The notes beneath the pieces were generated by a model, which made no database searches, was not told the origin of the DNA, and saw only the letters and a program-made list of their open reading frames with translations. From a methanogenic archaeon mixed culture ISO4-G1 (GTDB lineage: Archaea > Thermoplasmatota > Thermoplasmata > Methanomassiliicoccales > Methanomethylophilaceae), in NCBI GenBank assembly GCA_001563305.1, contig CP013703.1:310001-374000 (forward strand): a DNA stretch of 64,000 bases, read 5' to 3'. Numbering within the stretch: position 1 is the stretch's first letter; the number at the start of each line of letters is the position of its first letter. This document shows, in pieces, positions 1 through 64,000 of the stretch. Both the position numbers and the translations under genes were made by a program.

Positions 1-150
1 TTCTTCGTCGGCGACAGCGAGGACAAGGACTTCATCGGGCCCAGGAGGTTCGGCATGAGGGGTTCGTTCCTGATCGACCCGGAGAGGCCTTCCAGGGAAC
101 TTGGCATCGTGGCCTCGATAGCGGACGTGCCCTCGTTCTTCCGCGATTGA
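1..150 (+). CDS. HAD-like hydrolase, C-terminal end (truncated by window edge)
   Basis: Reading frame 1 is open from the first base to TGA at 148-150 and gives the last 49 residues of a protein. The stretch FFVGDSEDKDFIGPRRFGMR matches motif IV of the haloacid dehalogenase superfamily (GDS followed by an acidic residue, which binds Mg2+), normally near the C-terminus. Substrate and start cannot be seen. It is separated by 30 bases from the next gene on the same strand. Confidence 0.6.
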   Translation, partial: FFVGDSEDKDFIGPRRFGMRGSFLIDPERPSRELGIVASIADVPSFFRD

Positions 151-180
151 GATTTATTAGCATACTGGATACGGGATCAT

Positions 181-2124
181 ATGGCCAAGAGGAACATAGC
201 CCACGGGAAGGAGGTCTGCAGATGGTGCGACAGCTGCGGCACGCTCATCCTGGGCGATTCGTGTTCCCGCTGCGGTTCCGAGGGACGCGAGTTCGAGATC
301 AACAGCCCGGGGGACATCCGTCCGTGCATGGGCGACAGCATCCCGATGGTGCTCGGTCTCTTCAGGGAAGCCTTCGGAACGTCGGAGCCCCTCGAGGGCA
401 AGGCCATGTTCCTCAACAAGATCCCGGGGGAGGACCGCACCGACGAGATCGTCGCATCCGGTCAGGTCCTGGGGATTCTGAGGTTCGACATGCGCTCGGA
501 CCGCATGGTCCTTGAGATCAGGCAGCCCGGTGCGGATATGTTCGCACCCTTCGCCAAGAAGAACATAGTGGTCTTCGGAGGGATGTCCGGACACCTCAAG
601 GGGAAGGCAGTGCCAGGCGAGAACATCATCGATGTAATCGGGGAGTTCTCCGCGGGCGACACGCTCATCCTGAAGAAGGGCCAGAAGATAGGTCCCGGCA
701 TAGCCCTGGCGGACAGTGTGTCCCTGAAGGGGGAGGAGAGGGCGGTCAAGATCCGCGACCTCTCGGCACCGGCGGAGATGGACATCTCCCCGGACGCGGA
801 CCTCAGGACCTTCGTGGAGGCCAACAGGGATCACATAAAGCGCATCAGCAGGCATGCGGTGAAGGAGATCAAGAGGTTCCTCGAGGAGAAGAACCAGAGG
901 GGCCTGCCGGTGACGGTGTCTTTCTCCGGAGGGAAGGATTCCCTCGCGGCGTACGGTCTGGCATCCCAGGCCGTAGAGAGCCCGGAGCTGATGTACATCG
1001 ACACGGGACTGGAGTTCCCGGAGACAGTGAACTATGTCAAGGCGTTCGCACTGGAGCATGGAAACAAGCTGCACACGGCGCACGGCAAGGACGGTTTCTG
1101 GGACAATGTTGACACATTCGGCCCTCCCGCCAAGGATTTCAGATGGTGCTGCAAAGTCTGCAAGCTCGGACCGATAACGGACATGATCTCGGAGAGGTTC
1201 CCCAACGGCACGATCACCGTGGAAGGCAACCGCTGGCTGGAGTCCTACGCCCGTTCGGGCATAGGGTTCGTGACCAAGAACCCGTTCGTCCCCAACCAGG
1301 TGAACCTGAACCCCATCCGCTCATGGTCCGCGGCGGAGGTCTGGGGATACATCCTGACCTTCGGACTGGAGTACAATCCTCTGTACGAGAGGGACTTCGA
1401 GAGGATAGGATGCTACCTGTGCCCCTCATGCCTTTCCAGCGAGTGGAGGAACACCGGACGCATACACCCGGGCCTCTACGGAAGATGGGAGGAGTACCTT
1501 CACAGGTATGCCGAGGAGAAGGGCCTTCCGGCGGAGTATGCGGACATGGGCTTTTGGAGATGGAAGGTGCTGCCGCCAAAGATGATCCAGCTGTCCGAGG
1601 AGATGCGGATCAGCCTGAAGCTGAAGAGCGGTTCGGGGCCGTCAATGAAGATGCTCAAAGGAGCATCGCCCTGTGCGGCTGGAGGCTACTCCATGGAGGC
1701 GGTAATCAACGTACAGAGGAGCAGGGACTTCTCGTACGTCGAGGATGCGCTGCGCACGGTGGGCGAGGTCAAGTACTCCCCCGAGTTCGAGATCGCGCTC
1801 CTGAAGATGCCCGCGGGAAGGGCGAAACTGTTCGGAGGCGGGCAGGTGTCCGTCACCGCACCGGATGCAAAGAACTCGAAGCTGGTCTTCGAGAAGGCGG
1901 TCAAGGCCCTCATCCGTGCCGAGCTCTGCACCGAGTGCGGGATATGTGCCAGAGGGTGTCCCCGTCATGCCATAACCATAAAGGGCGGGATGCGCGTCGA
2001 CCCCTCGAAGTGCAACTCCTGCGGAAAATGTGAGAGGTCATGCATGGTCATCCACTACTACGACAAGCTGATGGAGGGTGCCGAGGTCGGGCTTTCCAAA
2101 GCATGCTCCCGCACCTCCCCATAA
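181..2124 (+). CDS. PAPS-reductase-family / ferredoxin fusion protein
   Basis: This is a 647-residue protein of the phosphoadenosine phosphosulfate reductase superfamily. An N-terminal zinc ribbon (Cys pairs near residues 13-31) is followed by a region of possible PUA type. A PP-loop ATP pyrophosphatase motif SFSGGKDS lies near residue 247, with further cysteines in CCKVCK and CYLCPSC. Two ferredoxin [4Fe-4S] motifs, CTECGICARGCP and CNSCGKCERSC, occupy residues 583-621. Such fusions are common in methanogens. A role in sulfur assimilation or tRNA thiolation is possible, but the substrate is not established. ATG at 181 is the first start in frame. Confidence 0.85.
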   Translation: MAKRNIAHGKEVCRWCDSCGTLILGDSCSRCGSEGREFEINSPGDIRPCMGDSIPMVLGLFREAFGTSEPLEGKAMFLNKIPGEDRTDEIVASGQVLGILRFDMRSDRMVLEIRQPGADMFAPFAKKNIVVFGGMSGHLKGKAVPGENIIDVIGEFSAGDTLILKKGQKIGPGIALADSVSLKGEERAVKIRDLSAPAEMDISPDADLRTFVEANRDHIKRISRHAVKEIKRFLEEKNQRGLPVTVSFSGGKDSLAAYGLASQAVESPELMYIDTGLEFPETVNYVKAFALEHGNKLHTAHGKDGFWDNVDTFGPPAKDFRWCCKVCKLGPITDMISERFPNGTITVEGNRWLESYARSGIGFVTKNPFVPNQVNLNPIRSWSAAEVWGYILTFGLEYNPLYERDFERIGCYLCPSCLSSEWRNTGRIHPGLYGRWEEYLHRYAEEKGLPAEYADMGFWRWKVLPPKMIQLSEEMRISLKLKSGSGPSMKMLKGASPCAAGGYSMEAVINVQRSRDFSYVEDALRTVGEVKYSPEFEIALLKMPAGRAKLFGGGQVSVTAPDAKNSKLVFEKAVKALIRAELCTECGICARGCPRHAITIKGGMRVDPSKCNSCGKCERSCMVIHYYDKLMEGAEVGLSKACSRTSP

Positions 2125-2153
2125 TATTAAACGGAGAACCCATATCCGTAACC

Positions 2154-2891
2154 ATGGATTGGATCTACGGACTGGCCCTCCTGGTGGGGTTCGCACCCGT
2201 CTTCGTTGCGATGGACACCGTGCTGAAGAACTACACCTATCCGAGGGTGGAGAACCCCTTCTTCAAGGATTCCACGTTCTTCGGCCTCCTGGCCGTCGGT
2301 ATCGTCGAGGGAGTGGTCCTGTTCCTGGTGATCAGGATGTTCGGTCTGCAGTCCAGCCAGCTTTCCGTCATCTACATGGCCGTTATGGGGATAATCGAGC
2401 TCATGGCGATGGTGGTCGTGATGAACCTCAGGAGGTTCCGTGGGAAATCCGATTCCATCTTCTACGGATTCGGCCTGGGCCTCGGCATGGCCGCCGGTCT
2501 GGCATCCGGCTACGCCTATGTGATCTGCGGGCTGGCGATGGAGGTCGAGAGCCCAGATTACGCAGTGATCATACCGTACGTCGTACTGTTGTCCGTTGCG
2601 ATGACCTTCATCTTCGGAGCGTGCGGAACGAACATAGGTGAGGGGATCGCAAGGCACATCCCGATGCAGTTCGTCCTCCAGGCCGCAATCCCGATGGTCG
2701 CGTTCAACATGCTGATGGCCGCCCTGGACATGGTCGATTCGGTGTTCATGGTGTTCGTGATCCTGATAGTCATGGTCATCCTGGGGGCGTTCTACTTCTA
2801 CAAATGCCTGTTCAGGAACCTGCCGGCCATCGTGAGGGAAGTTCTGAAGATGAACGGCCAGAAGCGCGACGACATCCCGAAGGCGAGATGA
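2154..2891 (+). CDS. Multi-pass membrane protein of unknown function
   Basis: The protein has 245 residues and about seven hydrophobic segments, with short basic loops and a charged C-terminal tail (MNGQKRDDIPKAR). I chose ATG at 2154 over an upstream in-frame start because the upstream extension is soluble, proline-rich and overlaps the preceding gene. The segment FYGFGLGLGMAAGLA faintly recalls PrsW-type membrane proteases, but the PrsW glutamate motif is not visible, so I assign no function. It lies 29 bases after the PAPS-reductase gene and converges with the next gene. Confidence 0.7.
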   Translation: MDWIYGLALLVGFAPVFVAMDTVLKNYTYPRVENPFFKDSTFFGLLAVGIVEGVVLFLVIRMFGLQSSQLSVIYMAVMGIIELMAMVVVMNLRRFRGKSDSIFYGFGLGLGMAAGLASGYAYVICGLAMEVESPDYAVIIPYVVLLSVAMTFIFGACGTNIGEGIARHIPMQFVLQAAIPMVAFNMLMAALDMVDSVFMVFVILIVMVILGAFYFYKCLFRNLPAIVREVLKMNGQKRDDIPKAR

Positions 2892-3338
2892 TCATCCCTT
2901 GTACTGGCCGGGTCTGACCTCGGCGATGTAACAGCGGTCCATCATGGCCGCGATATATTTCTCGGCGTTCTTCTCGCCGACGATCTCTTCCATGTCCTCG
3001 ATGGTGAAGGTGCCCTTGATCTTCGTGAGGCCCTTGGCCAGGATCTGCATCTTCTCGTCCAGGTCCGTGGAGTGCTCGTACCTGTAGATCATCGTGGAAT
3101 AGGGGTCGGCCTTCTCGATGCGCTTCTTCTTGGCCTTCTCGTCCTTCGGGTCGGGAGCCTCGAAACCTGCCGCCTGGCCCAATGCTTCCCTTGCTGTTTC
3201 CTGATCCTTGCATTCGAAGATCACGTGGAGCTTGTCGGTCCTTTCGGAACGGTTGCAGTAGGGACAGGTCGAACTCTTGGACGACTTGTCCACGACGCGG
3301 CCCCTTCCGCATCCCCTGCAGACGGCCAGGACGTACAA
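2892..3338 (-). CDS. Small zinc-ribbon protein with C-terminal winged-helix-like region
   Basis: The product has 148 residues. An N-terminal zinc ribbon (CRGCGRG then CPYCNR) is followed by a lysine-rich linker (KDEKAKKKRIEKAD). The C-terminal helical part ends in a pattern that resembles a winged helix (TIEDMEEIVGEKNAEKYI). Many archaeal genomes carry similar short zinc-ribbon proteins of unknown role, possibly in transcription. The start is inferred as TTG at 3338. It sits just after the stop of pdaD and is preceded by GGTGAT, so the two are probably translated together. Confidence 0.7.
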   Translation of the reverse strand: MYVLAVCRGCGRGRVVDKSSKSSTCPYCNRSERTDKLHVIFECKDQETAREALGQAAGFEAPDPKDEKAKKKRIEKADPYSTMIYRYEHSTDLDEKMQILAKGLTKIKGTFTIEDMEEIVGEKNAEKYIAAMMDRCYIAEVRPGQYKG

Positions 3339-3342
3339 CGCA

Positions 3343-3816
3343 TCACCTGTATTCTGTGAACACGAGGGCGGAGACGCAGCATCCGTAGTTGTCCATGGGG
3401 ATCTTGAGCTCCTCGATGGCGAACCTGACCTCCTCGAACTCCACGGAACGGATGTCGGACATCTCCTTCATCTTACATGCCAGGATCTCCCTGAGGGATT
3501 CGGCGGATCCGTGGATGTGCCCCTCGGCGACGTATCCTCCCTTACCGTCCTTGCGGTAGGCGTAGGCGATACCGGCGGCGATGGTCTCCCCTTCGCATCC
3601 CCTCATCTGTGCCAGTACGCAGTGTGTCACAGCCCCCATAGGCATCTCGCAGGGCTCGATCCTCTTTGCCCCGATGGGGATGACGGACGAGACGGACACC
3701 AGGTTCTGCTCACCTATGCCCGCGTTGATCAGTGCCTTGTCGAAGGCGTTGAGATCCGACGTGGTGCTCACGGCCGAGCTGTGTGTGATGAAGAATTTAC
3801 TGGGTACTAGCTCCAT
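3343..3816 (-). CDS. pdaD: Pyruvoyl-dependent arginine decarboxylase
   Basis: The 157-residue protein belongs to the archaeal PvlArgDC family, which converts arginine to agmatine for polyamine synthesis and for the agmatine on tRNA-Ile2. The proenzyme cleaves itself between two serines to form the pyruvoyl group. The motif NLVSVSSVIP at residues 39-48 contains the expected Ser43-Ser44 site. The start FFITHSSAVS and the segment EGHIHGSAESLREILACK are typical of the family, and the length is normal. The zinc-ribbon gene follows within 5 bases, suggesting an operon. Confidence 0.93.
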   Translation of the reverse strand: MELVPSKFFITHSSAVSTTSDLNAFDKALINAGIGEQNLVSVSSVIPIGAKRIEPCEMPMGAVTHCVLAQMRGCEGETIAAGIAYAYRKDGKGGYVAEGHIHGSAESLREILACKMKEMSDIRSVEFEEVRFAIEELKIPMDNYGCCVSALVFTEYR

Positions 3817-3854
3817 GATAACCCGCGATGGGTTTCACATATGTATAGTTGTCC

Positions 3855-4571
3855 TCAGCCGATGTACTGATGCGTGTCGCCCATGTTGCGCTGGGTTTCC
3901 TCGATCTGCTGCTGGATGATCTCTGCCTCCTTCAGCAGTTCGGTGGGCTTCGTCTTGAATCCGGGGATGAGCTTCGAGATGGGCTCGATGAACGACGCGG
4001 AGGATCCCGGGTCGGGGACGCCTGCGGTGGCGGGCACCATGATCGTGATGATGTCCAATCCCATGGTGGGTGCCTTGTACATCATGATCCCGGTCATACC
4101 CCTGATCATGCCCTCGTTGAGGGCGTCCAGCCCGCTCTTCTTGATGAGCTTTTTGGCATTGGGTCCGGCCGCGGCCACAAGGGTCTTGCTGTTCTCGAAC
4201 TTGGGGGTCCCTTCCATGCACACGACGGTCCTGCATCCCTTCTGCTTCAGATACAGGAGGATCCTGTTGGCGACGGTGAAGCAGTCCTCGGGTTTGGGGG
4301 CGTACTCGGTCATCGTCAGGATGACATCCTGGCCGTTCTTCCTCTTGTTCTTGTATCCGTAGAAGCGGATCGGAGGGAGGACGTTCTCCCTTGAGATCAG
4401 GCAGTACGGGGGTATGCAGACGCCGGACATTCCCGCCACGGGCGTCATGTTGAGACTCTTCACGTACATGTTGGCCATGATGGAGCTGGTCAGTCCCACG
4501 CTGGGGAATCCGATGACTCCGACCGGGTCATTGAAGGTCATGTCATCGTAGCTGATGATCTCTAGGTCCAT
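3855..4571 (-). CDS. PAC2-family proteasome assembly chaperone-like protein
   Basis: The 238-residue protein matches the archaeal PAC2 family, related to eukaryotic proteasome assembly chaperones. Visible signatures are GVIGFPSVGLTSSIMANMYV near the N-terminus and a glycine/proline-rich core (VPATAGVPDPGSSAS) before a C-terminal helix rich in Glu and Gln. I chose ATG at 4571 because longer reading frames run antisense through the M16 gene. The start lies only 19 bases from the divergent M16 start, so the two genes share a very compact promoter region. Confidence 0.8.
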   Translation of the reverse strand: MDLEIISYDDMTFNDPVGVIGFPSVGLTSSIMANMYVKSLNMTPVAGMSGVCIPPYCLISRENVLPPIRFYGYKNKRKNGQDVILTMTEYAPKPEDCFTVANRILLYLKQKGCRTVVCMEGTPKFENSKTLVAAAGPNAKKLIKKSGLDALNEGMIRGMTGIMMYKAPTMGLDIITIMVPATAGVPDPGSSASFIEPISKLIPGFKTKPTELLKEAEIIQQQIEETQRNMGDTHQYIG

Positions 4572-4589
4572 GACGGTGATAACACCGCT

Positions 4590-5897
4590 ATGACTTTTAA
4601 GAAGTTCTATCATACGTTCGGTATGAACGGTCATTCCATCAACGTCTCCGAGACTTCGGCGGGCATACCCGTCGTGGTCGAGTACATGCCCGGAAGTCAG
4701 AGCGCTGCCTACATGGTCGGCGTGGCGACGGGGTCCAGGGACGAGACGCCCGACATCTTCGGTCTGTCCCATCTTCTGGAGCACACGGTTTTCAGGGAGA
4801 CCAAGACCATGGACTCCTACCAGATGGCCAAGGAGATCGAGGGTGCCGGCGGTGAGCTCAACGCCTTCACCGGCAGGGAGATGACCGCGTTCTACGGTAT
4901 CACAATCAAGGAGACCGCCGACGTGGCCAGGAGGATCGTCGGGGACATAGTCGCCAATCCTCTGATCAACGAGAACGCCACGGAGCTGGAGAAGAAGATC
5001 GTGCTGCAGGAACTGAGCATGATCAAGAACGAGCCCGACAGATACATCCACGACCTGTTCAGCATGGTCCTCTGGAGGGGACACGAGCTCTGCCAGGACG
5101 AGGGAGGCGACGAGAAGCTCGTCGCAGGTATGACCCACGAGGACCTCAGGAAATACTACGAGGAGAAGTATCTCATCCCGAACCTCTCGGTCTACGCCGT
5201 CGGCGAGATCGGGATGGACGAGACGGTCGCATGGGCCGAGGAGACCTTCGACGGCATGAAGGGCGGCCGCAGGAACGTCAGGACCGAGCCCCCGATGCCG
5301 GAGGGCAAGTACGAGTTCGTGGCCAACGATTCCGACCATTATCAGGTGGCCATGGGATTCCCGTCCTACGGGTCGTCGCACAAGGACCGCACCGCCGTCA
5401 CGATGCTTTCCGCTGTGCTCGGTTCCGGAACGAGCTCCAGGCTGTTCCAGGACGTCAGGGAGAAGAAGGCCCTGGTGTACTCGATCTTCACCAGTGTGTC
5501 GCAGAACAGTGACGCGGGTTCCCTGACGGCGTTCATGTCGTGCACGAAGGAGAACGTCACCGAGGCGATGGAGACCACATCGAAGGTCATCGGCAAACTG
5601 CTGTCGGAAGGTCTGGAGAAGGGCGAGCTGGACAGGTCCAAGAGGCTGGTCAAGGGAGCGAACGTCAGGGCAATGGAGTCCACGGAAAACAGGCTCTACA
5701 GGCTGGGCGTCAACCATATGCTCAACGGAAGCACCGAGACCCTAGAGCAGCGTCTGGAGAGGATCGACGCCGTCACGGAGGAGGACGTCATGAAGGTGGC
5801 CGAGGACCTGCTGAAGGCCGACCGCCTCAACACGGTGGTGCTCGGGAAGAACAACCGTGTCCTCAAGAAGTACGATCCGACGAAGCTCGCTTTCTGA
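4590..5897 (+). CDS. M16-family zinc metallopeptidase
   Basis: The 435-residue protein is an M16 (pitrilysin/processing peptidase) family member. The inverted zinc motif HLLEH is in GLSHLLEHTVFRETKTMD, with the downstream glutamate likely in the helix NATELEKKIVLQELSM. The second half contains the family's C-terminal segment GTSSRLFQDVREKKALVYS. One 435-residue unit is the usual bacterial/archaeal size. ATG at 4590 is preceded by GGTGAT at 4575-4580. An alternative ATG at 4623 would fit the usual N-terminus as well. The 3' end overlaps the convergent gene by 35 bases. Confidence 0.88.
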   Translation: MTFKKFYHTFGMNGHSINVSETSAGIPVVVEYMPGSQSAAYMVGVATGSRDETPDIFGLSHLLEHTVFRETKTMDSYQMAKEIEGAGGELNAFTGREMTAFYGITIKETADVARRIVGDIVANPLINENATELEKKIVLQELSMIKNEPDRYIHDLFSMVLWRGHELCQDEGGDEKLVAGMTHEDLRKYYEEKYLIPNLSVYAVGEIGMDETVAWAEETFDGMKGGRRNVRTEPPMPEGKYEFVANDSDHYQVAMGFPSYGSSHKDRTAVTMLSAVLGSGTSSRLFQDVREKKALVYSIFTSVSQNSDAGSLTAFMSCTKENVTEAMETTSKVIGKLLSEGLEKGELDRSKRLVKGANVRAMESTENRLYRLGVNHMLNGSTETLEQRLERIDAVTEEDVMKVAEDLLKADRLNTVVLGKNNRVLKKYDPTKLAF

Positions 5898-6366
5898 AGC
5901 CGTCGATCAGGTGCAGCACGGCATTCGTCGCGCTGGGAACGGCGTCCTCGACCTCGGGGGTCATGGTCTCGCTCATCGTCTTGATGTCCTGGACCTCGAT
6001 CGCCACGAAGTCGATCTTTCCAGGCATAAGGTCCGGGTCCATCTGGCGCCCGATCTTGATCGCGGTCGGGAGATTGACGTCGTGAGAGGCCGCCTCCCCG
6101 ATCTTGCTGTCGAAATCGGATTCCGAGAAGAGCAGAACTGTGCCAGGGTTGTATTCGCCGAGCATTATCGCATCGACGATGACCGCCATGTCGAACCCGT
6201 GGATGATCGGAAGGATGTCCAATCCGCCCACGGCCTCCTGGAAGCATTCCACCCCCTCGATGTGCATGTCCTCGATGCACTGGGAGACCCTGAGTCCCAC
6301 GGCATCGTCGCACATGATGGGGCTGCCTAATCCGACAACGGCGATCTTGGGCGTTCCTTCTGCCAT
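5863..6366 (-). CDS. Hydrogenase-maturation-type endopeptidase
   Basis: The 167-residue protein belongs to the HyaD/HycI/FrcD family, which removes the C-terminal peptide of the large subunit of [NiFe] hydrogenases after nickel insertion. The N-terminus VVGLGSPIMCDDAVGLRV is the family signature, and its Asp is a nickel ligand. The second Asp lies in VIVDAIMLG and the conserved histidine in ASHDVNLPTAI. No hydrogenase gene is in the window, so the partner (such as Mvh or Ech) is unknown. The 3' end overlaps the M16 gene by 35 bases on the opposite strand. Confidence 0.88.
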   Translation of the reverse strand: MAEGTPKIAVVGLGSPIMCDDAVGLRVSQCIEDMHIEGVECFQEAVGGLDILPIIHGFDMAVIVDAIMLGEYNPGTVLLFSESDFDSKIGEAASHDVNLPTAIKIGRQMDPDLMPGKIDFVAIEVQDIKTMSETMTPEVEDAVPSATNAVLHLIDGFRKRASSDRTS

Positions 6367-6430
6367 GGGACGGATGATGCGGTGGCTGGTTTAATAGGTT
6401 GGTATCTTCCGAGACCGAAGTATTATCTTT

Positions 6431-7252
6431 ATGGGTAACACTCTCCAGTCCATGGACATATCCGTTCAGAGCTCCCAGGTCATCAATGGGAAGACCGTCA
6501 CCGTCCGCCAGATAGAGGCCCTAATGGCCGTGGCGGACACGGGCAGTCAGAACGCGGCCGCCAGGAGGCTGGGTATATCCGTACCGGTCCTGCACAAGTA
6601 CGTCTCGCAGATCGAGGATGCGGCCGGGGAGCCTGTGGTCAAGACCACACCGTCCGGCTCCGTGCTGACTCCCGCAGGGCGCAAGATCGTGGATCTGGCA
6701 CGTTCGATGGAGTACCGCTGCAACACGGACAGGGACTTCACCGTCTGCTGCTCTCCCGTGACCGAGGACATAATGATGTCCGTTGTATCCGCTATGAAGA
6801 TCCCGAACATCCACATGATCGTCTCCGACGACGAGTACAACATCCGCATGATGAGGGAGAACAGGGCGGACCTCGCCATCATAGACGACCCCCTCTACCT
6901 GTTCGACGCGGAGGAGTTCATGATGGACGAGATAGGGTACATGGGGATGGTGTACGTGGACAACGGGCCGTCTTTCATCCGTTACAAATACGGGGCGCAG
7001 AGAGTGGCGTTCATGTATCTGGATTCGGTGCAGAAGAGCTACACCGTGGATGCGGAGACGTTCTCCATCTCGGAGCTGATAGCGTCGAACAAGAGCTTCT
7101 TCGTCGACGAGTTCATGCTGACCAGGAGGAACCTCAGGCTCAAGAGCGCGGTGGACCCGAAGAGTATCCGCCACGCCATCACGGCCATCTACAGGACGGA
7201 GGATCCGCGCATTTTGAGGATCATCAAGGCGGTCAAGGCCAGAAATCTCTGA
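6431..7252 (+). CDS. ModE/LysR-type transcriptional regulator
   Basis: The 273-residue protein has an N-terminal winged helix of the LysR/ModE type: VRQIEALMAVADTGSQNAAA followed by RRLGISVPVLHKYVSQIE. The C-terminal about 180 residues contain the segment IHMIVSDDEYNIRMMRENRADLAI, which looks like a substrate-binding domain that would sense a small ligand. Ligand and targets are unknown. The gene stands directly upstream of hdrC but is separated by a promoter, so control of hdrCB is only a possibility. ATG at 6452 is an alternative start. Confidence 0.75.
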   Translation: MGNTLQSMDISVQSSQVINGKTVTVRQIEALMAVADTGSQNAAARRLGISVPVLHKYVSQIEDAAGEPVVKTTPSGSVLTPAGRKIVDLARSMEYRCNTDRDFTVCCSPVTEDIMMSVVSAMKIPNIHMIVSDDEYNIRMMRENRADLAIIDDPLYLFDAEEFMMDEIGYMGMVYVDNGPSFIRYKYGAQRVAFMYLDSVQKSYTVDAETFSISELIASNKSFFVDEFMLTRRNLRLKSAVDPKSIRHAITAIYRTEDPRILRIIKAVKARNL

Positions 7253-7338
7253 AAACCCCATTATCCAAAAGGATAATACCAGCCTGTGTCGAACGCCTCT
7301 TATTAAATAGGATAGAATCATCGTAAACTCCGATTATC

Positions 7339-7824
7339 ATGGTTACACCAAAAGCAGAGATCTCGAAGGAGATCGCGGACGCAGCCAAGATGTGCTTCCA
7401 GTGTGGAACCTGCACTGCAGGATGCCCCTCCGGAAGGAGGACCTCCTACAGGACCAGGAAGATCATAAGGATGGCACAGCTCGGCCTCAAGGAAGAGATC
7501 ATCAACTCCGATGAGCTCTGGGAGTGCAGCACCTGTTACACATGTGTCGAGAGATGCCCCCGCCAGGTCCCCATCGTCGATATCATCATCGACCTGAGGA
7601 ACATCGCGGTCGCAGAGGGACACATCAGGGAGCAGCACAAGGGAACAGCTACCAACCTGATCAAGTACGGCCACACAGTCGCCGTCAAGGACGACATCTC
7701 CAAGCTCAGGGTCGAGCTCGGACTCCCCGAGATTCCGCCCACAGTCCTCGCCAGCGAAGGTGCGAAGGCGGAGCTGGACAAGATCATCAAGGCGACCGGA
7801 TTCGACAAGATCGTACAGGAGTGA
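7339..7824 (+). CDS. hdrC: CoB-CoM heterodisulfide reductase subunit C
   Basis: The 161-residue protein carries two classical [4Fe-4S] motifs: CFQCGTCTAGCP at residues 19-30, and CSTCYTCVERCP in the middle. In methanogens HdrC passes electrons from HdrA to HdrB for reduction of the CoM-S-S-CoB heterodisulfide, the last step of methanogenesis. hdrB follows after 5 bases, so the two form an operon. hdrA is not adjacent. A TATA-like stretch TTATTAAATAGGA lies at about 7302-7314. Confidence 0.95.
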   Translation: MVTPKAEISKEIADAAKMCFQCGTCTAGCPSGRRTSYRTRKIIRMAQLGLKEEIINSDELWECSTCYTCVERCPRQVPIVDIIIDLRNIAVAEGHIREQHKGTATNLIKYGHTVAVKDDISKLRVELGLPEIPPTVLASEGAKAELDKIIKATGFDKIVQE

Positions 7825-7829
7825 TTAAG

Positions 7830-8675
7830 ATGGCACAGTACGCATTTTTCCTCGGATGTATCGCCCCCCTCAGGTACCCCGGTATCGAGAAGGCAACAAG
7901 AGAAGTCTGCAACGCACTCGGCATCGAGCTCGTCGACCTCAACGACGCGAGCTGCTGCCCCGCACCCGGAGTCATCAGGGCCTTCAACAAGAAGACCTGG
8001 CTCGCAGCTGCGGCAAGGAACCTCGCACTCGCAGAGGCAAGGGGACTCCCCATTGTCACCATCTGTAACGGATGTTACGGATCGCTCTTCGACGCAGCCC
8101 ACGAGCTCGCGGAGGACAAGGAGCTCCTGAAGGAGGTCAACAAGATCCTCGGAGAGTTCGGAATGAAGTACAACGGAACCACAAAGGTCTACCACTTCGC
8201 CGAGGTCCTCTACAGGGAGGTCGGAGTCGAGAAGATCAAGGCGGCAGTCACCAAGCCCCTGGACTACCAGGTCGCGGCATTCTACGGATGCCACTTCCTC
8301 AAGCCCTCGGAGATCAAGCAGGTCGACGACCCCGAGAACCCCCACATCCTGGATGACCTCATCGAGGCTACCGGTGCCAAGTCGATGCCCAGGAAGCAGA
8401 AGATGCTCTGCTGCGGAGCCGGAGGAGGACTCAAGGCCGCATTCGGAGACGTCGCAAAGAAGTTCACGGAGACCAACCTCGAGAACATGAAGGAATCCGG
8501 AGCACAGTTCATCATCGATGTCTGTCCGTTCTGCCACCTTCAGTTCGACGGTGTACAGAAGGAGCTCGGATACAACATCCCCGTCCTCCACCTGTCACAG
8601 CTCCTGGGTCTCGCTATGGGAATGGACGAGAAGCAGCTCGCTTTCTCCACCCACATCACCCCTGTGAAACTCTGA
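7830..8675 (+). CDS. hdrB: CoB-CoM heterodisulfide reductase subunit B
   Basis: The 281-residue protein is the catalytic HdrB subunit. It contains two CCG domains that bind the noncubane [4Fe-4S] clusters where the heterodisulfide is split. The first set of cysteines is FFLGC, SCCPAPG and CNGCYG; the second is FYGCH, LCCGAGGG and VCPFCH. ATG at 7830 starts the conserved N-terminus MAQYAFFLGC, 5 bases after hdrC. Codon use is strongly biased towards C-ending codons, which fits high expression. A hairpin terminator follows at 8690-8708. Confidence 0.96.
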   Translation: MAQYAFFLGCIAPLRYPGIEKATREVCNALGIELVDLNDASCCPAPGVIRAFNKKTWLAAAARNLALAEARGLPIVTICNGCYGSLFDAAHELAEDKELLKEVNKILGEFGMKYNGTTKVYHFAEVLYREVGVEKIKAAVTKPLDYQVAAFYGCHFLKPSEIKQVDDPENPHILDDLIEATGAKSMPRKQKMLCCGAGGGLKAAFGDVAKKFTETNLENMKESGAQFIIDVCPFCHLQFDGVQKELGYNIPVLHLSQLLGLAMGMDEKQLAFSTHITPVKL

Positions 8676-8689
8676 GATCAAACTCATTA

Positions 8690-8708
8690 GGGAGGGAAAC
8701 CTCCCTTT
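8690..8708 (+). terminator. Hairpin terminator after hdrB
   Basis: GGGAGG (8690-8695), loop GAAA and CCTCCC (8700-8705) form a perfect 6-bp stem followed by TTT. It lies 14 bases after the hdrB stop. A second perfect inverted repeat, TCCCCC (8718-8723) with GGGGGA (8731-8736), follows and may reinforce termination. Confidence 0.65.
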
Positions 8709-8767
8709 CTCCATCGTTCCCCCGATTATAGGGGGACCGATGCTCAATCTAACTTTCGTTGAGTGAA

Positions 8768-8812
8768 TTTTATATAATAGCGGTACAACATCCGCCATAT
8801 CTTTTAATATAA
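8768..8812 (+). promoter_or_regulatory. TATA-type promoter region of rps3ae
   Basis: TTTATATAAT at about 8768-8777 and TTTTAATATAACGATATG near 8800 are the only strongly AT-rich stretches before the ribosomal protein gene and fit archaeal TATA boxes. Which one is used cannot be told from sequence. Confidence 0.5.
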
Positions 8813-8847
8813 CGATATGATCGCTTGGCTCAGTAAAGGTGGCTATA

Positions 8848-9561
8848 ATGGCAAGAAACCAGGCAGCACGTAAGGTCAAGGACAAGTGGAAGGCGAAGGA
8901 GTGGTACAAGATCCACGCCCCCAAGATGTTCAACGAGGCAGAGATTGGAGAGACCCCCTCAGCGGATCCCGAGTTCGTCATCGGACGTACCGTAGAGGTC
9001 ACAGTGCAGGACCTCACCGGAGACTTCTCCAAGATGCACATCAAACTAAAGTTCAAGGTCAACGCGACCGAGGGAACGGACGCCAAGACCGTCTTCGTCG
9101 GACACGATCTCACCAGCGACTACGTCAGGAGGCTGACCCGCCGCAGAAAGACCAAGACCGACCACGTCGTGGACTTCTACACCAAGGACGGCTTCAAGTA
9201 CAGGATCAAGACGATGTCCATCGCCGACAGGCGTATCCAGTCCTCCCAGGAGGAGGGAATGAGGGCCATCATCTCCGAGACACTCACCAACATGGGTAAG
9301 GAGATGACACTCTCCGAGATCGTCAAAGCGATCATCTCCGGCAACCTCTCCAGGGATCTGGCAAAGGCTTGCCACGTCATCATCCCGATCAAGAGGATCG
9401 AGGTCCGCAAGTCCGAGGTCCTTGAGTTCGGTGAGGGCGAGCCCGAGGCGGTCTTCGCTCCCGAAGAGATGGTCTCCGCTCAGGAGGAAGCTGCACCCGC
9501 AGCCGAGCCTGCAGAGGAAGAGGCCGCTGAGGAAGCTCCCGCAGAGGAAGCCTCCGAGTGA
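8848..9561 (+). CDS. rps3ae: Ribosomal protein eS1 (S3Ae)
   Basis: The 237-residue protein matches archaeal/eukaryotic small-subunit protein eS1. It has a basic N-terminus (MARNQAARKVKDKWKAKEWY), the conserved DLTSDYVRRLTRRRKTK segment and RIKTMSIADRRIQSSQ. The C-terminal tail of about 35 residues is very rich in Ala and Glu (PAEEEAAEEAPAEEASE), an acidic low-complexity extension. I chose ATG at 8848, preceded by AAAGGTGG, rather than the GTG three codons upstream. It is transcribed alone with its own terminator. Confidence 0.95.
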   Translation: MARNQAARKVKDKWKAKEWYKIHAPKMFNEAEIGETPSADPEFVIGRTVEVTVQDLTGDFSKMHIKLKFKVNATEGTDAKTVFVGHDLTSDYVRRLTRRRKTKTDHVVDFYTKDGFKYRIKTMSIADRRIQSSQEEGMRAIISETLTNMGKEMTLSEIVKAIISGNLSRDLAKACHVIIPIKRIEVRKSEVLEFGEGEPEAVFAPEEMVSAQEEAAPAAEPAEEEAAEEAPAEEASE

Positions 9562-9606
9562 ATCTCAAAAGTCCCGGTTAGCCGGGACATCAAACATCAA
9601 AACAAT

Positions 9607-9642
9607 GACCGAGCCTGATCGGCTCGGTCTATGGTCTTTTTT
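9607..9642 (+). terminator. Hairpin terminator after rps3ae
   Basis: GACCGAGCC (9607-9615) pairs perfectly with GGCTCGGTC (9621-9629) around a 5-base loop, and a run of six T follows at 9637-9642. A weaker hairpin, GTCCCGG/CCGGGAC at 9571-9588, precedes it. It also lies at the 3' end of the convergent gene 9642-10007. Confidence 0.75.
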
Positions 9643-10007
9643 CACCTTTCCAGTTCTTCGCGGACCTTTTCGGAGACCTGGATCCTGAAGTCTTCTGGGA
9701 CGTTGGCAAGGTCGATTGCATCTCCAAGGGGGATTTCGAGTCTTGACATCAACCCTAGGACGGTCTTAACTAGGTTCTCGATCCATGAGGTTTGGATCTC
9801 ACTACGGCCTTTCTTCAGACCTTCTTCCAGTCCCTTATTATGGCCTTCCTTCAGACCTTCCTTCAGACCTTCATTGCGACCTTCATCAAGTCCTTCGTTG
9901 TATCCCTCATCGAGCCCCTTGTCAAAGCCCTCGTCGTAGCCCTTGCTGAAACCGTCTTTGTATCCAGTCCTGATTTGGTAATCCCTAATCTCATCTCCCA
10001 AACTCAT
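9642..10007 (-). CDS. Glycine-repeat protein resembling the C-terminus of Rpn-type proteins
   Basis: The 121-residue product has a central stretch of about 12 degenerate four-residue repeats of the form G-[L/Y/F/R]-x-[E/K] (for example KGLDEGYNEGLDEGRNEG), which would form a charged helix. It ends in a helical part, VLGLMSRLEIPLGDAIDLA. Such repeats are common at the C-terminus of Rpn (PD-(D/E)XK, transposase_31-like) proteins, but the nuclease domain is absent here. It may be a broken remnant or a stand-alone partner. Its ATG overlaps the stop of a 41-residue ORF upstream (ATGA). Confidence 0.5.
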   Translation of the reverse strand: MSLGDEIRDYQIRTGYKDGFSKGYDEGFDKGLDEGYNEGLDEGRNEGLKEGLKEGHNKGLEEGLKKGRSEIQTSWIENLVKTVLGLMSRLEIPLGDAIDLANVPEDFRIQVSEKVREELER

Positions 10008-10129
10008 GCCGATATCCCCAGGCTTCTCAGTGTATCATCATCGATTGTGATTTTATATTTGTCCGCGAGCCGTTTCTTGTATAGTTCGCCCCTGTCTTTT
10101 GCCGCGAAGATCTCATTGAAGACTGTCAT
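10004..10129 (-). CDS. Short ORF coupled to the glycine-repeat gene
   Basis: ATG at 10129 opens a 41-residue frame (MTVFNEIFAAKDRGELYKKR to the end ...LRSLGISA) whose TGA overlaps the ATG of the next gene by the ATGA arrangement, suggesting translational coupling or a frameshifted single gene. The composition (Lys, Asp, Arg) is protein-like. No domain is recognised. It could be the remnant of a longer N-terminal domain lost by deletion. Confidence 0.35.
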   Translation of the reverse strand: MTVFNEIFAAKDRGELYKKRLADKYKITIDDDTLRSLGISA

Positions 10130-10168
10130 GGTCTCATCAGTGCCGTTGTGACAGCGAAGATAGAAACG

Positions 10169-10176
10169 CTTATAAT
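10169..10176 (+). promoter_or_regulatory. TATA box of tRNA-Met
   Basis: CTTATAAT lies about 25-30 bases before the 5' end of the tRNA at 10201, the usual distance for an archaeal TATA box. Confidence 0.55.
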
Positions 10177-10200
10177 GAACAAGCCAATCTCCTCATCAAC

Positions 10201-10310
10201 GTCGGGGTGGCTCAGCCTGGTGGAGCGTCGGACTCATAGGGTTCTGGTCAAATAGGACCTCTTCCAGGGAAATCCGAAGGTCAAGGGTTCGAACCCCTTT
10301 CCCGACACCA
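10201..10310 (+). tRNA. tRNA-Met (CAT), elongator, with intron
   Basis: The acceptor GTCGGGG pairs with TCCCGAC, followed by A and an encoded CCA (10308-10310). The D stem is GCTC/GAGC, the T arm is AAGGG-TTCGAAC-CCCTT, and the anticodon stem is TCGGA/TCCGA with anticodon CAT at 10235-10237. A 33-nt intron (about 10239-10271) sits after position 37, the canonical archaeal site. Lack of three G-C pairs in the anticodon stem argues against initiator tRNA. tRNA-Ile2 also has CAT, but the body resembles elongator Met. Confidence 0.88.
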
Positions 10311-10383
10311 TCTTTTTCCTCTCTTTTTGAAAAATTCGTTATATCTCGGAGTATATCCAGAGTCTGCGTAAGGACGGTGTTCC

Positions 10384-11556
10384 ATGAGGCTGATAATCTA
10401 CACGGGAAAGGGAGGGGTCGGAAAGACCTCGGTATCCGCATCCACGGCATACATGCTGTCGAAGATGGGCTATCGTACGATCCTCATGAGCACGGATTCG
10501 GCCCATTCGCTGGGCGATTCCCTGGACATGAAGCTGGGTAACGAGATCTACCACGTTGCCGAGAACTTCGATGCTCTGGAGATCGACATAATCCACGAGA
10601 TGAAGACCAAGTGGGCGGACATTCAGGCGTACATCACTGAGTTCATGGTGTCGCAGGGGATGGGCGCAATATCCGCGGAGGAGATGGCCATATTCCCGGG
10701 GATGGAGATGATCTCCGCACTGTTCTACGTGAACCAGTTCTACATGAGCGGGGAGTACGACGTGATCGTCATGGACACCGCACCCACGGGGGAGACGCTG
10801 AGGCTGCTCAGCCTCCCGGAGGCAGCGAACTGGTACGTGATGAGGTTCTACAGCACGTTCAAGAAGCTCATGGCACTGGCCCGTGCCACCGTGGGTAAGG
10901 TCTCGTCGGTCCCCCTGCCGTCGTCCAAGGTGATGGATTCCATCGACATACTGAAGGACACGATGCAGAACGTCAGCACGATCCTGGACGACCCGGATTG
11001 CACCACCGTGAGGCTGGTCCTGAACCCGGAGCAGATGGTGATCAGGGAGACCATGCGCGCGTACACGTACCTGAGCCTGTACAACAGGAACGTGGACATG
11101 CTGGTGGTCAACAAGGTCCTGAGCGACGAGATCCTCAAGAACGAGTACTTCCGCAGAAAGGCCGAGGAACAGAAGGAGAACATGCAGAGGATCCACGACG
11201 CGTTCGACCCGATGGAGATCAAATACTGCAACCTGAGGGATACGGAGCTGAGGGGATTGCCTATGCTCGAGATGATGTCCAAGGACATCTACGGGGATCA
11301 GGATCCCACCATGACCTATTCGTCGGAGAGCCCGATGAGCTTCCGCTCCGAAGGCGACGTAGACATGCTGGTCATGAAGATGCCCTTCGTGGAGGCTGCG
11401 GACGTGGAGCTGTTCCGCGTGGACTCGTCCTCGCTGATGGTCCATGTGGGCAGCCAGAAGCGCAACATCCATCTCCCGGACTCTCTGCTGTCGGCGAAGG
11501 TCATGGGCGCAGATTTCATAGACAATGAACTCATTATCAAATTCAAGAGGGAATGA
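10384..11556 (+). CDS. ArsA/Get3-family ATPase
   Basis: The 390-residue protein starts with MRLIIYTGKGGVGKTSVSAS, the deviant P-loop (GKGGVGKT) of the ArsA/Get3/MinD class, followed by the switch-like segment STDSAHSLGDSL typical of ArsA. DTAPTGETLRLLSLPE is the second conserved nucleotide-site motif. No CxC pair like that of Get3 is obvious. In archaea these proteins may target tail-anchored proteins or handle metalloids. No arsenic genes are nearby. The downstream coiled-coil gene starts one base after the stop, so the two products may act together. Confidence 0.9.
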   Translation: MRLIIYTGKGGVGKTSVSASTAYMLSKMGYRTILMSTDSAHSLGDSLDMKLGNEIYHVAENFDALEIDIIHEMKTKWADIQAYITEFMVSQGMGAISAEEMAIFPGMEMISALFYVNQFYMSGEYDVIVMDTAPTGETLRLLSLPEAANWYVMRFYSTFKKLMALARATVGKVSSVPLPSSKVMDSIDILKDTMQNVSTILDDPDCTTVRLVLNPEQMVIRETMRAYTYLSLYNRNVDMLVVNKVLSDEILKNEYFRRKAEEQKENMQRIHDAFDPMEIKYCNLRDTELRGLPMLEMMSKDIYGDQDPTMTYSSESPMSFRSEGDVDMLVMKMPFVEAADVELFRVDSSSLMVHVGSQKRNIHLPDSLLSAKVMGADFIDNELIIKFKRE

Positions 11557-11557
11557 C

Positions 11558-11986
11558 ATGGTCACAGACGAGGAGATCAGCAAATTCGTAGGTGAGAACA
11601 GGGAGCTCATCGAGAGGATCATGAAGATCCAGCAGGAAAGTGCCAGGGAGACCGCCCGCCTCGCCAAGGAGATGGCTGAGGGCGCCGTGGATTCCACCAA
11701 GGTCGCGGCGGAGAGGGCCGCCAAGAAGAGCGAGGAGTTCTTCAAGGCCACGTTCGAGACGATCACCAACCCTGTCGTCCAGGAGCATTTCTTGACCGCG
11801 GGTCTCGAATTGATCGCCGGCCTTTCCGCAATGGCCGAGATCGCACCGATCCCGGATTTCATGAAGGAGGCCGCAGGGGATTTCGAGAAGGAGGCCAGGA
11901 AGGCCGCCTGCAATGCCAACAAGGACTGCCCCGCCAAGACCAAGAAGGTCAAGGTGAAGGATCCGGATTCCAAGTGCGCTGAGTGA
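11558..11986 (+). CDS. Alanine/lysine-rich coiled-coil protein of unknown function
   Basis: The 142-residue protein is mostly helical with heptad-like stretches (LIERIMKIQQESARETARLA, VAAERAAKKSEEF). It ends with a Cys/Lys-rich tail (ACNANKDCPAKTKKVKVKD), and a short hydrophobic segment, AGLELIAGLSAMAE, lies in the middle. The ATG at 11558 follows the ArsA-type ATPase stop by one base, and pyrC begins one base after its stop, so it sits in a tight operon. I do not recognise a family. Its context suggests a partner of the ATPase. Confidence 0.7.
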   Translation: MVTDEEISKFVGENRELIERIMKIQQESARETARLAKEMAEGAVDSTKVAAERAAKKSEEFFKATFETITNPVVQEHFLTAGLELIAGLSAMAEIAPIPDFMKEAAGDFEKEARKAACNANKDCPAKTKKVKVKDPDSKCAE

Positions 11987-11987
11987 C

Positions 11988-13253
11988 ATGGACATAGAGA
12001 CAGTCCTGATGGGCAGGGCGTACGTCGGCGGCGAGCTGAAGTACACCGAGATAGGCATCAACGAGGGGAAGATCGTAGCCGTAGGCAGCTACGTCAGCGG
12101 CGGCGAGAACAGGATAGAGCTGGGAACGAGCATGACCGTGCTCCCCGGCTTCGTAGACCCCCATGTGCACCTCAGGGACCCTGGTATGACCCAGAAGGAG
12201 GATTTCTCCACCGGGACTCTCGCGGCGGTACATGCCGGCGTGACCACCGTTCTGGATATGCCGAACACCAAACCCGCGGCTTACAACCTCGACACCCTCA
12301 TGGAGAAGAAGGCGCACATCAGGGGCAGGTCGCACGTGGATTACGGTCTCTTCGCGGCCATAACGCCCGAGACCAACTCCGCCATGATGGCGAAGTACGT
12401 CCCCGGATTCAAGCTGTTCATGGGCTCCACCACTGGGAACATCCTGCTGAACGACGACCAGGAGCTGATCCCGGCGGTATCCGACGCGCTGTCCACCGGC
12501 AAGAGGGTCAGCGTCCACGCGGAGGACGACAGCATGATCCTCCGCGAACCCGAGAAGTGCACCAGGGACCACCTGAGGAATCGCCCCGCATCCGCGGAGC
12601 ACAACGCCATCAGGAGGCTGGCCAAGAACTTCCGCGGGAAGAAGATCAACATCTGCCACATCACCACGTCAGAGGGGCTGGACCTCGCCAGGGATGCGGG
12701 GTTCACCACCGAGGTCACCATGCACCACATGATGTTCGAGGTCGACCGCAACACCGACCAGTATTTCAAGGTCAATCCTCCGATCAGGGACATGGCGTCC
12801 CGCGATGCCCTGTACAAGAGGTTCCTCGCGGGGGATATAACGATGATAGGCACGGACCATGCCCCGCATACCGTCGCCGAAAAGAGCCAGGACTTCGATT
12901 CCGCACCCGGCGGGATGCCCGGGGTGGAGACGACCATGCCCATCCTGATGAACATGGTCCGCAAGCAGATCATACCGCTCTCGCAGGCGGTGAGGATGGG
13001 TTCGGAGGCACCGTCTGACGCATTCTCCCTGCCGAAGGGTGGTATCGCTGTCGGCAAGGACGCGGACCTCGCCATATTCGACATGAGGAAGGTCACCAAG
13101 ATAGACGTACACAGCCTCCACAGCAAATGCGGCCATACCCAGTACGGCGGCATGGAGGCGATATTCCCGGACACGGTCATGGTAAGGGGAGATGTTCAAA
13201 TAGAGGGCGGGGAATTCTGCGGCGACCGTATCGGAGAGGATATGTTTGCCTGA
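11988..13253 (+). CDS. pyrC: Dihydroorotase
   Basis: The 421-residue enzyme interconverts carbamoyl aspartate and dihydroorotate in pyrimidine synthesis. It has the zinc-binding HVHLRDPG motif at about residue 57 and EDFSTGTLAAVHAGVTTVLD. A later His is in the segment INICHITTSEG, and the catalytic Asp lies in TMIGTDHAPHT near the C-terminal third. The length and motifs are those of type I/III dihydroorotases of the amidohydrolase superfamily. It is last but one in an operon with the ArsA-type gene, and the next gene overlaps its 3' end. Confidence 0.95.
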   Translation: MDIETVLMGRAYVGGELKYTEIGINEGKIVAVGSYVSGGENRIELGTSMTVLPGFVDPHVHLRDPGMTQKEDFSTGTLAAVHAGVTTVLDMPNTKPAAYNLDTLMEKKAHIRGRSHVDYGLFAAITPETNSAMMAKYVPGFKLFMGSTTGNILLNDDQELIPAVSDALSTGKRVSVHAEDDSMILREPEKCTRDHLRNRPASAEHNAIRRLAKNFRGKKINICHITTSEGLDLARDAGFTTEVTMHHMMFEVDRNTDQYFKVNPPIRDMASRDALYKRFLAGDITMIGTDHAPHTVAEKSQDFDSAPGGMPGVETTMPILMNMVRKQIIPLSQAVRMGSEAPSDAFSLPKGGIAVGKDADLAIFDMRKVTKIDVHSLHSKCGHTQYGGMEAIFPDTVMVRGDVQIEGGEFCGDRIGEDMFA

Positions 13254-14361
13254 TTACGAAGTGGATTATTCCGAGATCGCCGGAAGGCGCGTCAGCTGCC
13301 CCGAGCAGTGCGGCATGTGCTGCCTCTGCCAGCCGGAGGTTCTGCCGGAGGAGCGTCCGTTCTTCAAGAAGAACTATCCTCAGTTCCTGGTCAGGACCAA
13401 GGGTCCCCAGCCTTACAGTGCGCTGGCACTGAAGAAGGGATGCGGTTCGTGCGTGTTCCTGGAGGGGAGGCGCTGCAAGGTCTACGACCACCGTACGGCG
13501 TACTGCAGGCAGTTCCCTTACCACATCTACGCCAGCGACAGGATCAAGGTCGAACTGGACCTGTCCTGCAGGGGCGCATGGGACAACACGGGCTCCGACG
13601 CACTGACTGAAGCGAAGGCGCTGGTCAAGGCCGCGGACCAGAGGATCGAGCAGGCCCTGGCCGAGTCCAAGGAGGTCTACAGGGAGTTCTTTGCCAACTG
13701 CAAGGAGGCGGGGGTCTACCAGGATCCGTCCATGCTCCGCATGACCGTCGCCGAGAACGTCTCGATGTTTACCGATTTGGGATACCTCAGCCGCATAATG
13801 GATATGAGCCAGATAGAGCCGATCATGGCCCTTGCCGGGACGCATCCGGAGACGCAGCTCGACATGGAATCGCTCCAGGAGGCGGGGATGGACCTCGCCA
13901 TGGACTCGATGTCATCATCAGATCCGCTCAACGTCCCGGTGTACTGCGACCCGCAGTGGAACTGGAACATGTTCATGGCATCGGGAGGGAAGGTCGACTG
14001 GAATGTCATGGACGATGCGGGGGACCTCATCCGCAAGGGATCCGTCGAGGCCAAGGACATCAAGTTGAAGGTCCCCGACGAGGAGGGCAGGAAGGTCCTC
14101 ACAGACTACATCAACACGCTGAACCAGAGGGACAGTTTCATGGGCAGCGTGTTCTCGATGATGGACATGAACGGTTACGAGGACGACATGACCAACGCCT
14201 ACTTCGGCAGCATGGCCGTGACCGTGATGGACCTCCTGTGGAGGATGTCCATGCTGGACAGCTTCATGCACATCGGGACGGGTGCGGAGGGTGTGAAGGA
14301 GGCCATAATATTCTACGACATGGACCGCCTGGACGCACCCGCCATAGGTGCCTTCGTGTGA
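13246..14361 (+). CDS. YkgJ-type cysteine-cluster protein
   Basis: The 371-residue protein has the N-terminal cysteine pattern CPEQCGMCC, CGSCVFLEGRRCKVYDHRT and CRQFPYH of the YkgJ/Fli-like (UPF0153) family, thought to bind zinc or an Fe-S cluster. The remaining about 250 residues are Met/Asp-rich and not recognised. The likely start is TTG at 13246, inside the end of pyrC and preceded by GGAGAGGA. GTG at 13261 is an alternative. Overlap with pyrC suggests coupled translation. Confidence 0.75.
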   Translation: MPDYEVDYSEIAGRRVSCPEQCGMCCLCQPEVLPEERPFFKKNYPQFLVRTKGPQPYSALALKKGCGSCVFLEGRRCKVYDHRTAYCRQFPYHIYASDRIKVELDLSCRGAWDNTGSDALTEAKALVKAADQRIEQALAESKEVYREFFANCKEAGVYQDPSMLRMTVAENVSMFTDLGYLSRIMDMSQIEPIMALAGTHPETQLDMESLQEAGMDLAMDSMSSSDPLNVPVYCDPQWNWNMFMASGGKVDWNVMDDAGDLIRKGSVEAKDIKLKVPDEEGRKVLTDYINTLNQRDSFMGSVFSMMDMNGYEDDMTNAYFGSMAVTVMDLLWRMSMLDSFMHIGTGAEGVKEAIIFYDMDRLDAPAIGAFV

Positions 14362-14381
14362 CGCCCGGGCACGATACCTTA

Positions 14382-14393
14382 AAATATATTTTG
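14382..14393 (+). promoter_or_regulatory. TATA-type promoter upstream of rpl37e
   Basis: AAAATATATTTT is the most AT-rich segment between the cysteine-cluster gene and rpl37e, about 100 bases before the ATG. This would give a leader of roughly 70 bases. Confidence 0.45.
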
Positions 14394-14488
14394 TTTATAG
14401 GTGTCGAAAGGTAGCATACACGGTATACCGTGAGATGCGATTGTCCGCGGGGACAATACGATTACAATCCACAAAGGAGAGATAGAAA

Positions 14489-14662
14489 ATGTCAGGAGCA
14501 GGAACACCCGCACAGGGAAGACACAACAAGTTCAAGACACACATCCCCTGCCGCAGGTGCGGAAAGCGCGCATACCACGTAAGGAAGGGAGTATGCGCTT
14601 CTTGCGGCTACGGAAAGACCGCAAAGATGAGAACATACGCTTGGGCAAAACTCCGCGAGTGA
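14489..14662 (+). CDS. rpl37e: Ribosomal protein eL37
   Basis: This 57-residue protein begins [14 protein letters not shown] and has the zinc-binding pairs CRRC and CASC, separated by [11 protein letters not shown], exactly as in archaeal and eukaryotic eL37. The C-terminus [14 protein letters not shown] is also conserved. A strong ribosome-binding site, AAAGGAGA, lies 10 bases upstream of the ATG. purF begins 7 bases after its stop, so the two share a transcript. Confidence 0.95.
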
Positions 14663-14668
14663 TGCCTT

Positions 14669-16078
14669 ATGGCCGGTCCGAATCACAGCTGTGGCGTAGT
14701 AGCGATCTCGGCTGATTACGACGTAGCGTCGGATTTGTACACGGCCCTAATGATCATCCAACACCGCGGACAGGAAAGCGCGGGGATCTCGGTATACAAC
14801 GGAGCGGCGATCAGGACCGTCAAGGGTCAGGGTCTCGTTAACGTTGCGATACCTTCCGATTCCCTTTCCAAGCTTCCCGGGCACTCCGGGATAGGCCATG
14901 TGAGATATGCGACGCTGGGCGCAAACGGTTACGAGAATGCCCAGCCGCTCAACGTGGCCACCAACTTCGGCGAGATCGCTATCGCACACAACGGCGAGCT
15001 CACCAATTATTCTGAACTCAAGGACAAGTACATGAAGGAGGGCTGGGTGTTCTTCACCAGCTCCGACAGCGAGCTCATCCTGAAGCTGCTGGGAATGTAC
15101 CTTGTCGACAACAACCCCATCCAGGCGGTCCACAAGCTGATGGACGAGCTGGACGGAGCCTACTCAGTGGTCTTCACGATCAACGGAAGGACCTTCGGAT
15201 TCAGGGACAGGTACGGATTCAGGCCCCTGATCCTCGGAAAGCTCGACGGAGGGTACATCCTCGTCTCGGAGAGCTCCGCCATCGACGCCCTCAAGGGAGA
15301 GATCATCAGGGATGTCCAGCCCGGAGAGGTCTGCGAGATCACCACCAACGGCTACAAGTTCACACCGGCGGAGAAGGAGCACTCCCGTGCGCACTGCATG
15401 TTCGAGTGGGTCTACTTCGCAAGGCCGGATTCCGTCATCGACGGCAGGACCGTCTACGACGTCCGCAGGGACATCGGAAGGATCCTGGCCAAGGAATGCC
15501 CCGCAGACGCGGACTTCGTCATGCCCATCCCGGACTCGGGACGTGCGCACGCGATCGGATATGCTATCGAAGCGGGCATCCCCTACGAGGAGGGATTCAT
15601 GAAGAACCGTGCCGCAGGCAGGACCTTCATCCTTCCGGAGCAGAAGCTCAGGGAAACAGCTGTTTCAATGAAGATGATCCCCATCAAGTCCGTCGTCAAC
15701 GGAAAGAAGGTAGTGATCATCGACGACAGCATCGTCAGGGGAACCACCCTGAAGATCCTCATCGGCATGCTGAAGGACGCCGGGGCCAAGGAGGTCCACG
15801 TCCGTATCGGATGCCCTCCTGTCATCGCGCCCTGTTTCTACGGCGTCGATATGAAGACCAGGGATCAGTTCATCGCGAACAAGCACACGGTCGAGGAGAT
15901 CCGCGAGATCATCGGAGCGGACAGCCTCGGATACATCAGCCTCCCCGGACTCATCGAGGCTATTGGATTCAAGGAGGACGACCTGTGCCTGGCCTGTGTC
16001 AACAACAAGTACCCCACCAAGATCAAGGGCGAGGTCTACAGGTTCGAGCAATCCACAGTCACTAATCCAAACCTTTAA
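14669..16078 (+). CDS. purF: Amidophosphoribosyltransferase
   Basis: The 469-residue enzyme makes phosphoribosylamine from PRPP and glutamine, the first step of purine synthesis. The nucleophile Cys8 (NHSCGVVAI) would be exposed after removal of a short propeptide. The glutaminase domain shows IQHRGQESAGIS and GHVRYATLG. The PRTase domain carries the PRPP loop VVIIDDSIVRGTT. Late cysteines (CLACVN) suggest the Fe-S-type class of the family. Start and length are typical. Confidence 0.96.
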   Translation: MAGPNHSCGVVAISADYDVASDLYTALMIIQHRGQESAGISVYNGAAIRTVKGQGLVNVAIPSDSLSKLPGHSGIGHVRYATLGANGYENAQPLNVATNFGEIAIAHNGELTNYSELKDKYMKEGWVFFTSSDSELILKLLGMYLVDNNPIQAVHKLMDELDGAYSVVFTINGRTFGFRDRYGFRPLILGKLDGGYILVSESSAIDALKGEIIRDVQPGEVCEITTNGYKFTPAEKEHSRAHCMFEWVYFARPDSVIDGRTVYDVRRDIGRILAKECPADADFVMPIPDSGRAHAIGYAIEAGIPYEEGFMKNRAAGRTFILPEQKLRETAVSMKMIPIKSVVNGKKVVIIDDSIVRGTTLKILIGMLKDAGAKEVHVRIGCPPVIAPCFYGVDMKTRDQFIANKHTVEEIREIIGADSLGYISLPGLIEAIGFKEDDLCLACVNNKYPTKIKGEVYRFEQSTVTNPNL

Positions 16079-16108
16079 TTATGCCAAGTCTATGTGCGAT
16101 TATCCTCT

Positions 16109-16184
16109 GGGCAGGTAGATCAGTTGGAAGATCGTTACATTGGCATTGTAGAGGTCGCGAGTTCGAATCTCGCCCTGTCCACCA
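16109..16184 (+). tRNA. tRNA-Ala (GGC)
   Basis: GGGCAGG pairs with CCTGTCC, giving the G3-U70 wobble that is the identity element of alanine tRNAs. The D stem is GATC/GATC, the anticodon stem TTACA/TGTAG with anticodon GGC, and the T arm GCGAG-TTCGAAT-CTCGC. Discriminator A is followed by encoded CCA (16182-16184). No intron is present. Confidence 0.93.
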
Positions 16185-16329
16185 TTCTTTTCTAAACCAT
16201 CACACTGTTGGGAACACTTTCGAGGTCTGGCTATCAGTCAGAATGAACTGTTTTACCATGATTGCAGACTCATTCTCTGGAATCCTTGCTGGTTATCTAA
16301 TCTGTGTAGTTCTTCGGTCAATAGCAATA

Positions 16330-16421
16330 GATATTTAGGTACTATTATTAGTTTAATACCTAAATAATCTATGAATCATCTAATTATTTAGGTAGAATTT
16401 CATAAATAGTACCTAAATAAT
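16330..16421. repeat. Four regularly spaced alternating 12-bp repeats upstream of the Fic gene
   Basis: The motif TACCTAAATAAT occurs at 16357-16368 and 16410-16421. Its reverse complement ATTATTTAGGTA occurs at 16383-16394 and, with two mismatches, at 16330-16341. Start-to-start distances are 27, 26 and 27 bases, so the copies form two similar palindromes. The last copy ends 10 bases before the Fic start. The arrangement fits an operator array for autoregulation, probably bound by the winged helix of the Fic protein itself or an unlinked repressor. Confidence 0.7.
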
Positions 16422-16431
16422 TATTTCATTT

Positions 16432-17562
16432 ATGCACAGATTCGATTATTCCGAGATATTGGGGGACCTGCCGCAGGACATCGTCAGGATGCTTTCGGAG
16501 ATCTCCAGGATTCGCGCCATGGACGGCATAAGGCGCAAAGAGTACTCCAAGGACTATGTCAGGATGGAAGAGGTCGCAAAGCTGGCCTCTGTCAAGTACT
16601 CGAACGAGATCGAAGGGATAATCACCACCGACGAGCGCATAAGGGAGATTGTTCTCAGGGGAGGTACTCCTCTGAACTATTCCGAGGAGGAGATTGCCGG
16701 ATACAGTGATGCGTATGACTGGATCCATACGGGGCATGAAGACATCGGATTCGACCGCAAGACCATCATAGGGCTCCACACAGCACTCCGCACCAAAGAG
16801 TCGGACAGGGAGGCCTATAAGGAAAGGGATAATGTCATCATCGGCATCAGGCCCGACGGTAGGAGGTACATCGTGTACGAGCCCGTCCCAGCATCCGAGA
16901 CCGAGGATCACATGGAACAGCTGTGCATCGCATATCAGAAGCTGACCATCCAAAGATACGAACCGCTGCTGTACATACCGTGCGTCATTGTGGACTACCT
17001 GTGCATACACCCATTCATCGACGGCAACGGGAGGACGTCCAGGCTCCTGACGATGCTGATGCTGTACAGAGAGGGGATCGATGTGTGCAGGTACATATCC
17101 ATGGATGAGCACATATCGATGACGAAGCAGGCGTACTATGATGCTCTGGGGGATTCGTCCGAGGGATGGAGGGAGAACCGCTGGACGTACATTCCGTTCA
17201 TCAGATACTTCCTGAGGACGCTGCTGGAATGCTACATCGATCTGGATACCAGGTTCGTGCTGGTGGACGGGAAGAGGATAGGTCGCACGGAGACCGTAGA
17301 GGGGATATTGGCCAAGGCGATAGTGCCGATGTCCATGGCCCAGATAAGGGCGGTGATCCCGAATGTCAGTGTATATACCATCCAGAAAGCGGTGAAGAGG
17401 CTGATGGCTGAGGGGAAGGTCGAGAGGCTGGGGAACACTAAGTCCGCAAGATACCGGTACAAGGGCGGTATGCGGAATCGAAGTCATAGCACTGTGGATG
17501 CCGCCGAGATCGTGTTTTCCTTGGCAACTCAATCCACAAGACCCATCCTACTCGGGATATGA
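16432..17562 (+). CDS. Fic-domain protein with C-terminal winged helix
   Basis: The 376-residue protein carries the Fic catalytic motif HPFIDGNGRTSR at residues 193-204. The His and the anion-binding GNGR loop are intact, so it should transfer AMP or another nucleotide group to proteins. An N-terminal inhibitory motif S-x-x-x-E-G (SNEIEG, residues 57-62) places it among self-inhibited (class II-like) Fic proteins. Residues about 300-345 (PMSMAQIRAVIPNVSVYTIQ) form a winged helix that could bind the repeat array directly upstream. No separate antitoxin gene is seen. The target is unknown. Confidence 0.92.
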   Translation: MHRFDYSEILGDLPQDIVRMLSEISRIRAMDGIRRKEYSKDYVRMEEVAKLASVKYSNEIEGIITTDERIREIVLRGGTPLNYSEEEIAGYSDAYDWIHTGHEDIGFDRKTIIGLHTALRTKESDREAYKERDNVIIGIRPDGRRYIVYEPVPASETEDHMEQLCIAYQKLTIQRYEPLLYIPCVIVDYLCIHPFIDGNGRTSRLLTMLMLYREGIDVCRYISMDEHISMTKQAYYDALGDSSEGWRENRWTYIPFIRYFLRTLLECYIDLDTRFVLVDGKRIGRTETVEGILAKAIVPMSMAQIRAVIPNVSVYTIQKAVKRLMAEGKVERLGNTKSARYRYKGGMRNRSHSTVDAAEIVFSLATQSTRPILLGI

Positions 17563-17602
17563 AAATCTAATACGATTGCATCAGCCATCCGGAGGCAGTG
17601 AA

Positions 17603-18976
17603 ATGGGCATCTTCGCGAAGGTCGATCCGAAGGAAGAGACCGCGATAATGCTCGGCGAACCGAGGAAGGCCATATTCCACATGGTCATCCCGTTCATGAT
17701 CTCCATAATGGTGGCGCAGGTCAATATGCTCGCCGACATGGCGTGGTGCTCCGGCCTGGGATCTGAGTCCATCAGTGCCATACAGGCGGTGAATCCGCTG
17801 TACTGGGTCATCTTCGATGTCGGCATCGGGATGGGACTCGGATGCAACGTCATGATCTCCAGGCACATAGGTGCCGGGAACTTGGATGGGGCGAGGAACA
17901 CCGTTTCTCAGGGTGTAGTCCTGTCGATAGTCTCCGCCGTGATCCTGGCGCCTTTCGTGTTCCTGCTGATCGACCCGATGATGGCATGGATGGGGGCCGA
18001 GGAGGTCGCTGACCTCGGGGCATCGTATCTCACACCGATCCTAATCTGCAACATCGCCCAGGTGATGACGCCGACCCTCGCGGGGTTCCTGAGAGGGGAG
18101 GGTGCGGCCAGGAGATCCAATCACGTGATGATGTCGGGAACGATGGCCAACATCATACTGGATCCGATCCTGATCTATGCCATGAACATGGGCGTCGCCG
18201 GTGCCGGTATCGCCACGGCGATGGCCAACGTGATCTCCACGGTCCTGATGCTCTACCTGTACTTCTCCAAGAGGACCACGGTGCCCATGTCATTCAAGGG
18301 GTATCGCTTCGACCCTGGTTGCGTGAAGGACATCATGCACATCGGCGCGCCGAAGCTGACGGAGATGTTCCTGATGGATGTACTGGATGCGATAAACCGC
18401 CTGTTCGTCATACAGTGCGCCGGCATCGACGGCGTGGTGCTGTTCTCGCTGCCTTTCCGCATGGCTATGTTCGCCGTGATAATCCATAACTCCTTCGCCA
18501 TGTCGCTGACGCCCGTGGCATCCGCGAATCTCGGCGCCAAGAGGCCCGAGAAGAGCATCGAGGCGTACAAGCTGTGCATCAGGGTCGCCATCACCGCATC
18601 GGTGGTCGTGATGGCCGTGTTCCTGCTGTTCGCGCAGTGGATCGTCATACCGTTCAGCGTATCGGAGACCATGATCCCGCTGAGGGAGGAGTTGGCCACG
18701 ATACTGCGTGTGAACGCGTTCATGATCCCCGCGGTCGGGATGGTGTTCGTCAGCAATGCCATGCTTCAGGCCATGAGGCTGCCGATGTACTCCTTGCTGA
18801 TCTCGTTCACTCGCACGGGGCTGACATCGCTGATGCTGGGCCTGTTGTGTGATACATCGATAGAGATCATGTGCGCGGGGATGGTCTTCGCATGTTTCGT
18901 CGCCGCGGTTCTCGCCTTCGGTATCACGAGATCGAAAATCAGGCAACTGAGGAAATCGTATGAGTGCATATCATGA
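17603..18976 (+). CDS. MATE-family multidrug/cation exporter
   Basis: The 457-residue protein has about 12 membrane segments and the N-terminal pattern of MATE transporters (PRKAIFHMVIPFMISIMVAQ, then GMGLGCNVMISRHIGAG). These proteins export drugs or metabolites in exchange for Na+ or H+. ATG at 17603 has a strong ribosome-binding site GGAGGCAG upstream, and the longer reading frame overlaps the Fic gene and is not needed. The substrate is unknown. Confidence 0.9.
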   Translation: MGIFAKVDPKEETAIMLGEPRKAIFHMVIPFMISIMVAQVNMLADMAWCSGLGSESISAIQAVNPLYWVIFDVGIGMGLGCNVMISRHIGAGNLDGARNTVSQGVVLSIVSAVILAPFVFLLIDPMMAWMGAEEVADLGASYLTPILICNIAQVMTPTLAGFLRGEGAARRSNHVMMSGTMANIILDPILIYAMNMGVAGAGIATAMANVISTVLMLYLYFSKRTTVPMSFKGYRFDPGCVKDIMHIGAPKLTEMFLMDVLDAINRLFVIQCAGIDGVVLFSLPFRMAMFAVIIHNSFAMSLTPVASANLGAKRPEKSIEAYKLCIRVAITASVVVMAVFLLFAQWIVIPFSVSETMIPLREELATILRVNAFMIPAVGMVFVSNAMLQAMRLPMYSLLISFTRTGLTSLMLGLLCDTSIEIMCAGMVFACFVAAVLAFGITRSKIRQLRKSYECIS

Positions 18977-19196
18977 TGGGTGCATGTGCCAGCATTATTA
19001 TTACACCATTCAGTCATTAGTGACGAGGTAGGTCAGCTTTTAAATACAGAGATTACAGATGATTAAACATCCTGATAAGACCCGTATGGTGGTCGCGAAA
19101 GCGGCCCAAAGCCCAGCGGGCGAAGGCCATCTTCCCTTCTATTGTAACCTGAAAGATTCTATAAACCAACAATCCGCTTTTCATTCTGGCGATGAG

Positions 19197-20363
19197 ATGC
19201 TGGGCAATTTCATCTTTCAAAACCCGACCAAGCTCTATTTCGGTGAGGATGCGCTCGATTATCTGGACCAGGAACTCCCCAACTACGGGAAGAACGTCCA
19301 ACTGATCTACGGCGGGGGCTCCATCAAGAAGAACGGGATCTACGACCTCGTCATGGAGAAGCTCAGGAAGAGCGGGAAGAACGTGATCGAGGATCCCGGC
19401 GTGATGCCCAACCCCACTTTGGAGAAGCTCTACGAGGGCATCCGCATAGCGAGGGAGAACAAGGTTGACTTTCTCTTAGCCGTGGGCGGGGGATCTTGCG
19501 TGGATTATGCGAAGATACTTGCCGCATCTGTGATGTGCCAGGATGATCCCTGGGAGAAGTATTACATACGTCAGGAGACACAGGACTGCGAGCTCATCCC
19601 CATAGGTGTGGTGCTCACGATGGCGGGTACGGGATCGGAGATGGACGGCGGCGCGGTGCTCACAAATTCGGAGAAGAGACTGAAGTACGAGCATGTGTTC
19701 GGACCGGAGAACTATCCGAGGTTCGCGATACTGAATCCCAGGTTCACTATGACCGTCCCGAGGAAGCAGATGGTTGCCGGGATATACGACATCTTCAGCC
19801 ATGTCTGCGAGCAGTACTTCTCCGACGAGGACGACAACACCACCGATTACCTCTCGGAGGGTCTGATGAAATCCGTGGTCCACAGCTCGCTGATCGCGGT
19901 CGAGGATCCGGAGGATTACGAGGCCAGGTCCAACATAATGTGGTCCGCCACGATCGCCCTGTGCAAGCTATTCTCCAGAGGCAAGAGGACGGACTGGATG
20001 GTCCACCAGATCGGCCATTCCATAGGCGCGCACACGGATGCCACCCACGGGATGACACTGTCTGCAATCTCACTACCATACTACAGGAAGGTCCTTCCGT
20101 ACGGATTGCCCAAGTTCGTCAGGTTCGCCGAGAACGTCTGGGGCGTGGATCCGGAGGGGAAGACCGACGAGGAGATTGCGGATGAGGGTTTGAGAGCGAC
20201 GGAGTCCTGGATGAGGAAGCTGGGCGTCAGCATGGACCTGAAGGAGCTCGGGGTCACCGAGGACATGTTCGACGACATCCTCGACGGAACGGTCATGCTG
20301 GACAGCGGTTTCGTGAAGCTATCCCGCGAGGACATCCGCCAGATCCTGAAGGAGAGCCTCTGA
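19197..20363 (+). CDS. Iron-containing alcohol dehydrogenase (butanol dehydrogenase-like)
   Basis: The 388-residue enzyme belongs to family III alcohol dehydrogenases. The nucleotide-binding part shows IYGGGSIKKNG and AVGGGSCVDYAK. The metal ligands lie in GIYDIFSHVCEQYF and in HQIGHSIGAHTDATHG. The closest group is BDH/YqhD, which uses NAD(P)H to reduce aldehydes. Methanogens often keep such enzymes for detoxification or alcohol use. ATG at 19197 gives the standard N-terminus (NFIFQNPTKLYFG); a longer frame from 19059 adds unlikely residues. Confidence 0.92.
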   Translation: MLGNFIFQNPTKLYFGEDALDYLDQELPNYGKNVQLIYGGGSIKKNGIYDLVMEKLRKSGKNVIEDPGVMPNPTLEKLYEGIRIARENKVDFLLAVGGGSCVDYAKILAASVMCQDDPWEKYYIRQETQDCELIPIGVVLTMAGTGSEMDGGAVLTNSEKRLKYEHVFGPENYPRFAILNPRFTMTVPRKQMVAGIYDIFSHVCEQYFSDEDDNTTDYLSEGLMKSVVHSSLIAVEDPEDYEARSNIMWSATIALCKLFSRGKRTDWMVHQIGHSIGAHTDATHGMTLSAISLPYYRKVLPYGLPKFVRFAENVWGVDPEGKTDEEIADEGLRATESWMRKLGVSMDLKELGVTEDMFDDILDGTVMLDSGFVKLSREDIRQILKESL

Positions 20364-21698
20364 TCAGTTCAGCTTGTCGCAGAATCCCTTCGCCCAATCC
20401 TTTGTGGACAAGGCGTGCTGGTGCATGTATGTGCCTAATGAATTCCTTGCCACGAGGCCGTCCTTGGAGTCCATGATCCCTGCGCCCCTCTTGAGGTCGT
20501 AACCGTAGACCTCGTCCTTGCTGGCACATATCTCTGAATAATGGTATTCGTGTGCTCTCACCGAGCCCGTGAACAGAGGGTTGTTCCTGTTCGCATCGGC
20601 CATTACGTAGGTGGGTCCGTGGCGCTTGTTCACGAACACCGAATCGCATCCGAATAATCCGATCATGTCGTGCCTCTTGCCCCGGGGATCGACCATGCCC
20701 GAGCACATGCTCATAAGTCCGCCGCACTCTCCCAGGACCGGCGCGCCTTCCAGCGACATGTTCCTGACTCCCTCGAGGAAGTCCTTGTTCGATGAGATCT
20801 CATCGGCATGGAGCTCCGGATACCCTCCGCCTAGGTAGACCGCATCCGCGTCAGGGAGATTGTCTCCGGCGACAGGGCTGAACCTCTCCACCTTGAATCC
20901 GGATGACTCGAGGCATTCCAGGTTCTCACGGTAGTAGAAGCAGTAGCCGTCGTCGAACGGGACTGCGATCTTGGCATTGGCCTTCCTTTCGACATAAGGG
21001 GATTTTGTCGGAAGATCGGAATCGGTGGTTTCCGCGATGCCCATGAGGACGTCCATGTCCAGAGTGTCCACCAGTCTCTCGAGGCAATCCAATCCGCTCC
21101 TCTCGGGGTCCACAATCGTGTTGAGGCCCAGATGTCTCTGTCCAAGGGTGTTCTCTCTATCCTTGCGGATCTTCCCGACGACCTTGACGTCGCTGCAGTA
21201 CGTGGACATTGCCACATCCAGCTTGTACGAGTGCTGTGATCCCGAGACCTTGTTGAGGATGACCCCCGCTATGTTTACGCTGGGGTCGAACGCCTTGAAC
21301 CCGTTCAGTATCGCGGCCGTGCTGCGCGTCAGAGAACCGGCATCGATCACGAGTATCACGGGAAGCTTCAGGAGTTTCGCGATGTACGCGGTGGAACCGA
21401 TGTCGGAATCCCCCGTGAAACCCTCGTAGAGGCCGCGGACCCCTTCAACGACGCACACGTCGGAACCTTTCGAGGCGTATCCGACAAGATTGCGGATCGT
21501 GCCGTCGTCCATCATGAACGAGTCCAGGTTCCTGCACGGACGGCCGGTGGCTGCCGAATGGTACATTGGATCGATGAAATCGGGCCCGACCTTGAACCCC
21601 TGGACCTTGTACTTCTTGGACAGTAACGACATGATGCCGGTCGTGACGGACGTCTTTCCGACACCGCTTCCCGTCCCGGCGATAATGAATCCCTTCAT
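20364..21698 (-). CDS. cfbB: Ni-sirohydrochlorin a,c-diamide synthase
   Basis: The 444-residue protein is a CbiA-type amidase that converts two acetate side chains of Ni-sirohydrochlorin to amides with glutamine and ATP, the second step of F430 synthesis. The N-terminal ATP domain starts GFIIAGTGSGVGKTSVTTG. The C-terminal class I glutaminase has the nucleophile in APVLGECGGLMSMCSG and the histidine in RAHEYHYSE. It ends the five-gene cfb operon and overlaps cfbD by four bases. ATG at 21698 is used because the longer frame is antisense to nothing but lies inside cfbD. Confidence 0.95.
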   Translation of the reverse strand: MKGFIIAGTGSGVGKTSVTTGIMSLLSKKYKVQGFKVGPDFIDPMYHSAATGRPCRNLDSFMMDDGTIRNLVGYASKGSDVCVVEGVRGLYEGFTGDSDIGSTAYIAKLLKLPVILVIDAGSLTRSTAAILNGFKAFDPSVNIAGVILNKVSGSQHSYKLDVAMSTYCSDVKVVGKIRKDRENTLGQRHLGLNTIVDPERSGLDCLERLVDTLDMDVLMGIAETTDSDLPTKSPYVERKANAKIAVPFDDGYCFYYRENLECLESSGFKVERFSPVAGDNLPDADAVYLGGGYPELHADEISSNKDFLEGVRNMSLEGAPVLGECGGLMSMCSGMVDPRGKRHDMIGLFGCDSVFVNKRHGPTYVMADANRNNPLFTGSVRAHEYHYSEICASKDEVYGYDLKRGAGIMDSKDGLVARNSLGTYMHQHALSTKDWAKGFCDKLN

Positions 21699-22768
21699 TC
21701 CGTCAGCTCCCTCAGGGTCTGCGCGGTCTCCAGTGTGATGATGCCGTTCGCGCCCATTACGAGACCGTGGCTCCCGACCTCCCCGACCGCCGACAATCCC
21801 TGCTCGAGATAGTTGGCCAGCTCGCGGGGCTGGTCGGTGACAAGTATACAGTTCTCGTCGAGTCCTGGGTATGCGTGGCAAATTCCGAGGATTACGGTGA
21901 GGTCCGGTTTGAAACCGTCGACTATCGTTCTCATCTCATCGCCGATGACTGCGTATTCGTCAAGTCCGCCGACGATGCTATCGATCTTCACATCTTTGGA
22001 TTCCAGGTCCTTCAGGATGTCGTCGCAGTAGCCCCTGATCCTTGGAAGGCCCTTCTCCCTGTCCAGGTTGGCCACGAAGAGGGTGCTCCCCCCCAGTGCC
22101 TTGCGGGCTTCGTCGACGGCCGGGAACATGTCCGCGAAGCGGTATGCGAGTTCCTTCTTGGCCACCATCACCACGGCGACCTTCCCGTTGTTCCTTAGTG
22201 TCTCTGCGATCCTCTTGCATACCGAGAGTTTCGTGAGACTCTCCGCAGGCTTGAGATAGGATTTGCCTGCCATCCCCTTGTTCTTCTCCAAGGCGGTGGC
22301 GGCCTTTAGCAGTGCGGCCTGACGGTCGGATTCCTCCTTAGGGATTATACCCGCCTTGGCGCCTGCCTTGAGTGCGCGGATGGCACCTTCCGTGTTGTTA
22401 TCCATGCATCCGTGGCAATCGATAGGGAAGCATACCGTGTCCCCGAGATCCACCCTGCCGATGACGGCCCCGATATCGTCCCCGATGATGGTGCTAGCAC
22501 ATGTGCCTATGACCGCCATGGTCCTAGGGTTGAACCTTTCCTTCGCGTCCTTGATGGCCCTTTCCAGGGGAGCCGCTCCCCCGAAGATAAGGTCGTTGTC
22601 CTTCATAGATGAGGTGACGACGCGCACCCCTGCGTTTTCCAGCGGTCTGGATGCCATGAAGGAGCATCCCGCCGGACCGTGCATGACGATCACGTCGATG
22701 TTCATGTCCCTGGCGGTGTACATCGCAGCGACGATCGGATTGGGACGGGGGTGGAAGACGTTGCTCAT
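21695..22768 (-). CDS. cfbD: Ni-sirohydrochlorin a,c-diamide reductive cyclase, catalytic subunit
   Basis: The 357-residue protein is the NifD/NifE-like component (CfbD), which with CfbC performs the six-electron reduction and ring closure to 15,17(3)-seco-F430. Putative cluster cysteines are in HGPAGCSFMASR, VIGTCASTIIGDD and FPIDCHGCMDNN. The length is shorter than nitrogenase alpha, as expected for CfbD. Its ATG overlaps the TGA of cfbE (ATGA), and its stop overlaps cfbB. Confidence 0.95.
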   Translation of the reverse strand: MSNVFHPRPNPIVAAMYTARDMNIDVIVMHGPAGCSFMASRPLENAGVRVVTSSMKDNDLIFGGAAPLERAIKDAKERFNPRTMAVIGTCASTIIGDDIGAVIGRVDLGDTVCFPIDCHGCMDNNTEGAIRALKAGAKAGIIPKEESDRQAALLKAATALEKNKGMAGKSYLKPAESLTKLSVCKRIAETLRNNGKVAVVMVAKKELAYRFADMFPAVDEARKALGGSTLFVANLDREKGLPRIRGYCDDILKDLESKDVKIDSIVGGLDEYAVIGDEMRTIVDGFKPDLTVILGICHAYPGLDENCILVTDQPRELANYLEQGLSAVGEVGSHGLVMGANGIITLETAQTLRELTE

Positions 22769-23979
22769 TGGTAGCCTTCCTTGGTCATTCTCACTACGGT
22801 TTTTGCATGCTCCGGGATGTCCGGTTCGGTACCGTCCCCCGGTGTGACTATGAGTTCCGCCCCGTATTCCCTCACGACCTCCTCTATCAGGTCGCGGTCG
22901 AGCTTGTCGCACACCTTCTTGGAGACGGGATCGATGATGATCACGGCGTCCTTCAGGGAATCCATGGTCCTTAGCGTCTCCAGGGTGCGCCTCACCGACA
23001 TGTGAGAGATCCCCGGATTGCGCTCCACTACGTATTTGACATCGCCCCTGTAATGGACCTCTCCCCTTCCCGGAACGCCCCTGAACGATGAGATGGCATC
23101 GATGACCGCATCAACGGGGATGTCCATCGCATCGCAGACCTCGAGGGCCATGTCCATGGCCTCCAGATACTGCAGTGCCAGATAACTTCCGTCAAGGGAT
23201 ACCTTGTGGAGTCCTCTGTAATCCACGGTGACCTCCAGGGGTTCTCCGAACACCGGCCTCTGCGATACCGTGACCTTCTTTTTGGACAGTCTCAATGGTT
23301 TGCCGTACTTCGACCAGATGTCCTTCTCCGATTCCAGTACGATGTTGACCTTGTCCGTGAGGATGTCCTTCTTGGCCTCCTCGGCGCGTCTTGTATTCTT
23401 AGCTATGCCGTAGTCCTCGAGGAGGTTGGTTATGCAAGCGATGTCGGCCTTGCCGGATCCACCGAGGGAGATCTCGCAGATCATGACGTCGTAGTCACCC
23501 TCGGGCAGGTCCAAGAGGTACGGGGGTGCGATGCTCTTCAGGGCATCTATCCTGTGACCCTCCCTGGTGTACGGGCCGGCCCCCCTGGAGCAGCCCAGAT
23601 AGACCTTCTTCCCCGCATTGGCGAGGATATGTGCCAGCATGTAGCAGGTGCTGGTCTTTCCCTTGACCCCGGTGACCTCGATCCTGAATCTTTTGTCGTT
23701 CATAAAGCGGTTGACGGCCTGAGAATACCAGATGCGCTGGTCATAGGTGCAGCCCTCCAGGAATATGTCGGGGCAGTGGCATGGCATGGATACCAGGTCG
23801 TAATGTCTCGGTGTGGGCATTCCCACGCAGACCTCCGCACCGATGTCCCTGAGCGAATCCAGCATGGATTCGGGGGCAATCTTGTACACGTCACAGACGG
23901 TGACGTCGTACCCCTCATCCTTGAACAGGGGTGCGAGAACCTGACCGCCGTGGGTCATATCCAGCAGAAGTACCTTCAT
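22765..23979 (-). CDS. cfbE: Coenzyme F430 synthetase
   Basis: The 404-residue protein is a Mur-ligase-type enzyme that closes the carbocyclic F ring with ATP to give F430. The P-loop is VTGVKGKTSTCYMLAHILAN, near residue 104. The central region contains ICEISLGGSGKADIACITNL, which corresponds to the Mur ligase metal/ATP site. The C-terminal domain follows with FRGVPGRGEVHYRG. It is preceded by cfbA with a two-base gap and overlaps cfbD, consistent with one transcript. Confidence 0.94.
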   Translation of the reverse strand: MKVLLLDMTHGGQVLAPLFKDEGYDVTVCDVYKIAPESMLDSLRDIGAEVCVGMPTPRHYDLVSMPCHCPDIFLEGCTYDQRIWYSQAVNRFMNDKRFRIEVTGVKGKTSTCYMLAHILANAGKKVYLGCSRGAGPYTREGHRIDALKSIAPPYLLDLPEGDYDVMICEISLGGSGKADIACITNLLEDYGIAKNTRRAEEAKKDILTDKVNIVLESEKDIWSKYGKPLRLSKKKVTVSQRPVFGEPLEVTVDYRGLHKVSLDGSYLALQYLEAMDMALEVCDAMDIPVDAVIDAISSFRGVPGRGEVHYRGDVKYVVERNPGISHMSVRRTLETLRTMDSLKDAVIIIDPVSKKVCDKLDRDLIEEVVREYGAELIVTPGDGTEPDIPEHAKTVVRMTKEGYQ

Positions 23980-23980
23980 C

Positions 23981-24763
23981 TCACTCGCCCAGATAATGTC
24001 TGACCTTACTGTCCATGTTGTCCACCAGGCGGGGGTCGTCCTCGACCGGGCGGGTGTAGCAGAGCTGTATCTTCCTTCCGTTCACGGTTATCTCCCCGCC
24101 GCCGCTGTATGCTGGGATCCCGAGCTGCTCGGGGATCTCCTCTCCGAGGTGGAGACCCATGGCGATGAACAGGGGAATCGCGATGATCTTCTTCACACCC
24201 TGTTTCTCCAGGGCGTCCAGCGTATCCTTGATGCTGGGCTCACAGAACTCGTTGAACGAATAGAGAGCATGGGAATAACCGAGACCCTGGAGCCTCTCCA
24301 TGTTGGTCTTGACGACATTCCTGTTGGAGAGCGCCCTGTATCTTGTCCCGTGCCCGAGCACGAGGATTCCGCAGTCCCTGTCGCCTCCGGCGTCCGCGAT
24401 CCTGTCAAGTATGATGTTAGTGAGGGAGTAGCTGAGTCCGAAGGCGGGCGCGATATGGATGATGACGTTCTTTCCGTCGACGTCTATCTCCCCGTCCTCG
24501 CATTCGATACCGACCTTCTCGGGGATCAGTTCCTTGGTGAGGGTCCCTTCTGCGATGTAGTAGGGGATCATGACGATCTCGTCGACACCCTTCCTGGCCA
24601 TCTCGTCGATCGCGTCGGGGATGGTGGGGGTGCTGACCCTGAAGTAGGCGATACCCACGTTCTCCCATCCTCTGCATCTGAGCCTCCGGGCCTGTATCTG
24701 GAGGACCTCCTCCAGGTTGCCCTTTCTTGTTCCGTATCCTACTATGATTATCCCTTTACTCAC
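23981..24763 (-). CDS. cfbA: Sirohydrochlorin nickelochelatase, two-domain form
   Basis: The 260-residue protein inserts Ni2+ into sirohydrochlorin, the first committed F430 step. It contains two chelatase-like halves, starting GIIIVGYGTRKGN and GILVLGHGTRYRALS. The well-studied methanogen CfbA proteins are about half this size and act as homodimers, so this is a fused, CbiX-long-like version. I chose GTG at 24763 because it overlaps the cfbC stop in the compact style of this operon and follows GGAGTGTGAGGATT. ATG at 24787 is possible. Confidence 0.88.
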   Translation of the reverse strand: MSKGIIIVGYGTRKGNLEEVLQIQARRLRCRGWENVGIAYFRVSTPTIPDAIDEMARKGVDEIVMIPYYIAEGTLTKELIPEKVGIECEDGEIDVDGKNVIIHIAPAFGLSYSLTNIILDRIADAGGDRDCGILVLGHGTRYRALSNRNVVKTNMERLQGLGYSHALYSFNEFCEPSIKDTLDALEKQGVKKIIAIPLFIAMGLHLGEEIPEQLGIPAYSGGGEITVNGRKIQLCYTRPVEDDPRLVDNMDSKVRHYLGE

Positions 24764-25556
24764 AATCCTCACACTCCTTGCAATCATCCAGTCTCAGTCC
24801 GCCCTTGATGTCCTCGGAGCGCTCGTAGATCGTCCTCGCAAGTCCGCGGTAGAGTCTGGCCATGTCCGAATCCGGTTCACCGGAGACGACGGTCGTATCC
24901 CTCTTCTCGCATTCCTGCACCGTCTGGGACCTGGGGAGTCTGAATATGACCTCGGTCCCGAGTTTCTTGGCAGTAGCATCTATGATGCCGTCCTCGTCCT
25001 CCACGCCTCTGGAGTTCTGTATCAGTTCGCCGAAGCGGGCGTATCCGTCGCGGCGGAACTCGTTGACCGCCGTGGCTATGTTGTTTGCTGCGTAGAGCGA
25101 CATCCTCTCGCCGGATGTCACGACGAACACATCCCTGGCGTATCCGTTGCGTATAGGCATCGCGAAACCGCCGCACACAACATCGCCCAGGACGTCGTAT
25201 ATGATCACGTCCGGTCTGTAGACGTCCATGGCGTCGAGCCTGTCCAGTTCCTGGAACGCGGCGATGATGCCTCTTCCGGCACAGCCCGTGCCGGGACGCG
25301 GGCCCCCGCATTCAACGCAGAGGACGCCGTTGGATCCCTTGAACACCATGTCATCCAGGGTACGGTCAGGATTGTCCCTCATGGTCTCCAGGACCGTCGG
25401 TATGCTCCTGCCCGTGAGGAGACTTGTCGAATCCGCTTTGGGATCGCATCCTATCTGCATCACCGTGAGTCCGGATTCCGCCAAGGCGTCAGATATGTTC
25501 GAAGAAGTGGTGGATTTCCCAATTCCGCCCTTGCCGTAGATTGCGATTCTCCTCAT
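24756..25556 (-). CDS. cfbC: Ni-sirohydrochlorin a,c-diamide reductive cyclase, reductase subunit
   Basis: The 266-residue protein is a NifH-like ATPase that delivers electrons to CfbD. The P-loop IYGKGGIGKST is at residues 6-16, followed by IGCDPKADST. The two cysteines for the subunit-bridging [4Fe-4S] cluster are in GPRPGTGCAGRG and LGDVVCGGFAMP. A C-terminal tail CKECEDCE holds three extra cysteines. It is the first gene of the operon. The upstream sequence AATAATATTTCTC (about 25579-25591) may hold its promoter. Confidence 0.95.
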   Translation of the reverse strand: MRRIAIYGKGGIGKSTTSSNISDALAESGLTVMQIGCDPKADSTSLLTGRSIPTVLETMRDNPDRTLDDMVFKGSNGVLCVECGGPRPGTGCAGRGIIAAFQELDRLDAMDVYRPDVIIYDVLGDVVCGGFAMPIRNGYARDVFVVTSGERMSLYAANNIATAVNEFRRDGYARFGELIQNSRGVEDEDGIIDATAKKLGTEVIFRLPRSQTVQECEKRDTTVVSGEPDSDMARLYRGLARTIYERSEDIKGGLRLDDCKECEDCE

Positions 25557-25651
25557 AGCAAGTGGTATGGCGGGTTCATTAATAATATTTCTCAAATTCG
25601 TGTTACTGTATGGGTGCGGTAGGGTCGCGTGGTAACATTTAGACTCTCTTT

Positions 25652-26539
25652 TCAGTGGGAAAGCAGTGCTTTGCTCCCGTTGTAGATGGCGTCCGTCGGT
25701 CCTAGGTTGGCCCAGCCGGGCTCGGCAACCTTGACCTTGAGACCGGTCCTCTCCGCGACCGATTTGGTATCCTTCTCGAAGTTTTCCCTCTCTCCGATGC
25801 CCGTATCGATGGTCAGGATATACTTGTAGTCCCCCTGGGCCAGCAGCCATCTGAGGTATCCGTCGGGACCTTTCTCGATGCCCAGGACCTCCCTCATCTC
25901 GTCGGTGAGGCTTTCCTCCAATGCCGCCGTATCCGCCGCGTCTGCCTTCATGAACTCGTCGAAGTTGTTGGCCATGGCCGGGAACAGGTAGAAGTGTCCG
26001 GTGTACTTCTTCTGGAGCTCTGTGTACCTCGGACCGCCGGAGATGTTCACGCCCACGCAGTCGTGGCATAGGCACCCGTTCTCGTCGGTGAACATGAGGC
26101 TGGGCTTGAATCCCTTCTCCTTGCACCATTTGGGGATGTTCCAGTCGAAGTTCCCGCAGGTGCCCAGGTAGAAGGCGATCGCGTCCACGAAGGGCTGAAG
26201 GTCTATCGTCAGATCCTCCACGGTGCTCTTGAGGACCTCAGGTTTGGCATGGAGTCCCAGGTTGATGGTGCAGATGAGTATGCTGAACCCTTTCGCGGGT
26301 TCGAAGATCCGTCCGACGACATCGTCCCATGACACCATGGAGTACGGGATGCCGTTATGGTCGAGCTTCCTCTTGATCGACGATGTGCTGTCGCTTTCCA
26401 CGATGTATATGTTCTTCTCTTCCGGGTCCTTCTTCACGCTGTATACGAAGTTGTCGTCGAGCATGGGACAAAGGATGACACCCAGGATGCCTTCGGTCAT
26501 GCGGACGGAATCCGCGTGTTGGGTATTTGTTTCTTTCAT
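25652..26539 (-). CDS. DUF1638-like protein
   Basis: The 295-residue protein resembles the DUF1638 family found in methanogens and some bacteria. Family-like features are LGVILCPMLDDNFVYSV at the start, FYLGTCGNFDW in the middle and LTIDTGIGERENF near the end, with two cysteines in CLCHDCVGV. The function is unknown; it may bind a corrinoid or metal, but nothing here proves that. The start is uncertain: ATG at 26539 or 26500. Both lie inside the 3' end of the upstream reading frame, which is unusual. Confidence 0.6.
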   Translation of the reverse strand: MKETNTQHADSVRMTEGILGVILCPMLDDNFVYSVKKDPEEKNIYIVESDSTSSIKRKLDHNGIPYSMVSWDDVVGRIFEPAKGFSILICTINLGLHAKPEVLKSTVEDLTIDLQPFVDAIAFYLGTCGNFDWNIPKWCKEKGFKPSLMFTDENGCLCHDCVGVNISGGPRYTELQKKYTGHFYLFPAMANNFDEFMKADAADTAALEESLTDEMREVLGIEKGPDGYLRWLLAQGDYKYILTIDTGIGERENFEKDTKSVAERTGLKVKVAEPGWANLGPTDAIYNGSKALLSH

Positions 26540-27437
26540 TCCCGGATGACGGACCGCCGGGTCGGTCATCAGACGGGCCATCTGCAGTAACGGTCTCCCT
26601 CGGATCCGTGAGGAACGCCTTCCTGTCGGCGCCCCTTCCCAGCTCGAACGCCCTTCCGTCGTCCTCGAGCACCGCCATGACCTTCTTCAGGGTGAATATG
26701 GACAGCATCAGATCGGTCGATATCCTCTCCATGGTGGATCCCGGACGTTCCCTCAGATAGCAGACCACCCTTTCCGTGCAATCAGGATGTTTCAGCGGAT
26801 GCTCCACCGAGGGCAGGCGGATGCAGAAGCTATCGTCCTTCACCGTGACGGCGGGGACCATGCCCGTGTTCAGGTAGCACCTCCTGATTCTGGCCAATCC
26901 CTTGCCGCGAAGTGTGGCGTACTTGATCGAGGACAGGAACTCTGCCATCCTGCGGTTCCTCGGTGAGGCGAGCGTCATGTCGTTCTGTCCCTCTGATGAC
27001 GCCATGCCTCCGGGGGACACGACCTCCATGACGCTGTCGGAGACCGATACGTGGATCGTCCTCCCCTCCCTCGCATCGAAATGGATCACGGCGTTCACCA
27101 GGGACTCCAGAATGGCTGGGGTGGGGAAGCGGCGGTAGAGTCCGGCGCTGGCGATTCTGTTAAGGTACGGGCACAGGTCCCTGATGAAGGAATAGCAGCA
27201 TTCGAGCTGCACCGGGAGAGGACCTATGAAGGACATCTGGCACTCATCAGCCTCGAGGACTATGTGCCAGGGGCACTGATCCGACATGAAGCAGGCATAG
27301 TTGTCGTATATGCCCCGATCCGTGATGAACCCGGAGATGTGGGCCCCTACCCTGAGTTTCTCGCCGACGAACCTGTCGATCGATTCGAATGTCAGCTCTT
27401 GTATTGCGGAGGGTTCGTCCTCGAAGGATTCATACAT
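26355..27437 (-). CDS. HATPase_c_4-type ATP-binding protein with winged helix (3' end doubtful)
   Basis: The first 300 or so residues show the GHKL-type fold found in AlbA_2/RecG-like regulators: ILESLVNAVIHFDAREGRTI (N-box), EVVSPGGMASS and ATLRGKGLARIRRCY. A winged helix follows (VVCYLRERPGSTMERISTD, AFELGRGADRKAFL). The recognisable protein ends near 26590. The last about 60 residues are Arg/His/Gly-rich and are simply the DUF1638 gene read in another frame. A frameshift or lost stop at the 3' end is likely. The classical AlbA_2 domain is missing at the N-terminus. Confidence 0.65.
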   Translation of the reverse strand: MYESFEDEPSAIQELTFESIDRFVGEKLRVGAHISGFITDRGIYDNYACFMSDQCPWHIVLEADECQMSFIGPLPVQLECCYSFIRDLCPYLNRIASAGLYRRFPTPAILESLVNAVIHFDAREGRTIHVSVSDSVMEVVSPGGMASSEGQNDMTLASPRNRRMAEFLSSIKYATLRGKGLARIRRCYLNTGMVPAVTVKDDSFCIRLPSVEHPLKHPDCTERVVCYLRERPGSTMERISTDLMLSIFTLKKVMAVLEDDGRAFELGRGADRKAFLTDPRETVTADGPSDDRPGGPSSGNERNKYPTRGFRPHDRRHPGCHPLSHARRQLRIQREEGPGREEHIHRGKRQHIVDQEEARP

Positions 27438-27553
27438 CGGATGGTTTACTCTCAGCCTGATTTAAGTAAATTCATTGGGGGTGAAGAATTGAGATAGGTG
27501 AAAGCAATTCATTCCCAGATTCGTCGCCAATCGTCGAAGGCTGGCTCATTACC

Positions 27554-27563
27554 TATAAATAGT
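27554..27563 (+). promoter_or_regulatory. TATA box of the FMN-binding protein gene
   Basis: TATAAATAGT about 40 bases upstream of the ATG at 27596 fits an archaeal TATA box. The region 27438-27595 holds no other gene that I can see. Confidence 0.55.
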
Positions 27564-27595
27564 ATCCAAATAAATCCATTCATCCGGTGGTACAA

Positions 27596-27994
27596 ATGGT
27601 AGCCATACCGAAAGATATCATGGAACTCATAGCAGCTAAAGAGACCGTGAAGATCCTCGTGACATCGTCCTCCGAGGGTCAGCCCCACGCCATCGTATGC
27701 GGGAGCATCTTCGCGACACCCGACGGAAAGGCAGGGGTCGGGGAGATCCTCATGAAGAGGGCATCTAAGAACCTGAAGGACACAGGCAAGGCGGCGATCG
27801 CCATAGCTGCGGGACCCAAGGCATACGAGATCATCCTCAAGAACCCCGTACGCTCGGACAGCGGACCTGTGTTCGATGACATGAAGGCCAAGATGGCCGC
27901 CGTGAACCTCCCGTGCTTCGCAGTGTGGACGTTCGACGTCGCAGAGATCTGGGACGAGAGCGCTGGACCCACCGCAGGCACCAAGGTCTGCTGA
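27596..27994 (+). CDS. Pyridoxamine-5'-phosphate-oxidase-like FMN-binding protein
   Basis: The 132-residue protein is a small FMN-binding split barrel. The pattern ETVKILVTSSSEGQPHAIVC at the start, followed by KNLKDTGKAAIAIAAGPKAYE, is that of the PNPOx-like family. Such proteins act as flavin reductases, electron carriers or F420-dependent enzymes, and the substrate cannot be predicted. ATG at 27596 is preceded by GGTGG and is chosen over a GTG three codons upstream. Confidence 0.82.
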   Translation: MVAIPKDIMELIAAKETVKILVTSSSEGQPHAIVCGSIFATPDGKAGVGEILMKRASKNLKDTGKAAIAIAAGPKAYEIILKNPVRSDSGPVFDDMKAKMAAVNLPCFAVWTFDVAEIWDESAGPTAGTKVC

Positions 27995-28050
27995 TACAAT
28001 ATGCCCCGTAAGGGGCATCCCTTTATTTTTGAGAAGCCGATATACCGACT

Positions 28051-28665
28051 ATGTCATTATTGGAAGAGTACCTGCCGGACTGGTTCTTCACGTACCTGTC
28101 CCCTATCATTCTTCTGCTCGGTGGATTGATGGCCATCATCATCGTGGTCTTCTATCTCAAGGACAAGGAGTCCACCAAGTACAAGCTCTTCGTCGCGTTG
28201 GGTGCCGTGCTGGGAGTGCTCATAGTTGTCCTGGCGGTCACGGAAGGATTCCACGCCCAGAGCTACACGCTGCTCCTGATCGCACTGGCGGCGTTCACGC
28301 TGATAATCAGGCCCATCCGTGAGGTCCACATCGCCGTGGTCGTCGGTATCCTCGTTATGGCCTTGGTGTATCTGGCACTTGCGAATCTCAACGGTGTCGA
28401 GGTCGCAGGGGTCGACCTGTCGTTCCTTGCTTCCGGATGGCCGAGGATCATCGTCGCATTCATCGCCGGAGCCATCGTATACGGTCTCCTGAACTTCGCC
28501 GAGGCCATCGTCAAGGTGTTCGGAACGATCCTGAACTGCTGGCCCATCCTGTTCATCCTCGGTGTCCTCTGCATCGCGGAGGCGTTCTGCCAGTACATGG
28601 GATACGGGTCGATCTTCGACTACATCAACAACATCCCTTGGAGCAACTATATCCCCTCTTCGTGA
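28051..28665 (+). CDS. Integral membrane protein of unknown function
   Basis: The 204-residue protein has about six hydrophobic helices (for example SPIILLLGGLMAIIIVVFYL and ILVMALVYLALANL), separated by short loops with few charges. No transport or catalytic motif is recognised. It stands alone with its own TATA-like region (CTTTATTTTTGAG just upstream at about 28020). The gene is followed by a gap with the tRNA-Arg promoter. Confidence 0.75.
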   Translation: MSLLEEYLPDWFFTYLSPIILLLGGLMAIIIVVFYLKDKESTKYKLFVALGAVLGVLIVVLAVTEGFHAQSYTLLLIALAAFTLIIRPIREVHIAVVVGILVMALVYLALANLNGVEVAGVDLSFLASGWPRIIVAFIAGAIVYGLLNFAEAIVKVFGTILNCWPILFILGVLCIAEAFCQYMGYGSIFDYINNIPWSNYIPSS

Positions 28666-28747
28666 GGATGCTCCGATCAAACCTTTCCAGGGGGTCAGCC
28701 AGACCCCCTTTCACAACGTGTTTTGAGGCCCCTTTCCATTAACAAAC

Positions 28748-28757
28748 CTTTAAATTA
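28748..28757 (+). promoter_or_regulatory. TATA box of tRNA-Arg
   Basis: CTTTAAATTATAG (about 28748-28760) lies 25-34 bases before the tRNA 5' end at 28782. Confidence 0.55.
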
Positions 28758-28781
28758 TAGTAGCCGATGGAGGGGAAGAGT

Positions 28782-28856
28782 GGGCTCGTGGCTTAGCCAG
28801 GATATAGCGCTGGCCTTCTAAGCCAGACGCCTCGGGTTCGAATCCCGACGGGCCCG
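28782..28856 (+). tRNA. tRNA-Arg (TCT)
   Basis: The acceptor GGGCTCG pairs with CGGGCCC. The D stem GCTT has AAGC-like pairing with ATAGC, the anticodon arm is CTGGC-CTTCTAA-GCCAG with anticodon TCT, and the T arm is TCGGG-TTCGAAT-CCCGA. The discriminator is G and CCA is not encoded. rpl41e follows 46 bases downstream and may be cotranscribed. Confidence 0.9.
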
Positions 28857-28902
28857 CCTGGATGCATCGCCATAACGATGACAAATCCAAGGAAGGATCA
28901 AG

Positions 28903-29010
28903 ATGAAGAGAGGCTCACGCGCCTGGAAGAAACGCGGTAACCAGCGTTGGAAATGGCGCAAGAAGAAAATGAGAAGAAGAAAGAAAGAAGCGAAGATGCG
29001 TAAGCAGTGA
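28903..29010 (+). CDS. rpl41e: Ribosomal protein eL41
   Basis: This 35-residue, extremely basic peptide starts MKRGSRAWKKRGNQRWKW and ends with repeated Arg/Lys. The pattern of Trp residues (AWKK, RWKW) and RKKKMRRRKKEAKMR matches archaeal eL41, the smallest ribosomal protein, which lies at the subunit interface. AAGGAAGGATCAAG upstream supplies the ribosome-binding site. It lies between tRNA-Arg and tRNA-Trp, and it is too short for most gene finders. Confidence 0.88.
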   Translation: MKRGSRAWKKRGNQRWKWRKKKMRRRKKEAKMRKQ

Positions 29011-29027
29011 TTTACCATCACTCTCCA

Positions 29028-29198
29028 GGGGGTATAGGCTAACCTGGCAGACTGGCGGGCTCCAGTTATTGAGCGTGATTGTAAATGGGTTTGCTGACAG
29101 TTGATGATTAACTGGAGCGATGACTCATTGATTCCGCGGGAGGTAGCTCCTCCCGTAGTGGAAACCCGCTGACGGGGGTTCAAATCCCTCTGCCCCCA
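29028..29198 (+). tRNA. tRNA-Trp (CCA) with a 98-nt intron
   Basis: GGGGGTA pairs with TGCCCCC, and discriminator A follows at 29198. The anticodon stem GCGGG (29055-29059) pairs with CCCGC (29165-29169), and the anticodon CCA is at 29062-29064. The T arm is GGGGG-TTCAAAT-CCCTC. The intron runs about 29066-29163, after position 37. The mature tRNA would be 73 bases without encoded CCA. The D-arm pairing is imperfect, so the exact fold should be confirmed. Confidence 0.85.
29075..29123 (+). ncRNA. Double box C/D guide RNA inside the tRNA-Trp intron
   Basis: The sequence shows C box GTGATTG (29075-29081), a 12-nt guide, D' box CTGA (29094-29097), a 3-nt spacer, C' box TTGATGA (29101-29107), a 12-nt guide and D box ATGA (29120-29123). 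The second guide, AACTGGAGC (29110-29118), is perfectly complementary to GCTCCAGTT at 29059-29067, and the fifth base before the D box pairs with C34. The first guide pairs TGGGTTT with AAACCCG across the 3' splice site, with the fifth base on C39. Haloarchaeal pre-tRNA-Trp introns are known to direct 2'-O-methylation at 34 and 39. Confidence 0.82.
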
Positions 29199-29350
29199 CT
29201 CACGCATCTTCGATGCTTCTTCTTTGGCACCTTCGGGTGCCAAACAACCTTCTTCCCGGTTTCGGTTTTTATTATCCATCGGCTTCTGGCCGGCGATTTG
29301 TTATTAACATATGGCTAAGGTTTTAATAACATCTTGACAACAGGGCATTC

Positions 29351-30109
29351 ATGGAAGCGATAATCACATTCCTGTTGTTCGCCGCATTGCTCGTGGTGTT
29401 CTCGGTCTTCGGGGCGTATCTCCCGAGATCCAGAACGATGGATGAAGAACGCATACACGCGTTGATAGCGGTGAGTGCAGGACTGTTCCTGGGGCTCCTG
29501 TTGCTGATACTGATCCCGGAAGGGATGGAGGAGAGCGAAGAGGCAGGCATTTCCGGTCATTATGCCATGATTGTTCTGGCGGCCGCATTCCTGCTGATCA
29601 TGGCCGTGGAGTCGTACATCACCCACAACAGCAGGTCCAAGGAGGAGCTCAACCATAACGTCGGAACATTGGGACTCTACGTAGGTCTTGGAATACATGC
29701 GATATGCGACGGACTGATCCTCGCCGCACTCTTCATGGCCGGGGAGACCGTCGGACTGATGGCCGCCATAGGTCTCTGCATCCACAAGTTCGCGGACATG
29801 TTCTCGCTGTCATCGGTGACGCTCATGGACGGAGGAGATAACAGCAGGATGATGAAGGAACTCATCGCATTCGCGCTCATCACGCCCATCGCCGGAATCG
29901 TGTTCTTCTTCCTGTTCGGAGACATGGAACTGGAAGGCACATTGGGGCTCCCCCTGATGTTCGCATCGGGAACGATGCTGTACGTCACCACTTGCGACAT
30001 CCTGCCCGAGGCGTTCCACGAGGGCAAGGAGCTGAAATCCGTTGGACTGGTGTCCCTCGGTGTGATCCTCATGATCCTGTTATTCGTGATCTTCCCGCAC
30101 TTCCACTGA
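29351..30109 (+). CDS. ZIP-family metal transporter
   Basis: The 252-residue protein has about eight membrane helices. Helix 4 carries GLGIHAICDGLILAALFMAG and helix 5 carries GLCIHKFADMFSLSSVTLM, the paired His/Asp metal-binding motifs of the ZIP family, which imports zinc or other divalent metals. A short charged loop, NSRSKEELNHN, precedes helix 4. It is a single gene with a TATA-like GGTTTTAATAACATC upstream of the ATG. The specific metal is not predictable. Confidence 0.87.
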   Translation: MEAIITFLLFAALLVVFSVFGAYLPRSRTMDEERIHALIAVSAGLFLGLLLLILIPEGMEESEEAGISGHYAMIVLAAAFLLIMAVESYITHNSRSKEELNHNVGTLGLYVGLGIHAICDGLILAALFMAGETVGLMAAIGLCIHKFADMFSLSSVTLMDGGDNSRMMKELIAFALITPIAGIVFFFLFGDMELEGTLGLPLMFASGTMLYVTTCDILPEAFHEGKELKSVGLVSLGVILMILLFVIFPHFH

Positions 30110-30179
30110 GAAATCGATAAGAGCGGTTGCTCCGAGGGCGCGAAATGCGCCTCGGAGCATATGTGTCAGTGTTTTAAAA

Positions 30180-31544
30180 TCAGTTCTTGAAACTGTGGAT
30201 CGGAGCGGGGATCCTTCCGCCGCGGTTCACGAAGTCCGCGCAGCCGAATCTGTTGACAGGCATGATCTTCGCCTCACCGAGGAGTCCACCGAACTGGGCG
30301 AACTCGCCGACATCCTTTCCGATGACCGGTATTAGCCTCACGGCGGTGGTCTTCTGGTTCACCATGCCGATGGCCATCTCGTCCGCGATTATCCCTGCGA
30401 TGGTGGTCGCGGGCGTGCTGCCGGGGACGGCGATCATGTCCAATCCCACGGAACAGACACATGTCATAGCTTCGAGCTTCTCTAATGTCAGAGCACCGAC
30501 CTCGGCCGCCTCGGCCATGGACCTGTCCTCCGTTACGGGGATGAACGCTCCTGACAGTCCTCCGACGTACGATGACGCCATCACACCGCCCTTCTTCACC
30601 TGGTCGTTCAGGATCGCCAGCGCGGCCGTGGTCCCGGGCGCACCGGCATACTCCATCCCCATCTCGTGGATGATATCGGCGATACTGTCGCCCACGGCGG
30701 GTGTCGGGGCCAGGGACAGGTCGACGATTCCGAAGGGCACGCCGAGCCTCTTGGAGGCCTCCTTGGCGAAGAGCTGACCGACCCTGGTGACCTTGAACGC
30801 GGTCCTCTTGATGGTCTCGCAGAGGACCTCGAAGTCCTCTCCCCTGATCTTCTCCAGCTCGTGCTTGACGACACCGGGTCCGCTGACACCGACGTTGATG
30901 ACTCTGTCGGTCTCGGTGACTCCGTGGAACGCACCGGCCATGAACGGATTGTCGTCCGGCGGGTTGCAGAATACGACCAGCTTGGCGCATCCGAGGGAGT
31001 CGTTCTCCTTGGTGGCCTCGGCGGTCTGCACGATGATGTCCCCCATGAGCCTCACGGCATCCATGTTGATACCCGTCTTGGTGGATCCCAGACCGATGGA
31101 TGAACAGACCCTCTCGGTGCTGGCGAGTGCCTTGGGTATCGATTCAATGAGCATTCTGTCCGCCTGGGTCATTCCCTTCTGGACGAGCGCGGAGTATCCT
31201 CCGAGGAAGTTGACCCCGACCTCCTTGGCGGCGGAGTCGAGGGTCTTGGCGATCCTCACGAAGTCCTCTGGGCAGTGGCATGCGGCCCCTCCGATGAGGG
31301 CGATGGGCGTGACCGAGATCCTCTTGTTGATCACCGGTACACCGTATTCGCTGCCGATCTCGTCGCCTACCCTCACCAGATCCTTGGCGGACTCGGTGAT
31401 CTTGTCGCGGATCTTCCTGCAAAGTGAATCGAGATCGGGATCGATGCAGTCCAGGAGGCTGATCCCCATGGTGATGGTCCTCACATCGAGGTTCTCGTGG
31501 GACACCATGTTGACGGTCTCGAAGACCTCGTTCAGCTCTACCAT
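30180..31544 (-). CDS. DUF711 / PFL-family protein (UPF0210)
   Basis: The 454-residue protein belongs to the conserved DUF711 family, distantly related to pyruvate formate-lyase-like folds but without a glycyl radical site. Family features are [18 protein letters not shown]-like sequence at the start, [20 protein letters not shown] and [14 protein letters not shown] in the middle, and [16 protein letters not shown] at the end. It is usually coded next to a small ACT protein, as here (4-base gap). The function of the pair is unknown. Confidence 0.88.
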
Positions 31545-31548
31545 GTGA

Positions 31549-31821
31549 TCAGATCCTGTGCATCATGTCGAAGATCTCTTCGTGCTGTGCCTTGATGACG
31601 CAGCCCACCTTCTCGCCGACCTTCTCCAGGCCCTTGTTGAGGTCCTCGATGGTCCCCTTGTAGAGGGCTGTGTCGACTATCATCATCATGTTGATGAAGC
31701 CCTGCGAAGTGGTCTGCTTCAGATCGAGGATGTTGATCTGGTTCTCGGAGAAGAAGTTGCAGACCGTGGCGATGATGCCTATGCGGTCCTTTCCTACCAG
31801 TGTGACGATTGTCCTGCTCAT
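31549..31821 (-). CDS. ACT-domain protein (UPF0237 family)
   Basis: The 90-residue protein is a single ACT domain ([20 protein letters not shown] at the start), which generally binds an amino acid. The length is typical for the UPF0237 family. It is encoded between cimA and the DUF711 gene with 4-base gaps on both sides, so the three genes probably share one mRNA. The ligand is unknown; it may relate to the isoleucine/methionine synthesis genes upstream. Confidence 0.88.
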
Positions 31822-31825
31822 TGGT

Positions 31826-33385
31826 TCACCCTATCATCAGTTTGTATTCGATGGCATCCACGAGGGCGATGAGACTCGCCCCTACGACGTTCTCGGATAC
31901 CCCTACGGTGGTCCAGCTGCGCTTGCCGTCAGTGGACCTGATCAGTACGCGGACCCCTGCGGCTGTCGCCGATTTCTCGTCGAGGGTACGTACCTTGTAA
32001 TCTGTGAGCCTCATGTCGTTGATCTCCGGGAAGAACTTCAGGAGGGATTTCCTGAGCGCCTTGTCCAGGGCGTTGACCGGACCGTTGCCGTCGGCAGCGG
32101 TCTGCTCCAGCTGACCCTCGGAGTCGAGGACCTTGATGCTCGCCTCGGTGTCCGTGTCGCCGAGACGGTTGTCGATGAGGATCTTGAACCCCTCGACGGT
32201 GAATTTGGATTTCAGCTCTCCCCTGAGCCTCTTGACCAGCAGCTCGAAGCTCGCATCGGCGCCTTCGAACTGGTATCCCTTGGACTCCATCTCCTTGATC
32301 TTCTCGGTGATGTCAGGGGTGTCGTCGCCGCACTCGAGGCCGAGCTCCCTGAGCTTCTCCACGATGCTGGCGTTGCCCGCCATCTCCGAGACCAGGATCT
32401 TTCTGGAGTTCCCGACGCAGGAGGGCTCTATGTGCTCGTATGTGCGGCTGTCCTTGTTGACGGCGGAGATGTGCACCCCGCCCTTGTGCGCGAACGCGCT
32501 CACGCCCACGTACGGCATGTCCGGGCGCGGGGGTATGTTGACGGTCTCCCCTATGGACCTGGACAGCTCCGTCAGTCCCTTGGGGTCCATGTCGGATATC
32601 TCGTATCCCATCTTGTAGACCAGGTTGGGGATGACCGTGCAGAGGTTCGCGTTCCCGCATCTCTCTCCCAGTCCGTTGATTGTCCCCTGGACCATTGTGC
32701 ACCCACTGTCCACGGCGGTGAGGGAGCAGGCCGTGGCCATGTCCGAATCGTTGTGGCAGTGGATCCCCAGCGGTACCTCCACTGAGAGGAGCGCATCCTC
32801 TACGGCCTCGGAGATCTCCGAGGGGAGTGTGCCGCCGTTGGTGTCGCAGAGGATGAGCCATTCGGCTCCGCCGGTCTGCGCCGCCTTCAGTACATTGAGA
32901 GCGTACTTGCTGTTGGATTTGTAACCGTCGAAGAAGTGCTCCGCATCGAACATCACGTGCTTGCCGGACTCCACCAGGAACCTGATGCTGTCCTGGACCA
33001 TGTCCAGGTTCTCATCCAGCCCTATGCCCAATGCGGTCTGGACCTGGAAATCCCATGCCTTGCCGAAGATGCAGCACCAGTCCGCCTTGCAGGACACCAG
33101 GTCCTTCAGGTTCTGGTCCTCCTCCGGTCCGATGCCGGACCTCCTGGTGCTCCCGAAAGCGACCAGCTTGGTGCGCTTGAGATCCAGCGAGGATGCCTTC
33201 TCGAAGAACCAGTCGTCGACCGGATTCGTCCCGGGCCATCCGCCTTCCACGAAATCCACGCCGAACTCGTCCAGCGCCTTCAGGATGTCAAGCTTGTCCT
33301 CTGCCGAGAAGAGCACGCCCTCTGTCTGCGCCCCGTCGCGGAGCGTGGTATCGTAGATGACGACCCTCTCGCTCAATTCATTCAC
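31826..33385 (-). CDS. cimA: (R)-citramalate synthase
   Basis: The 519-residue enzyme condenses pyruvate with acetyl-CoA to citramalate, the first step of the threonine-independent isoleucine route. The HMGL-like domain has YDTTLRDGAQTEGVLF at residue 10 and the metal motif GIHCHNDSDMATA. The C-terminal LeuA dimer/regulatory domain starts near residue 390 (YQFEGADASFELLVKRLRG). The length and the KGGVHISAV segment favour CimA over homocitrate or isopropylmalate synthase. It overlaps hom by 8 bases. Confidence 0.92.
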   Translation of the reverse strand: MNELSERVVIYDTTLRDGAQTEGVLFSAEDKLDILKALDEFGVDFVEGGWPGTNPVDDWFFEKASSLDLKRTKLVAFGSTRRSGIGPEEDQNLKDLVSCKADWCCIFGKAWDFQVQTALGIGLDENLDMVQDSIRFLVESGKHVMFDAEHFFDGYKSNSKYALNVLKAAQTGGAEWLILCDTNGGTLPSEISEAVEDALLSVEVPLGIHCHNDSDMATACSLTAVDSGCTMVQGTINGLGERCGNANLCTVIPNLVYKMGYEISDMDPKGLTELSRSIGETVNIPPRPDMPYVGVSAFAHKGGVHISAVNKDSRTYEHIEPSCVGNSRKILVSEMAGNASIVEKLRELGLECGDDTPDITEKIKEMESKGYQFEGADASFELLVKRLRGELKSKFTVEGFKILIDNRLGDTDTEASIKVLDSEGQLEQTAADGNGPVNALDKALRKSLLKFFPEINDMRLTDYKVRTLDEKSATAAGVRVLIRSTDGKRSWTTVGVSENVVGASLIALVDAIEYKLMIG

Positions 33386-34379
33386 CGAATCTCTTGTCCA
33401 GCACCGCGACCAGGTCGCTGATTATGGCGGATGCGGTCTCCATGCGGCCCGCACCCCTTCCGGATATGAGGATGGGTCCCGCCATCTCGGTGGTGATCTC
33501 TGCGGTGTTGAGCGTTCCGGGGAGGCTGAGCGGGTGTCCCTTGGGTATGAGCCTGGGTGCGACCTCCAGCTTGGTGGGGGACACCTCTCCGATGAGCCTT
33601 ATGACCATTCCGTTGGCCCTTGCGAGGCCGACGGCGTCGGCGTTGATCGAGGTGATTCCGGTGATGTCGACGTCATCGAACGTGACGTTCCTTCCGAACA
33701 CGGAGTTCGCGAGGATGACGACCTTGCATGCGCTGTCGTATCCCTCGATGTCTGCCGTGGGGTCGGTCTCCGCGTATCCCTGCTGCTGGGCTTCCCTGAG
33801 CGCCTGCTCGAAGGGCTGTCCGTTGTCCATCTTGCTGAGGATGTAGTTGCAGGTTCCGTTGAAGATTCCCCTGATGGATTTGATCTTCTCCCCCGCCAGG
33901 TCGTCCAGGCAGAGGTCGATGATCGGCATGGCGCCTCCTACGGTGCCTTCGAATCCGATCATGCATCCCTTCTTCTTCGCGAGGTCCATGATCTCCCTGT
34001 ACTTCAGTGCCAGCGGTCCCTTGTTGACCGTGACCACGTCGATCTCGCGGTTCAGGGCGTATTTGATGTTCTCGAGCCCTACGCCGCCGTCCTCGATGTT
34101 GGTGGGCGTGACCTCGATGAGCACGTCGAAGTCGAGCTTGTCCATGACATCGGTCGACTTCGTGTAAGTGTCGGTTCCGACCTTTCCGGTCTTCTTCTTG
34201 GTGTCGAGCAGAGCCTGGGGGTCGAGTCCGTCCTGGTCGATGACATATGTCTTGGAATCCATCGCACCGACGATCCTGACCTCCTTGTTGTAGCGCTTCT
34301 TGAAGAAGTCCTGCTTCTTCATGATCGCCTCCACGGTCCCCTGGCCGATGGTTCCGAATCCGCATACGAATACCTTCAT
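33378..34379 (-). CDS. hom: Homoserine dehydrogenase
   Basis: The 333-residue enzyme reduces aspartate semialdehyde to homoserine. The dinucleotide-binding N-terminus KVFVCGFGTIGQGTVEAIM is followed by VVTVNKGPLALKYREIMDLA and the substrate motif GIFNGTCNYILSKM, in which the catalytic Lys and Glu region is conserved (EADPTADIEGYD-like EGYAETDPTADIEGYDSACK). No ACT domain is fused, but a separate ACT protein precedes it by one base. ATG at 34379 is chosen; the longer frame enters that gene. Confidence 0.94.
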   Translation of the reverse strand: MKVFVCGFGTIGQGTVEAIMKKQDFFKKRYNKEVRIVGAMDSKTYVIDQDGLDPQALLDTKKKTGKVGTDTYTKSTDVMDKLDFDVLIEVTPTNIEDGGVGLENIKYALNREIDVVTVNKGPLALKYREIMDLAKKKGCMIGFEGTVGGAMPIIDLCLDDLAGEKIKSIRGIFNGTCNYILSKMDNGQPFEQALREAQQQGYAETDPTADIEGYDSACKVVILANSVFGRNVTFDDVDITGITSINADAVGLARANGMVIRLIGEVSPTKLEVAPRLIPKGHPLSLPGTLNTAEITTEMAGPILISGRGAGRMETASAIISDLVAVLDKRFGE

Positions 34380-34380
34380 C

Positions 34381-34872
34381 TCAGACACCCCTCACGTAAG
34401 TGATGTTGTTGGCCTTGCACTCCTTCCTGAGGATCGCATCGATCTTGTCCAGGTTGTTCTCGTAGCGTGCCTTGACGGAGATCAGGCTGGTGTGCGTGGA
34501 GTTCTTGACCGACTTGGTCGAGTAGCTGACGTTGACCTCGTCCAGGGTGGTGGCCTCGTTGATCTTCTTCAGGAGCCCTTCCACATACTGGGCGTTGACG
34601 TCTCCGATCAGGATGTACTGCATAGCGAACGTCTCGTGGACAGAGCCCAGGCTGGAGATGACAATGTCCTTCGATTTCCACAGGTCCTTTAGCTCGTCGA
34701 GGCGCCTGTCGTCGATTTCGAATGTGAGGTTGACGCAGATCCTGTGGTCAATGATCTTGTCACGGTTGTGGACCACTCCGAGTATGTTCCCGTCTACGAG
34801 AGAGATGGGTTCGAGGGATCCGATTAGCTGGCCGGGCAGGTCGTTCACGAACAATTCGGCATTAACAATCAT
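34381..34872 (-). CDS. ACT-domain regulatory protein next to hom
   Basis: The 163-residue protein starts with an ACT-like fold (VNAELFVNDLPGQLIGSLEP, then VDGNILGVVHNRDK) that likely binds an amino acid, followed by a second alpha/beta part (MQYILIGDVNAQYVEGLLKK). In many archaea a free ACT protein of this size stands before homoserine dehydrogenase, whose own ACT domain is missing. A role as feedback subunit is probable but is inference from context. The ATG at 34872 is the first in frame. Confidence 0.7.
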   Translation of the reverse strand: MIVNAELFVNDLPGQLIGSLEPISLVDGNILGVVHNRDKIIDHRICVNLTFEIDDRRLDELKDLWKSKDIVISSLGSVHETFAMQYILIGDVNAQYVEGLLKKINEATTLDEVNVSYSTKSVKNSTHTSLISVKARYENNLDKIDAILRKECKANNITYVRGV

Positions 34873-34939
34873 CGTCGCACCAATTGAACCTCCAACGCCA
34901 TCCTATAATTAAAGGATACGCGCGCGCTGGTACGCTGTT

Positions 34940-35434
34940 TCAGGGGATTTCGAACCCGAACTTGAGGAATTCGTCCCTCGAGTACCTGTGGTACGTGACC
35001 TGACCGAGCTCCTCGGTGAGGCAGTAGATGTCGTCGTCGGTCCCCGAGGGGAACATCAGGATCCAGTCGAAATCCGGATACTTCGAACGGACGAACCTCG
35101 CTTCCGGATGCCTCTCGAGCAGACCGATCATGAATTCCTCGAACGGAATGTGTTCCTTGGTGAGCTCCACCATGTCCCTGATGGTGTCCCTCACAGGCAG
35201 CTTTGATATGCGTCTGGAGTCCTCCTCGGACACTATGATCCTGATCCTCTGGGACAGTTGCTCCACGATCATGTTGGGGAAGTCCTTCGAGGCCTCCCTG
35301 AAATCCTCCAGGAGTCCGGAGTAGTCGCCCTCGAACGGGTAGTACAGGGATATGCTTCCGAACATGTCCCCGATCTTGAGGTTCGTCTCCTGGACCGTGG
35401 ATACGATACGGCCGAACAGCTCATTGCCGTCCAT
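34940..35434 (-). CDS. Conserved-type protein of unknown function
   Basis: The 164-residue product is acidic with a mix of helices and strands (EQLSQRIRIIVSEEDSRR, IPFEEFMIGLLERHPEARFV). It has no cysteine, signal peptide or membrane segment and no motif I know. The ATG at 35434 overlaps the end of nifU by 14 bases, so it is probably cotranslated with the nifS-nifU pair. It may be a sulfur-metabolism accessory protein, but only the location suggests that. Confidence 0.65.
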   Translation of the reverse strand: MDGNELFGRIVSTVQETNLKIGDMFGSISLYYPFEGDYSGLLEDFREASKDFPNMIVEQLSQRIRIIVSEEDSRRISKLPVRDTIRDMVELTKEHIPFEEFMIGLLERHPEARFVRSKYPDFDWILMFPSGTDDDIYCLTEELGQVTYHRYSRDEFLKFGFEIP

Positions 35435-35879
35435 GGCACACTTCCGGGTCGTCGTCGTTGATGTCCTTCTTGGGCTCCTTCAGGCCGTCTATCTTGACCC
35501 CGCTCTTCTGGGAGTAGTCCCACAATGCTGCATGGATTGCCTCCTCCGCTAGGAGGGAGCAGTGGATCTTCACGACCGGGAGCCCGTCCAGGGCCTGCAT
35601 GACCGCCTTGTTGGTGATGGCCATGGCCTCCTGGACCGATTTCCCTTTGACCATCTCCGTGGCCATGCTGCTGCTGGCCACCGCAGCACCGCATCCGAAG
35701 GTCTTGAACTTGCAGTCCCTTATGATGCCGTTCTCGTCGATGTCCAGATATATCCTCATTATGTCCCCGCACTTGGCGTTGCCGACTGTACCGACGCCGG
35801 ACGCGTTCTCTATCTCACCCACATTCCTGGGGTTCGTGAAGTGGTCGATGACCTTGTCGCTGTATTCTCCGTCGTACAT
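35421..35879 (-). CDS. nifU: NifU/IscU-type iron-sulfur scaffold
   Basis: The 152-residue protein is the scaffold on which [Fe-S] clusters are built. The three ligand cysteines lie in GNAKCGDIMRIYLDI, FGCGAAVASSSM and KIHCSLLAEEAI, and the Asp after the first Cys (CGD) that controls cluster release is present. It lacks the ferredoxin-like and C-terminal domains of full NifU, so it is an IscU-size protein. nifS precedes it by two bases on the same strand. Confidence 0.94.
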   Translation of the reverse strand: MYDGEYSDKVIDHFTNPRNVGEIENASGVGTVGNAKCGDIMRIYLDIDENGIIRDCKFKTFGCGAAVASSSMATEMVKGKSVQEAMAITNKAVMQALDGLPVVKIHCSLLAEEAIHAALWDYSQKSGVKIDGLKEPKKDINDDDPEVCHGRQ

Positions 35880-35881
35880 GT

Positions 35882-37066
35882 TCAGGCCTCCTTGTGGGAT
35901 TTGACGAAATCGTCGTATAGCGGCGACAGCGACCTCATGGTCGCGACGGTGGCCTTGATTGCGTCGACCGCGTAATCGATCTGTTCCAATGTCGTATCTT
36001 CCGAGAGCGAGACCCTGACGGAACCGTGGGCGATCTCATGGGGGACGCCGATGGCCATCAGGACATGGGAGGGGTCGAGGGAGCCGGATGCGCAGGCGGA
36101 ACCGGTGGATATGCATACGCCCTTCATCCCCAGACTCATGAGCAGGGACTCACCCTCGACGAAGTGGAAGCTGAAGTTGGCGTTCCCGGGAAGCCTCTTG
36201 GTCCTGTGGCCGTTAAGCTTGCAGTACGGGACCTCCTTCTCGATGCGCTCTATGTAATGGTCCCTGAGTTTCGTCATCTTGGCGATATTCTCCGCCAGAT
36301 GCTCATGAGCGATCTCCGCCGCTTTCGCCATGCCGACGATCCCGGGGACGTTGGTGGTACCCGCTCTCCTTCCGTTCTCCTGCTCCCCGCCGTGCATGAA
36401 CGGGGGCAGCCTGATCTTCTTGTTGACGTACAGGAAACCGATCCCCTTGGGGCCGCCGAACTTGTGCCCGCTGACGCTCAGCATGTCGATGTTCATCCTC
36501 TGAACGTCGATAGGGATGTGGCAGTAGGCCTGGACGGCATCGGTGTGGAACAGGATCCCGTGGTCATGTGCCAGCTTGCCTATTTTCTCGACGGGCTGTA
36601 TGGTTCCGATCTCGTTGTTGGCAGTCATTACGGATATGAGGACGGTGTCCGGCCTGATGGCCGATTCCAGCTCATCCATCCTGATGACCCCGTCGGAATC
36701 GACGCCGACCTTGGTCACCTCGAAGCCCTGCTTCTTGAGATAGTCCGCCGTCTCCAGGATCGCATGGTGCTCCACGGTGGAGACTATGATGTGCTTGCCC
36801 TGCTTCTGCTTCAGCTGTGCGGTGGAGATGAGGGCCCAGTTGTCCGATTCGGTGCCTCCGGAGGTGAAGAAGATCTCCTCGGGTTCGGCGTTCAGTGTCT
36901 TCGCTATTGTAGCTCTGGCCTCCTTGACCGCCGCTCTCGGACTCCTGGACATCGAATGGATGCTTGAGGGGTTCGCGAAGTCGTCGATGAAGTACGGCAT
37001 CATGGCCTCTAGGGCTTCTTTCCTGAGCGGCGTGGTCGCCGCGTTGTCCAGATATACGTTCTCCAT
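35882..37066 (-). CDS. nifS: Cysteine desulfurase
   Basis: The 394-residue PLP enzyme takes sulfur from cysteine for cluster assembly. It starts MENVYLDNAATTPLR. The PLP lysine is in LSVSGHKFGGPKGIGFLYV, and the catalytic Cys is in the loop ISTGSACASGSLDPSHVL. The length is typical for NifS/IscS. ATG at 37066 has a perfect AGGAGG upstream (37073-37079 on the minus strand). It follows metA by two bases, which links sulfur mobilisation with methionine synthesis. Confidence 0.95.
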   Translation of the reverse strand: MENVYLDNAATTPLRKEALEAMMPYFIDDFANPSSIHSMSRSPRAAVKEARATIAKTLNAEPEEIFFTSGGTESDNWALISTAQLKQKQGKHIIVSTVEHHAILETADYLKKQGFEVTKVGVDSDGVIRMDELESAIRPDTVLISVMTANNEIGTIQPVEKIGKLAHDHGILFHTDAVQAYCHIPIDVQRMNIDMLSVSGHKFGGPKGIGFLYVNKKIRLPPFMHGGEQENGRRAGTTNVPGIVGMAKAAEIAHEHLAENIAKMTKLRDHYIERIEKEVPYCKLNGHRTKRLPGNANFSFHFVEGESLLMSLGMKGVCISTGSACASGSLDPSHVLMAIGVPHEIAHGSVRVSLSEDTTLEQIDYAVDAIKATVATMRSLSPLYDDFVKSHKEA

Positions 37067-37068
37067 TT

Positions 37069-37992
37069 TCAGGCCTCCTTGTTGAGTTCCCTGAGGTCGT
37101 ACGGGGTCAGCTGATACACGTAGTAGTTGAGCCAATTGGTGAAGACCAGTGTCGAATAGCTCCTCCACGACAGGATCGGGTCGAACCTGGGGTCGTCGTT
37201 AGGATAGTAATTGAGGGGGAACGCGGGCTCGATGCCCCTGTCCACGTCCCTCTGGTACTCGTTGGCGAGCGTGTTGAGGTCGTATTCCATGTGCCCGGTG
37301 ATGAAGATCATGTTGTCATCGGACACGACGATGCCCACGTCGTTGTCCTCCCCAAGTGCCAGCGTGTGCAGTCTCGGACACCTTTCCACATCCTCGTAGG
37401 ATACGGTCGCGTATCTGGACTGGGGGATGTTCAGGAACTGGTCGATGCCCCTCATGAGGGGCTCGTCCGAGATGGTGTTCCTGTATCTGAAGATCCCCGC
37501 CTTCTTCTTGGGCAGGGCCCTCTTCTGTATCCCGTAGTGATGGTACATCCCTGCCAAGGACGCCCAACATATGTAGACCGAGGTGGTCGCATGGATTTTC
37601 GCCCAGTCCATGATCTCACAGAGCTCGTCCCAGTAGTCCACCTGTTCGAACTCTATGTCCTCCAGCGGAGCGCCGGTGAAGATTATGCCGTCGATGTTCT
37701 CGTCGCGGATGTCGTCGAATGTCTTGTAGAACCTGTCGAGATAGGCGTGTGAGATGTTCTTTGACTCGTGCGTTGCAGGAACAAGGAGGGTGACGTCAAT
37801 CTGCAGCGGCGTGTTGCTCAGAAGCCTCATGAGCTGTATCTCTGTCTCTATCTTAGTAGGCATTAGATTCATTATCGCGATCTTAAGGGGCCTGATATCC
37901 TGTGACAGGGCGCGCGATTCGCTCATCACGAATATGTTCTCTCTTTCCAATTCATTGATAGCAGGCAGTCCGTTGGGGATTTTGATCGGCAT
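37069..37992 (-). CDS. metA: Homoserine O-acyltransferase, predicted acetyl type
   Basis: The 307-residue protein acylates homoserine for homocysteine synthesis. The catalytic Cys is in SVYICWASLAGMYHHYGI, and the His/Glu partners in FITGHMEYD. In the segment TGAPLEDIEFEQVDYW, the residue that chooses the acyl-CoA is Glu, which in characterised enzymes goes with acetyl-CoA; the succinyl-specific E. coli enzyme has Gly. O-acetylhomoserine would be the substrate of the divergent metY product. It is the first gene of the minus-strand operon. Confidence 0.93.
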   Translation of the reverse strand: MPIKIPNGLPAINELERENIFVMSESRALSQDIRPLKIAIMNLMPTKIETEIQLMRLLSNTPLQIDVTLLVPATHESKNISHAYLDRFYKTFDDIRDENIDGIIFTGAPLEDIEFEQVDYWDELCEIMDWAKIHATTSVYICWASLAGMYHHYGIQKRALPKKKAGIFRYRNTISDEPLMRGIDQFLNIPQSRYATVSYEDVERCPRLHTLALGEDNDVGIVVSDDNMIFITGHMEYDLNTLANEYQRDVDRGIEPAFPLNYYPNDDPRFDPILSWRSYSTLVFTNWLNYYVYQLTPYDLRELNKEA

Positions 37993-38036
37993 TTGATCTT
38001 CACTGTCCCAGTAGAATTAGTGAAATGTATTTAATT

Positions 38037-38059
38037 CTACCTACCCACTAAGTAGGTAG
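38037..38059. promoter_or_regulatory. Inverted repeat between metA and metY
   Basis: CTACCTAC (38037-38044) and GTAGGTAG (38052-38059) form a perfect 8-bp inverted repeat with a 7-base centre. It lies in the 107-base region between the divergent genes and next to the AT-rich TATTTAATT (about 38028-38036) and TATTAATAC (38061-38069), which may be TATA boxes. It is a candidate operator, perhaps for the Rrf2 regulator coded downstream. Confidence 0.5.
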
Positions 38060-38099
38060 GTATTAATACCACGGCGATATTGTAGTTGACGGTGAATGA

Positions 38100-39395
38100 A
38101 TGACCACACCTAGAAAGTACAAACTCGAGACTTTGCAGGTACACGCGGGTCAGGAGACTCCAGATCCTGCCACTGATTCGCGTGCTGTACCTATCTACAT
38201 GACTACATCCTATGTGTTCAAGGATTCGGCACAGGCCGCAGGGCGTTTCGCCCTCACGGAGCCCGGGAACATCTACACAAGGCTGATGAACCCCACCTCG
38301 GGGGTCCTCGAGGAGAGGATCGCGGCCTTGGAAGGTGGAGTGGCCGCTCTCGCGACCGCTTCCGGATCCGCAGCGATCACCTATGCCATACAGAACATCG
38401 CCCTGGCAGGCGACCACATCGTGTCCTCCACCAACCTATACGGCGGAACGACCAATCTGCTCGCCAACACCCTCAGGGAGCAGGGGATCGAGACCACCTT
38501 TGTGGACCCCTCCGACCCGGAGAACTTCGCGAAGGCGATCAAGGACAACACCAAGCTGCTGTACACCGAATGCCTTGGCAACCCCAACTCGGATGTGGCC
38601 GACATCGAGGCCATCTCGAAGATCGCCCACGACCACGGGATCCCGCTGATCGTGGACAGCACGTTCAGCCCGCCGACGGTCTTCAGGCCGATCGAGCACG
38701 GCGCGGACATAGTGGTGCATTCGGCAACCAAGTTCATCGGAGGACACGGTGTCGCGATGGGAGGAATCATCGTCGACAGCGGGAACTTCGACTGGGCACA
38801 GAACGACAAGTTCCCTACGCTCTCCAAACCGAACCCGTCATACCACGGGGTCGTGTTCACGGAGGCCGTCGGAAAGGCCGCATTTGTCGTCAAGATAAGG
38901 ACCACCCTCATGAGGGACCAGGGAGCATGCATCTCGCCCTTCAACTCGTTCCTCCTCCTGCTGGGGACGGAGACGCTGTCGCTTCGTACGGAGCGTCACA
39001 TCCAGAACGCTCTGAAGGTGGTCGACTACCTCAAGAACCACCCCCAAGTGGAGAAGGTCAACCACCCCTCGCTGGAGACCGGCAAGAAGAAGGAACTGTA
39101 CGACAGGTACTTCCCGAACGGGGCCGGATCGATCTTCACGTTCGAGATCAAGGGCGGTGCGGAAACCGCGAAGAAGTTCACGGAGTCCCTGCACCTGTTC
39201 TCGCTGCTGGCGAACGTCGCCGACGTGAAGTCGCTGGTGATCCACCCCGCATCGACCACCCACTCCCAGCTCGATGAGGCGGAGCTGCTCAGGAGCGGAA
39301 TCAAACCCAACACGATACGTCTCTCGATAGGAATAGAGAACATCGACGACATCATAGCGGATCTCGAAGAGGGATTCAAAGCGGTAAGGAACTGA
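38100..39395 (+). CDS. metY: O-acetylhomoserine sulfhydrylase
   Basis: The 431-residue PLP enzyme joins sulfide with O-acetylhomoserine to give homocysteine. The Cys/Met metabolism signature is visible: YKLETLQVHAGQETPDPATD, YTRLMNPTSGVLEERIAALE and the PLP lysine in VVHSATKFIGGHGVAMGG. The long form with the insert TLSKPNPSYHGVVF is typical of MetY rather than MetB or MetC. It starts the plus-strand operon metY-cysK-rrf2 and faces metA. Confidence 0.94.
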   Translation: MTTPRKYKLETLQVHAGQETPDPATDSRAVPIYMTTSYVFKDSAQAAGRFALTEPGNIYTRLMNPTSGVLEERIAALEGGVAALATASGSAAITYAIQNIALAGDHIVSSTNLYGGTTNLLANTLREQGIETTFVDPSDPENFAKAIKDNTKLLYTECLGNPNSDVADIEAISKIAHDHGIPLIVDSTFSPPTVFRPIEHGADIVVHSATKFIGGHGVAMGGIIVDSGNFDWAQNDKFPTLSKPNPSYHGVVFTEAVGKAAFVVKIRTTLMRDQGACISPFNSFLLLLGTETLSLRTERHIQNALKVVDYLKNHPQVEKVNHPSLETGKKKELYDRYFPNGAGSIFTFEIKGGAETAKKFTESLHLFSLLANVADVKSLVIHPASTTHSQLDEAELLRSGIKPNTIRLSIGIENIDDIIADLEEGFKAVRN

Positions 39396-39399
39396 TAAC

Positions 39400-40326
39400 A
39401 TGCTTTACAAATCAATAGACGAGACAATCGGCGGAACGCCCCTTGTGGAACTGACGAACATCGAGAAGGAGCTCGGGCTCAAGGCGAAGATCTTCGGAAA
39501 GGTGGAGTTCTTCAACCCGGCCGGCTCCGTCAAGGACAGGATCGCGAAGGCGATGATCGACGACCTCGAGAAGCAGGGGAAGATCAACAAGGACACAGTC
39601 CTGATCGAGCCCACATCCGGGAACACTGGGATCGCACTGGCGTCCATCGCGACGGCCAGGGGATACAGGATCAAGATCGTCATGCCCGAGACTATGTCCA
39701 TAGAGCGCAGGAAGCTCATCAAGGCGTACGGCGCGGAACTGGTGCTCACGGAAGGGGCCAAGGGAATGAAGGGAGCGGTCGCCAAGGCCGAGGAGCTCGC
39801 CAAGGAGATCCCCAACTCCGTCATCCCGGGACAGTTCGTGAACCCCGCCAACCCCAAGATCCACTACGATACCACAGGTCCGGAGATCTACAAGGACCTG
39901 GACGGCAAGGTGGATATCCTGGTCGCAGGCGTCGGTACCGGGGGTACGCTCTCCGGAACGGGGAAGTACCTGAAATCCAAGAACCCGAACGTCAAGGTCG
40001 TCGCGGTCGAGCCGAAAGGTTCTCCTCTCCTTTCGGAGGGCAAGACCGGACCCCACAAGATCCAGGGTATCGGAGCGGGATTCGTCCCCGACACATTGGA
40101 CACCGGCATCTACGACCAGGTCATAGCCGTCGAGGACGCGGATGCGTTCGCGAACGGAAGGCTGATCGGAAAGAAGGAGGGTTTCCTCGTGGGGATATCC
40201 GCCGGAGCCGCCCTGACGGCCGCCCTGCAGCTGGCGAAGGACCCCGCGAATGCGGGCAAGAACATCGTCGCGATATTCGCCGACACCGGAGAGAGGTATT
40301 TATCCACAGCACTCTTTGAGGAATGA
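39400..40326 (+). CDS. cysK: Cysteine synthase
   Basis: The 308-residue PLP enzyme makes cysteine from O-acetylserine and sulfide. The PLP lysine is in FFNPAGSVKDRIAKAM, the Asn/phosphate loops in IEPTSGNTGIALAS and GVGTGGTLSGTGKYLK, and VGISAGAALTAAL occurs near the end. Length and order are standard for CysK. It starts 4 bases after metY and is followed by the rrf2-type gene with a one-base gap. Whether the methanogen supplies O-acetylserine or uses O-phosphoserine is not visible. Confidence 0.95.
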   Translation: MLYKSIDETIGGTPLVELTNIEKELGLKAKIFGKVEFFNPAGSVKDRIAKAMIDDLEKQGKINKDTVLIEPTSGNTGIALASIATARGYRIKIVMPETMSIERRKLIKAYGAELVLTEGAKGMKGAVAKAEELAKEIPNSVIPGQFVNPANPKIHYDTTGPEIYKDLDGKVDILVAGVGTGGTLSGTGKYLKSKNPNVKVVAVEPKGSPLLSEGKTGPHKIQGIGAGFVPDTLDTGIYDQVIAVEDADAFANGRLIGKKEGFLVGISAGAALTAALQLAKDPANAGKNIVAIFADTGERYLSTALFEE

Positions 40327-40327
40327 C

Positions 40328-40756
40328 ATGAGCTATCTGGTCTCCACCAAGGGAAGGTACGCGCTTCGCGTGATGCTCGAGCTGTCCCGCCATCCGGACA
40401 CATTGGTGCCGCTGAAGGAGATAGCGGACGGGCAGCAGATATCCCTGAAGTACATGGAGACCATCATGCCGCTCCTCAAGGAGGCCGGCTTCGTGGAGGG
40501 CACCCACGGGAAGGGCGGAGGATACAAGCTCTCCAGACCCGCGGACTCGTACACGGTCGGGGAGATCCTCAGGGTCACCGAGGGAACGATCTCCCCCGTG
40601 GCCTGCCTGGATAACGGCTTCATATGCGAGCGTGCGGCCGAGTGCCCCACGCTCCCCATATGGAGGAACCTGGATACGCTGATCAAAGGGTACCTGGACA
40701 CGGTCAAGCTTACCGATCTCGTGGTCAAGGACTCTTCCGACAACTACGTGATCTGA
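40328..40756 (+). CDS. Rrf2-family regulator with IscR-like cysteines
   Basis: The 142-residue protein starts with the Rrf2 winged helix (VSTKGRYALRVMLELSRHPD, then EIADGQQISLKYMETIMPLL and GGGYKLSRP). Three cysteines at 93, 100 and 106 (ACLDNGFIC, AECP) correspond to the [2Fe-2S] ligands of IscR, with one residue more in the first gap. It is cotranscribed with metY and cysK and is likely to control them, and perhaps the divergent metA-nifS-nifU operon, in response to sulfur or Fe-S status. Confidence 0.88.
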   Translation: MSYLVSTKGRYALRVMLELSRHPDTLVPLKEIADGQQISLKYMETIMPLLKEAGFVEGTHGKGGGYKLSRPADSYTVGEILRVTEGTISPVACLDNGFICERAAECPTLPIWRNLDTLIKGYLDTVKLTDLVVKDSSDNYVI

Positions 40757-40892
40757 CCAACACCGAATCATTGCCTTGCGGACCATGTCCGCCCCTCGTG
40801 CCGGGGTCACTGGCACATCTATTCTCATCGAAAATTGATTCGTTATCTCCCTGCAAAAAATAAGGGGTTTATGGAAGGGGTTTGTCATGCGG

Positions 40893-41252
40893 TCAGTTCG
40901 GCCACATTCCGATTCCGACGGCTAGCAGTGCTACGCCCGTTACAACGAACGCGGCGCCGAACCTCCTGCCAGCCCTCATCGAGCGCAGGACGCCCAGGGA
41001 CTCCACGGTCTCTTCCGCGCAGAACGGCAGGAACGAGAGGGTGACCCCGACTAGGGCTATGGTGAGCCCTGCGAGGATCGCCACATGGCCGAAGATCATC
41101 GACAGGAAGAACAGTGCGAACGGAACGCCTGTACCGAGGAGGAAGTTTGTTTTGTTTTTTGTTGCGAAATCGGTGTACTCGTCGTACAGATGTCTGCAAT
41201 CGTCGCAACAGAACTCCGAGGAGCTCTTCCCTCCGCAATACTTGCATTCCAT
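40893..41252 (-). CDS. Zinc-ribbon membrane protein
   Basis: The 119-residue protein begins MECKYCGGKSSSEFCCDDCR, a short zinc ribbon. Two transmembrane segments follow (VPFALFFLSMIFGHVAILAG and GAAFVVTGVALLAVGIGMWP), connected by a short polar stretch with one Cys. ATG at 41252 is preceded by AGAGG at a good distance; a start 18 bases upstream is possible. It resembles small archaeal membrane proteins of unknown function. It is a single gene in opposite direction to its neighbours. Confidence 0.65.
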   Translation of the reverse strand: MECKYCGGKSSSEFCCDDCRHLYDEYTDFATKNKTNFLLGTGVPFALFFLSMIFGHVAILAGLTIALVGVTLSFLPFCAEETVESLGVLRSMRAGRRFGAAFVVTGVALLAVGIGMWPN

Positions 41253-41463
41253 ATGCTGGCCTCTTGCCACTTACGCTCTTTCCCCTTCGGACGAGAGTCC
41301 AGTGGCGAGGAGTTACTCTGTTTGTCAGTATATAAACTAGGCCTACGACAGACGACGTTGCTGGATAAGATGTTTAGACCTGTCCGCGACTGCGTCCCAT
41401 CGTGCTTTTTTCGACTCGTTCCTCCCTTCCTAAGGGCCGTCATAATCAGATGAAAAAGAAGAA

Positions 41464-41552
41464 TGGCGCCGAGAGGGAGATTTGAACTCCCGAGGGCAAA
41501 GGCGCCCACGAGCTTTCCAGGCTCGCGCCTTACCGGGCTGGGCCATCTCGGC
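41464..41552 (-). tRNA. tRNA-Ser (GGA)
   Basis: On the minus strand GCCGAGA pairs with TCTCGGC, with G as discriminator followed by an encoded CCA (41466-41464). The anticodon arm is GAGCC-TGGAAA-GCTC-type with anticodon GGA. A long variable arm (GGGCGCCTTTGCCC) identifies a class II serine tRNA. The T arm is CGGGAG-TTCAAAT-CTCCC. Confidence 0.88.
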
Positions 41553-41673
41553 TTGATATGAGGGGGAACTTATGACGATATAAAAGGGTAACGTGACATA
41601 CCGGCCTTATCCCATGCACCCTCCGTCTGGGATGGTAAAAGGAGTTATATCACATTCAGTCGATTCCATTACG

Positions 41674-42459
41674 ATGTCCGAATGCAAGATACCCAACATA
41701 ACCTCCGATGATGTCAACGACCTCAAGGGGTTCATCAGGAACACGGTCGAGAAGGCCAACGCTAAGGGAGTGGTCATAGGGCTCAGCGGCGGGATAGATT
41801 CCGCGGTGGTCACCAAGCTCTGCGCGGACGCGCTGGGATCTGACAGGGTCCTGAACGTGTTCATGCCCTCCAGGGTCACCCCCGCGGAGGACTACAAGAC
41901 CACGTCGGAGCTCTCATCGATGTGGGGGACGGAGTTCAGGGTAGTGGACATCCAGCCGGCGGTCGATGCGCTGGCGGCAGTTCTTCTCTCGGATGCGGAG
42001 ACACCTCTGGAGAGGGGAAACATCTCCGCGCGCTGCAGGATGGTGGTGCTCTACAATCTCGCGAAGAAGAGACAGTATCTCGTCATGGGTACATCCAACC
42101 AGAGCGAGATCATGATGGGATACTTCACCAAGTTCGGCGACGGGGCATGCGACGCCACGCCCCTGGCGAACATGTACAAGACCGAGGTCAGGCAGATAGC
42201 CGCACTCATCGGCGTGCCCCAGGAGATCATCGCGAAGCCCCCGTCCGCGGGACTGTGGGAGGGCCAGACCGACGAGTCCGAGATGGGCATAAGGTACGAG
42301 GACCTGGATTCCATCCTGTACGAGATGGAGCAGGACAAATCGGATTCGCAGATAGCCGAGGACACGGGGCTCCCGAAGGACAAGGTGTCGGAGATCCGCA
42401 GGCAGGTGGCCGTCATGGAGCACAAGAGGCTCCAGCCGGTGCGCCCTTCAGAGTACTGA
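41674..42459 (+). CDS. nadE: NAD synthetase, ammonia-dependent type
   Basis: The 261-residue enzyme converts deamido-NAD to NAD with ATP. The PP-loop SGGIDSAVV is at residues 38-46, and GTSNQSEIMMGYFTKFGDGA is the second signature. No glutaminase domain is fused, so it should use ammonia. ATG at 41674 gives the usual N-terminus; a longer frame from 41593 covers promoter sequence (GTTATATCACATT). The next gene starts 5 bases downstream. Confidence 0.95.
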   Translation: MSECKIPNITSDDVNDLKGFIRNTVEKANAKGVVIGLSGGIDSAVVTKLCADALGSDRVLNVFMPSRVTPAEDYKTTSELSSMWGTEFRVVDIQPAVDALAAVLLSDAETPLERGNISARCRMVVLYNLAKKRQYLVMGTSNQSEIMMGYFTKFGDGACDATPLANMYKTEVRQIAALIGVPQEIIAKPPSAGLWEGQTDESEMGIRYEDLDSILYEMEQDKSDSQIAEDTGLPKDKVSEIRRQVAVMEHKRLQPVRPSEY

Positions 42460-42463
42460 TCCC

Positions 42464-42931
42464 ATGGATGCAACCGTCAACGGAGCCCTCCGTCTGACGA
42501 TCCCGGATTCGTTCTCCGTGATGAGCAGGGAGGACCTTAGGCAGGCGTATCTCGACGACAGCCCGGACAGATGGGGCGCATGGGACAAGGAGTCCCATAT
42601 GGTATTCTCCGTGTTCTGGCACATATCGAACGGACTGCTCGTGAAGCTTGCCGAACCCAATTCCGTGGCGAAGAACACCGAGAAGAGGTTATCCAAGGGA
42701 ATGAAGGACCACGGCTACGTCTTAAAGGGCTTCTCGGAGACCACGGTGGCAGGAAGGAAGGCACCCGTCTTCGCATACGAGTATTCCCTGGAGGGTCACG
42801 TATACGTCTCCGACGTTACGGTGATCATGGAAGGGAAGACCTGCTACACTATCTACAGGTATTCCAGGAAGGATTGCATGGAAGCGAACATGCCCGTACT
42901 GGATGCGATAAGGGATTCCGTAAGTCTTTGA
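42464..42931 (+). CDS. Unknown small protein cotranscribed with nadE
   Basis: The 155-residue protein has no membrane segment or metal motif. The mixed alpha/beta pattern (LRLTIPDSFSVMSREDLR at the start, FAYEYSLEGHVYVSDVTVIM in the middle, VLDAIRDSVSL at the end) recalls the DUF1795/PsbP-like fold, in which a conserved C-terminal helix follows strands. That is only a weak impression. It is the last gene before the tRNA-Glu where the island starts. Confidence 0.6.
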   Translation: MDATVNGALRLTIPDSFSVMSREDLRQAYLDDSPDRWGAWDKESHMVFSVFWHISNGLLVKLAEPNSVAKNTEKRLSKGMKDHGYVLKGFSETTVAGRKAPVFAYEYSLEGHVYVSDVTVIMEGKTCYTIYRYSRKDCMEANMPVLDAIRDSVSL

Positions 42932-42994
42932 CGGATTCAGTCCCGGCTGGCGTTAGCAAGGTTTATCTACTACCTATCTATGTTCTCGAATGTT

Positions 42995-43067
42995 GCTCCT
43001 GTGGTGTAGCGGCCAATCATGAAGCCCTCTCGAGGCTTCAACACGGGTTCAAATCCCGTCGGGAGCA
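42995..43067 (+). tRNA. tRNA-Glu (CTC), likely integration site of the island
   Basis: GCTCCTG pairs with CGGGAGC. The anticodon arm is AAGCC-CTCTCGA-GGCTT with anticodon CTC, and the T arm is CACGG-GTTCAAATC-like GGGTTCAAATCCC. The discriminator is A and CCA is not encoded. A tyrosine recombinase gene lies directly downstream, the usual layout where an element has inserted at the 3' end of a tRNA gene. The second att copy is not in the window. Confidence 0.9.
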
Positions 43068-43199
43068 CTATTTTTTCCTCACCCAGATTCGAAAGTAGTA
43101 CTCCCCCCAGGTTGCACTACTCTTCCGAGCCCGTACTTCCGAAAAGGGGGTAATTTTGTTGGTGTTTTGGCGTGTTTCAGATCTCGGTTACCGACTCCA

Positions 43200-44147
43200 T
43201 CACCACTTCCCTTTGACATTCTTGATGCTCTTAGTTATGCGTCTTCTGCAATAGTAGGTGTTGGTGGTCTTCGTGGACGCGTGGCCCATGAGGTTCGACA
43301 CATCCTGCTCCTCGGCGTCGTTGTCGAGGTAATGCTGTCCGAAGGCTCTCCTGCAGTCGCGGAGCTCGAACTTCTGTCCGATGTCCCTCTCGACGTAGGT
43401 CTTGAGCTTCCTGATGGTGTTGCTCGACATCGCGCCGTGGTCGCCGTTCATGCTACAGAACAGCGCCGTCACGGTGGACGGGTGGACGCCGTGGGCGATG
43501 AGGAAGTCCTCCCTCGCCTTGAGGTAGTCCTTGACCACGGGGATGATCTCGTCGGGTATGGGAACGGGCCTCGGGTCGCCGTAGCTGTCCTCGCCCTTCA
43601 CATGCTTGAACCAGATCACCCACTCTTCCTGGTCGAGGTCATTCATCTCCGCGAGACGGAGCTCCTTGTTCCTCGCTCCGGTGCCACAGTACAGCAGGAC
43701 CAGGACGTAAGGCCTGATGGCCCTGAAGTCCTTGTGGTCCATGGTGTTGTACCTGTGGAGGATCAGCTTGTACGTGGCATCGGGAAGCGGCGGGAGCCTG
43801 CACTCCTTCTTGTCCACCGGCTTGAGGCCGGGGTACTTCGCGAGGCACTTCTGCACGCAGGTGTTGTCGCACATGGTGCAGAGCTGCCCCATCACCGCTA
43901 TGTCGTGGTTGACATCCGATGCGGACACTTTCTTGCCCTTGCGGTACACTACGAGCTCCTTGATGTCCTCGGGGAGCATCTTGGCGGGGGACATGGTCGT
44001 GACCCTGCCCTCCTCCTTGAGCCTGAGCATATCGCGTTCGATCCTCCTGAGCCTGGCCTTGGTCGTCTTGTATGTCTTTTCCGCTATGCAGCCGCGTTTC
44101 GCTTCCATCAGCTCAGCGGCCCTATCTCCAAACGGATTCGCAACCAT
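43200..44147 (-). CDS. Tyrosine recombinase / integrase
   Basis: The 315-residue protein has an N-terminal SAM-like domain (TYKTTKARLRRIERDMLRLK) with extra cysteines (CTMCDNTCVQKC), then the catalytic core. The first Arg is in GTGARNKELRLAEM and the Lys in FKHVKGED. The box II motif is LRDCRRAFG, where the usual HxxR is replaced by RDxRR as in several archaeal integrases. The second His is in MGHASTKTT and the nucleophile Tyr in TYYCRRR. It should integrate the island at tRNA-Glu. Confidence 0.9.
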   Translation of the reverse strand: MVANPFGDRAAELMEAKRGCIAEKTYKTTKARLRRIERDMLRLKEEGRVTTMSPAKMLPEDIKELVVYRKGKKVSASDVNHDIAVMGQLCTMCDNTCVQKCLAKYPGLKPVDKKECRLPPLPDATYKLILHRYNTMDHKDFRAIRPYVLVLLYCGTGARNKELRLAEMNDLDQEEWVIWFKHVKGEDSYGDPRPVPIPDEIIPVVKDYLKAREDFLIAHGVHPSTVTALFCSMNGDHGAMSSNTIRKLKTYVERDIGQKFELRDCRRAFGQHYLDNDAEEQDVSNLMGHASTKTTNTYYCRRRITKSIKNVKGKW

Positions 44148-44211
44148 TGTTTTTCCTCCAACTCAGTAGTCAACATACTCGCATCGGTCCGTGAAGCCCG
44201 GTGCTTTCTAT

Positions 44212-44269
44212 TGCTACTTTGGCATAAGACCTTGGGATATATAATACCTTTGCTGATTTGGCATAAGAC
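44212..44269. repeat. Two copies of a 19-bp motif flanking a TATA box
   Basis: TGCTACTTTGGCATAAGAC (44212-44230) and TGCTGATTTGGCATAAGAC (44251-44269) flank GATATATAAT (44236-44245). A third copy with three differences, TGCTGATTTAGCATAAGAT, lies at 63282-63300, again directly before a TATA box. The positions suggest operators for an island-encoded regulator, perhaps the winged-helix protein at 44382. Confidence 0.65.
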
Positions 44270-44381
44270 GAGAGGGAAACCGACGCTGGACCAGGTCGGG
44301 AGTCACACCCCTCCTTTTAATATTGAATATGCTATTATATTATCAAAAGTTGCAATTGTAACTTCAGCAAGGTGAATCGCC

Positions 44382-44693
44382 ATGGATAGGAACCAGATCC
44401 TTGGCTTGCTCGAAAGGAAATCGGCATTGTATGTGCTCCTCGAAGTGAAGGGGCATCCGGGTGCGAGCAAGTCCGATATAACGGATAAGGAGAAGATCAA
44501 CAGGAGAACGAAGTTCGTCAGGATCCAGGAGCTGGTGGAGGCCGGACTTATCGTTGAGAACAGGGACCCTCGCCAGCATGCCATCGTCAAACTGTATCTC
44601 AGTCCCGAGGGGCAGGAGATCGCAGACCATATTCTGAAGATAGTCGAGTCCGCGAAGACGCTGCCGGAACTCAAAGAGGAACCAGAGGAATGA
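44382..44693 (+). CDS. Winged-helix DNA-binding protein
   Basis: The 103-residue protein is a single winged helix of the MarR/PadR-like type: LLEVKGHPGASKSDITDKEK, RIQELVEAGLIVENRDPRQH and LYLSPEGQEIADHIL follow the usual helix-turn-helix and wing order. It lies divergent from the integrase behind the repeat pair described above, so it is a good candidate for the repressor that controls integrase and cargo genes. Its C-terminus is short and acidic. Confidence 0.8.
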   Translation: MDRNQILGLLERKSALYVLLEVKGHPGASKSDITDKEKINRRTKFVRIQELVEAGLIVENRDPRQHAIVKLYLSPEGQEIADHILKIVESAKTLPELKEEPEE

Positions 44694-44833
44694 GACTCAG
44701 CCTTGGCTTTACTTCCACCCTTGTCCCCAATCTTGACCGTCGAAATTGTTCTTTTCACATTCTGTTGAAAATAACATAATCGCCGGTCTTCGGGCAGGTC
44801 CTTCGGGTTTCAGTAAGCCCAGGACTGAGTCGA

Positions 44834-45163
44834 ATGATCTATGAAAAGAAAGATCTGGACACCAAGATAAACGCCTTAGGAAACGACTTCTCAAACGACT
44901 TAAGGATTTTGAAAGGAGAAGTGAACGTCGACAGGCTCCACGTCGAGGACATCGTCGAGATCCTCGAATACGGATGGGACCACTGGGATCTCCAGAGGAT
45001 GCTGGACGAACACGATTACAAAGGAGTCGGGTTCCTCGCTGCATGGATTCGCGAATGCGGGAACGGACACCTCGGCTTCATGGTCGAGGACGACGAGCCT
45101 TACAGCTATCCGCTGGATGAGGACGGGAACTACATCGAGGGCGCATTCGGGAGGTGCTGCTGA
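44834..45163 (+). CDS. Island protein of unknown function
   Basis: The 109-residue acidic protein (IVEILEYGWDHWDLQRMLDE, WIRECGNGHLGFMVEDDEPY) has no known motif. It is the first of four overlapping genes up to 46474 in one direction and shares its stop with the next ATG (TGATG). The style (short, acidic, tandem, overlapping) resembles cargo of bacterial conjugative elements. Confidence 0.65.
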   Translation: MIYEKKDLDTKINALGNDFSNDLRILKGEVNVDRLHVEDIVEILEYGWDHWDLQRMLDEHDYKGVGFLAAWIRECGNGHLGFMVEDDEPYSYPLDEDGNYIEGAFGRCC

Positions 45164-45459
45164 TGCAGGACTGGCAGATTGCTGTCCTCAACAGCGAGAA
45201 CATCAGGATCGACCAGGACCAGTACACCGGATACAGGCTGGTCATCAGGAAGACTGACGAGAAGAACAGGATGACGATCCCCACCATCGTGGCGACCGTG
45301 AGGAAGTCGAAGAGGAAACCGGTCATCATGTGCCCGAACGAACCGTTCAGGGGGATGTTCGCTGACAGGAAGGAAGTGCTGGACATCCTCATGTCCACTC
45401 CCGAGTACGAGGAATACACCATCTGGATGGCAGAGGCCAAGATGAACGGGGTGATCTGA
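45163..45459 (+). CDS. Island protein of unknown function
   Basis: The 98-residue protein (MQDWQIAVLNSENIRIDQDQ at the start, PNEPFRGMFADRKEVLDILM later) shows alternating strands and a C-terminal helix but no catalytic motif. The ATG overlaps the stop of the upstream gene, and the stop overlaps the next ATG (TGATG), so translation is coupled. The sequence style suggests a bacterial plasmid-type protein; the function is not known. Confidence 0.65.
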   Translation: MQDWQIAVLNSENIRIDQDQYTGYRLVIRKTDEKNRMTIPTIVATVRKSKRKPVIMCPNEPFRGMFADRKEVLDILMSTPEYEEYTIWMAEAKMNGVI

Positions 45460-46178
45460 TGGGGAACAGAGCTGTCATCACCACCGAAGAGAGCTTCGAG
45501 AAGAATTCAGGACTCGGAGTGTACCTCCACTGGAACGGTGGAAGGGATTCTGTCCAGGGATTCCTCGAGTATTGCAGACTGAGGTCCTTCAGGAAGCCTG
45601 AGAGCGACGACTACGGATGGGCAAGGCTCTGCCAGGTCGCGGCGAACTTCCTTGGAGCAGACGGATGTTCCATTGGAGTCGACGACATCTCCAGACTGGA
45701 CATGGACAACGGCGACAACGGGGTGTACCTGATCAAGGACTGGAAGATCGTCGGAAGGAGATTCTTCGACGGTGAAGAACAGGACTGTTACTCGCTACAC
45801 GACTTCCTCCACGCATTGGATGAAAGCCAGCCGGAACAGCAGCAGCTGGGGAACGACATGATCGACTGCCTCCTGTACCATGACAAGGTAATCTCCGACA
45901 TCTCTTGGAACTACCAGTACGAGATCAACAAGAGGGCCGAGGAGGGAAGGAACGTGGAAGGATTCCATGTTGGAAGATATTACGCCTGCAATGAGAAGGA
46001 TCCGAAGACCTTCGTGAAGATCACGGACAAGACCAGGATGGAACTTATCCTGGAGATCGAGGGAGAGGAGAAGAAACTTCCGAGGTTCATATGGAAGGAC
46101 GGTTCCGAGTCCACCATACTCGAGGACGAGTACGGAAGGGCGAGGACACTCGACTCATCGAAGGAGGTGATCGCATGA
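45459..46178 (+). CDS. Plasmid-type protein beginning MGNRAVIT
   Basis: The 239-residue protein begins MGNRAVITTEESFEKNSGLG followed by YLHWNGGRDSVQGFLEYC. I recall this opening from hypothetical proteins of bacterial conjugative elements and phages, where it is common. Other stretches are GVYLIKDWKIVGRRFFDG and DFLHALDESQPEQQQLGNDM. No biochemical role is known to me. It lies in the middle of four overlapping genes, and its ATG overlaps the previous stop. Confidence 0.72.
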   Translation: MGNRAVITTEESFEKNSGLGVYLHWNGGRDSVQGFLEYCRLRSFRKPESDDYGWARLCQVAANFLGADGCSIGVDDISRLDMDNGDNGVYLIKDWKIVGRRFFDGEEQDCYSLHDFLHALDESQPEQQQLGNDMIDCLLYHDKVISDISWNYQYEINKRAEEGRNVEGFHVGRYYACNEKDPKTFVKITDKTRMELILEIEGEEKKLPRFIWKDGSESTILEDEYGRARTLDSSKEVIA

Positions 46179-46474
46179 GCCTCTTCGAGACCGGACCTGT
46201 GGTGACCACGCCCGGGATCAGGAACATGATGGGTCTCGGACCACAGGCGATAGACACCATCCAGAAGTGCCTTGACAGACACTGCCAGGGCGACTGGGGA
46301 GACCTATGCGACGACGACAAACAGCTCAACCAGGACTCCCTGGATGAGGAGAAGGAGAAGGGATTCACCTACGATAGTCTCTTCAGCTCGTACGAGACCG
46401 ACTTCGGGAAGATCTATATCATAACCGAGTGCGACAGGTCGGTGACCACCATCCTGACACCGGAGGAGTATTGA
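46175..46474 (+). CDS. Plasmid-related small protein of a widespread mobile-element family
   Basis: The 99-residue protein has the pattern GLGPQAIDTIQKCLDRHCQG, WGDLCDDDKQLNQDSL and KIYIITECDRSVTTILTPEE. I recognise this order from a family of hypothetical proteins on bacterial plasmids and integrative elements, with an E-x-DRS-x-TT signature near the end. The ribosome-binding site AAGGAGGTGA is perfect, and the ATG overlaps the stop of the previous gene (ATGA). A hairpin terminator follows the stop. Confidence 0.72.
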   Translation: MSLFETGPVVTTPGIRNMMGLGPQAIDTIQKCLDRHCQGDWGDLCDDDKQLNQDSLDEEKEKGFTYDSLFSSYETDFGKIYIITECDRSVTTILTPEEY

Positions 46475-46482
46475 ACTCCGGA

Positions 46483-46503
46483 GGGGCCGAAAGGCCCCAT
46501 TTT
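46483..46503 (+). terminator. Hairpin terminator after the four-gene block
   Basis: GGGGCC (46483-46488), loop GAAA and GGCCCC (46493-46498) form a perfect stem, followed by ATTTTTG. It closes the overlapping block 44834-46474. Confidence 0.8.
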
Positions 46504-46515
46504 TGTGGTGATAAC

Positions 46516-47079
46516 ATGAACGCTGCAAAGCAATTGACACTGTTCGCATTCGACGATGTTCCTGTATCGAACAAACCGAAATGGCTGGAGGACTACGACG
46601 GCACTCACAAAGGGATCTACAAGATGGATGCCGAGGCTCTGGTGGAGGATCTGAACAGGATGCCCTCAGGAAAGGGCTCATGGCTGAGATGCCTGGAGGT
46701 CGACCATTCCCGTTCCTACGAATCCAGATTCAAGGACTGGGACGCCTGCATATGGATGCAGAGAGGGATCGGTATAAAGAAGATGGTCAAGTCCACAGGA
46801 GAGGTGATGGACTGCATCGATCCGCATCCGTACAAATGGCATTACCTCGATGGGAAGCAGATACGCGAATGGATCTACGAGCCACTGAAAGAAGTATGGA
46901 TGGACGGCGATACACTGCACATCGGGCTCGATTCGGGAGAGTATCTCGCCGAAATACGTCCCAATGAGGAGATCGACAGGTACGACCTCCAACCTTACAA
47001 CCCAACGATGGATTTAGAGCACTTCGCGATCGAATGCTACAGGCACCATCTTCCGAGAGAGATGATGGCTTGGAGATAG
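46516..47079 (+). CDS. Island protein of unknown function
   Basis: The 187-residue protein starts MNAAKQLTLFAFDDVPVSNK and has a Trp/Tyr-rich middle (DWDACIWMQRGIGIKKMVKS, YKWHYLDGKQIREWIYEPLK). It is acidic and lacks a membrane segment. GGTGATAAC upstream of ATG 46516 is a good ribosome-binding site. It follows the terminator at 46483, so it is probably a separate transcript. I know no family. Confidence 0.65.
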   Translation: MNAAKQLTLFAFDDVPVSNKPKWLEDYDGTHKGIYKMDAEALVEDLNRMPSGKGSWLRCLEVDHSRSYESRFKDWDACIWMQRGIGIKKMVKSTGEVMDCIDPHPYKWHYLDGKQIREWIYEPLKEVWMDGDTLHIGLDSGEYLAEIRPNEEIDRYDLQPYNPTMDLEHFAIECYRHHLPREMMAWR

Positions 47080-47130
47080 GAGTATGTCTATGGAACGCCG
47101 GCGCTGAGGCCGTTCTCCAGGAATATATCC

Positions 47131-47448
47131 GTGGAAGATGCGAAGAAGATCAGCCTGAAAGGGGATATCCCCAACGGGATGGTGCCAAACGAGCAGTTCA
47201 ACCAGATATGCGAATGTGCAGAGAAGATTGGCATCCAATTGCAGCTGTCTTACGATGTCCCTGCACTGAAGAACCTAGCAATGTATCCAGTGGAAGAGAG
47301 CTGCAAGACATGTATGAGGAAGAAATCTCACAACAAGGACAAAGATTCCGAATGCTGGAAGAACAACGGACAGGTGTGTTGTAACAATTACATGTGGGAT
47401 AGAAAAAATAAAACAAAAACCTCAAATCATCTATGTCAAAAAATGTAA
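47131..47448 (+). CDS. Short cysteine-rich protein of unknown function
   Basis: The 105-residue frame from GTG 47131 holds many cysteines near the end (EESCKTCMRKKSHNK, ECWKNNGQVCCNNY), which may bind zinc, and a helical N-terminus (NEQFNQICECAEKIGIQLQL). Start is uncertain because no ATG fits and the ribosome-binding site is weak. Composition differs from neighbours (more A/T). It may be the last gene of the block or a remnant. Confidence 0.5.
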   Translation: MEDAKKISLKGDIPNGMVPNEQFNQICECAEKIGIQLQLSYDVPALKNLAMYPVEESCKTCMRKKSHNKDKDSECWKNNGQVCCNNYMWDRKNKTKTSNHLCQKM

Positions 47449-47493
47449 AATGGACTATGATACGAAGAATACTGAATACAGGGGCAATTCCTC

Positions 47494-48537
47494 TTATCTA
47501 TAATCATACCGATCGGATTCTGGATCACGGGTTTGATAATCCTCGATGGCACCAGCATTCTTTAAGGCATCAAGCATGCTGAGACCGACGTTATAAACGA
47601 CGTTGATAGCTACTGAATTACCAAAAAGACGATAGGCGGAGGTATCGGAAACGTTCGCATCAAAATCCCTTGGGAAGCCCTGCATTCTGGAAAATTCCCT
47701 CGGAGTCAATCTGCGGATGTCCTCGGAATTAATGGGCGTATGGATTCCTGTCGTGGGCGTGCGATCACCAACGAGTTTCTGATAAACCAGATTCCTCTCA
47801 CGACCCATGCCACCTGTCATAAGGGTGTTCCCAGGTCCCGAGGTGTCTAGAATAGCATAACTGTAACCTCTGCCCTTCTTCTTTTGTTCGACCTTATGAT
47901 TCTTGAGGCAATCCAGATAACCCTGTGATAGATAGTACCTGTTATCCACATGTTTTTCCAGAATGTAATCTATAGTACTGTGCTCGTCCCTATCCAATGG
48001 TTTGGGATAATCAAATGAACATATCCCCAAATCATCACGGAAACCAACTATGTAGACCCTCTCCCTCCTTTGAGGGACATTGAAGTCATAAGCGTTGAGA
48101 ACCTTAGGTTCGGGTACGAAGTAGTGGGCTTTCCTCAGACGGTCGAGAATATAATTCATGGTCTCTCCGCCCTTATGGGAACAGAGACCTTTAACATTCT
48201 CCAACAGAAATGCCTTGGGCTTGGTTTCCTCGATGATATCGGCAAGATAGTCAAACAGCTTGCCACGATCGTCATCAAATCCCAATCTGTTTCCAGCCAT
48301 GGAGAAGGCCTGACATGGGAATCCGGCAAGAAGAATGTCATAGGGCTCTGGCAGGACCTCATCACATTTTATGGTGGTAATATCACCGAGTGGATCATCT
48401 CCAAAATAATCCATATAGACCTTAGAGGCGACGGGGTCTTTCTCACAGGAATAGATGCATTCGCCCCCCAAGTCCTCGAATGCGATACGCATACCGCCAA
48501 CACCGGCGAAAAGGTCAATAAACTGGAAACAAGACAC
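47494..48537 (-). CDS. dcm: DNA cytosine-C5 methyltransferase
   Basis: The 347-residue protein has the C5-methyltransferase motifs in order: FIDLFAGVGG (I, residues 6-15), the catalytic loop GFPCQAFSM with Cys75 (IV), ENVKGL (VI, residues 113-118), QRRERVYIVGF (VIII) and FGNSVAINV (X). The target-recognition part between VIII and X is short, so the site cannot be read. It is the last gene of a defence-type operon with GHKL and Z1 proteins and would mark self DNA. Confidence 0.95.
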   Translation of the reverse strand: MSCFQFIDLFAGVGGMRIAFEDLGGECIYSCEKDPVASKVYMDYFGDDPLGDITTIKCDEVLPEPYDILLAGFPCQAFSMAGNRLGFDDDRGKLFDYLADIIEETKPKAFLLENVKGLCSHKGGETMNYILDRLRKAHYFVPEPKVLNAYDFNVPQRRERVYIVGFRDDLGICSFDYPKPLDRDEHSTIDYILEKHVDNRYYLSQGYLDCLKNHKVEQKKKGRGYSYAILDTSGPGNTLMTGGMGRERNLVYQKLVGDRTPTTGIHTPINSEDIRRLTPREFSRMQGFPRDFDANVSDTSAYRLFGNSVAINVVYNVGLSMLDALKNAGAIEDYQTRDPESDRYDYR

Positions 48538-48546
48538 TGGTTTACC

Positions 48547-49470
48547 TCATGTGGTGCTATTATATGATGATACCGGCGGAATGGAAACAGGGTGCATGCT
48601 CGACAAATTAATCGAATAACTGATTTTCTCAATGCATTCTGGTTTAACACCGTCTTTGAAATAATCTAGGATATTGGGAAAATTCTCGTCAATCCTATAA
48701 TCCAAAACCTCTAAGAGATGATACGACTTTGTTCTCAAACTCGTGTCCCTAATGTTCAACTTCCTGAGGTTCCGGTCGAGAATCTTGGGGTCAAATCCTT
48801 TGTTGATCAACTCCGAACATATGGAATCGATGGAATGGGGGCCAGAAGGATCCTCTTCAAATCTACAAAAGCAGAGATAATCCGCCTTATTCGCCTGGAA
48901 CTCCTCTGACATCGTGACTGTAGAACTATTGCGAGCGATAGTGGATTTGACCTCGAAATAGAGGCCTGATTTCTTGGAAGAAATGTCACAAACACTAGAA
49001 TTGGGGCCATCCCAACTCGGATCATAACCAAGGTCAATCAATCTACCGAGAGTATGGAGTTCCGCAATTACTTGATACGTGGAGGGGGAAACAGTAGCAT
49101 TACCCATCATTTCCTTCCACTTATCAAACCATTGTGAGGGATCACGACCAAGTTCATCACGATCGGTTTCCAACAATTTGATACAAATAGCAGTAAACTC
49201 CGAGGTGCAGTTCGGCACAGAACATGATAGAACGAAACCATTGGAGAATCCCGTTTTTGTTAGGACGGTTCTCGACTCTAGAACCATACCGGAACATGAT
49301 TCCCTAAAGGGCTGTGAGAAGTCGGAACGGACGAAAATGCCGTAATCAACATCTGATTTATAGTACAGATAATCTCCAGGGTATCCATCTATCGGAGCAG
49401 ATGGGCCGACCTGATCCTTGCCGAAGATATCGAAATAATCAATGATTTTATCGAAACAATCCACCATCAT
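48547..49470 (-). CDS. PD-(D/E)XK-motif protein of the DUF4420 (PF14390) type
   Basis: The 307-residue protein shows a restriction-endonuclease-like core: AELHTLGRLIDLGYDPSWDG (first acidic residue), VCDISSKKSGLYFEVKSTIA (Asp and Glu-x-Lys). This D...ExK pattern is the PD-(D/E)XK active site. The fold and the preceding long N-terminal part match the PD-(D/E)XK-motif family seen in Z1/GHKL restriction loci. It lies 10 bases upstream of the methyltransferase gene and overlaps its upstream neighbour by 4 bases. It probably cuts unmodified DNA. Confidence 0.82.
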   Translation of the reverse strand: MMVDCFDKIIDYFDIFGKDQVGPSAPIDGYPGDYLYYKSDVDYGIFVRSDFSQPFRESCSGMVLESRTVLTKTGFSNGFVLSCSVPNCTSEFTAICIKLLETDRDELGRDPSQWFDKWKEMMGNATVSPSTYQVIAELHTLGRLIDLGYDPSWDGPNSSVCDISSKKSGLYFEVKSTIARNSSTVTMSEEFQANKADYLCFCRFEEDPSGPHSIDSICSELINKGFDPKILDRNLRKLNIRDTSLRTKSYHLLEVLDYRIDENFPNILDYFKDGVKPECIEKISYSINLSSMHPVSIPPVSSYNSTT

Positions 49471-50207
49471 TCCACCTCATCAAACAAATGTAAAACATAG
49501 GTGTCCAGACCCTCGCTGTTCAATTCGGGTTCTAAGGTCTCCATCCGGACAAGGTTTAGGGCAAGTGCACGACTAAGAAGATTGCCCGGTTTCCTGCCGT
49601 CCATCAAACGATTGTGATATTCGAGCATAATTGCTCTGTAAATCTCGATGGGATAGCCATCGCTACCTGCACGCTCAACCAATTGTGAAATGTCATCAGA
49701 TTGATTCTTGGACAGTATGTCCTTGGTATGGGCTATTGGATTTATGCCATCATCCTGAAGGGAGATGAAGAAGTACCACCATAGCATGGCTGGATAAATC
49801 CTACGGGAATTAGCAAAGAATCTATCATCATGTGGGAGATCAAAACCACCTTTACTGAACCTTTCTATGATAATGTCTGGAATCACATTCATACTCAAAA
49901 ACACCCAGAATTCATCATCCGACGCATCTCTGGAGGTGAAACCGTATTGAGAGAGAGTGACGAAAATGGCTTCAGCCATATCGAGATCGACACCATATTC
50001 CCAAGAAACTGTGGTATATGACTTGGATTCCTTCTTTGCCATACAATCCCTGAATGTTGAAACAAGGCGCTCACGAATTGCCATATATTCGTTGGGCGGG
50101 GAGGGATTGCGAAATCTAGGGATCATTTCCCTGAAGAAATCCCTATCGGATCTCATCCTGCCCAGTAGCGCCTGGGCATCCATCTTACTCATTGTTTCCC
50201 ATTGCAT
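49467..50207 (-). CDS. Defence-locus protein of unknown function (possibly DUF6339-like)
   Basis: The 246-residue helical protein (MSKMDAQALLGRMRSDRDFF at the start, FFISLQDDGINPIAHTKDIL in the middle) has no catalytic motif. Its size, position and helical character fit the DUF6339-type proteins that accompany Z1 loci, but I cannot confirm that. Its stop overlaps the ATG of the PD-(D/E)XK gene (ATGA), and its own start abuts the previous stop, so it is part of one operon. Confidence 0.6.
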   Translation of the reverse strand: MQWETMSKMDAQALLGRMRSDRDFFREMIPRFRNPSPPNEYMAIRERLVSTFRDCMAKKESKSYTTVSWEYGVDLDMAEAIFVTLSQYGFTSRDASDDEFWVFLSMNVIPDIIIERFSKGGFDLPHDDRFFANSRRIYPAMLWWYFFISLQDDGINPIAHTKDILSKNQSDDISQLVERAGSDGYPIEIYRAIMLEYHNRLMDGRKPGNLLSRALALNLVRMETLEPELNSEGLDTYVLHLFDEVE

Positions 50208-51167
50208 TCAAACACCACCCAATAAACGACGAAGATTATACGCAATATCAGTCGGGTCCATGAGCGGGTCCTCCAACTTTTTTTCCAGGATATAGAGAAT
50301 GTAGTCACAGACGCTTCCATCTGAGATTCCATCAATGTTCCCATTGACCATATCTGACCAGATCTCACCATCGCTACGAAGACGAAGGATTACCTGTGCG
50401 ATGGCAGAACTGTAGATTTCGACCTTCAGAGATTGCTTCGCACGTTCTTTGGAATTAGTGCCCCAAACCTCCTTGAATCCCGGATAAGCCGAATTGATGC
50501 TAATGTGTACAGTTTCTAAGAAGCTATCGGAACGAGGGTCCTTCCAAGAGGTTTCAAGACGCCACAAGGGATCCGATGGGGATCTCCTTACGACAACGGT
50601 GGGGAATTCTGGAGAGCGATCATCGATGTAGACCTTGAATTCGAACAGTGAACCAAAAACGAAACCCTCGTTATTGGTGAAATATGGTATTTGCGGAGAT
50701 AAGCTCCTTTCCTTCAGATAGAGGATGCATCTGATAGAGAACGAACCGCGATAGACACCACGAGGCAAATTAATCGAGAAAACGAAGGACTCGGCCCTAC
50801 TGGATTGAGTCAATGATATAGGGGAAGGATGTACCGTTCTGGTGTTGGACTCCTTGGAAGCGATGACTATGGCCACACCGATGGAGGAATCTGGATTGGC
50901 GAGACCCTTATCCAGATCAAAAAGGCGAGATATATTGTCAAGAGAGAACCTAACCCCGATAATCAGGTCATGCGCACCCGGATCCCAATCCGAGCCCTTT
51001 CCTGGCAATTCGATGACTTCGTTATCCACATCATTTTTCCGGGGGATTCCGATAGGCTTGCCATCAAAACCTGAGTAGTGAAAAGTGAGCAATGGCTTCC
51101 CATCAAAAATCTGTTCCAGAAGCTCATTGGTCAGAGTATTGAAGAATGGAAATGTGATGTTACTCAG
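50208..51167 (-). CDS. Defence-locus protein, unknown, non-ATG start
   Basis: About 319 residues, rich in beta-type stretches (SFSIRCILYLKERSLSPQIP, FVFGSLFEFKVYIDDRSPEF, TVVVRRSPSDPLWRLETSWK), suggesting a beta-sandwich scaffold. No motif is visible. Upstream, the frame overlaps the GHKL gene, and no ATG, GTG or TTG lies at the junction. CTG at 51167 overlaps the GHKL stop as CTGA, the only coupling-type start. ATG at 51302 would overlap 138 bases. The start therefore stays open. Confidence 0.55.
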   Translation of the reverse strand: MSNITFPFFNTLTNELLEQIFDGKPLLTFHYSGFDGKPIGIPRKNDVDNEVIELPGKGSDWDPGAHDLIIGVRFSLDNISRLFDLDKGLANPDSSIGVAIVIASKESNTRTVHPSPISLTQSSRAESFVFSINLPRGVYRGSFSIRCILYLKERSLSPQIPYFTNNEGFVFGSLFEFKVYIDDRSPEFPTVVVRRSPSDPLWRLETSWKDPRSDSFLETVHISINSAYPGFKEVWGTNSKERAKQSLKVEIYSSAIAQVILRLRSDGEIWSDMVNGNIDGISDGSVCDYILYILEKKLEDPLMDPTDIAYNLRRLLGGV

Positions 51168-53131
51168 ACTACAACCCCCTTGTAGCTGACGGTCAGTACA
51201 GGCAAGACCATCTCTGAAATTGGACGGTCGACTACGATTGAGATCTCCACCTCTGTGTTGAACCTGCCAGAACTGATGTTGATCTGAGATTCGGATACCC
51301 AACTCAGAGAGAAACGCTCACCGTTGCTGGAACCCGACCTTGAAAGTGTTATCTCACAAGGTTTTTTCGTCCCATCCTCCTCAGTGAAGGAAAGGATGGT
51401 CAACGACCTGAACTTGATGGGGAACGCGGTCCCGATCTTCTCCCTCCACTGATCCGAATAAAGTATGGTGGAACCGGCTGAGGCCCCCAACGACAATGTA
51501 GCCATTTTCGAATTTCTGAATATCATTTTTCCAGTATGGATCACACCATCCGTAGTCTGAGAGCTCGAGCTGGGTTCAAAGAATACTCCCGCCCTCGGAC
51601 GCTTCGGCCCTGGTCTTGGAGGTTTGGGGCCATCGCCACCGCCAGAACGCTTCGTGGAAACATAGGATCCGCCCTCGGGAAAGAGTCTCTCCGCAACAAA
51701 GCGACCTTCGGTAGAACGAAGTCCTGCTACCCGGTCATTATCGGGGGATCTCAATTGGGATTGCAGCTTCTCTCTGATTTGCCTCTTAATGTTTTTAACC
51801 GGATTGATGGAGGTGGCCATCGTATCCTCCCAACCGCCATGGTTGGAAAGCTCGGTGGAGCGGACGTACTTTTCCAAGGACATCTCCGAACCGTCCTTCA
51901 TGGAAACCAGGGTATCTGCATCGGGATTCAGTCTGAATACGGCCAGGAGATAACGGTCGGAATTGATCTCTTGTATCCTCTCGAACTCTGGATCATTGAA
52001 GTTGAGAAACATACCAGGGCTGCGCGTATAGGTTACGATGGGTCTGTTGCCATCCTTTGAGTTGTTCTCGACATTGCACAAGACGTAGGGATCGTTGAAA
52101 AAGATGCCATCTTTGAAATCGTCGTAGGAATAGATGCCCCAAGCAAGCCAACCATAGAAATTGTTCTGATTGCCCTTGGGGATCGGTAGGACATTCTTGT
52201 TGGAAACGTCGAACGAATCATTGTAGAGATTCCTGAAGAGCCTGAAGAGGTTGTAATCCAGAGAGACCTTACTCGAATCGACGGTACATGTCAATCTTGG
52301 TTTACTGGAGACATCGTTGTCTAGTCTCGGGGAGAACCATTTCTGTACGAAGAAGTCAATGCATTTTGGAACGGAGGCCAACCAAGGCTTGTTCGGATCC
52401 AATTTGGAGGTCTCCCTCACATCCATGAGCAATGACTGTAAATCGACAGAGGGCATGATTATGAGGGTGCCGGTCTCCTCATTACCGAAAGGCAGCAGGT
52501 TGAAGCAATCCAGAATCGATACGATAGTCGATTCATCGTAGATCGGACCAATCTCATCCTCATCTAAGAAATCGCCGCCCCACATACTGAAACCAGACCA
52601 TCTGGTGATACCGACGTCGATCTCGTAGCCCCTGTGATTGACAAATATGGCATTCATTCTTGATTCAAAACCAGAGGGGGTATGAACACGGGAATAGAAG
52701 ATGACGAAACCTGAGCCTTGACGATAGAAAACGCTCTTGCCCTTGCCCCACATACCGCCCTGTGAACTGCTGTTCTTACCGGAACGACTGAACTCGGTAA
52801 GGAGGCCTCTATAATTGGCATTCTCATCACGTACGTCACCATTGAGACCAACAGTACCGGAATCGCGGATTGAAATGAAATTAGAAGGGTTGTCATTGAA
52901 CACCTGGGATAGCTCTGGAAAGATGGTGGAGATGGCAGGGATGTCTAACTGTCCGACGACGAAATCCATCTGAACAGATGAGGATCCAGGTTTGGCAGCA
53001 TCGAGGCTGTTCTGAACGGACTCACGAACAAGGGCCTCCAGCCTGGGAGTCTTCTTGTCCTCCTGTGCATTAATGATGCCTTCTGTGGATCCGTCTAGGA
53101 ATCTCTTACGTGCATGAATGACATTGATCAT
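51164..53131 (-). CDS. GHKL (MutL/MORC-like) ATPase
   Basis: The 655-residue protein carries the GHKL ATP site: ESVQNSLDA (N-box, Glu37, Asn41, Asp44), SIRDSGTVGL (G1, residues 88-96) and GGMWGKGKSVFY (G2/lid, residues 125-136). The C-terminal about 250 residues are unique to this type of protein. Such ATPases occur with Z1 proteins and methyltransferases in prokaryotic MORC-like restriction loci described by Iyer, Abhiman and Aravind (2008). It follows the Z1 gene with an ATGA overlap. Confidence 0.88.
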   Translation of the reverse strand: MINVIHARKRFLDGSTEGIINAQEDKKTPRLEALVRESVQNSLDAAKPGSSSVQMDFVVGQLDIPAISTIFPELSQVFNDNPSNFISIRDSGTVGLNGDVRDENANYRGLLTEFSRSGKNSSSQGGMWGKGKSVFYRQGSGFVIFYSRVHTPSGFESRMNAIFVNHRGYEIDVGITRWSGFSMWGGDFLDEDEIGPIYDESTIVSILDCFNLLPFGNEETGTLIIMPSVDLQSLLMDVRETSKLDPNKPWLASVPKCIDFFVQKWFSPRLDNDVSSKPRLTCTVDSSKVSLDYNLFRLFRNLYNDSFDVSNKNVLPIPKGNQNNFYGWLAWGIYSYDDFKDGIFFNDPYVLCNVENNSKDGNRPIVTYTRSPGMFLNFNDPEFERIQEINSDRYLLAVFRLNPDADTLVSMKDGSEMSLEKYVRSTELSNHGGWEDTMATSINPVKNIKRQIREKLQSQLRSPDNDRVAGLRSTEGRFVAERLFPEGGSYVSTKRSGGGDGPKPPRPGPKRPRAGVFFEPSSSSQTTDGVIHTGKMIFRNSKMATLSLGASAGSTILYSDQWREKIGTAFPIKFRSLTILSFTEEDGTKKPCEITLSRSGSSNGERFSLSWVSESQINISSGRFNTEVEISIVVDRPISEMVLPVLTVSYKGVVV

Positions 53132-55932
53132 ATTGACCTCATGTGAACATAGGGACTTCTTTCGAAATCATAATCTGATTTGACATCTCTGGGTAGGAAT
53201 ATGGTGGGGGACACAATGTCCTCAACGTAACCGTTCTTTCCATCCCGGCCGATAGTGGTAATGACCAGGGTTGCAGTTCTTTGCATATCCAACTGTTTGC
53301 GGATTCTGCAACGTTCATCCGGGCTGCCCTTGAGAAGGGATTCTAAACGTGCAGGTTCATCCTTAAGGATCTCTTTACACCTTTCAATATCCAGATCGAG
53401 GAGGAGGCTCTTCTTGTCCCTTACGGTTTTGAAGGTTAGGATATCTGCATTCATGTCAATGTAATCCCTCTGGACCATATTGATGTTGTATTTCCCACAA
53501 TATGTATGTGTGGCCTCGATTAAATCCGCGGATTTCCTCTCGGTTCCATATAGAACGATGTTGCAATCGACGAGTGTGGAATCATCATATTTGGATAGCC
53601 AATCGAGGAAGGAACCGAAGGAGTTTATGTTGCTCTCCTCCCCGTCCTTGGGGCGATCCAATGAATTGAGATATTCGGCTACGAGTTTGAAATCGACATT
53701 ACGGAAGATTAAGCTACTGCCAACGGGGGAAAGCTCAGGAGACTTGCCGCATGATTCTAATAGTTCTTCCGTGGAAGTTAAGTTGGAACGAAGACTATCA
53801 ACATTATTGAAGAAACGTGAGAAATACTTGTCCTTTGCAACAAAACCACCATTCTTATACGTCTTGACTGACGCTTTGGATTTGGATGGGGAGGTCAGTG
53901 ATTTCAACATACCTGATGCGGGGACATCCCTTATCCTGGCATAGTATTCCTTCGGATCAAGGCCCTCGGATTGATAACGTCTAATTTCTCTGAAAAGGGA
54001 TTCATTTATGATAGAAAGATCACAGAATGTTTTGTAGGTGACGGTGTCCATCCAGATCCTGGGAAGCAATTCATAGCCTACTCTAAAACCGAACCATCTG
54101 GCCATCTGGAGTAACGTATCCGCAGTTGTAGTCTTCCTAATGTAGTAAGTTGAGACGAGCCCCTCCAATGTCAAACCCCTCGACAGGGTCTGACCACCGA
54201 TGACGATGAATGCAGGCGTCTGCTTCAACACTTCAGGATGATCCTTTTTAGTGGGGTATATGATGCGACTGGTATAGTCATAATCGAGAACGCCTAACGA
54301 AATATTCTTCCCCTTACCATTATCGACACAATCATGGATTGTATCCGGAGTGTAGATGTGCCTCTTGTCCGAACCTTCGCGAACCTCCCTTATGTGTGTG
54401 AGACCGTTCGTTACGAGCATATCGATGATTGGACTAATGGTCTGATAATCGGGATAGTCCCTAATGTCCAGTCCATCGATCCCATCTCCATAATCGGGGA
54501 GTATGCTGAGGAATTTGGATTTTGTCAATGATTCTGTCTGGATTTTAAAAACATCAGAACAACGTTGGATCAGATCGGAACGTTCGTTGAGAATGTAATC
54601 CATGACGGCCTCATTCATTTTCTTATGCTCTTCTGTCTTAACATCGACATTTATGAGCATTGACACAGGTTTGCCGAATTGCCAATGTTTTAGGATGGCA
54701 ACACAGCAATAGAACCAGGCAATGGAGTCTTTCAGAGAACTTGGAAGAACAATCGGCACATTGGATTTCTTCTTGCTAACAATCTTGGCGATATCATCAT
54801 CGATGATGGTCACATGGGTGCCTAGACCATCATCCTGGCCATCGCCATAGAACTGTTTAAGGCCGAGATACAAAGAAGATGGAGTAAGGGCTGTGATGAA
54901 ATCTTTAGGATACAAACCCTTGCTCTCATTCAGAAGGTTGGCATAGGGTGTTGCCGTATACCCGATATAATTTACGGAACCGAAGGCATTAGCATACGGG
55001 ATTCCCTCCGGACTCTTGTTTTGAACTAGACAAAGGATCAAATCATTGATTCTTGACCTATCAACTGAGTCAACCTTGCTGCTATCGACGCTAGCCTGAT
55101 CGGATTCGTCATCGATGACAAGGAGATGGACTCTTTCCTTCTGAGGTATCTTATTGAGGCAGGAGATTACATTGCTCAACTGCGTGACATTCTTCTCAGC
55201 ATGATAGATGTAACAATCGCCAAACTTCAGGCAGATATCGTTCTTTGTTAGGAAATCTTTCGGACCTTTACGAGGATTAAGATAATGCCATCTGAAACGA
55301 AGGGGGTCTTCAGGATCGTCTTCGGAAGGGCGAAGGTCCCCCAACATTCTGAAGAGGGTCTGATCCATGAGATTATTGGTAAGACCAGTAAGAACAACAA
55401 AGAAATTCCATCCATTATCAGCGGCCATGGATATGAGGGCCTCCATATTGGCAGTCTTACCCGATTGAACATTACCAATGACTGCGCCACATACTGGTTC
55501 CCCTGATTTTGTGGATTTTTTCATCATCTCAATAATGTTTTTAGATGATGCTTTAAGATCTTCAATGTTGGAGAAATGCGAGTCCTCTAAGAGTGCCCTA
55601 TAATGGCCCCAGGCGGTGGATGGGTCATCATCGATGAAGCATTTGCTCCGTTCACCTTTGAAAAGTGTATTGATGTCAACTTCATAGTTAATAAACTCAA
55701 CCCTTTTCTGATAATCTATGCTTTCTTTTAGATATCTGACCAGAAGATCTTTCCCAACTCTTTTGATAAGAGCATCCAAAGACCCGTTAGCAAGTTGATT
55801 CTCTAAAGGAACATTGGAATTGATACTGGTAAGTACGGTATCATAATCGCAATTGAACAACTGGTTCAGAGTATCCAAGGCATTTTTGATGATAGGGATA
55901 TTAGCTTTTTCATCATCTGTATAGTTAGACAA
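53128..55932 (-). CDS. Z1-domain superfamily II ATPase
   Basis: The 934-residue protein has a Walker A motif GNVQSGKT at residues 153-160, a Walker B-like VIDDESDQASVD, SVNYIGYTATPYAN (motif III), and the Z1 block ending IGGQTLSRGLTLEGLVSTYY and TLLQMARWFGFRVGY with an arginine finger. The Z1 domain is known from restriction-like loci with GHKL ATPases. It is probably a DNA translocase that drives recognition or cleavage. It begins the minus-strand operon and diverges from vsr. Confidence 0.92.
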   Translation of the reverse strand: MSNYTDDEKANIPIIKNALDTLNQLFNCDYDTVLTSINSNVPLENQLANGSLDALIKRVGKDLLVRYLKESIDYQKRVEFINYEVDINTLFKGERSKCFIDDDPSTAWGHYRALLEDSHFSNIEDLKASSKNIIEMMKKSTKSGEPVCGAVIGNVQSGKTANMEALISMAADNGWNFFVVLTGLTNNLMDQTLFRMLGDLRPSEDDPEDPLRFRWHYLNPRKGPKDFLTKNDICLKFGDCYIYHAEKNVTQLSNVISCLNKIPQKERVHLLVIDDESDQASVDSSKVDSVDRSRINDLILCLVQNKSPEGIPYANAFGSVNYIGYTATPYANLLNESKGLYPKDFITALTPSSLYLGLKQFYGDGQDDGLGTHVTIIDDDIAKIVSKKKSNVPIVLPSSLKDSIAWFYCCVAILKHWQFGKPVSMLINVDVKTEEHKKMNEAVMDYILNERSDLIQRCSDVFKIQTESLTKSKFLSILPDYGDGIDGLDIRDYPDYQTISPIIDMLVTNGLTHIREVREGSDKRHIYTPDTIHDCVDNGKGKNISLGVLDYDYTSRIIYPTKKDHPEVLKQTPAFIVIGGQTLSRGLTLEGLVSTYYIRKTTTADTLLQMARWFGFRVGYELLPRIWMDTVTYKTFCDLSIINESLFREIRRYQSEGLDPKEYYARIRDVPASGMLKSLTSPSKSKASVKTYKNGGFVAKDKYFSRFFNNVDSLRSNLTSTEELLESCGKSPELSPVGSSLIFRNVDFKLVAEYLNSLDRPKDGEESNINSFGSFLDWLSKYDDSTLVDCNIVLYGTERKSADLIEATHTYCGKYNINMVQRDYIDMNADILTFKTVRDKKSLLLDLDIERCKEILKDEPARLESLLKGSPDERCRIRKQLDMQRTATLVITTIGRDGKNGYVEDIVSPTIFLPRDVKSDYDFERSPYVHMRSI

Positions 55933-56027
55933 GTAGACACCGGTGTGGGTGCATCAACCTATAGATATTTTAATTAACATAGGAGGGCGGAGAAAAAAAC
56001 TACTGTATCAGGGAGAATGACATTTTT

Positions 56028-56447
56028 ATGAACAAAAAGACACCGGAGGCCATTAATGAAGTCACATCCAGAGTGATGAAGTCCAATAAAGGACGGGATA
56101 CTGGACCAGAAAAGACAATAAGGGCAATACTGCGCGAGATCGGTTATCCGGGTTACAGAATGAATTGGAAAAAGGCACCAGGAAAACCAGATATAGCTTA
56201 TCCCGGAAGAAAAATAGCAATTTTCGTTAATGGATGCTTCTGGCATCGCTGTCCCACTTGCAATCTCCCTCTTCCTAAAACACACACAGATTTCTGGCAA
56301 AAAAAATTCCAAGACAATGTTGAACGTGACAGAAGGAACCTCGAGGAATTGTCATCCATGGGGTGGATGGTATTTACAGTGTGGGAATGCGAACTGAAAG
56401 ACCTCGAATCTTTGAAGTTAAGGCTTCAGGAATTTATGGATCAATGA
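56028..56447 (+). CDS. vsr: Very-short-patch repair (Vsr) endonuclease
   Basis: The 139-residue protein matches Vsr, which nicks at T/G mismatches formed by deamination of 5-methylcytosine. The core has VTSRVMKSNKGRDTGPEKTI, then GKPDIAYPG with the metal-binding Asp55, and FVNGCFWHRCPTC with the zinc/His cluster at residues 67-78, and FTVWECEL near the end. It lies divergent from the Z1 gene, 95 bases away, as often seen beside a cytosine methyltransferase. Confidence 0.93.
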   Translation: MNKKTPEAINEVTSRVMKSNKGRDTGPEKTIRAILREIGYPGYRMNWKKAPGKPDIAYPGRKIAIFVNGCFWHRCPTCNLPLPKTHTDFWQKKFQDNVERDRRNLEELSSMGWMVFTVWECELKDLESLKLRLQEFMDQ

Positions 56448-56520
56448 CCATTAAGATAAAACGCCTGCCGAATTAAGCAGGCGTGAAGATGTTTTCGTTA
56501 CATGCTGGACTTACTGCAGA

Positions 56521-56802
56521 TCAGTGCTCCGTGAAGATACTTACCGGCTTCATTCCGTCGATGAGTTCCGCACAAGTATCGGGGTCAGGGAGGGGGATCC
56601 TGATCTGGAGAATCGCTTCCGAAGTTGCCTCATCACGGCTGTTGATGGAGCAGCCGCTGAGGAAGATGTCCTCGTAGATGTACTTCATGAGAAGCTCCGT
56701 GAGGTACTCCCTCTCGCAGTCGATGAACCCATTGATGCCTCTCTCGATACTTTCCTTAAGCCAAACCTTGTCCTTGTCGATAATGTCGGTCATGGAGTAC
56801 AT
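56521..56802 (-). CDS. Small island protein of unknown function
   Basis: The 93-residue acidic, helical protein (DKDKVWLKESIERGINGFID, CEREYLTELLMKYIYEDIFL) has no motif I recognise. It has its own TATA-like sequence on the minus strand (CTATATTTACTAC, about 56815-56827) and lies downstream of the HEPN-like gene terminator. Short acidic proteins next to nuclease-type genes are often antitoxins or anti-defence proteins, but that is only a thought. Confidence 0.55.
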   Translation of the reverse strand: MYSMTDIIDKDKVWLKESIERGINGFIDCEREYLTELLMKYIYEDIFLSGCSINSRDEATSEAILQIRIPLPDPDTCAELIDGMKPVSIFTEH

Positions 56803-56882
56803 ATGGGTTGTACGTAGTAAATATAGGCGATACCCGTTTTTTAGGGCTTAAAAAGCCTAGATTTTTCGATTCTTTAAATACC

Positions 56883-56909
56883 TCCCTCCAATCGAAGAGG
56901 TTGGAGGGA
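56883..56909 (-). terminator. Inverted repeat after the HEPN-like gene
   Basis: TCCCTCCAA (56883-56891) and TTGGAGGGA (56901-56909) form a perfect 9-bp stem around a 9-base loop just after the minus-strand gene ending at 56921. An AT-rich run, GGTATTTAAAGAATCG, follows on that strand, so it is likely a terminator. Confidence 0.6.
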
Positions 56910-56920
56910 ATGTGGAACCG

Positions 56921-57598
56921 TCAGCGTTTCCCTTTGAAATTCCTAGGGCCGATGAGGAGTACCTTGGAGTCATCGGACCACGGCACTACCTCGTATCCGA
57001 GATCGGTGAAGGCCTCTGCTGCTTTGTGTTTCTTCCAGAAACAGTTCCCTTCGGATTCAAGGGTCAGACATATTATGGACAGTTCAGCCAGACCGCTGTC
57101 GTAAGCGTTCTTTTTAATCAGGCTGTCGATCCTGCCTACAAGCTCGTTGTCCTTGACATTCTGCTTCTTAGAATTCTTCTTGACAGTCTTGTTCATAGCA
57201 TTGGATACCTGATTGGAGAGTGTCGCAATGTTGTTCAGGAGATTATAGAGTCTGATGGCATCTTTCTTGTAGCTCGAACCCTCGTGGATCCTGAGGTCAT
57301 GGATGAAGTAATTGCGGTCCTTGACCGCCTGTTCCATTCCAGTGAAGATGATGTCGCCTTCGTCGTAAACGCTGCGGAGCTGCTTCACATTGATGCCGAA
57401 GGGTTTATTATCGAAATCGGCAAGGAACTCCGTGAGTTCCTCGTTGGATAACTTGCCGAGTTCGGGGATGAGCAACCTCATTCTGTCGATGAGGTTCAGC
57501 AGCCTGTAGTTCATACATCCGATACCGTAAAGCATGCTGTCGGCACTTACAGTTCCGGGGGAATCCGAGGCATTGAGCCAATCGTAAACTTCTTTCAT
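56921..57598 (-). CDS. HEPN-type RNase-like protein
   Basis: The 225-residue helical protein holds RNYFIHDL with Arg95-x4-His100, the R-x4-6-H signature of HEPN-type RNases. A conserved acidic/basic stretch precedes it (FTGMEQAVKDRNYF), as in HEPN toxins and Abi proteins. The second part is rich in Asn and Lys (MNKTVKKNSKKQNVKDNELV), possibly RNA-binding. It faces a CARF-winged-helix gene across a 65-base divergent promoter. Candidate toxin of a nucleotide-sensing or toxin-antitoxin pair; there is no proof of RNase activity. Confidence 0.68.
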   Translation of the reverse strand: MKEVYDWLNASDSPGTVSADSMLYGIGCMNYRLLNLIDRMRLLIPELGKLSNEELTEFLADFDNKPFGINVKQLRSVYDEGDIIFTGMEQAVKDRNYFIHDLRIHEGSSYKKDAIRLYNLLNNIATLSNQVSNAMNKTVKKNSKKQNVKDNELVGRIDSLIKKNAYDSGLAELSIICLTLESEGNCFWKKHKAAEAFTDLGYEVVPWSDDSKVLLIGPRNFKGKR

Positions 57599-57663
57599 GG
57601 GTATCAGATGGCCTTACCGATATATGTCAAACTTTATTAATAATTAAAATTATTCTTTTAATA

Positions 57664-58335
57664 ATGTCCTTCGATATTCACTTCTATAATATCGGCCAGA
57701 CTGCTGATACAGCGTATCAGGTGCTAAGATCCGACATGAAGATAAACAAGATGTATCTTCTTAACAATTTCGAACCGGCATACGTAAAGATAGAGGAAGA
57801 GATCACGAAAAAATTGAACGAAGTAGGAGTGAAGGACGTAAACAAACTGCCCATCGAGATACATGATTTCGACAACATCTACAAGGCCGTGATGGAAACG
57901 GCCAGGAAAGAGATGAAGGAGCACAACGGGAACGTGCGGTTCCATTTCAACATCACCATGGGCACGAGCATTGTGGTCAGTGCGGTGAGCTGCGCCGCAT
58001 ACACACTCGATGCGGACCTATACTACATACTGGAAGCCAAATACTCCAAGAAGCAGGAGGAAGAGCTCATTCAGATACCCTTGGACAACATATCTGAAGT
58101 CGAAAAGCTGAAGGGCCGTAAGAAGGTCCTCGAGACCTTCATGCAGTTCAAGACGAATGATAAACTGACGATAGAGGAGATGAGGTCCATCAACGGACCG
58201 AACAAACCAGAGCTGTCCGGACCCAACCTGTCTCGGCGTACGAGAGAGCTGCACAACATGGGTCTCATACAGAAGTCAGGCAGCAGCGAATGGTCGCTTA
58301 CAGATAAGGGCAGAAAAGCGATCAAGAGATTGTGA
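57664..58335 (+). CDS. CARF-domain protein with C-terminal winged helix
   Basis: The 223-residue protein begins MSFDIHFYNIGQTADTAYQV and has FHFNITMGTSIVVSAVSCAA at residues 94-113, a match to the CARF ligand-binding site (N-T-x-G-T pattern). Residues about 145-223 form a winged helix (LSRRTRELHNMGLIQKSGSS). Such CARF-HTH proteins sense cyclic oligoadenylates or related signals and control transcription in Csa3 or DUF6293-like groups. No cas gene or CRISPR array is near. It is divergent from the HEPN-like gene, so it may control it. Confidence 0.8.
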   Translation: MSFDIHFYNIGQTADTAYQVLRSDMKINKMYLLNNFEPAYVKIEEEITKKLNEVGVKDVNKLPIEIHDFDNIYKAVMETARKEMKEHNGNVRFHFNITMGTSIVVSAVSCAAYTLDADLYYILEAKYSKKQEEELIQIPLDNISEVEKLKGRKKVLETFMQFKTNDKLTIEEMRSINGPNKPELSGPNLSRRTRELHNMGLIQKSGSSEWSLTDKGRKAIKRL

Positions 58336-58345
58336 AACTCCTTTT

Positions 58346-58362
58346 CGGGGCACCTTCCCCCG
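58346..58362 (+). terminator. Short hairpin after the CARF gene
   Basis: CGGGG (58346-58350) pairs with CCCCG (58358-58362) around CACCTTC, 11 bases after the stop. No T-run follows, so it is a weak candidate. The rest of 58363-58511 is a leader region without a recognisable gene, ending in AAAAAAGGAG, the ribosome-binding site of the next gene. Confidence 0.35.
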
Positions 58363-58511
58363 TTCACTTACCGCGCAGGGCGATATTGTGTCCTGCGGTT
58401 CGGTCAGCTGCTTGATCATTCTATTTCTCACCGCAGTCCGCATAGGCCCGTGCGCTCACATCTCCGTTCCGGGGTTCAGGTAGCCCCTAAGAAAAAAGGA
58501 GTTGTGAAGAA

Positions 58512-59183
58512 ATGGTAACAACCATACAACTGACTGAAGCCTTCCAGGAGGCATCAAACATCTTAGCTCACGAGATGAGCGTTACAGCCGAGTTCGCGCC
58601 TTACCGCGATCTCAAGGTCCGCTGGACCAGGACGTACGGAGCAGCCGACTTCTCCGTATCGGACTATCTGCAGGACGCCCCGATGGAAGTCATCGAGGGC
58701 ATCGCGAGGACGATCTTCTCCAAGATCGCCAACGCGGAATCCGACGGCTACCCGAAGGAGACCGAGGAATGGCTGACCTCCGAGGAGTTCAGGGAGCTCA
58801 ACCAGGAGACCTACATCAAGAGGAGCCGCACCATATCCGATATGGATACGACCAGGCTCGAGGACTCGTACCAGAGACTGGTGGATGATGGGCTCGTGAA
58901 ACCGATCGAGGGACTGAGGCTCTTCTGGACGGATGAGAACAGGTCCGATTTCAGCCCGGGACAGAGCTCCTGCCTCATGAGGGTCGTGATCATGAACGGC
59001 CGTCTCATCTCCTGCCCCGACGATGTGCTCGACTACTGCCTGCTGAAACAGCTCGCCAACATCAACGTCGATTTCGGGACCGAGGTGCTGGAGAGGAAGA
59101 ACGAGGTCGAGACGATGATCAGCATGTTCCCGAAGGCAGACGAGGCCCGCCTCTGGCTGGAGGATGCGGAGATGGAAACGTAA
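58512..59183 (+). CDS. YgjP-like metallopeptidase-fold protein, active site lost
   Basis: The 223-residue protein resembles the YgjP/SprT-like zinc peptidase family: RWTRTYGAADFSVSDYLQD at the start and CPDDVLDYCLLKQLANINVD near residue 175, followed by FPKADEARLWLEDAEM. In active members the pattern is YVLLHELCHL with HExxH; here the line reads YCLLKQLANI, so the catalytic His and Glu are gone. The length is close to that of the family. It may have become a binding protein or an inhibitor. Neighbours give no clue. Confidence 0.6.
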   Translation: MVTTIQLTEAFQEASNILAHEMSVTAEFAPYRDLKVRWTRTYGAADFSVSDYLQDAPMEVIEGIARTIFSKIANAESDGYPKETEEWLTSEEFRELNQETYIKRSRTISDMDTTRLEDSYQRLVDDGLVKPIEGLRLFWTDENRSDFSPGQSSCLMRVVIMNGRLISCPDDVLDYCLLKQLANINVDFGTEVLERKNEVETMISMFPKADEARLWLEDAEMET

Positions 59184-59215
59184 AATTAATGGGAGGGGGA
59201 CGACCCCTCCCGGTT

Positions 59216-59893
59216 TCACCTGAAGGACTGCCTTATGGCCCAGAAAAAGGTGGTCCTTACCAGGTCGATGGCCTCGGTGATGTCCGAGTGTCCCTCCATC
59301 GGGCAATGCTCGTACACCGTCACGGTGGCGGAATCCAGCAGAGTGTTTACGGCACTCTGCAGGGTATTCGTCGTCATCATATGCTCGCACAGCTTGAAGG
59401 CGGCGGACTCCTCGGAGATCGGTGTGTCGAGACTTGCCGATGTCACATCCGACTCCAGGCGATCGAAGTCCTCTCCGATGTCCAGTTCGGGGTCTTGGGT
59501 GACGGTCTCGCTTGATCCCGTTTTTACGTCGTATCCGAAGATGTGGACATTGTAGATCTTCCCATAGGATGTCAGGACCGCAGCGTTGGCGATGACGTCC
59601 TTGATGTCGCCGTGCTCGACTGTGGTCACGGTGCGTCCGTCGGTCTGCGTCTGGTAGATCACCCCGTACGAGGAGAACTGGTCGGGGTCGCAACCGAGCA
59701 TTACCTGGGTTGAGGGGATGCGTCCTCCCCTTACGAGCTGCGCGGTATCCAGACAGCCGGAGATAATCTTGGAGTCCTCATCGAATCCATAAGCATCGAC
59801 GATACCTGCCAGCATATCGGAGGCGAAGGGGGTGCGGCCCTGGTAGTTGTCATTGACCGTAAGACCGCGGTATGTGGCAGCGGCCGAAGTCAT
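59216..59893 (-). CDS. Island protein of unknown function
   Basis: The 225-residue protein starts MTSAAATYRGLTVNDNYQGR and is acidic and Thr/Ser-rich (TVTTVEHGDIKDVIANAAVL, SDVTSASLDTPISEESAAFK). It has no membrane segment, metal site or repeat that I recognise. Its ATG at 59893 overlaps the stop of the upstream gene by 4 bases (ATGA), so the pair is translated together. A longer frame to 59944 lies inside that gene. Confidence 0.62.
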   Translation of the reverse strand: MTSAAATYRGLTVNDNYQGRTPFASDMLAGIVDAYGFDEDSKIISGCLDTAQLVRGGRIPSTQVMLGCDPDQFSSYGVIYQTQTDGRTVTTVEHGDIKDVIANAAVLTSYGKIYNVHIFGYDVKTGSSETVTQDPELDIGEDFDRLESDVTSASLDTPISEESAAFKLCEHMMTTNTLQSAVNTLLDSATVTVYEHCPMEGHSDITEAIDLVRTTFFWAIRQSFR

Positions 59894-60330
59894 AGGGATC
59901 CCCTCTCGTAGATGATATCCATGACTGCATCCCTGAGGGCGCATTCCATCGCGAAGGATTCCCTGGACGTGGGCTCTGTCTCGGAGAGGATCTCGGCCAT
60001 CACATCGATGGCGAGCCTCATGAGGACGTCCTCCGAAGGGGTCCAGGCCCTCATGATCCCCTTGATCTCAGTCTTTACGGTCTCAAAATCGCCCGACTGG
60101 TAATACGAGCTGTCGGGGTCTTCCGACACTTCGGAGACGGCGTCCGGCCTCATGGCATCACCGACGGGGTACCCGTACGGGTCGAGCATGAACTGGCCGT
60201 TCATAGGTTTGTGGTCACCCACGGATATCCCCAGCATGATGCTCTGAGTTCTGTTAGGGGTGTGGTTGTCAAACTGTGCAGTGAGGCTTGGGACCTCGAT
60301 TCCGTGGCATTCTTTGTTGTACATTGCCAT
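59890..60330 (-). CDS. Island protein of unknown function
   Basis: The 146-residue protein (MAMYNKECHGIEVPSLTAQF, IKGIMRAWTPSEDVLMRLAI) ends in a helix of the form DAVMDIIYERGSL. Nothing is recognised except that it overlaps the next gene. GAGGTAAAAGC upstream gives a fair ribosome-binding site. It may form a complex with the downstream product. The 226 bases up to 60556 hold leader sequence and no further gene that I can support. Confidence 0.6.
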   Translation of the reverse strand: MAMYNKECHGIEVPSLTAQFDNHTPNRTQSIMLGISVGDHKPMNGQFMLDPYGYPVGDAMRPDAVSEVSEDPDSSYYQSGDFETVKTEIKGIMRAWTPSEDVLMRLAIDVMAEILSETEPTSRESFAMECALRDAVMDIIYERGSL

Positions 60331-60556
60331 TTGCTTTTACCTCTCTACTGAACGGTCAGGGAGCCGACCCCGACCGACATTATGGTTTAAGCGACCGGCA
60401 AAACGTACCTTTATGAGTCTGAACTTGGATTCCGATAATATCGGGGCCCTATCCAGGGTACGCTCCTCACGAGACCCCGGCGATGACATCTCTGGTAGGA
60501 TAGTCGCCGGGTGCCGATCACTATTCACTGCCCTCGGCTGGGCATATGAACTGTTA

Positions 60557-61690
60557 TCACTCACCTCCCCAGTTGAGGTTGTTCTTCTTTGTCTGGGCTT
60601 CCAGCCACTCGATGACCACGTCATACGGGGCGACGGATGAATACATGGAATCCCAGTCCATGTTGAGATAGTCATAGACCTTGCGACACTCATCTTTGGT
60701 CTTGAATGGACCGAAGATCCTTTTGTCATAGGTGGTGAAGCCTTTGACGTCTTTGCTGTATTGTTCCTGTGAAACGGCCCATGCGTCGTCGATCCCGACG
60801 GCTTCGACCATGTTCATGTATGGGCCGGAGGTGGATTCGTCGGGATATTCGTCGACCAGGACAACGACATACACGCATACGAACCACCTTTTGTTGAGGG
60901 TGATGTCGAATGTGGGTCTGTTGAGTTCCTTGACGACCTTGTTGTAAGCGTCGTCGTCGTAGGGATCCGCATTGTTCGACAGGTATTCGAGATAGCTCAT
61001 CGCCTTGTCGATCTGGGTGCTGAGTTCTGCGACGAATTTCACGTCGCACTTAGTCACGAGTTCATCCGTGAGTAAGTCACGGATCATATCCAAATAATTG
61101 TAGAGGAAGAAGTAGTCTGTGGATCTACCCTTGGCAAACTGAGGCGGATAGAAGCTTGTCACATACGCATGGTCCGGGAAGGAGTAGTAGAAGTAATCGT
61201 CCGAGAACGAATCCGAGATGTAGCTCTTCATGGCATCATCGATCTTCCTGCGGAGAGAGAGCACTGTGGAGATGGTGTTCCTGGCATTGGGATCGACCTT
61301 ATCGGTGGAATCACTCACAACACTACCATCGCTGAGATACATGCCCGGTACCTTGGGTACAAAATTCTCCAGACCGGAGTGGTAAGGGTCGACAGGCTCG
61401 TTGACCAGCCCGCCGGATTTCGTGATGACAACTTTCCTCTTGTTCAACAGGTCCTTGTGCAGATAATCCAGATGATTAAGGACGGTCTGCTTGGTACCCT
61501 TGTCGCTCATTGCCAGATCGAACAGTCCGAGGACATGCTCAGGGATCTTCTCCCTGAGATTGCTGTCGAACCAGTCGAAGTATCTGTAGATAGTGGGCCT
61601 GGAGACCAGCAGCATCTCGGCAAGGAACATGACCGTGATACCGATCGTCTCGAAGACCGTTTTGATTTTTCTTGATGCTTCTGCTGTCAT
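60557..61690 (-). CDS. HTH-containing island protein of unknown function
   Basis: The 377-residue protein begins with a helix-turn-helix-like segment (VFETIGITVMFLAEMLLVSR followed by PTIYRYFDWFDSN). The rest is Asp/Tyr/Ser-rich and has no recognised domain; it contains stretches such as KSYISDSFSDDYFYYSFPDH and CVYVVVLVDEYPDES. ATG at 61690 has a TATA-like ACTATATAAAAC on the minus-strand side (about 61711-61722 in plus coordinates). It is a single gene, and its function is unknown. Confidence 0.65.
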   Translation of the reverse strand: MTAEASRKIKTVFETIGITVMFLAEMLLVSRPTIYRYFDWFDSNLREKIPEHVLGLFDLAMSDKGTKQTVLNHLDYLHKDLLNKRKVVITKSGGLVNEPVDPYHSGLENFVPKVPGMYLSDGSVVSDSTDKVDPNARNTISTVLSLRRKIDDAMKSYISDSFSDDYFYYSFPDHAYVTSFYPPQFAKGRSTDYFFLYNYLDMIRDLLTDELVTKCDVKFVAELSTQIDKAMSYLEYLSNNADPYDDDAYNKVVKELNRPTFDITLNKRWFVCVYVVVLVDEYPDESTSGPYMNMVEAVGIDDAWAVSQEQYSKDVKGFTTYDKRIFGPFKTKDECRKVYDYLNMDWDSMYSSVAPYDVVIEWLEAQTKKNNLNWGGE

Positions 61691-61832
61691 CGGATTACAT
61701 TAAAATCGTCTAACTATATAAAACTTCTATAACAACGTGTAACGTGATGAGATTTTTCCTGTAATACAGATGATATACAGAACGTATGCGATTAGATGTC
61801 GGAACGAATACAGTATTTAAAGAAAAGATAGA

Positions 61833-61896
61833 AACAGCCCGTTTTGGGCTGTTAATACCAATTACGAGATTATGGGGGATGGGCATGCGCCCATCC
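61833..61896 (-). terminator. Paired hairpins after the paralogous gene pair
   Basis: Two perfect stems follow the gene ending at 61900 on the minus strand: GGATGGGC/GCCCATCC (61877-61896) and AACAGCCC/GGGCTGTT (61833-61853). The second is followed on that strand by TTTCTATCTTTTC. They likely end the three-gene operon. Confidence 0.65.
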
Positions 61897-61899
61897 TGT

Positions 61900-62172
61900 T
61901 CATGTTGCGAACTTGATCTCCACCCAGCTGCGGAAGTCGAACCTCGCATCCGGCCCGTTCTTCTTCCTGGCGATCTCATTCTCGATGGGCGTTCCGTTGA
62001 CCTCGTCGTACGGAACAAAGAGATCCGGCCTTCTCCTGATGTAGGCCAGCATCTCCCGTTTGTCCCGGGGGTCCGTTCTGGGATTCTCGAGGAGCTTCGT
62101 GGCGTAGTGTTGCCTAGCGGAGACCGTCGGGGTGCTTTCGAGCTTGATATTCAGATAGAAAAAGTCTATCAT
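61900..62172 (-). CDS. Small protein, paralogue of the upstream gene
   Basis: The 90-residue protein shares with its upstream neighbour the line T-V-S-x-R-Q-x-Y-x-x-K-x-x-x-N-P-R and later Y-[IV]-R-x-[KR]-P-x-L-F-x-P (TVSARQHYATKLLENPR, YIRRRPDLFVPYDE). So it is a short copy of the same domain with a different C-terminus. ATG at 62172 overlaps the previous stop (ATGA); GTG at 62181 is possible. It has no known function. Confidence 0.62.
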   Translation of the reverse strand: MIDFFYLNIKLESTPTVSARQHYATKLLENPRTDPRDKREMLAYIRRRPDLFVPYDEVNGTPIENEIARKKNGPDARFDFRSWVEIKFAT

Positions 62173-62690
62173 CTCGACCACATCCTCGGGAATAGTGCAC
62201 TGATGCGGCTGACGAACGACATCTCGGGATCGTTGCCGTTGTGGATCCTTATCCTGTAGTTGACGTCGTCGGGATAATCGGGGGACTGCTCCGCAGGCGT
62301 GAACAGATACGGCTTGTCCCTAACGTATTGAACCGCGACCTTGATGTTCTTCGTCGGGCTCCTGGGATTGCTGATGACCTTGTTAATGTAATTCTGCCTG
62401 TCCGATACAGTTGATTTTCCTTTGAAGATCCTGTCGAGATATCCCGGGGTGAGCTCCCTGACGACCGGCCCGGTAATTCCCTTGGAGCCGTAGATGTCCA
62501 CTAGCCCGTCGGGATAGGGTGCCTTGCAGCGACCCTTGCTCTTCGGCCCCATGCCCATTATCTTGGGATAGTTCTGGGGAATCATGTGATATGCTTTCCT
62601 GTTCGGATCGGGTTCGTACTTCGCGGGTTCCGCCACGTAGTGCTCGCTGTACTTCCCGTACATCACGGGATTGCGTGCCCTTCTGGTCAT
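62169..62690 (-). CDS. Protein with a domain shared with its downstream neighbour
   Basis: The 173-residue basic protein has an N-terminal part rich in Tyr, Lys and Pro (KYSEHYVAEPAKYEPDPNRK) and a C-terminal domain (STVSDRQNYINKVISNPR, YVRDKPYLFTPAEQ) that is copied in the next gene. ATG at 62690 overlaps the stop of the nucleotidyltransferase gene (ATGA). It is probably an accessory or partner of that protein. The fold is not recognised. Confidence 0.62.
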   Translation of the reverse strand: MTRRARNPVMYGKYSEHYVAEPAKYEPDPNRKAYHMIPQNYPKIMGMGPKSKGRCKAPYPDGLVDIYGSKGITGPVVRELTPGYLDRIFKGKSTVSDRQNYINKVISNPRSPTKNIKVAVQYVRDKPYLFTPAEQSPDYPDDVNYRIRIHNGNDPEMSFVSRISALFPRMWSR

Positions 62691-63094
62691 GGCGACACCT
62701 CCAGTTCGATGATGTCCTTGGAGAATACTGCCTCATGGTCCGTGACGAGGTCATGGATGGAGATGTATCCGCTGCGGTTCCTGAGATACCTGACTACTTC
62801 CTCCCTGGGCCATATCATAGCCGTGAACCAATTGGATGATCTGCATTCCATCTCCTTGTCCCTGAACTCCTTGGAATTCAGAGGGTACTTGGCCTCGAAC
62901 TCGATGCCGATGTCCAGGTCTCCCAGGGTATCCTTCTCGGGGTCGTTGACGTACGATCCGAAGACGACCGCCCTCTTGATCCTGTAGCAGAAGCTGTCGT
63001 TGGCGTTCACCTGGAGTATGCGTTCCTTCACACCGTCGAGGAGCCTGTCCGCGGTGCTACGCTTGATCCTTATATCCTTCCTGGAGGATGTCAT
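62687..63094 (-). CDS. Nucleotidyltransferase-fold protein
   Basis: The 135-residue protein contains VVFGSYVNDPEKDTLGDLDI, the G-S-x(n)-D-x-D motif of the minimal nucleotidyltransferase superfamily, with an intact pair of aspartates. A third carboxylate could be in IHDLVTDHEAVF. Similar small proteins act as toxins or antitoxins (MNT/HEPN, AbiE) by adding AMP or CMP to proteins or tRNA; no HEPN partner is adjacent. ATG at 63094 follows GGAGGTG. It starts a three-gene operon. Confidence 0.78.
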   Translation of the reverse strand: MTSSRKDIRIKRSTADRLLDGVKERILQVNANDSFCYRIKRAVVFGSYVNDPEKDTLGDLDIGIEFEAKYPLNSKEFRDKEMECRSSNWFTAMIWPREEVVRYLRNRSGYISIHDLVTDHEAVFSKDIIELEVSP

Positions 63095-63394
63095 CAGAGA
63101 CACCTCCAGCTGATGCTGTTGCTGATTGTCGTTGACATACTGTAACCTTCCTTTGTCCGGGGAATTGTTGAGAAGGTGCTCCCCGTCACCCGAAGGTCAT
63201 CCGGCACCGCCCTTTCGGGATCCTATGGTGCTGGAAACAGTGTCTTAGCCGATGTGCCTCTGGCAGTGATCGATTTACTTATGCTGATTTAGCATAAGAT
63301 ATGAAGTATATAAAGAATCGCTCAAAAACGATGCTTCCTAAGAGAAACTGAACAACCAGTAAAAACAAAATAATCTCCAACCAATTTCGAGACG
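63095..63394. other. Leader/intergenic region with shared regulatory motif
   Basis: This 300-base stretch between divergent genes holds the ribosome-binding site of the nucleotidyltransferase gene, the motif TGCTGATTTAGCATAAGAT (63282-63300) and a TATA box GTATATAAAG (63305-63314) for the plus-strand gene. GC-rich segments at 63150-63240 could fold into RNA hairpins, but I see no known RNA. Confidence 0.55.
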
Positions 63395-64000
63395 ATGTCT
63401 CCGTCATATGATGAATACCATTATTCTCACTCGGATCCAGTGGATATAGAGGACGGATACGACAAGGATGCGGGCAAATTCTACCGCAGAGTCAAGACCA
63501 GGATCGGAGTGGAAATACAATACCTGGAATGGGATTCCATCGAAGAGTTCAAAGACTATATCGGAGACGACATCAAATATGCCAAGTTCGAATCCAACAA
63601 AGCTCTGGGCGCCACAGCGAAGCAAGGAAAGCAGGTAAAGAACGACAAGCTGTCTGAAGGGGACGCCCTAGAGGAAATGAAACTGAGATACAGCAACCGC
63701 TTTGAACCCGATTATATCGATAAGATGCTTCAGACGGACTCTCTAAAGAGCGAGACTGGACTGGTGGTCAATCCCGAGAACTACGATTGCGCAGCAGGTT
63801 TCATCAAATTCTACTATGTTTCCGACATCCATATCGACCATAAGATCAAGAATGCACTGATGAAATATGGACGGAGAGCAATATCAGCAGACATAGTCTC
63901 CCAGATAGCACAGAATCTCGTATTCTACACCAACAAGAACATCTTCCACTTCTCGCTGATAGCGGGGGACACATCCTTCACCCCATCGATAGCGCAGAGG
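63395..64000 (+). CDS. Metallophosphoesterase, N-terminal part (cut by window edge)
   Basis: The open frame from ATG 63395 to the window end gives 202 residues. After a charged N-terminal extension of about 130 residues (MSPSYDEYHYSHSDPVDIED) comes FYYVSDIHIDHKIK, the D-x-H motif of the calcineurin-like phosphoesterases, and later FHFSLIAGDTSFTPS, the G-D motif. The rest lies beyond the window. It may be an island-encoded nuclease or phosphatase. Expression would start at a TATA box with the repeat motif directly upstream. Confidence 0.78.
   Translation, partial: MSPSYDEYHYSHSDPVDIEDGYDKDAGKFYRRVKTRIGVEIQYLEWDSIEEFKDYIGDDIKYAKFESNKALGATAKQGKQVKNDKLSEGDALEEMKLRYSNRFEPDYIDKMLQTDSLKSETGLVVNPENYDCAAGFIKFYYVSDIHIDHKIKNALMKYGRRAISADIVSQIAQNLVFYTNKNIFHFSLIAGDTSFTPSIAQR

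What the first reader, a model, noticed from the sequence alone, without database searches (positions are those of the whole stretch)
47494..56447. Seven-gene Z1/GHKL restriction-like locus with Dcm and Vsr in a methanogen
The order Z1 ATPase, GHKL ATPase, unknown, unknown, PD-(D/E)XK protein, cytosine methyltransferase, with divergent Vsr, matches the MORC-like restriction loci described for bacteria by Iyer, Abhiman and Aravind. Overlapping starts (ATGA) show one operon. Two components (50208-51167 and 49467-50207) have no known activity. Its presence in an archaeal integrative island suggests cross-domain transfer.
Basis: partly seen in the sequence, partly recalled or inferred. Interest (0 to 1): 0.75.

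Follow-up and report, generated by a model that had tools for sequence, protein, structure and literature searches.

The report
ATP-driven restriction operon in a methanogen
A methane-making archaeon carries an intact seven-gene defence cluster, of a kind already predicted in bacteria but apparently never tested, that probably uses two ATP-burning proteins to drive a DNA-cutting enzyme which spares the host's own methylated DNA.

Summary
They are Z1 motor ATPase, paraMORC2-type GHKL ATPase, U1, U2, PD-(D/E)XK nuclease (DUF4420) and cytosine-C5 methyltransferase in one operon, plus divergent vsr. One junction was misread: U1 most likely starts at CTG, not ATG. The arrangement is widespread: 39 of the 80 best Z1 loci carry all seven families, and 57 of 58 testable loci have GHKL-U1-U2 in a row. 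It is not new. Iyer 2008 described the operon type, Puigbo 2017 a Corynebacterium example, and Miller 2022 called it a putative defence system (Type I), untested. New here: (1) in five Bacillota loci the nuclease slot holds a PLD/B3 enzyme of the CglI/NgoFVII type, tying the cluster to CglI, whose DEAD-Z1 motor powers ATP-dependent cleavage; (2) related GHKL-x-U2 triads (PADLOC candidate PDC-M33) occur without Z1 beside 5mC methyltransferases, some with B3-type restriction enzymes, so the triad looks separable; (3) confident models of U1 (Ig-like sandwich plus helices) and U2 (all-helical); (4) archaeal copies nest among Bacillota in trees, supporting cross-domain transfer. Most likely an ATP-dependent, methylation-gated restriction complex. 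New member of a known kind.

The parts
53128..55932 (-). Z1 protein, 934 aa: DEAD-like SF2 ATPase + Z1 domain (motor)
   Evidence: Pfam Z1 E=4.1e-44; PADLOC MzaC 7e-40 and Helicase_II 2e-30; motifs GNVQSGKT, IDDESD, YTATP, DTLLQMARWFG conserved
51164..53131 (-). GHKL ATPase, 655 aa, paraMORC2-like
   Evidence: GHKL motifs E37xxQN, D90xGTVGL, GGxxGxGK, GT222 conserved; ExxxH E427/H431 in 66 of 66 aligned relatives; PADLOC PDC-M33A 6.4e-10
50208..51167 (-). U1, 319 aa, CTG start; Ig-like beta-sandwich + helical C-terminal part
   Evidence: AlphaFold2 pLDDT 90.3, pTM 0.66; Foldseek E=3.7e-4 to RhoGDI, TMq 0.23; Z 7.7 to PDE6D over 120 residues; start codon
49467..50207 (-). U2, 246 aa, all-helical, DUF6339-related
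   Evidence: pLDDT 92.8, pTM 0.90; DUF6339 in 19 of 40 relatives; profile match to PDC-M33C-type proteins, probability 98.9
48547..49470 (-). R: PD-(D/E)XK nuclease, DUF4420, 307 aa
   Evidence: PF14390 7.6e-9; E137, D162, E173, K175 in 69 of 69 relatives
47494..48537 (-). Cytosine-C5 DNA methyltransferase, 347 aa
   Evidence: TIGR00675 278 bits (cut-off 100.65); M.HhaI 1.6e-62 over residues 4-320
56028..56447 (+). Vsr mismatch endonuclease, 139 aa, divergent
   Evidence: TIGR00632 120 bits (cut-off 97.85); E. coli Vsr 1cw0 3.8e-24
55933..56027 (.). 95-bp divergent intergenic region between the Z1 gene and vsr (likely promoters)
   Evidence: sequence; promoter function inferred
43200..44147 (-). 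Tyrosine integrase beside tRNA-Glu(CTC) 42995-43068: edge of the element
   Evidence: PF00589 2.6e-16; tRNA; 62% identical integrase at the same tRNA in G192

Best explanation
It is an ATP-dependent, cytosine-methylation-gated restriction-modification system that works like CglI with an extra GHKL module. Shown by sequence: all enzymes are intact, the genes form one operon, and the cassette is conserved as a set. Inferred: the C5-methyltransferase protects a host sequence. On unprotected DNA, the nuclease subunit R (PD-(D/E)XK) recruits the DEAD-Z1 ATPase, which dimerises through Z1 and translocates on ATP, as the CglI N/H subunit does. The paraMORC2 GHKL protein closes as an ATP-driven dimer clamp and, with U1 (Ig-like adaptor) and U2 (helical scaffold), holds DNA or a second complex so that cutting is licensed only after the motors meet. 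Vsr repairs T:G mismatches made by deamination of the system's own 5-methylcytosine.
For: Motor plus swappable nuclease: in 5 of 5 inspected loci that keep Z1-GHKL-U1-U2 but lack DUF4420 (L010, L012, L014, L034, L047), the ORF between U2 and the methyltransferase matches RE_NgoFVII, the PLD domain of the CglI/NgoAVII-type nuclease (E 4.8e-15 to 3.4e-20), with a B3-like domain match at E<=0.1 in 4 of 5, two of them over Pfam's cut-off; the five group at 100 support. CglI's DEAD-Z1 subunit is a double-stranded-DNA-dependent ATPase needed for cleavage, dimerising through Z1 (PMC4267653, passages; PMC5737866, abstract). A C5-methyltransferase lies near the cassette in 52 of 54 loci and Vsr in 38 of 54. 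GHKL-U1-U2 are consecutive in 57 of 58. Active-site residues are invariant or nearly so. Precedent for a GHKL ATPase and a PD-(D/E)XK nuclease both being needed for defence: VcSduA, E27A and K557A both abolish it (PMC12137116, passages).
Against: No activity of this system or of any triad member has been shown. R carries no recognised target-recognition domain, so where specificity resides is unknown. R, GHKL and Z1 have no credible relative among solved structures by sequence. U1 and U2 roles rest only on fold and position. 16 of 54 loci lack a nearby Vsr. Related GHKL-x-U2 triads occur without Z1, so the triad is not simply a subunit of the Z1 motor.
Confidence: 0.62

Rival explanations
1. 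It is an MZA-type system (mzaABCDE) or a derivative that kills or halts the infected cell, rather than a self-sufficient restriction enzyme.
For: Z1 is related to MzaC (166 bits) and R weakly to MzaD (25 bits); MzaE/AIPR lies beside archaeal copies L007, L141 and L142.
Against: Scores are far below NCBI's equivalog cut-offs (1500 and 420 bits). No AIPR in the locus or anywhere in the window's genome. Z-R-AIPR loci form a different part of the Z1 tree.
Confidence: 0.12
2. Two neighbours: an ordinary Dcm-Vsr pair next to an unrelated ATP-dependent nuclease complex that recognises something other than missing methylation.
For: Dcm and Vsr vary in position and strand; in L007 Dcm is on the other strand; 2 of 54 loci lack a nearby methyltransferase and 16 of 54 a nearby Vsr.
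Against: A methyltransferase is near the cassette in 52 of 54 loci; here the gene starts 9 nt after the nuclease gene on the same strand.
Confidence: 0.12
3. A methylation-dependent (Type IV-like) or mismatch-repair device in which paraMORC2 plays the part of MutL with Vsr.
For: MutL, MutH and Vsr precedent argued in PMC2292703; GHKL and Vsr co-occur in many loci.
Against: 16 of 54 loci have no nearby Vsr; the R slot can hold a PLD-B3 restriction nuclease; sporadic distribution does not suit housekeeping repair.
Confidence: 0.08

Closest known systems
Putative defence system Type I of Miller et al. 2022 (PMC9523054, section 11 read)
   Same: Z1 protein of 925 aa, PD-(D/E)XK protein, C5-methyltransferase and three further genes, strongly associated with DNA repair endonucleases; here 934-aa Z1, DUF4420 nuclease, methyltransferase, GHKL+U1+U2, and Vsr
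   Different: They report it across the bacterial kingdom and give no mechanism; this copy is archaeal. Their supplementary sequences were not compared
Third operon type and paraMORC2 of Iyer, Abhiman and Aravind 2008 (PMC2292703, parts 1-3 of 4 read)
   Same: SFII helicase with DThhQXuRhFG, RE-fold protein with E-D-ExK, paraMORC, Dcm, Vsr; ExxxH motif
   Different: The passages I read do not describe the U1 and U2 proteins
Corynebacterium diphtheriae BH8 island (Puigbo et al. 2017, PMC5379612, passages)
   Same: Z1 helicase, Dcm, DUF4420, three unclassified proteins
   Different: Also an EcoRII-like REase gene; Dcm fused to an HTH domain
CglI / NgoAVII ATP-dependent restriction systems (PMC4267653 passages; PMC5737866 abstract)
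   Same: DEAD-Z1 ATPase + nuclease + methyltransferase
   Different: Three genes only; nuclease is PLD+B3; no GHKL, U1 or U2
MZA (mzaABCDE)
   Same: Z1 (MzaC) and PD-(D/E)XK (MzaD) relatives
   Different: AIPR (MzaE) absent; scores far below equivalog cut-offs; per PMC9523054 MzaA is a sigma factor, not looked for here
PADLOC candidate PDC-M33 (A, B, C)
   Same: M33A is a GHKL protein and M33C is related to U2; same gene order GHKL-x-U2
   Different: Found here without Z1; U1 versus M33B-type proteins not established

Membership tests
Iyer et al. third operon type (Z1/paraMORC RM) | SFII helicase with C-terminal DThhQXuRhFG motif | tested here: met
   DTLLQMARWFG, residues 605-615; D605, Q609, R612 and FG in 83-84 of 85 relatives
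Iyer et al. third operon type (Z1/paraMORC RM) | RE-fold protein with E-D-ExK | tested here: met
   E137, D162, E173, K175 in 69 of 69 relatives; PF14390
Iyer et al. third operon type (Z1/paraMORC RM) | Dcm and Vsr in the neighbourhood | tested here: met
paraMORC2 | GHKL ATP-binding motifs plus ExxxH in the S5 region | tested here: met
   68-69 of 69 for the key GHKL residues; ExxxH 66 of 66 aligned, 3 truncated rows uncovered. The S5 fold itself was not tested
MORC proper | GhXhhpXXRhl motif | tested here: not met
   0 of 70 sequences
Miller 2022 Type I | Z1 + PD-(D/E)XK + C5-MTase + three further genes | tested here: met
   gene content against the text of section 11
Miller 2022 Type I | sequence identity of their three further genes with GHKL, U1, U2 | not testable with these tools
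MZA | MzaC and MzaD equivalog scores | tested here: not met
   166 of 1500 bits and 25 of 420 bits
MZA | AIPR protein (MzaE) | tested here: not met
   none in the window's genome
CglI-type ATP-dependent RM | DEAD-Z1 motor ATPase | tested here: met
   Pfam Z1 and SF2 motifs
CglI-type ATP-dependent RM | PLD-B3 nuclease subunit | tested here: not met
   window R is DUF4420; the PLD/B3 form occurs in five relatives
CglI-type ATP-dependent RM | ATP-dependent cleavage at an unmethylated site | not testable with these tools
   needs biochemistry
PDC-M33 | M33A, M33B, M33C homologues | tested here: inconclusive
   A: 6.4e-10, partial; C-type: hhalign probability 98.9; B-type: probability 4.4, E=0.009, controls E=0.49 and 0.1

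The most novel reading that the evidence does not exclude
The GHKL-U1-U2 triad is a self-contained, transferable ATP-driven licensing module that plugs into several different restriction chassis: DEAD-Z1 motor with a PD-(D/E)XK nuclease, DEAD-Z1 motor with a CglI-type PLD-B3 nuclease, and motorless 5mC systems with B3-type restriction enzymes. If so, one module imposes the same checkpoint on mechanistically unrelated cutters, and bacteria and archaea share it.
Probability: 0.35. Interest if true: 0.65.

Novelty: new member of a known kind. Interest (0 to 1): 0.42.

Why it matters
The system has been predicted or noted at least three times (2008, 2017, 2022), and the papers I found report no test. 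The nuclease swap with CglI gives it a concrete, testable mechanism. The separable triad gives a handle on what prokaryotic relatives of MORC ATPases do, an open question that bears on the origin of eukaryotic MORC silencing proteins. The archaeal copies show that the whole cassette has crossed domains.

Tried and rejected
Rejected: 'MORC' as a label for the GHKL protein (MORC S5 motif in 0 of 70); MZA membership (no AIPR). SWIRM on U2 (19.0 bits against 28.6) is a sub-threshold hit in 1 of 40 relatives.

Led nowhere: viral contigs gave no relative of the GHKL protein. Plasmids gave none for the window's GHKL or U1 and one weak hit for a Pseudomonas GHKL. No solved structure matches Z1, GHKL, R or U1 by sequence (one spurious miniprotein hit for R); U2 hit only a designed protein (E=0.0023). 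U2's fold search gave nothing better than E=1.6, and VIA Z at most 6.4, mostly over residues 169-246. For U1, Z 7.7 is within the range the tool calls common. Att-site duplication: no direct repeats of 16 bp or more in 42.9-64 kb; the only other genome match to the tRNA end has 2 mismatches. U1 against PDC-M33B-type proteins: not significant. The far end of the island was not found; synteny past the window is rearranged.

Literature: one search returned only irrelevant papers (journal codes such as mzac). Other searches. The statement that I found no experimental test rests on these.

Limits: the 80 loci are the best-scoring ones of a capped scan seeded with archaeal Z1 proteins and two short patterns, one of them Walker A, so they over-represent this cassette. 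Trees are quick searches with SH-aLRT support only. HMM thresholds were set by me. Exceptions: L075 has GHKL and U2 but no detected U1; L036 and L066 have Z1 with none of the other families detected. Survey counts include genomes that supplied model rows or were already known (G303, G309, G311, G000, G025, G107).
Full report
OBSERVATION. The operon reads, on the minus strand, Z1 (55932-53128), GHKL (53131-51164), U1 (51167-50208), U2 (50207-49467), nuclease R (49470-48547), cytosine-C5 methyltransferase M (48537-47494), with vsr divergent at 56028-56447. Pfam, NCBIfam and PADLOC place Z1, R, M and Vsr firmly; U2 is a sub-threshold DUF6339; GHKL and U1 have no Pfam match. All reading frames are intact with no in-frame TAG, which matters because some methanogens read TAG as pyrrolysine (recalled), and the locus has 45% GC against 57% for the first 43 kb of the window. 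The host has methyl-coenzyme M reductase. At GHKL/U1 the overlap is CTGA: the only in-frame ATG, GTG or TTG upstream is a TTG 135 bases away inside the GHKL gene, whereas CTG coincides with the start position of relatives such as L007.

ACTIVE SITES. Aligning every relative found in the 80 scanned loci plus L006-L008, the Z1 ATPase residues (Walker A, DDE-x-D, TATP, R-W-F-G) are kept in 82-84 of 85 relatives, the GHKL N, G1, G2 and G3 residues (glycine 92 excepted, which varies) in 66-69 of 69, and E137-D162-E173-x-K175 of R in 69 of 69. The Walker A figure is partly circular because the scan used that motif. Vsr keeps D55 but has V67-N68 where E. coli has Thr-His; position 68 is N in 6 of 56 aligned relatives, H in 23 and D in 23.

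RELATIVES. Within the phylum, 4 of 292 genomes carry a GHKL relative, the window's own included. Three neighbourhoods were read: L006 has all seven genes; L007 has all seven plus an AIPR (MzaE) gene; L008 has a GHKL triad with Vsr, methyltransferase and a restriction enzyme with a B3-like domain but no Z1 or DUF4420. A genome scan with the Z1 alignment kept the best 80 of 551 confirmed loci. With HMMs iterated on these loci, 39 of 80 carry Z1, GHKL, U1, U2, R, M and Vsr (39 of 80 exactly this set, 41 with extra families); many contigs are short. Of 58 loci with GHKL and more than 3 kb beyond it, 57 have GHKL-U1-U2 consecutively; of 54 with enough flank, 52 have M and 38 have Vsr within 4 kb. 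Two gene orders dominate: Z-G-U1-U2-(M)-R and Z-R-G-U1-U2. Z-R and Z-R-AIPR loci without the triad form a separate group.

NUCLEASE SWAP. Five Bacillota loci (L010, L012, L014, L034, L047) have Z1-GHKL-U1-U2-M but no DUF4420. In each, the ORF between U2 and M matches RE_NgoFVII, the PLD domain of that restriction enzyme family (E 4.8e-15 to 3.4e-20), and four of the five also match its B3-like DNA-binding domain at E<=0.1, two of them (L010, L047) over Pfam's cut-off. These five form one branch at 100 support, sister to all other loci of the order Z-G-U1-U2-R in the four-gene tree. CglI, the characterised relative, consists of a PLD-B3 nuclease and a DEAD-Z1 ATPase; ATP hydrolysis of about 170 per second and per monomer is required for cutting, and Z1 mediates dimerisation (PMC4267653, passages); the enzymes communicate along DNA by translocation (PMC5737866, abstract). 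This is the strongest support for the mechanism proposed: the Z1 protein is a motor and the R slot holds an exchangeable cutter.

THE TRIAD AS A MODULE. A survey with a U2 profile found it in 7 of 400 genomes of the host's class (all in the host's family, 4 genera), 3 of 398 Bacillota and 5 of 398 Pseudomonadota, counts that include genomes already known. Of ten neighbourhoods fetched from these surveys and, five have Z1 (L141, L142, L148, L149, L150) and five do not (L143, whose contig ends beside U2, and L144-L147). The Z1-free triads are PADLOC's candidate PDC-M33: L145 matches M33A, B and C at 3.6e-196, 2.6e-83 and 7.4e-81; L144 at 9.1e-90, 7.3e-38 and 4.7e-36; L147 matches only M33A, at 3.7e-22; of L146 only the middle protein was submitted (M33B, 2.7e-40). 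L145's neighbour is a full PLD-B3 restriction enzyme, L008's carries the B3-like domain. U2 is homologous to the third protein of these triads (profile probability 98.9, E 1e-17). For U1 against the second protein the comparison is inconclusive (probability 4.4, E 0.009 over 144 columns; controls E 0.49 and 0.1 over 30 and 17 columns).

FOLDS. U1 (42-row alignment): pLDDT 90.3, pTM 0.66; a beta-sandwich resembling RhoGDI and PDE6D (Foldseek E 3.7e-4 but TM 0.23 of the query; VIA Z 7.7, rmsd 3.3, 120 residues), then a helical part. Such Ig-like sandwiches are common, so this says adaptor at most. U2 (40 rows): pLDDT 92.8, pTM 0.90, all helical, no convincing match. Invariant residues are F188-P189, W202 and N225 in U1 (W61 and G168 in 90% or more) and D74, W101, R116 in U2.

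ORIGIN. In the Z1 tree the window pairs with L006 (100) inside a 32-row, Bacillota-dominated clade (100), while L007 sits with two Bacteroidota (97). In a four-gene tree rooted on the other gene order, four archaeal loci fall with three Bacillota/Mycoplasmatota loci (94, not starred) inside a larger starred clade (96) that excludes five Bacillota loci. Archaeal copies thus nest in bacterial diversity; bacteria-to-archaea transfer is the simpler reading, but the window's branch is long (1.41), so it is not recent from any sampled donor. A tyrosine integrase sits beside tRNA-Glu(CTC). The same-genus genome G192 has the same tRNA, a 62% identical integrase and homologues of window 44.4-47.4 kb, but homology ends at about 47405, 89 bases short of the methyltransferase's stop, and its cargo is a large DEAD-type helicase ORF with a C-terminal nuclease-like motif. 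So the locus is probably cargo in a hotspot; the second attachment site was not found.

WHAT IS KNOWN. Iyer et al. 2008 (parts 1-3 of 4 read) described this operon type and proposed DNA looping by paraMORCs. Puigbo et al. 2017 (passages) saw a Corynebacterium island with Z1, Dcm, DUF4420 and three unclassified proteins. Miller et al. 2022 (section 11 and passages) reported a putative defence system whose Type I has the same gene content, across bacteria, without mechanism. The locus is therefore a new, archaeal member of a known kind.

Noticed in passing
window 57664-58335 (+) and 56921-57598 (-): A CARF-HTH protein (PADLOC CARF3 2.7e-25, Pfam HFX_2341_N 3e-8) lies just past vsr, divergent from an unknown 225-aa ORF: possibly a second signalling or regulatory defence piece.
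   Followed up: no
L103 8526-11033: The sister genome's element at the same tRNA-Glu carries a large DEAD-type helicase ORF with a nuclease-like C-terminus (Type III Res-like by eye) where the window has the Z1 locus: a defence cargo hotspot.
   Followed up: partly
L142 8835-18051: An archaeal copy with Z1 and GHKL each split in two ORFs and AIPR in four: decaying copy or assembly errors.
   Followed up: no
window 51167: U1 appears to start at CTG in a CTGA overlap, with a GGGGG stretch about 8 bases upstream; a rare start codon.
   Followed up: partly
L017 4003-18145: Chlorobiaceae locus with two triads and two nucleases flanking one Z1 gene.
   Followed up: no
L009, L013, L015, L019, L028, L029, L031: Two methyltransferase genes in or beside the cassette, as would suit an asymmetric target site.
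   Followed up: no

Follow-up and report, generated by a model that had tools for sequence, protein, structure and literature searches.

CARF domains are nearly always studied as receptors of the products of Cas10, and what CARF regulators sense outside CRISPR is a question already raised for HFX_2341. The same question arises at the locus described here, where a gene for a CARF-winged-helix regulator lies divergently beside a gene for a probable HEPN RNase, and it is joined by a second, namely whether the regulator controls its neighbour. Both genes are in the window, the whole stretch of 64,000 nucleotides that was analysed (G000:C1:310001-374000), which belongs to a 1.59-Mb single-contig genome that is 98% complete, probably of a methanogen of the Methanomassiliicoccales type. 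The reading preferred here, with somewhat better than even confidence, is a CRISPR-independent two-gene switch carried on an integrative element, in which the CARF-winged-helix protein controls the HEPN RNase.

The probable HEPN RNase gene (225 aa; 56921-57598, reverse strand), recognised as an open reading frame with a motif conserved in relatives, and the CARF-winged-helix gene (223 aa; 57664-58335, forward strand) were found at the positions and on the strands given in the original prediction. They form a divergent pair with a common promoter region of 65 bp (57599-57663) between the two starts. That prediction had made conservation of the two genes as neighbours a test of the association, and complete pairs with the same layout and a near-constant gap are present in three genomes of the family (G000, G059 and contig C83 of G019, with gaps of 65, 64 and 65 bp, respectively), although the proteins differ strongly between them, with identities of 25-36%. 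Only these three pairs are complete; a fourth copy, in G022, is truncated by the contig end, with the HEPN gene beginning at contig base 74 and a putative divergent ATG 65 bp away, at the end of the contig. The G022 copy was the sole match in a scan of genome contigs for HEPN relatives. Members of the HEPN family are present in 5 of the 147 genomes of the order, and those in G018 and on contig C146 of G019 have no CARF neighbour, one of them carrying Tyr in place of the motif His. A weak class-level match in G189, which includes RNRFVH, was set aside as it has no CARF neighbour. Relatives of the HEPN protein were not found in plasmid, phage or IMG/VR searches, nor were relatives of the CARF protein in plasmid or viral searches, and a PDB sequence search with both queries returned nothing useful.

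The product of the forward-strand gene is a Csa3-like CARF-winged-helix protein, with the CARF domain at approximately residues 1-140 and the winged helix at approximately residues 143-223, and sequence families and predicted fold agree on this fusion, as originally proposed. The protein matches Pfam HFX_2341_N above cut-off (E 3e-8) and PADLOC CARF3 along its length (E 2.7e-25), and includes a CARF ligand-loop motif, NITMGTS, of the N-x-T-x-G-T type at residues 96-102. In the AF2 model (13 relatives; mean pLDDT 88), strands alternate with helices and the C-terminus forms a winged helix. CARF proteins rank first in the Foldseek search with this model (E down to 5e-8), and the best full-length matches are to Csa3 (2wte, 6wxq and 6w11, with TM scores of 0.70, 0.68 and 0.65). 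CARF-winged-helix relatives were found in 17 of 102 genomes of the archaeal family, often with no HEPN neighbour. The closest CARF gene by sequence (39% identity), on contig C44 of G022, is not adjacent to a HEPN gene and was dropped as evidence because of its odd N-terminus, its unusual neighbours and a contig that is possibly chimeric.

The 225 aa protein includes R95-N96-Y-F-I-H100, and the R-x4-H (RNYFIH) motif first noted in the window sequence is conserved in relatives, Arg and Asn being kept in all six aligned members of the HEPN family and His in five of the six. The HEPN signature is Rx4-6H with a polar residue after the Arg (PMC3710099), and the family fits it because R95, N96 and H100 are common to its members. 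RNxxxH is the top-conserved local feature among these members, which are 22-30% identical to the window protein. In the AF2 model (pLDDT 84), a helical bundle with a long helix is followed by a small winged-helix-like C-terminal domain (approximately residues 168-217). The motif fits the original description of the protein as HEPN RNase-like, for which the predicted fold and the family searches give weaker support. Foldseek gave no significant fold match in PDB or BFVD, with HepT and 1wwp matched only weakly (E ~3), and no Pfam, NCBIfam or PADLOC family names the window protein. Relatives match HEPN_RiboL-PSP (E 0.029) and HEPN_Cthe2314 (E 0.13) at the motif, below family thresholds. A comparison of profiles against archaeal RiboL-PSP HEPN proteins gave a match that is itself weak but that scores above all 60 block-shuffled decoys of one set and above 57 of the 60 of a second set, and the alignments are always centred on RNxxxH; LA2681 HEPN and a 380 aa RSxxxH protein, used as decoys, were without homology to the window HEPN. 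Matches of the HEPN family to PHROGs and PADLOC entries (e.g. Cas12d) were scattered over single members and were judged to be chance. The lack of a significant fold match or a named family would suit a helical partner or a DNA-binding protein that is no RNase, with RNxxxH being fortuitous, but this is unlikely, as RN..H is conserved above all other local features in such distant relatives, and the weak HEPN matches of relatives and profiles align exactly on RNxxxH. On these sequence features, the 225 aa protein is quite probably a HEPN protein.

The pair is cargo of an element of approximately 36 kb integrated at tRNA-Glu (42995-43068). A tyrosine integrase gene (43200-44147, reverse strand; PF00589, E 2.6e-16) adjoins the tRNA gene, and a probable attachment repeat of 21 bp (43054-43074) that begins in the 3′-end of tRNA-Glu recurs exactly ~36 kb away, at 79047-79067 in window-extended coordinates, beyond the window end. 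The GC content drops to 0.44-0.48 across approximately 46-58 kb. A cluster at 47494-56447 includes genes for a C5-cytosine DNA methyltransferase (Dcm; 47494-48537, reverse strand), a DUF4420 protein, two unknown proteins, a 655 aa protein with a weak PDC-M33A match (51164-53131, reverse strand), a Z1-domain helicase-like protein (53128-55932, reverse strand) and, adjoining these, a Vsr-type endonuclease (56028-56447, forward strand). This arrangement resembles defence clusters of a known, methylation-linked type that are related to MzaC/Z1 systems. The pair in G059 is also beside an integrase gene, which abuts tRNA-Ser and the product of which is 31% identical to the window integrase, and the genes flanking that pair are 66-88% identical to window positions 45177-47403. 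The integrases, tRNA sites and Dcm, DUF4420, Z1 and Vsr neighbours therefore mark the pair as defence-type cargo of integrative elements. A small protein encoded at 62687-63103, in the same element and 5 kb from the HEPN gene, has a weak match to NTP_transf_2.

CARF-winged-helix genes near toxin genes were also found elsewhere. In four genomes that have no Cas10 (G014, G068, G011 and G069), a gene for an LA2681-like HEPN protein (PF18733, E 1e-25 to 1e-44; motif RHHIIH or RHHIVH) is directly followed by a more distant CARF-winged-helix gene. These pairings and that of the window appear to be separate, since there is no profile similarity between the two HEPN proteins. A convergent gene for the 380 aa protein, with the motif RS(I/L)(I/L)(V/I)H, is nearby in G014, G011 and G089, and a PemK-like toxin gene is near the CARF gene in G056; a homologue with 50% identity to it is near another CARF gene, in G014. 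PemK/MazF-like toxin genes in L020 (2247-2648) and L024 (636-971) are divergent from nearby CARF-winged-helix genes, and L024 also includes a RloB-like gene downstream. In L016, L017 and L018, two adjacent CARF-winged-helix genes beside an Hsp70-like gene are conserved in three genomes.

All four copies of the promoter region of the window pair contain TATA-like octamers at approximately -28 to -33 for both genes. In the window, a palindrome (ATTAAAA-N6-TTTTAAT, 57643-57662) occupies -21 to -2 of the CARF start, or -45 to -64 as seen from the HEPN gene, and is a putative operator for the CARF-winged-helix protein. Two relatives have a palindrome of other bases at the same place (ATTCAA-N7-TTGAAT and ATTCAG-N7-CTGAAT), so that it is present in three of the four promoters with arms that co-vary between genomes; the G022 promoter has no clean palindrome. 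Palindrome tests on single genomes were not significant, and a joint positional test was matched by 0.0005 of dinucleotide-shuffled trials for three sequences and by 0.006 for all four.

The palindrome is downstream of the CARF TATA-like box and upstream of that of the HEPN gene. Self-repression is the direct reading for the CARF gene, because a protein on the palindrome would block its core promoter, and autoregulation via the palindrome is likely. Control of the HEPN gene by the CARF protein is likewise likely, and may be of either sign because the palindrome immediately precedes the HEPN core promoter. The original prediction that the CARF protein may hold the HEPN gene silent is supported as to the conserved divergent layout and the shared promoter with a likely operator; silencing itself would be one of two options, as the position of the palindrome allows positive as well as negative regulation. 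Palindromes are also found upstream of CARF genes lacking a HEPN partner, so the putative operator alone is no proof of HEPN control; such repeats suggest that CARF autoregulation may be general. Those before HEPN-less CARF genes in L007, L008, L010 and L022 are differing inverted repeats (outer CCAA...TTGG, inner TTTTA..TAAAA).

If the CARF protein were instead a global or element-level regulator of the HFX_2341 kind, the HEPN gene would be a target among many, or a neighbour without any relation to it, with the promoter shared for compactness. HFX_2341 and MM_0565 affect many genes (PMC11434293, PMC7465815), and CARF homologues in the family frequently occur with no HEPN neighbour. However, the divergent layout and gap length persist in highly diverged pairs, and CARF genes are linked to a further HEPN family too, making such a global or element-level role improbable.

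In the preferred two-gene switch, a dimer of the CARF-winged-helix protein would bind the palindrome that immediately precedes its start codon and repress its own gene, as is proposed for MM_0565, and the same protein would set HEPN expression from this site directly upstream of the HEPN core promoter. A nucleotide-like ligand made in infection or RNA damage would fill the CARF pocket and alter DNA binding, upon which the HEPN RNase would be made, RNA cleaved and the cell stalled. An antiviral or element-guarding role for the RNase is plausible.

The ligand of this switch can be narrowed by the absence of candidate synthases. The original prediction saw no type III CRISPR signal gene in the window, and Cas10 was not found in the rest of the genome either, with Cas10 palm domains detected in none of the 102 genomes of the family in searches that included positive controls. 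Around the pair no cas genes were recognised; across the genome as a whole, the search was for Cas10. The ligand is probably other than a cyclic oligoadenylate made by a host Cas10, and the findings suggest that the sensor family responds to some signal other than that of type III CRISPR. For HFX_2341, an unknown cyclase or DacZ has been proposed as the signal source (PMC11434293). The c-di-AMP idea taken from HFX_2341 was tested through DAC, which was not found in G000, G059, G022 or G019; mCpol, for which the control was weak, and SMODS were also not found in these four genomes. These negative results bear as well on the alternative in the original prediction, a CARF protein that may respond to signals from another host defence system.

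RNA cut by metal-independent HEPN RNases carries cyclic phosphate ends. By analogy with RtcR and tRNA halves, the CARF protein might sense 2′,3′-cyclic phosphate RNA ends from the HEPN RNase or from an invader nuclease and tune HEPN expression in a feedback that would require no dedicated synthase. RtcR demonstrates that CARF domains are able to read RNA ends (PMC7790460), no member of the tested cyclic-oligonucleotide synthase families turned up in the pair genomes, and repeated pairing with different RNases fits one common RNA-fragment ligand. The RtcR CARF is, however, a divergent branch, whereas the window protein resembles Csa3, a cA4 binder, and a feedback of this type is rather improbable. 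Cyclic oligoadenylates from a Cas10-like or other synthase of an invader, or from an unrecognised host cyclase, would suit the Csa3-like fold, as Csa3 is known to bind cA4 (PMC8699464), but are a very unlikely signal given that searches of the pair genomes yielded no mCpol, DAC or SMODS and that Cas10-bearing invaders would be rare in a family with Cas10 in 0/102 genomes.

Beyond the window pair, it can be tentatively proposed that the CARF-winged-helix proteins of this archaeal family are CRISPR-independent sensors of a non-Cas10 ligand that control unrelated RNase toxins (HEPN, LA2681-like HEPN and PemK), the ligand possibly being RNA fragments from the controlled RNases themselves. A family in which Cas10 is missing from all 102 genomes and CARF regulators occur in 17, several beside RNase genes, is a clean natural setting for CARF sensing outside CRISPR. 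The window pair is directly testable in vitro, because the module is compact, with two genes and a 65-bp promoter that has been mapped.

Several known systems share parts of this arrangement. Saccharolobus Csa3a (2wte, 6w11) has the same CARF domain and C-terminal winged helix along its whole length (TM 0.70), but is only ~12% identical to the window protein and regulates cas operons, whereas the window protein lacks nearby cas genes, comes from an archaeal family without Cas10 and would regulate the neighbouring HEPN gene. HFX_2341 regulators have the same N-terminal family and a winged helix and, like the window protein, occur where no Cas10 is known; HFX_2341 also works as a regulator in haloarchaea that are CRISPR-negative (PMC11434293). 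It differs in being a conserved global regulator, whereas the window protein is mobile-element cargo with a probable RNase, and diadenylate cyclase, its proposed possible signal source, was not found in the pair genomes. MM_0565, a CARF regulator of Methanosarcina mazei, has a preference for AT-rich DNA and binds the promoter of its own gene; it acts outside cas operons, affecting a casposon cas1-solo gene, and the available part of its report names no HEPN partner (PMC7465815).

On the effector side, HEPN_RiboL-PSP and HEPN_Cthe2314 have RNxxxH in a like helical context, matched weakly and centred on the motif; the window protein falls below their thresholds and has a long C-terminal helix and a winged-helix-like tail. 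The LA2681-like pairs also place an R-x4-H HEPN gene next to a CARF-winged-helix gene, but in tandem and not divergently, and the LA2681-like protein is longer, with an extra N-terminal part. HEPN-MNT (type VII) toxin-antitoxin systems have a nucleotidyltransferase antitoxin gene, which is not adjacent here, the neighbour being the CARF-winged-helix gene. Type III CRISPR ancillary effectors depend on a Cas10 signal source that is missing from the window genome. Csm6 and Csx1 combine a CARF sensor with a HEPN effector as the window pair does, but in one polypeptide with allosteric control, whereas the window pair consists of two genes, outside any type III CRISPR system, with control that would be transcriptional. 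The two-gene CARF switch for an RNase is read here as a new form built from known parts.
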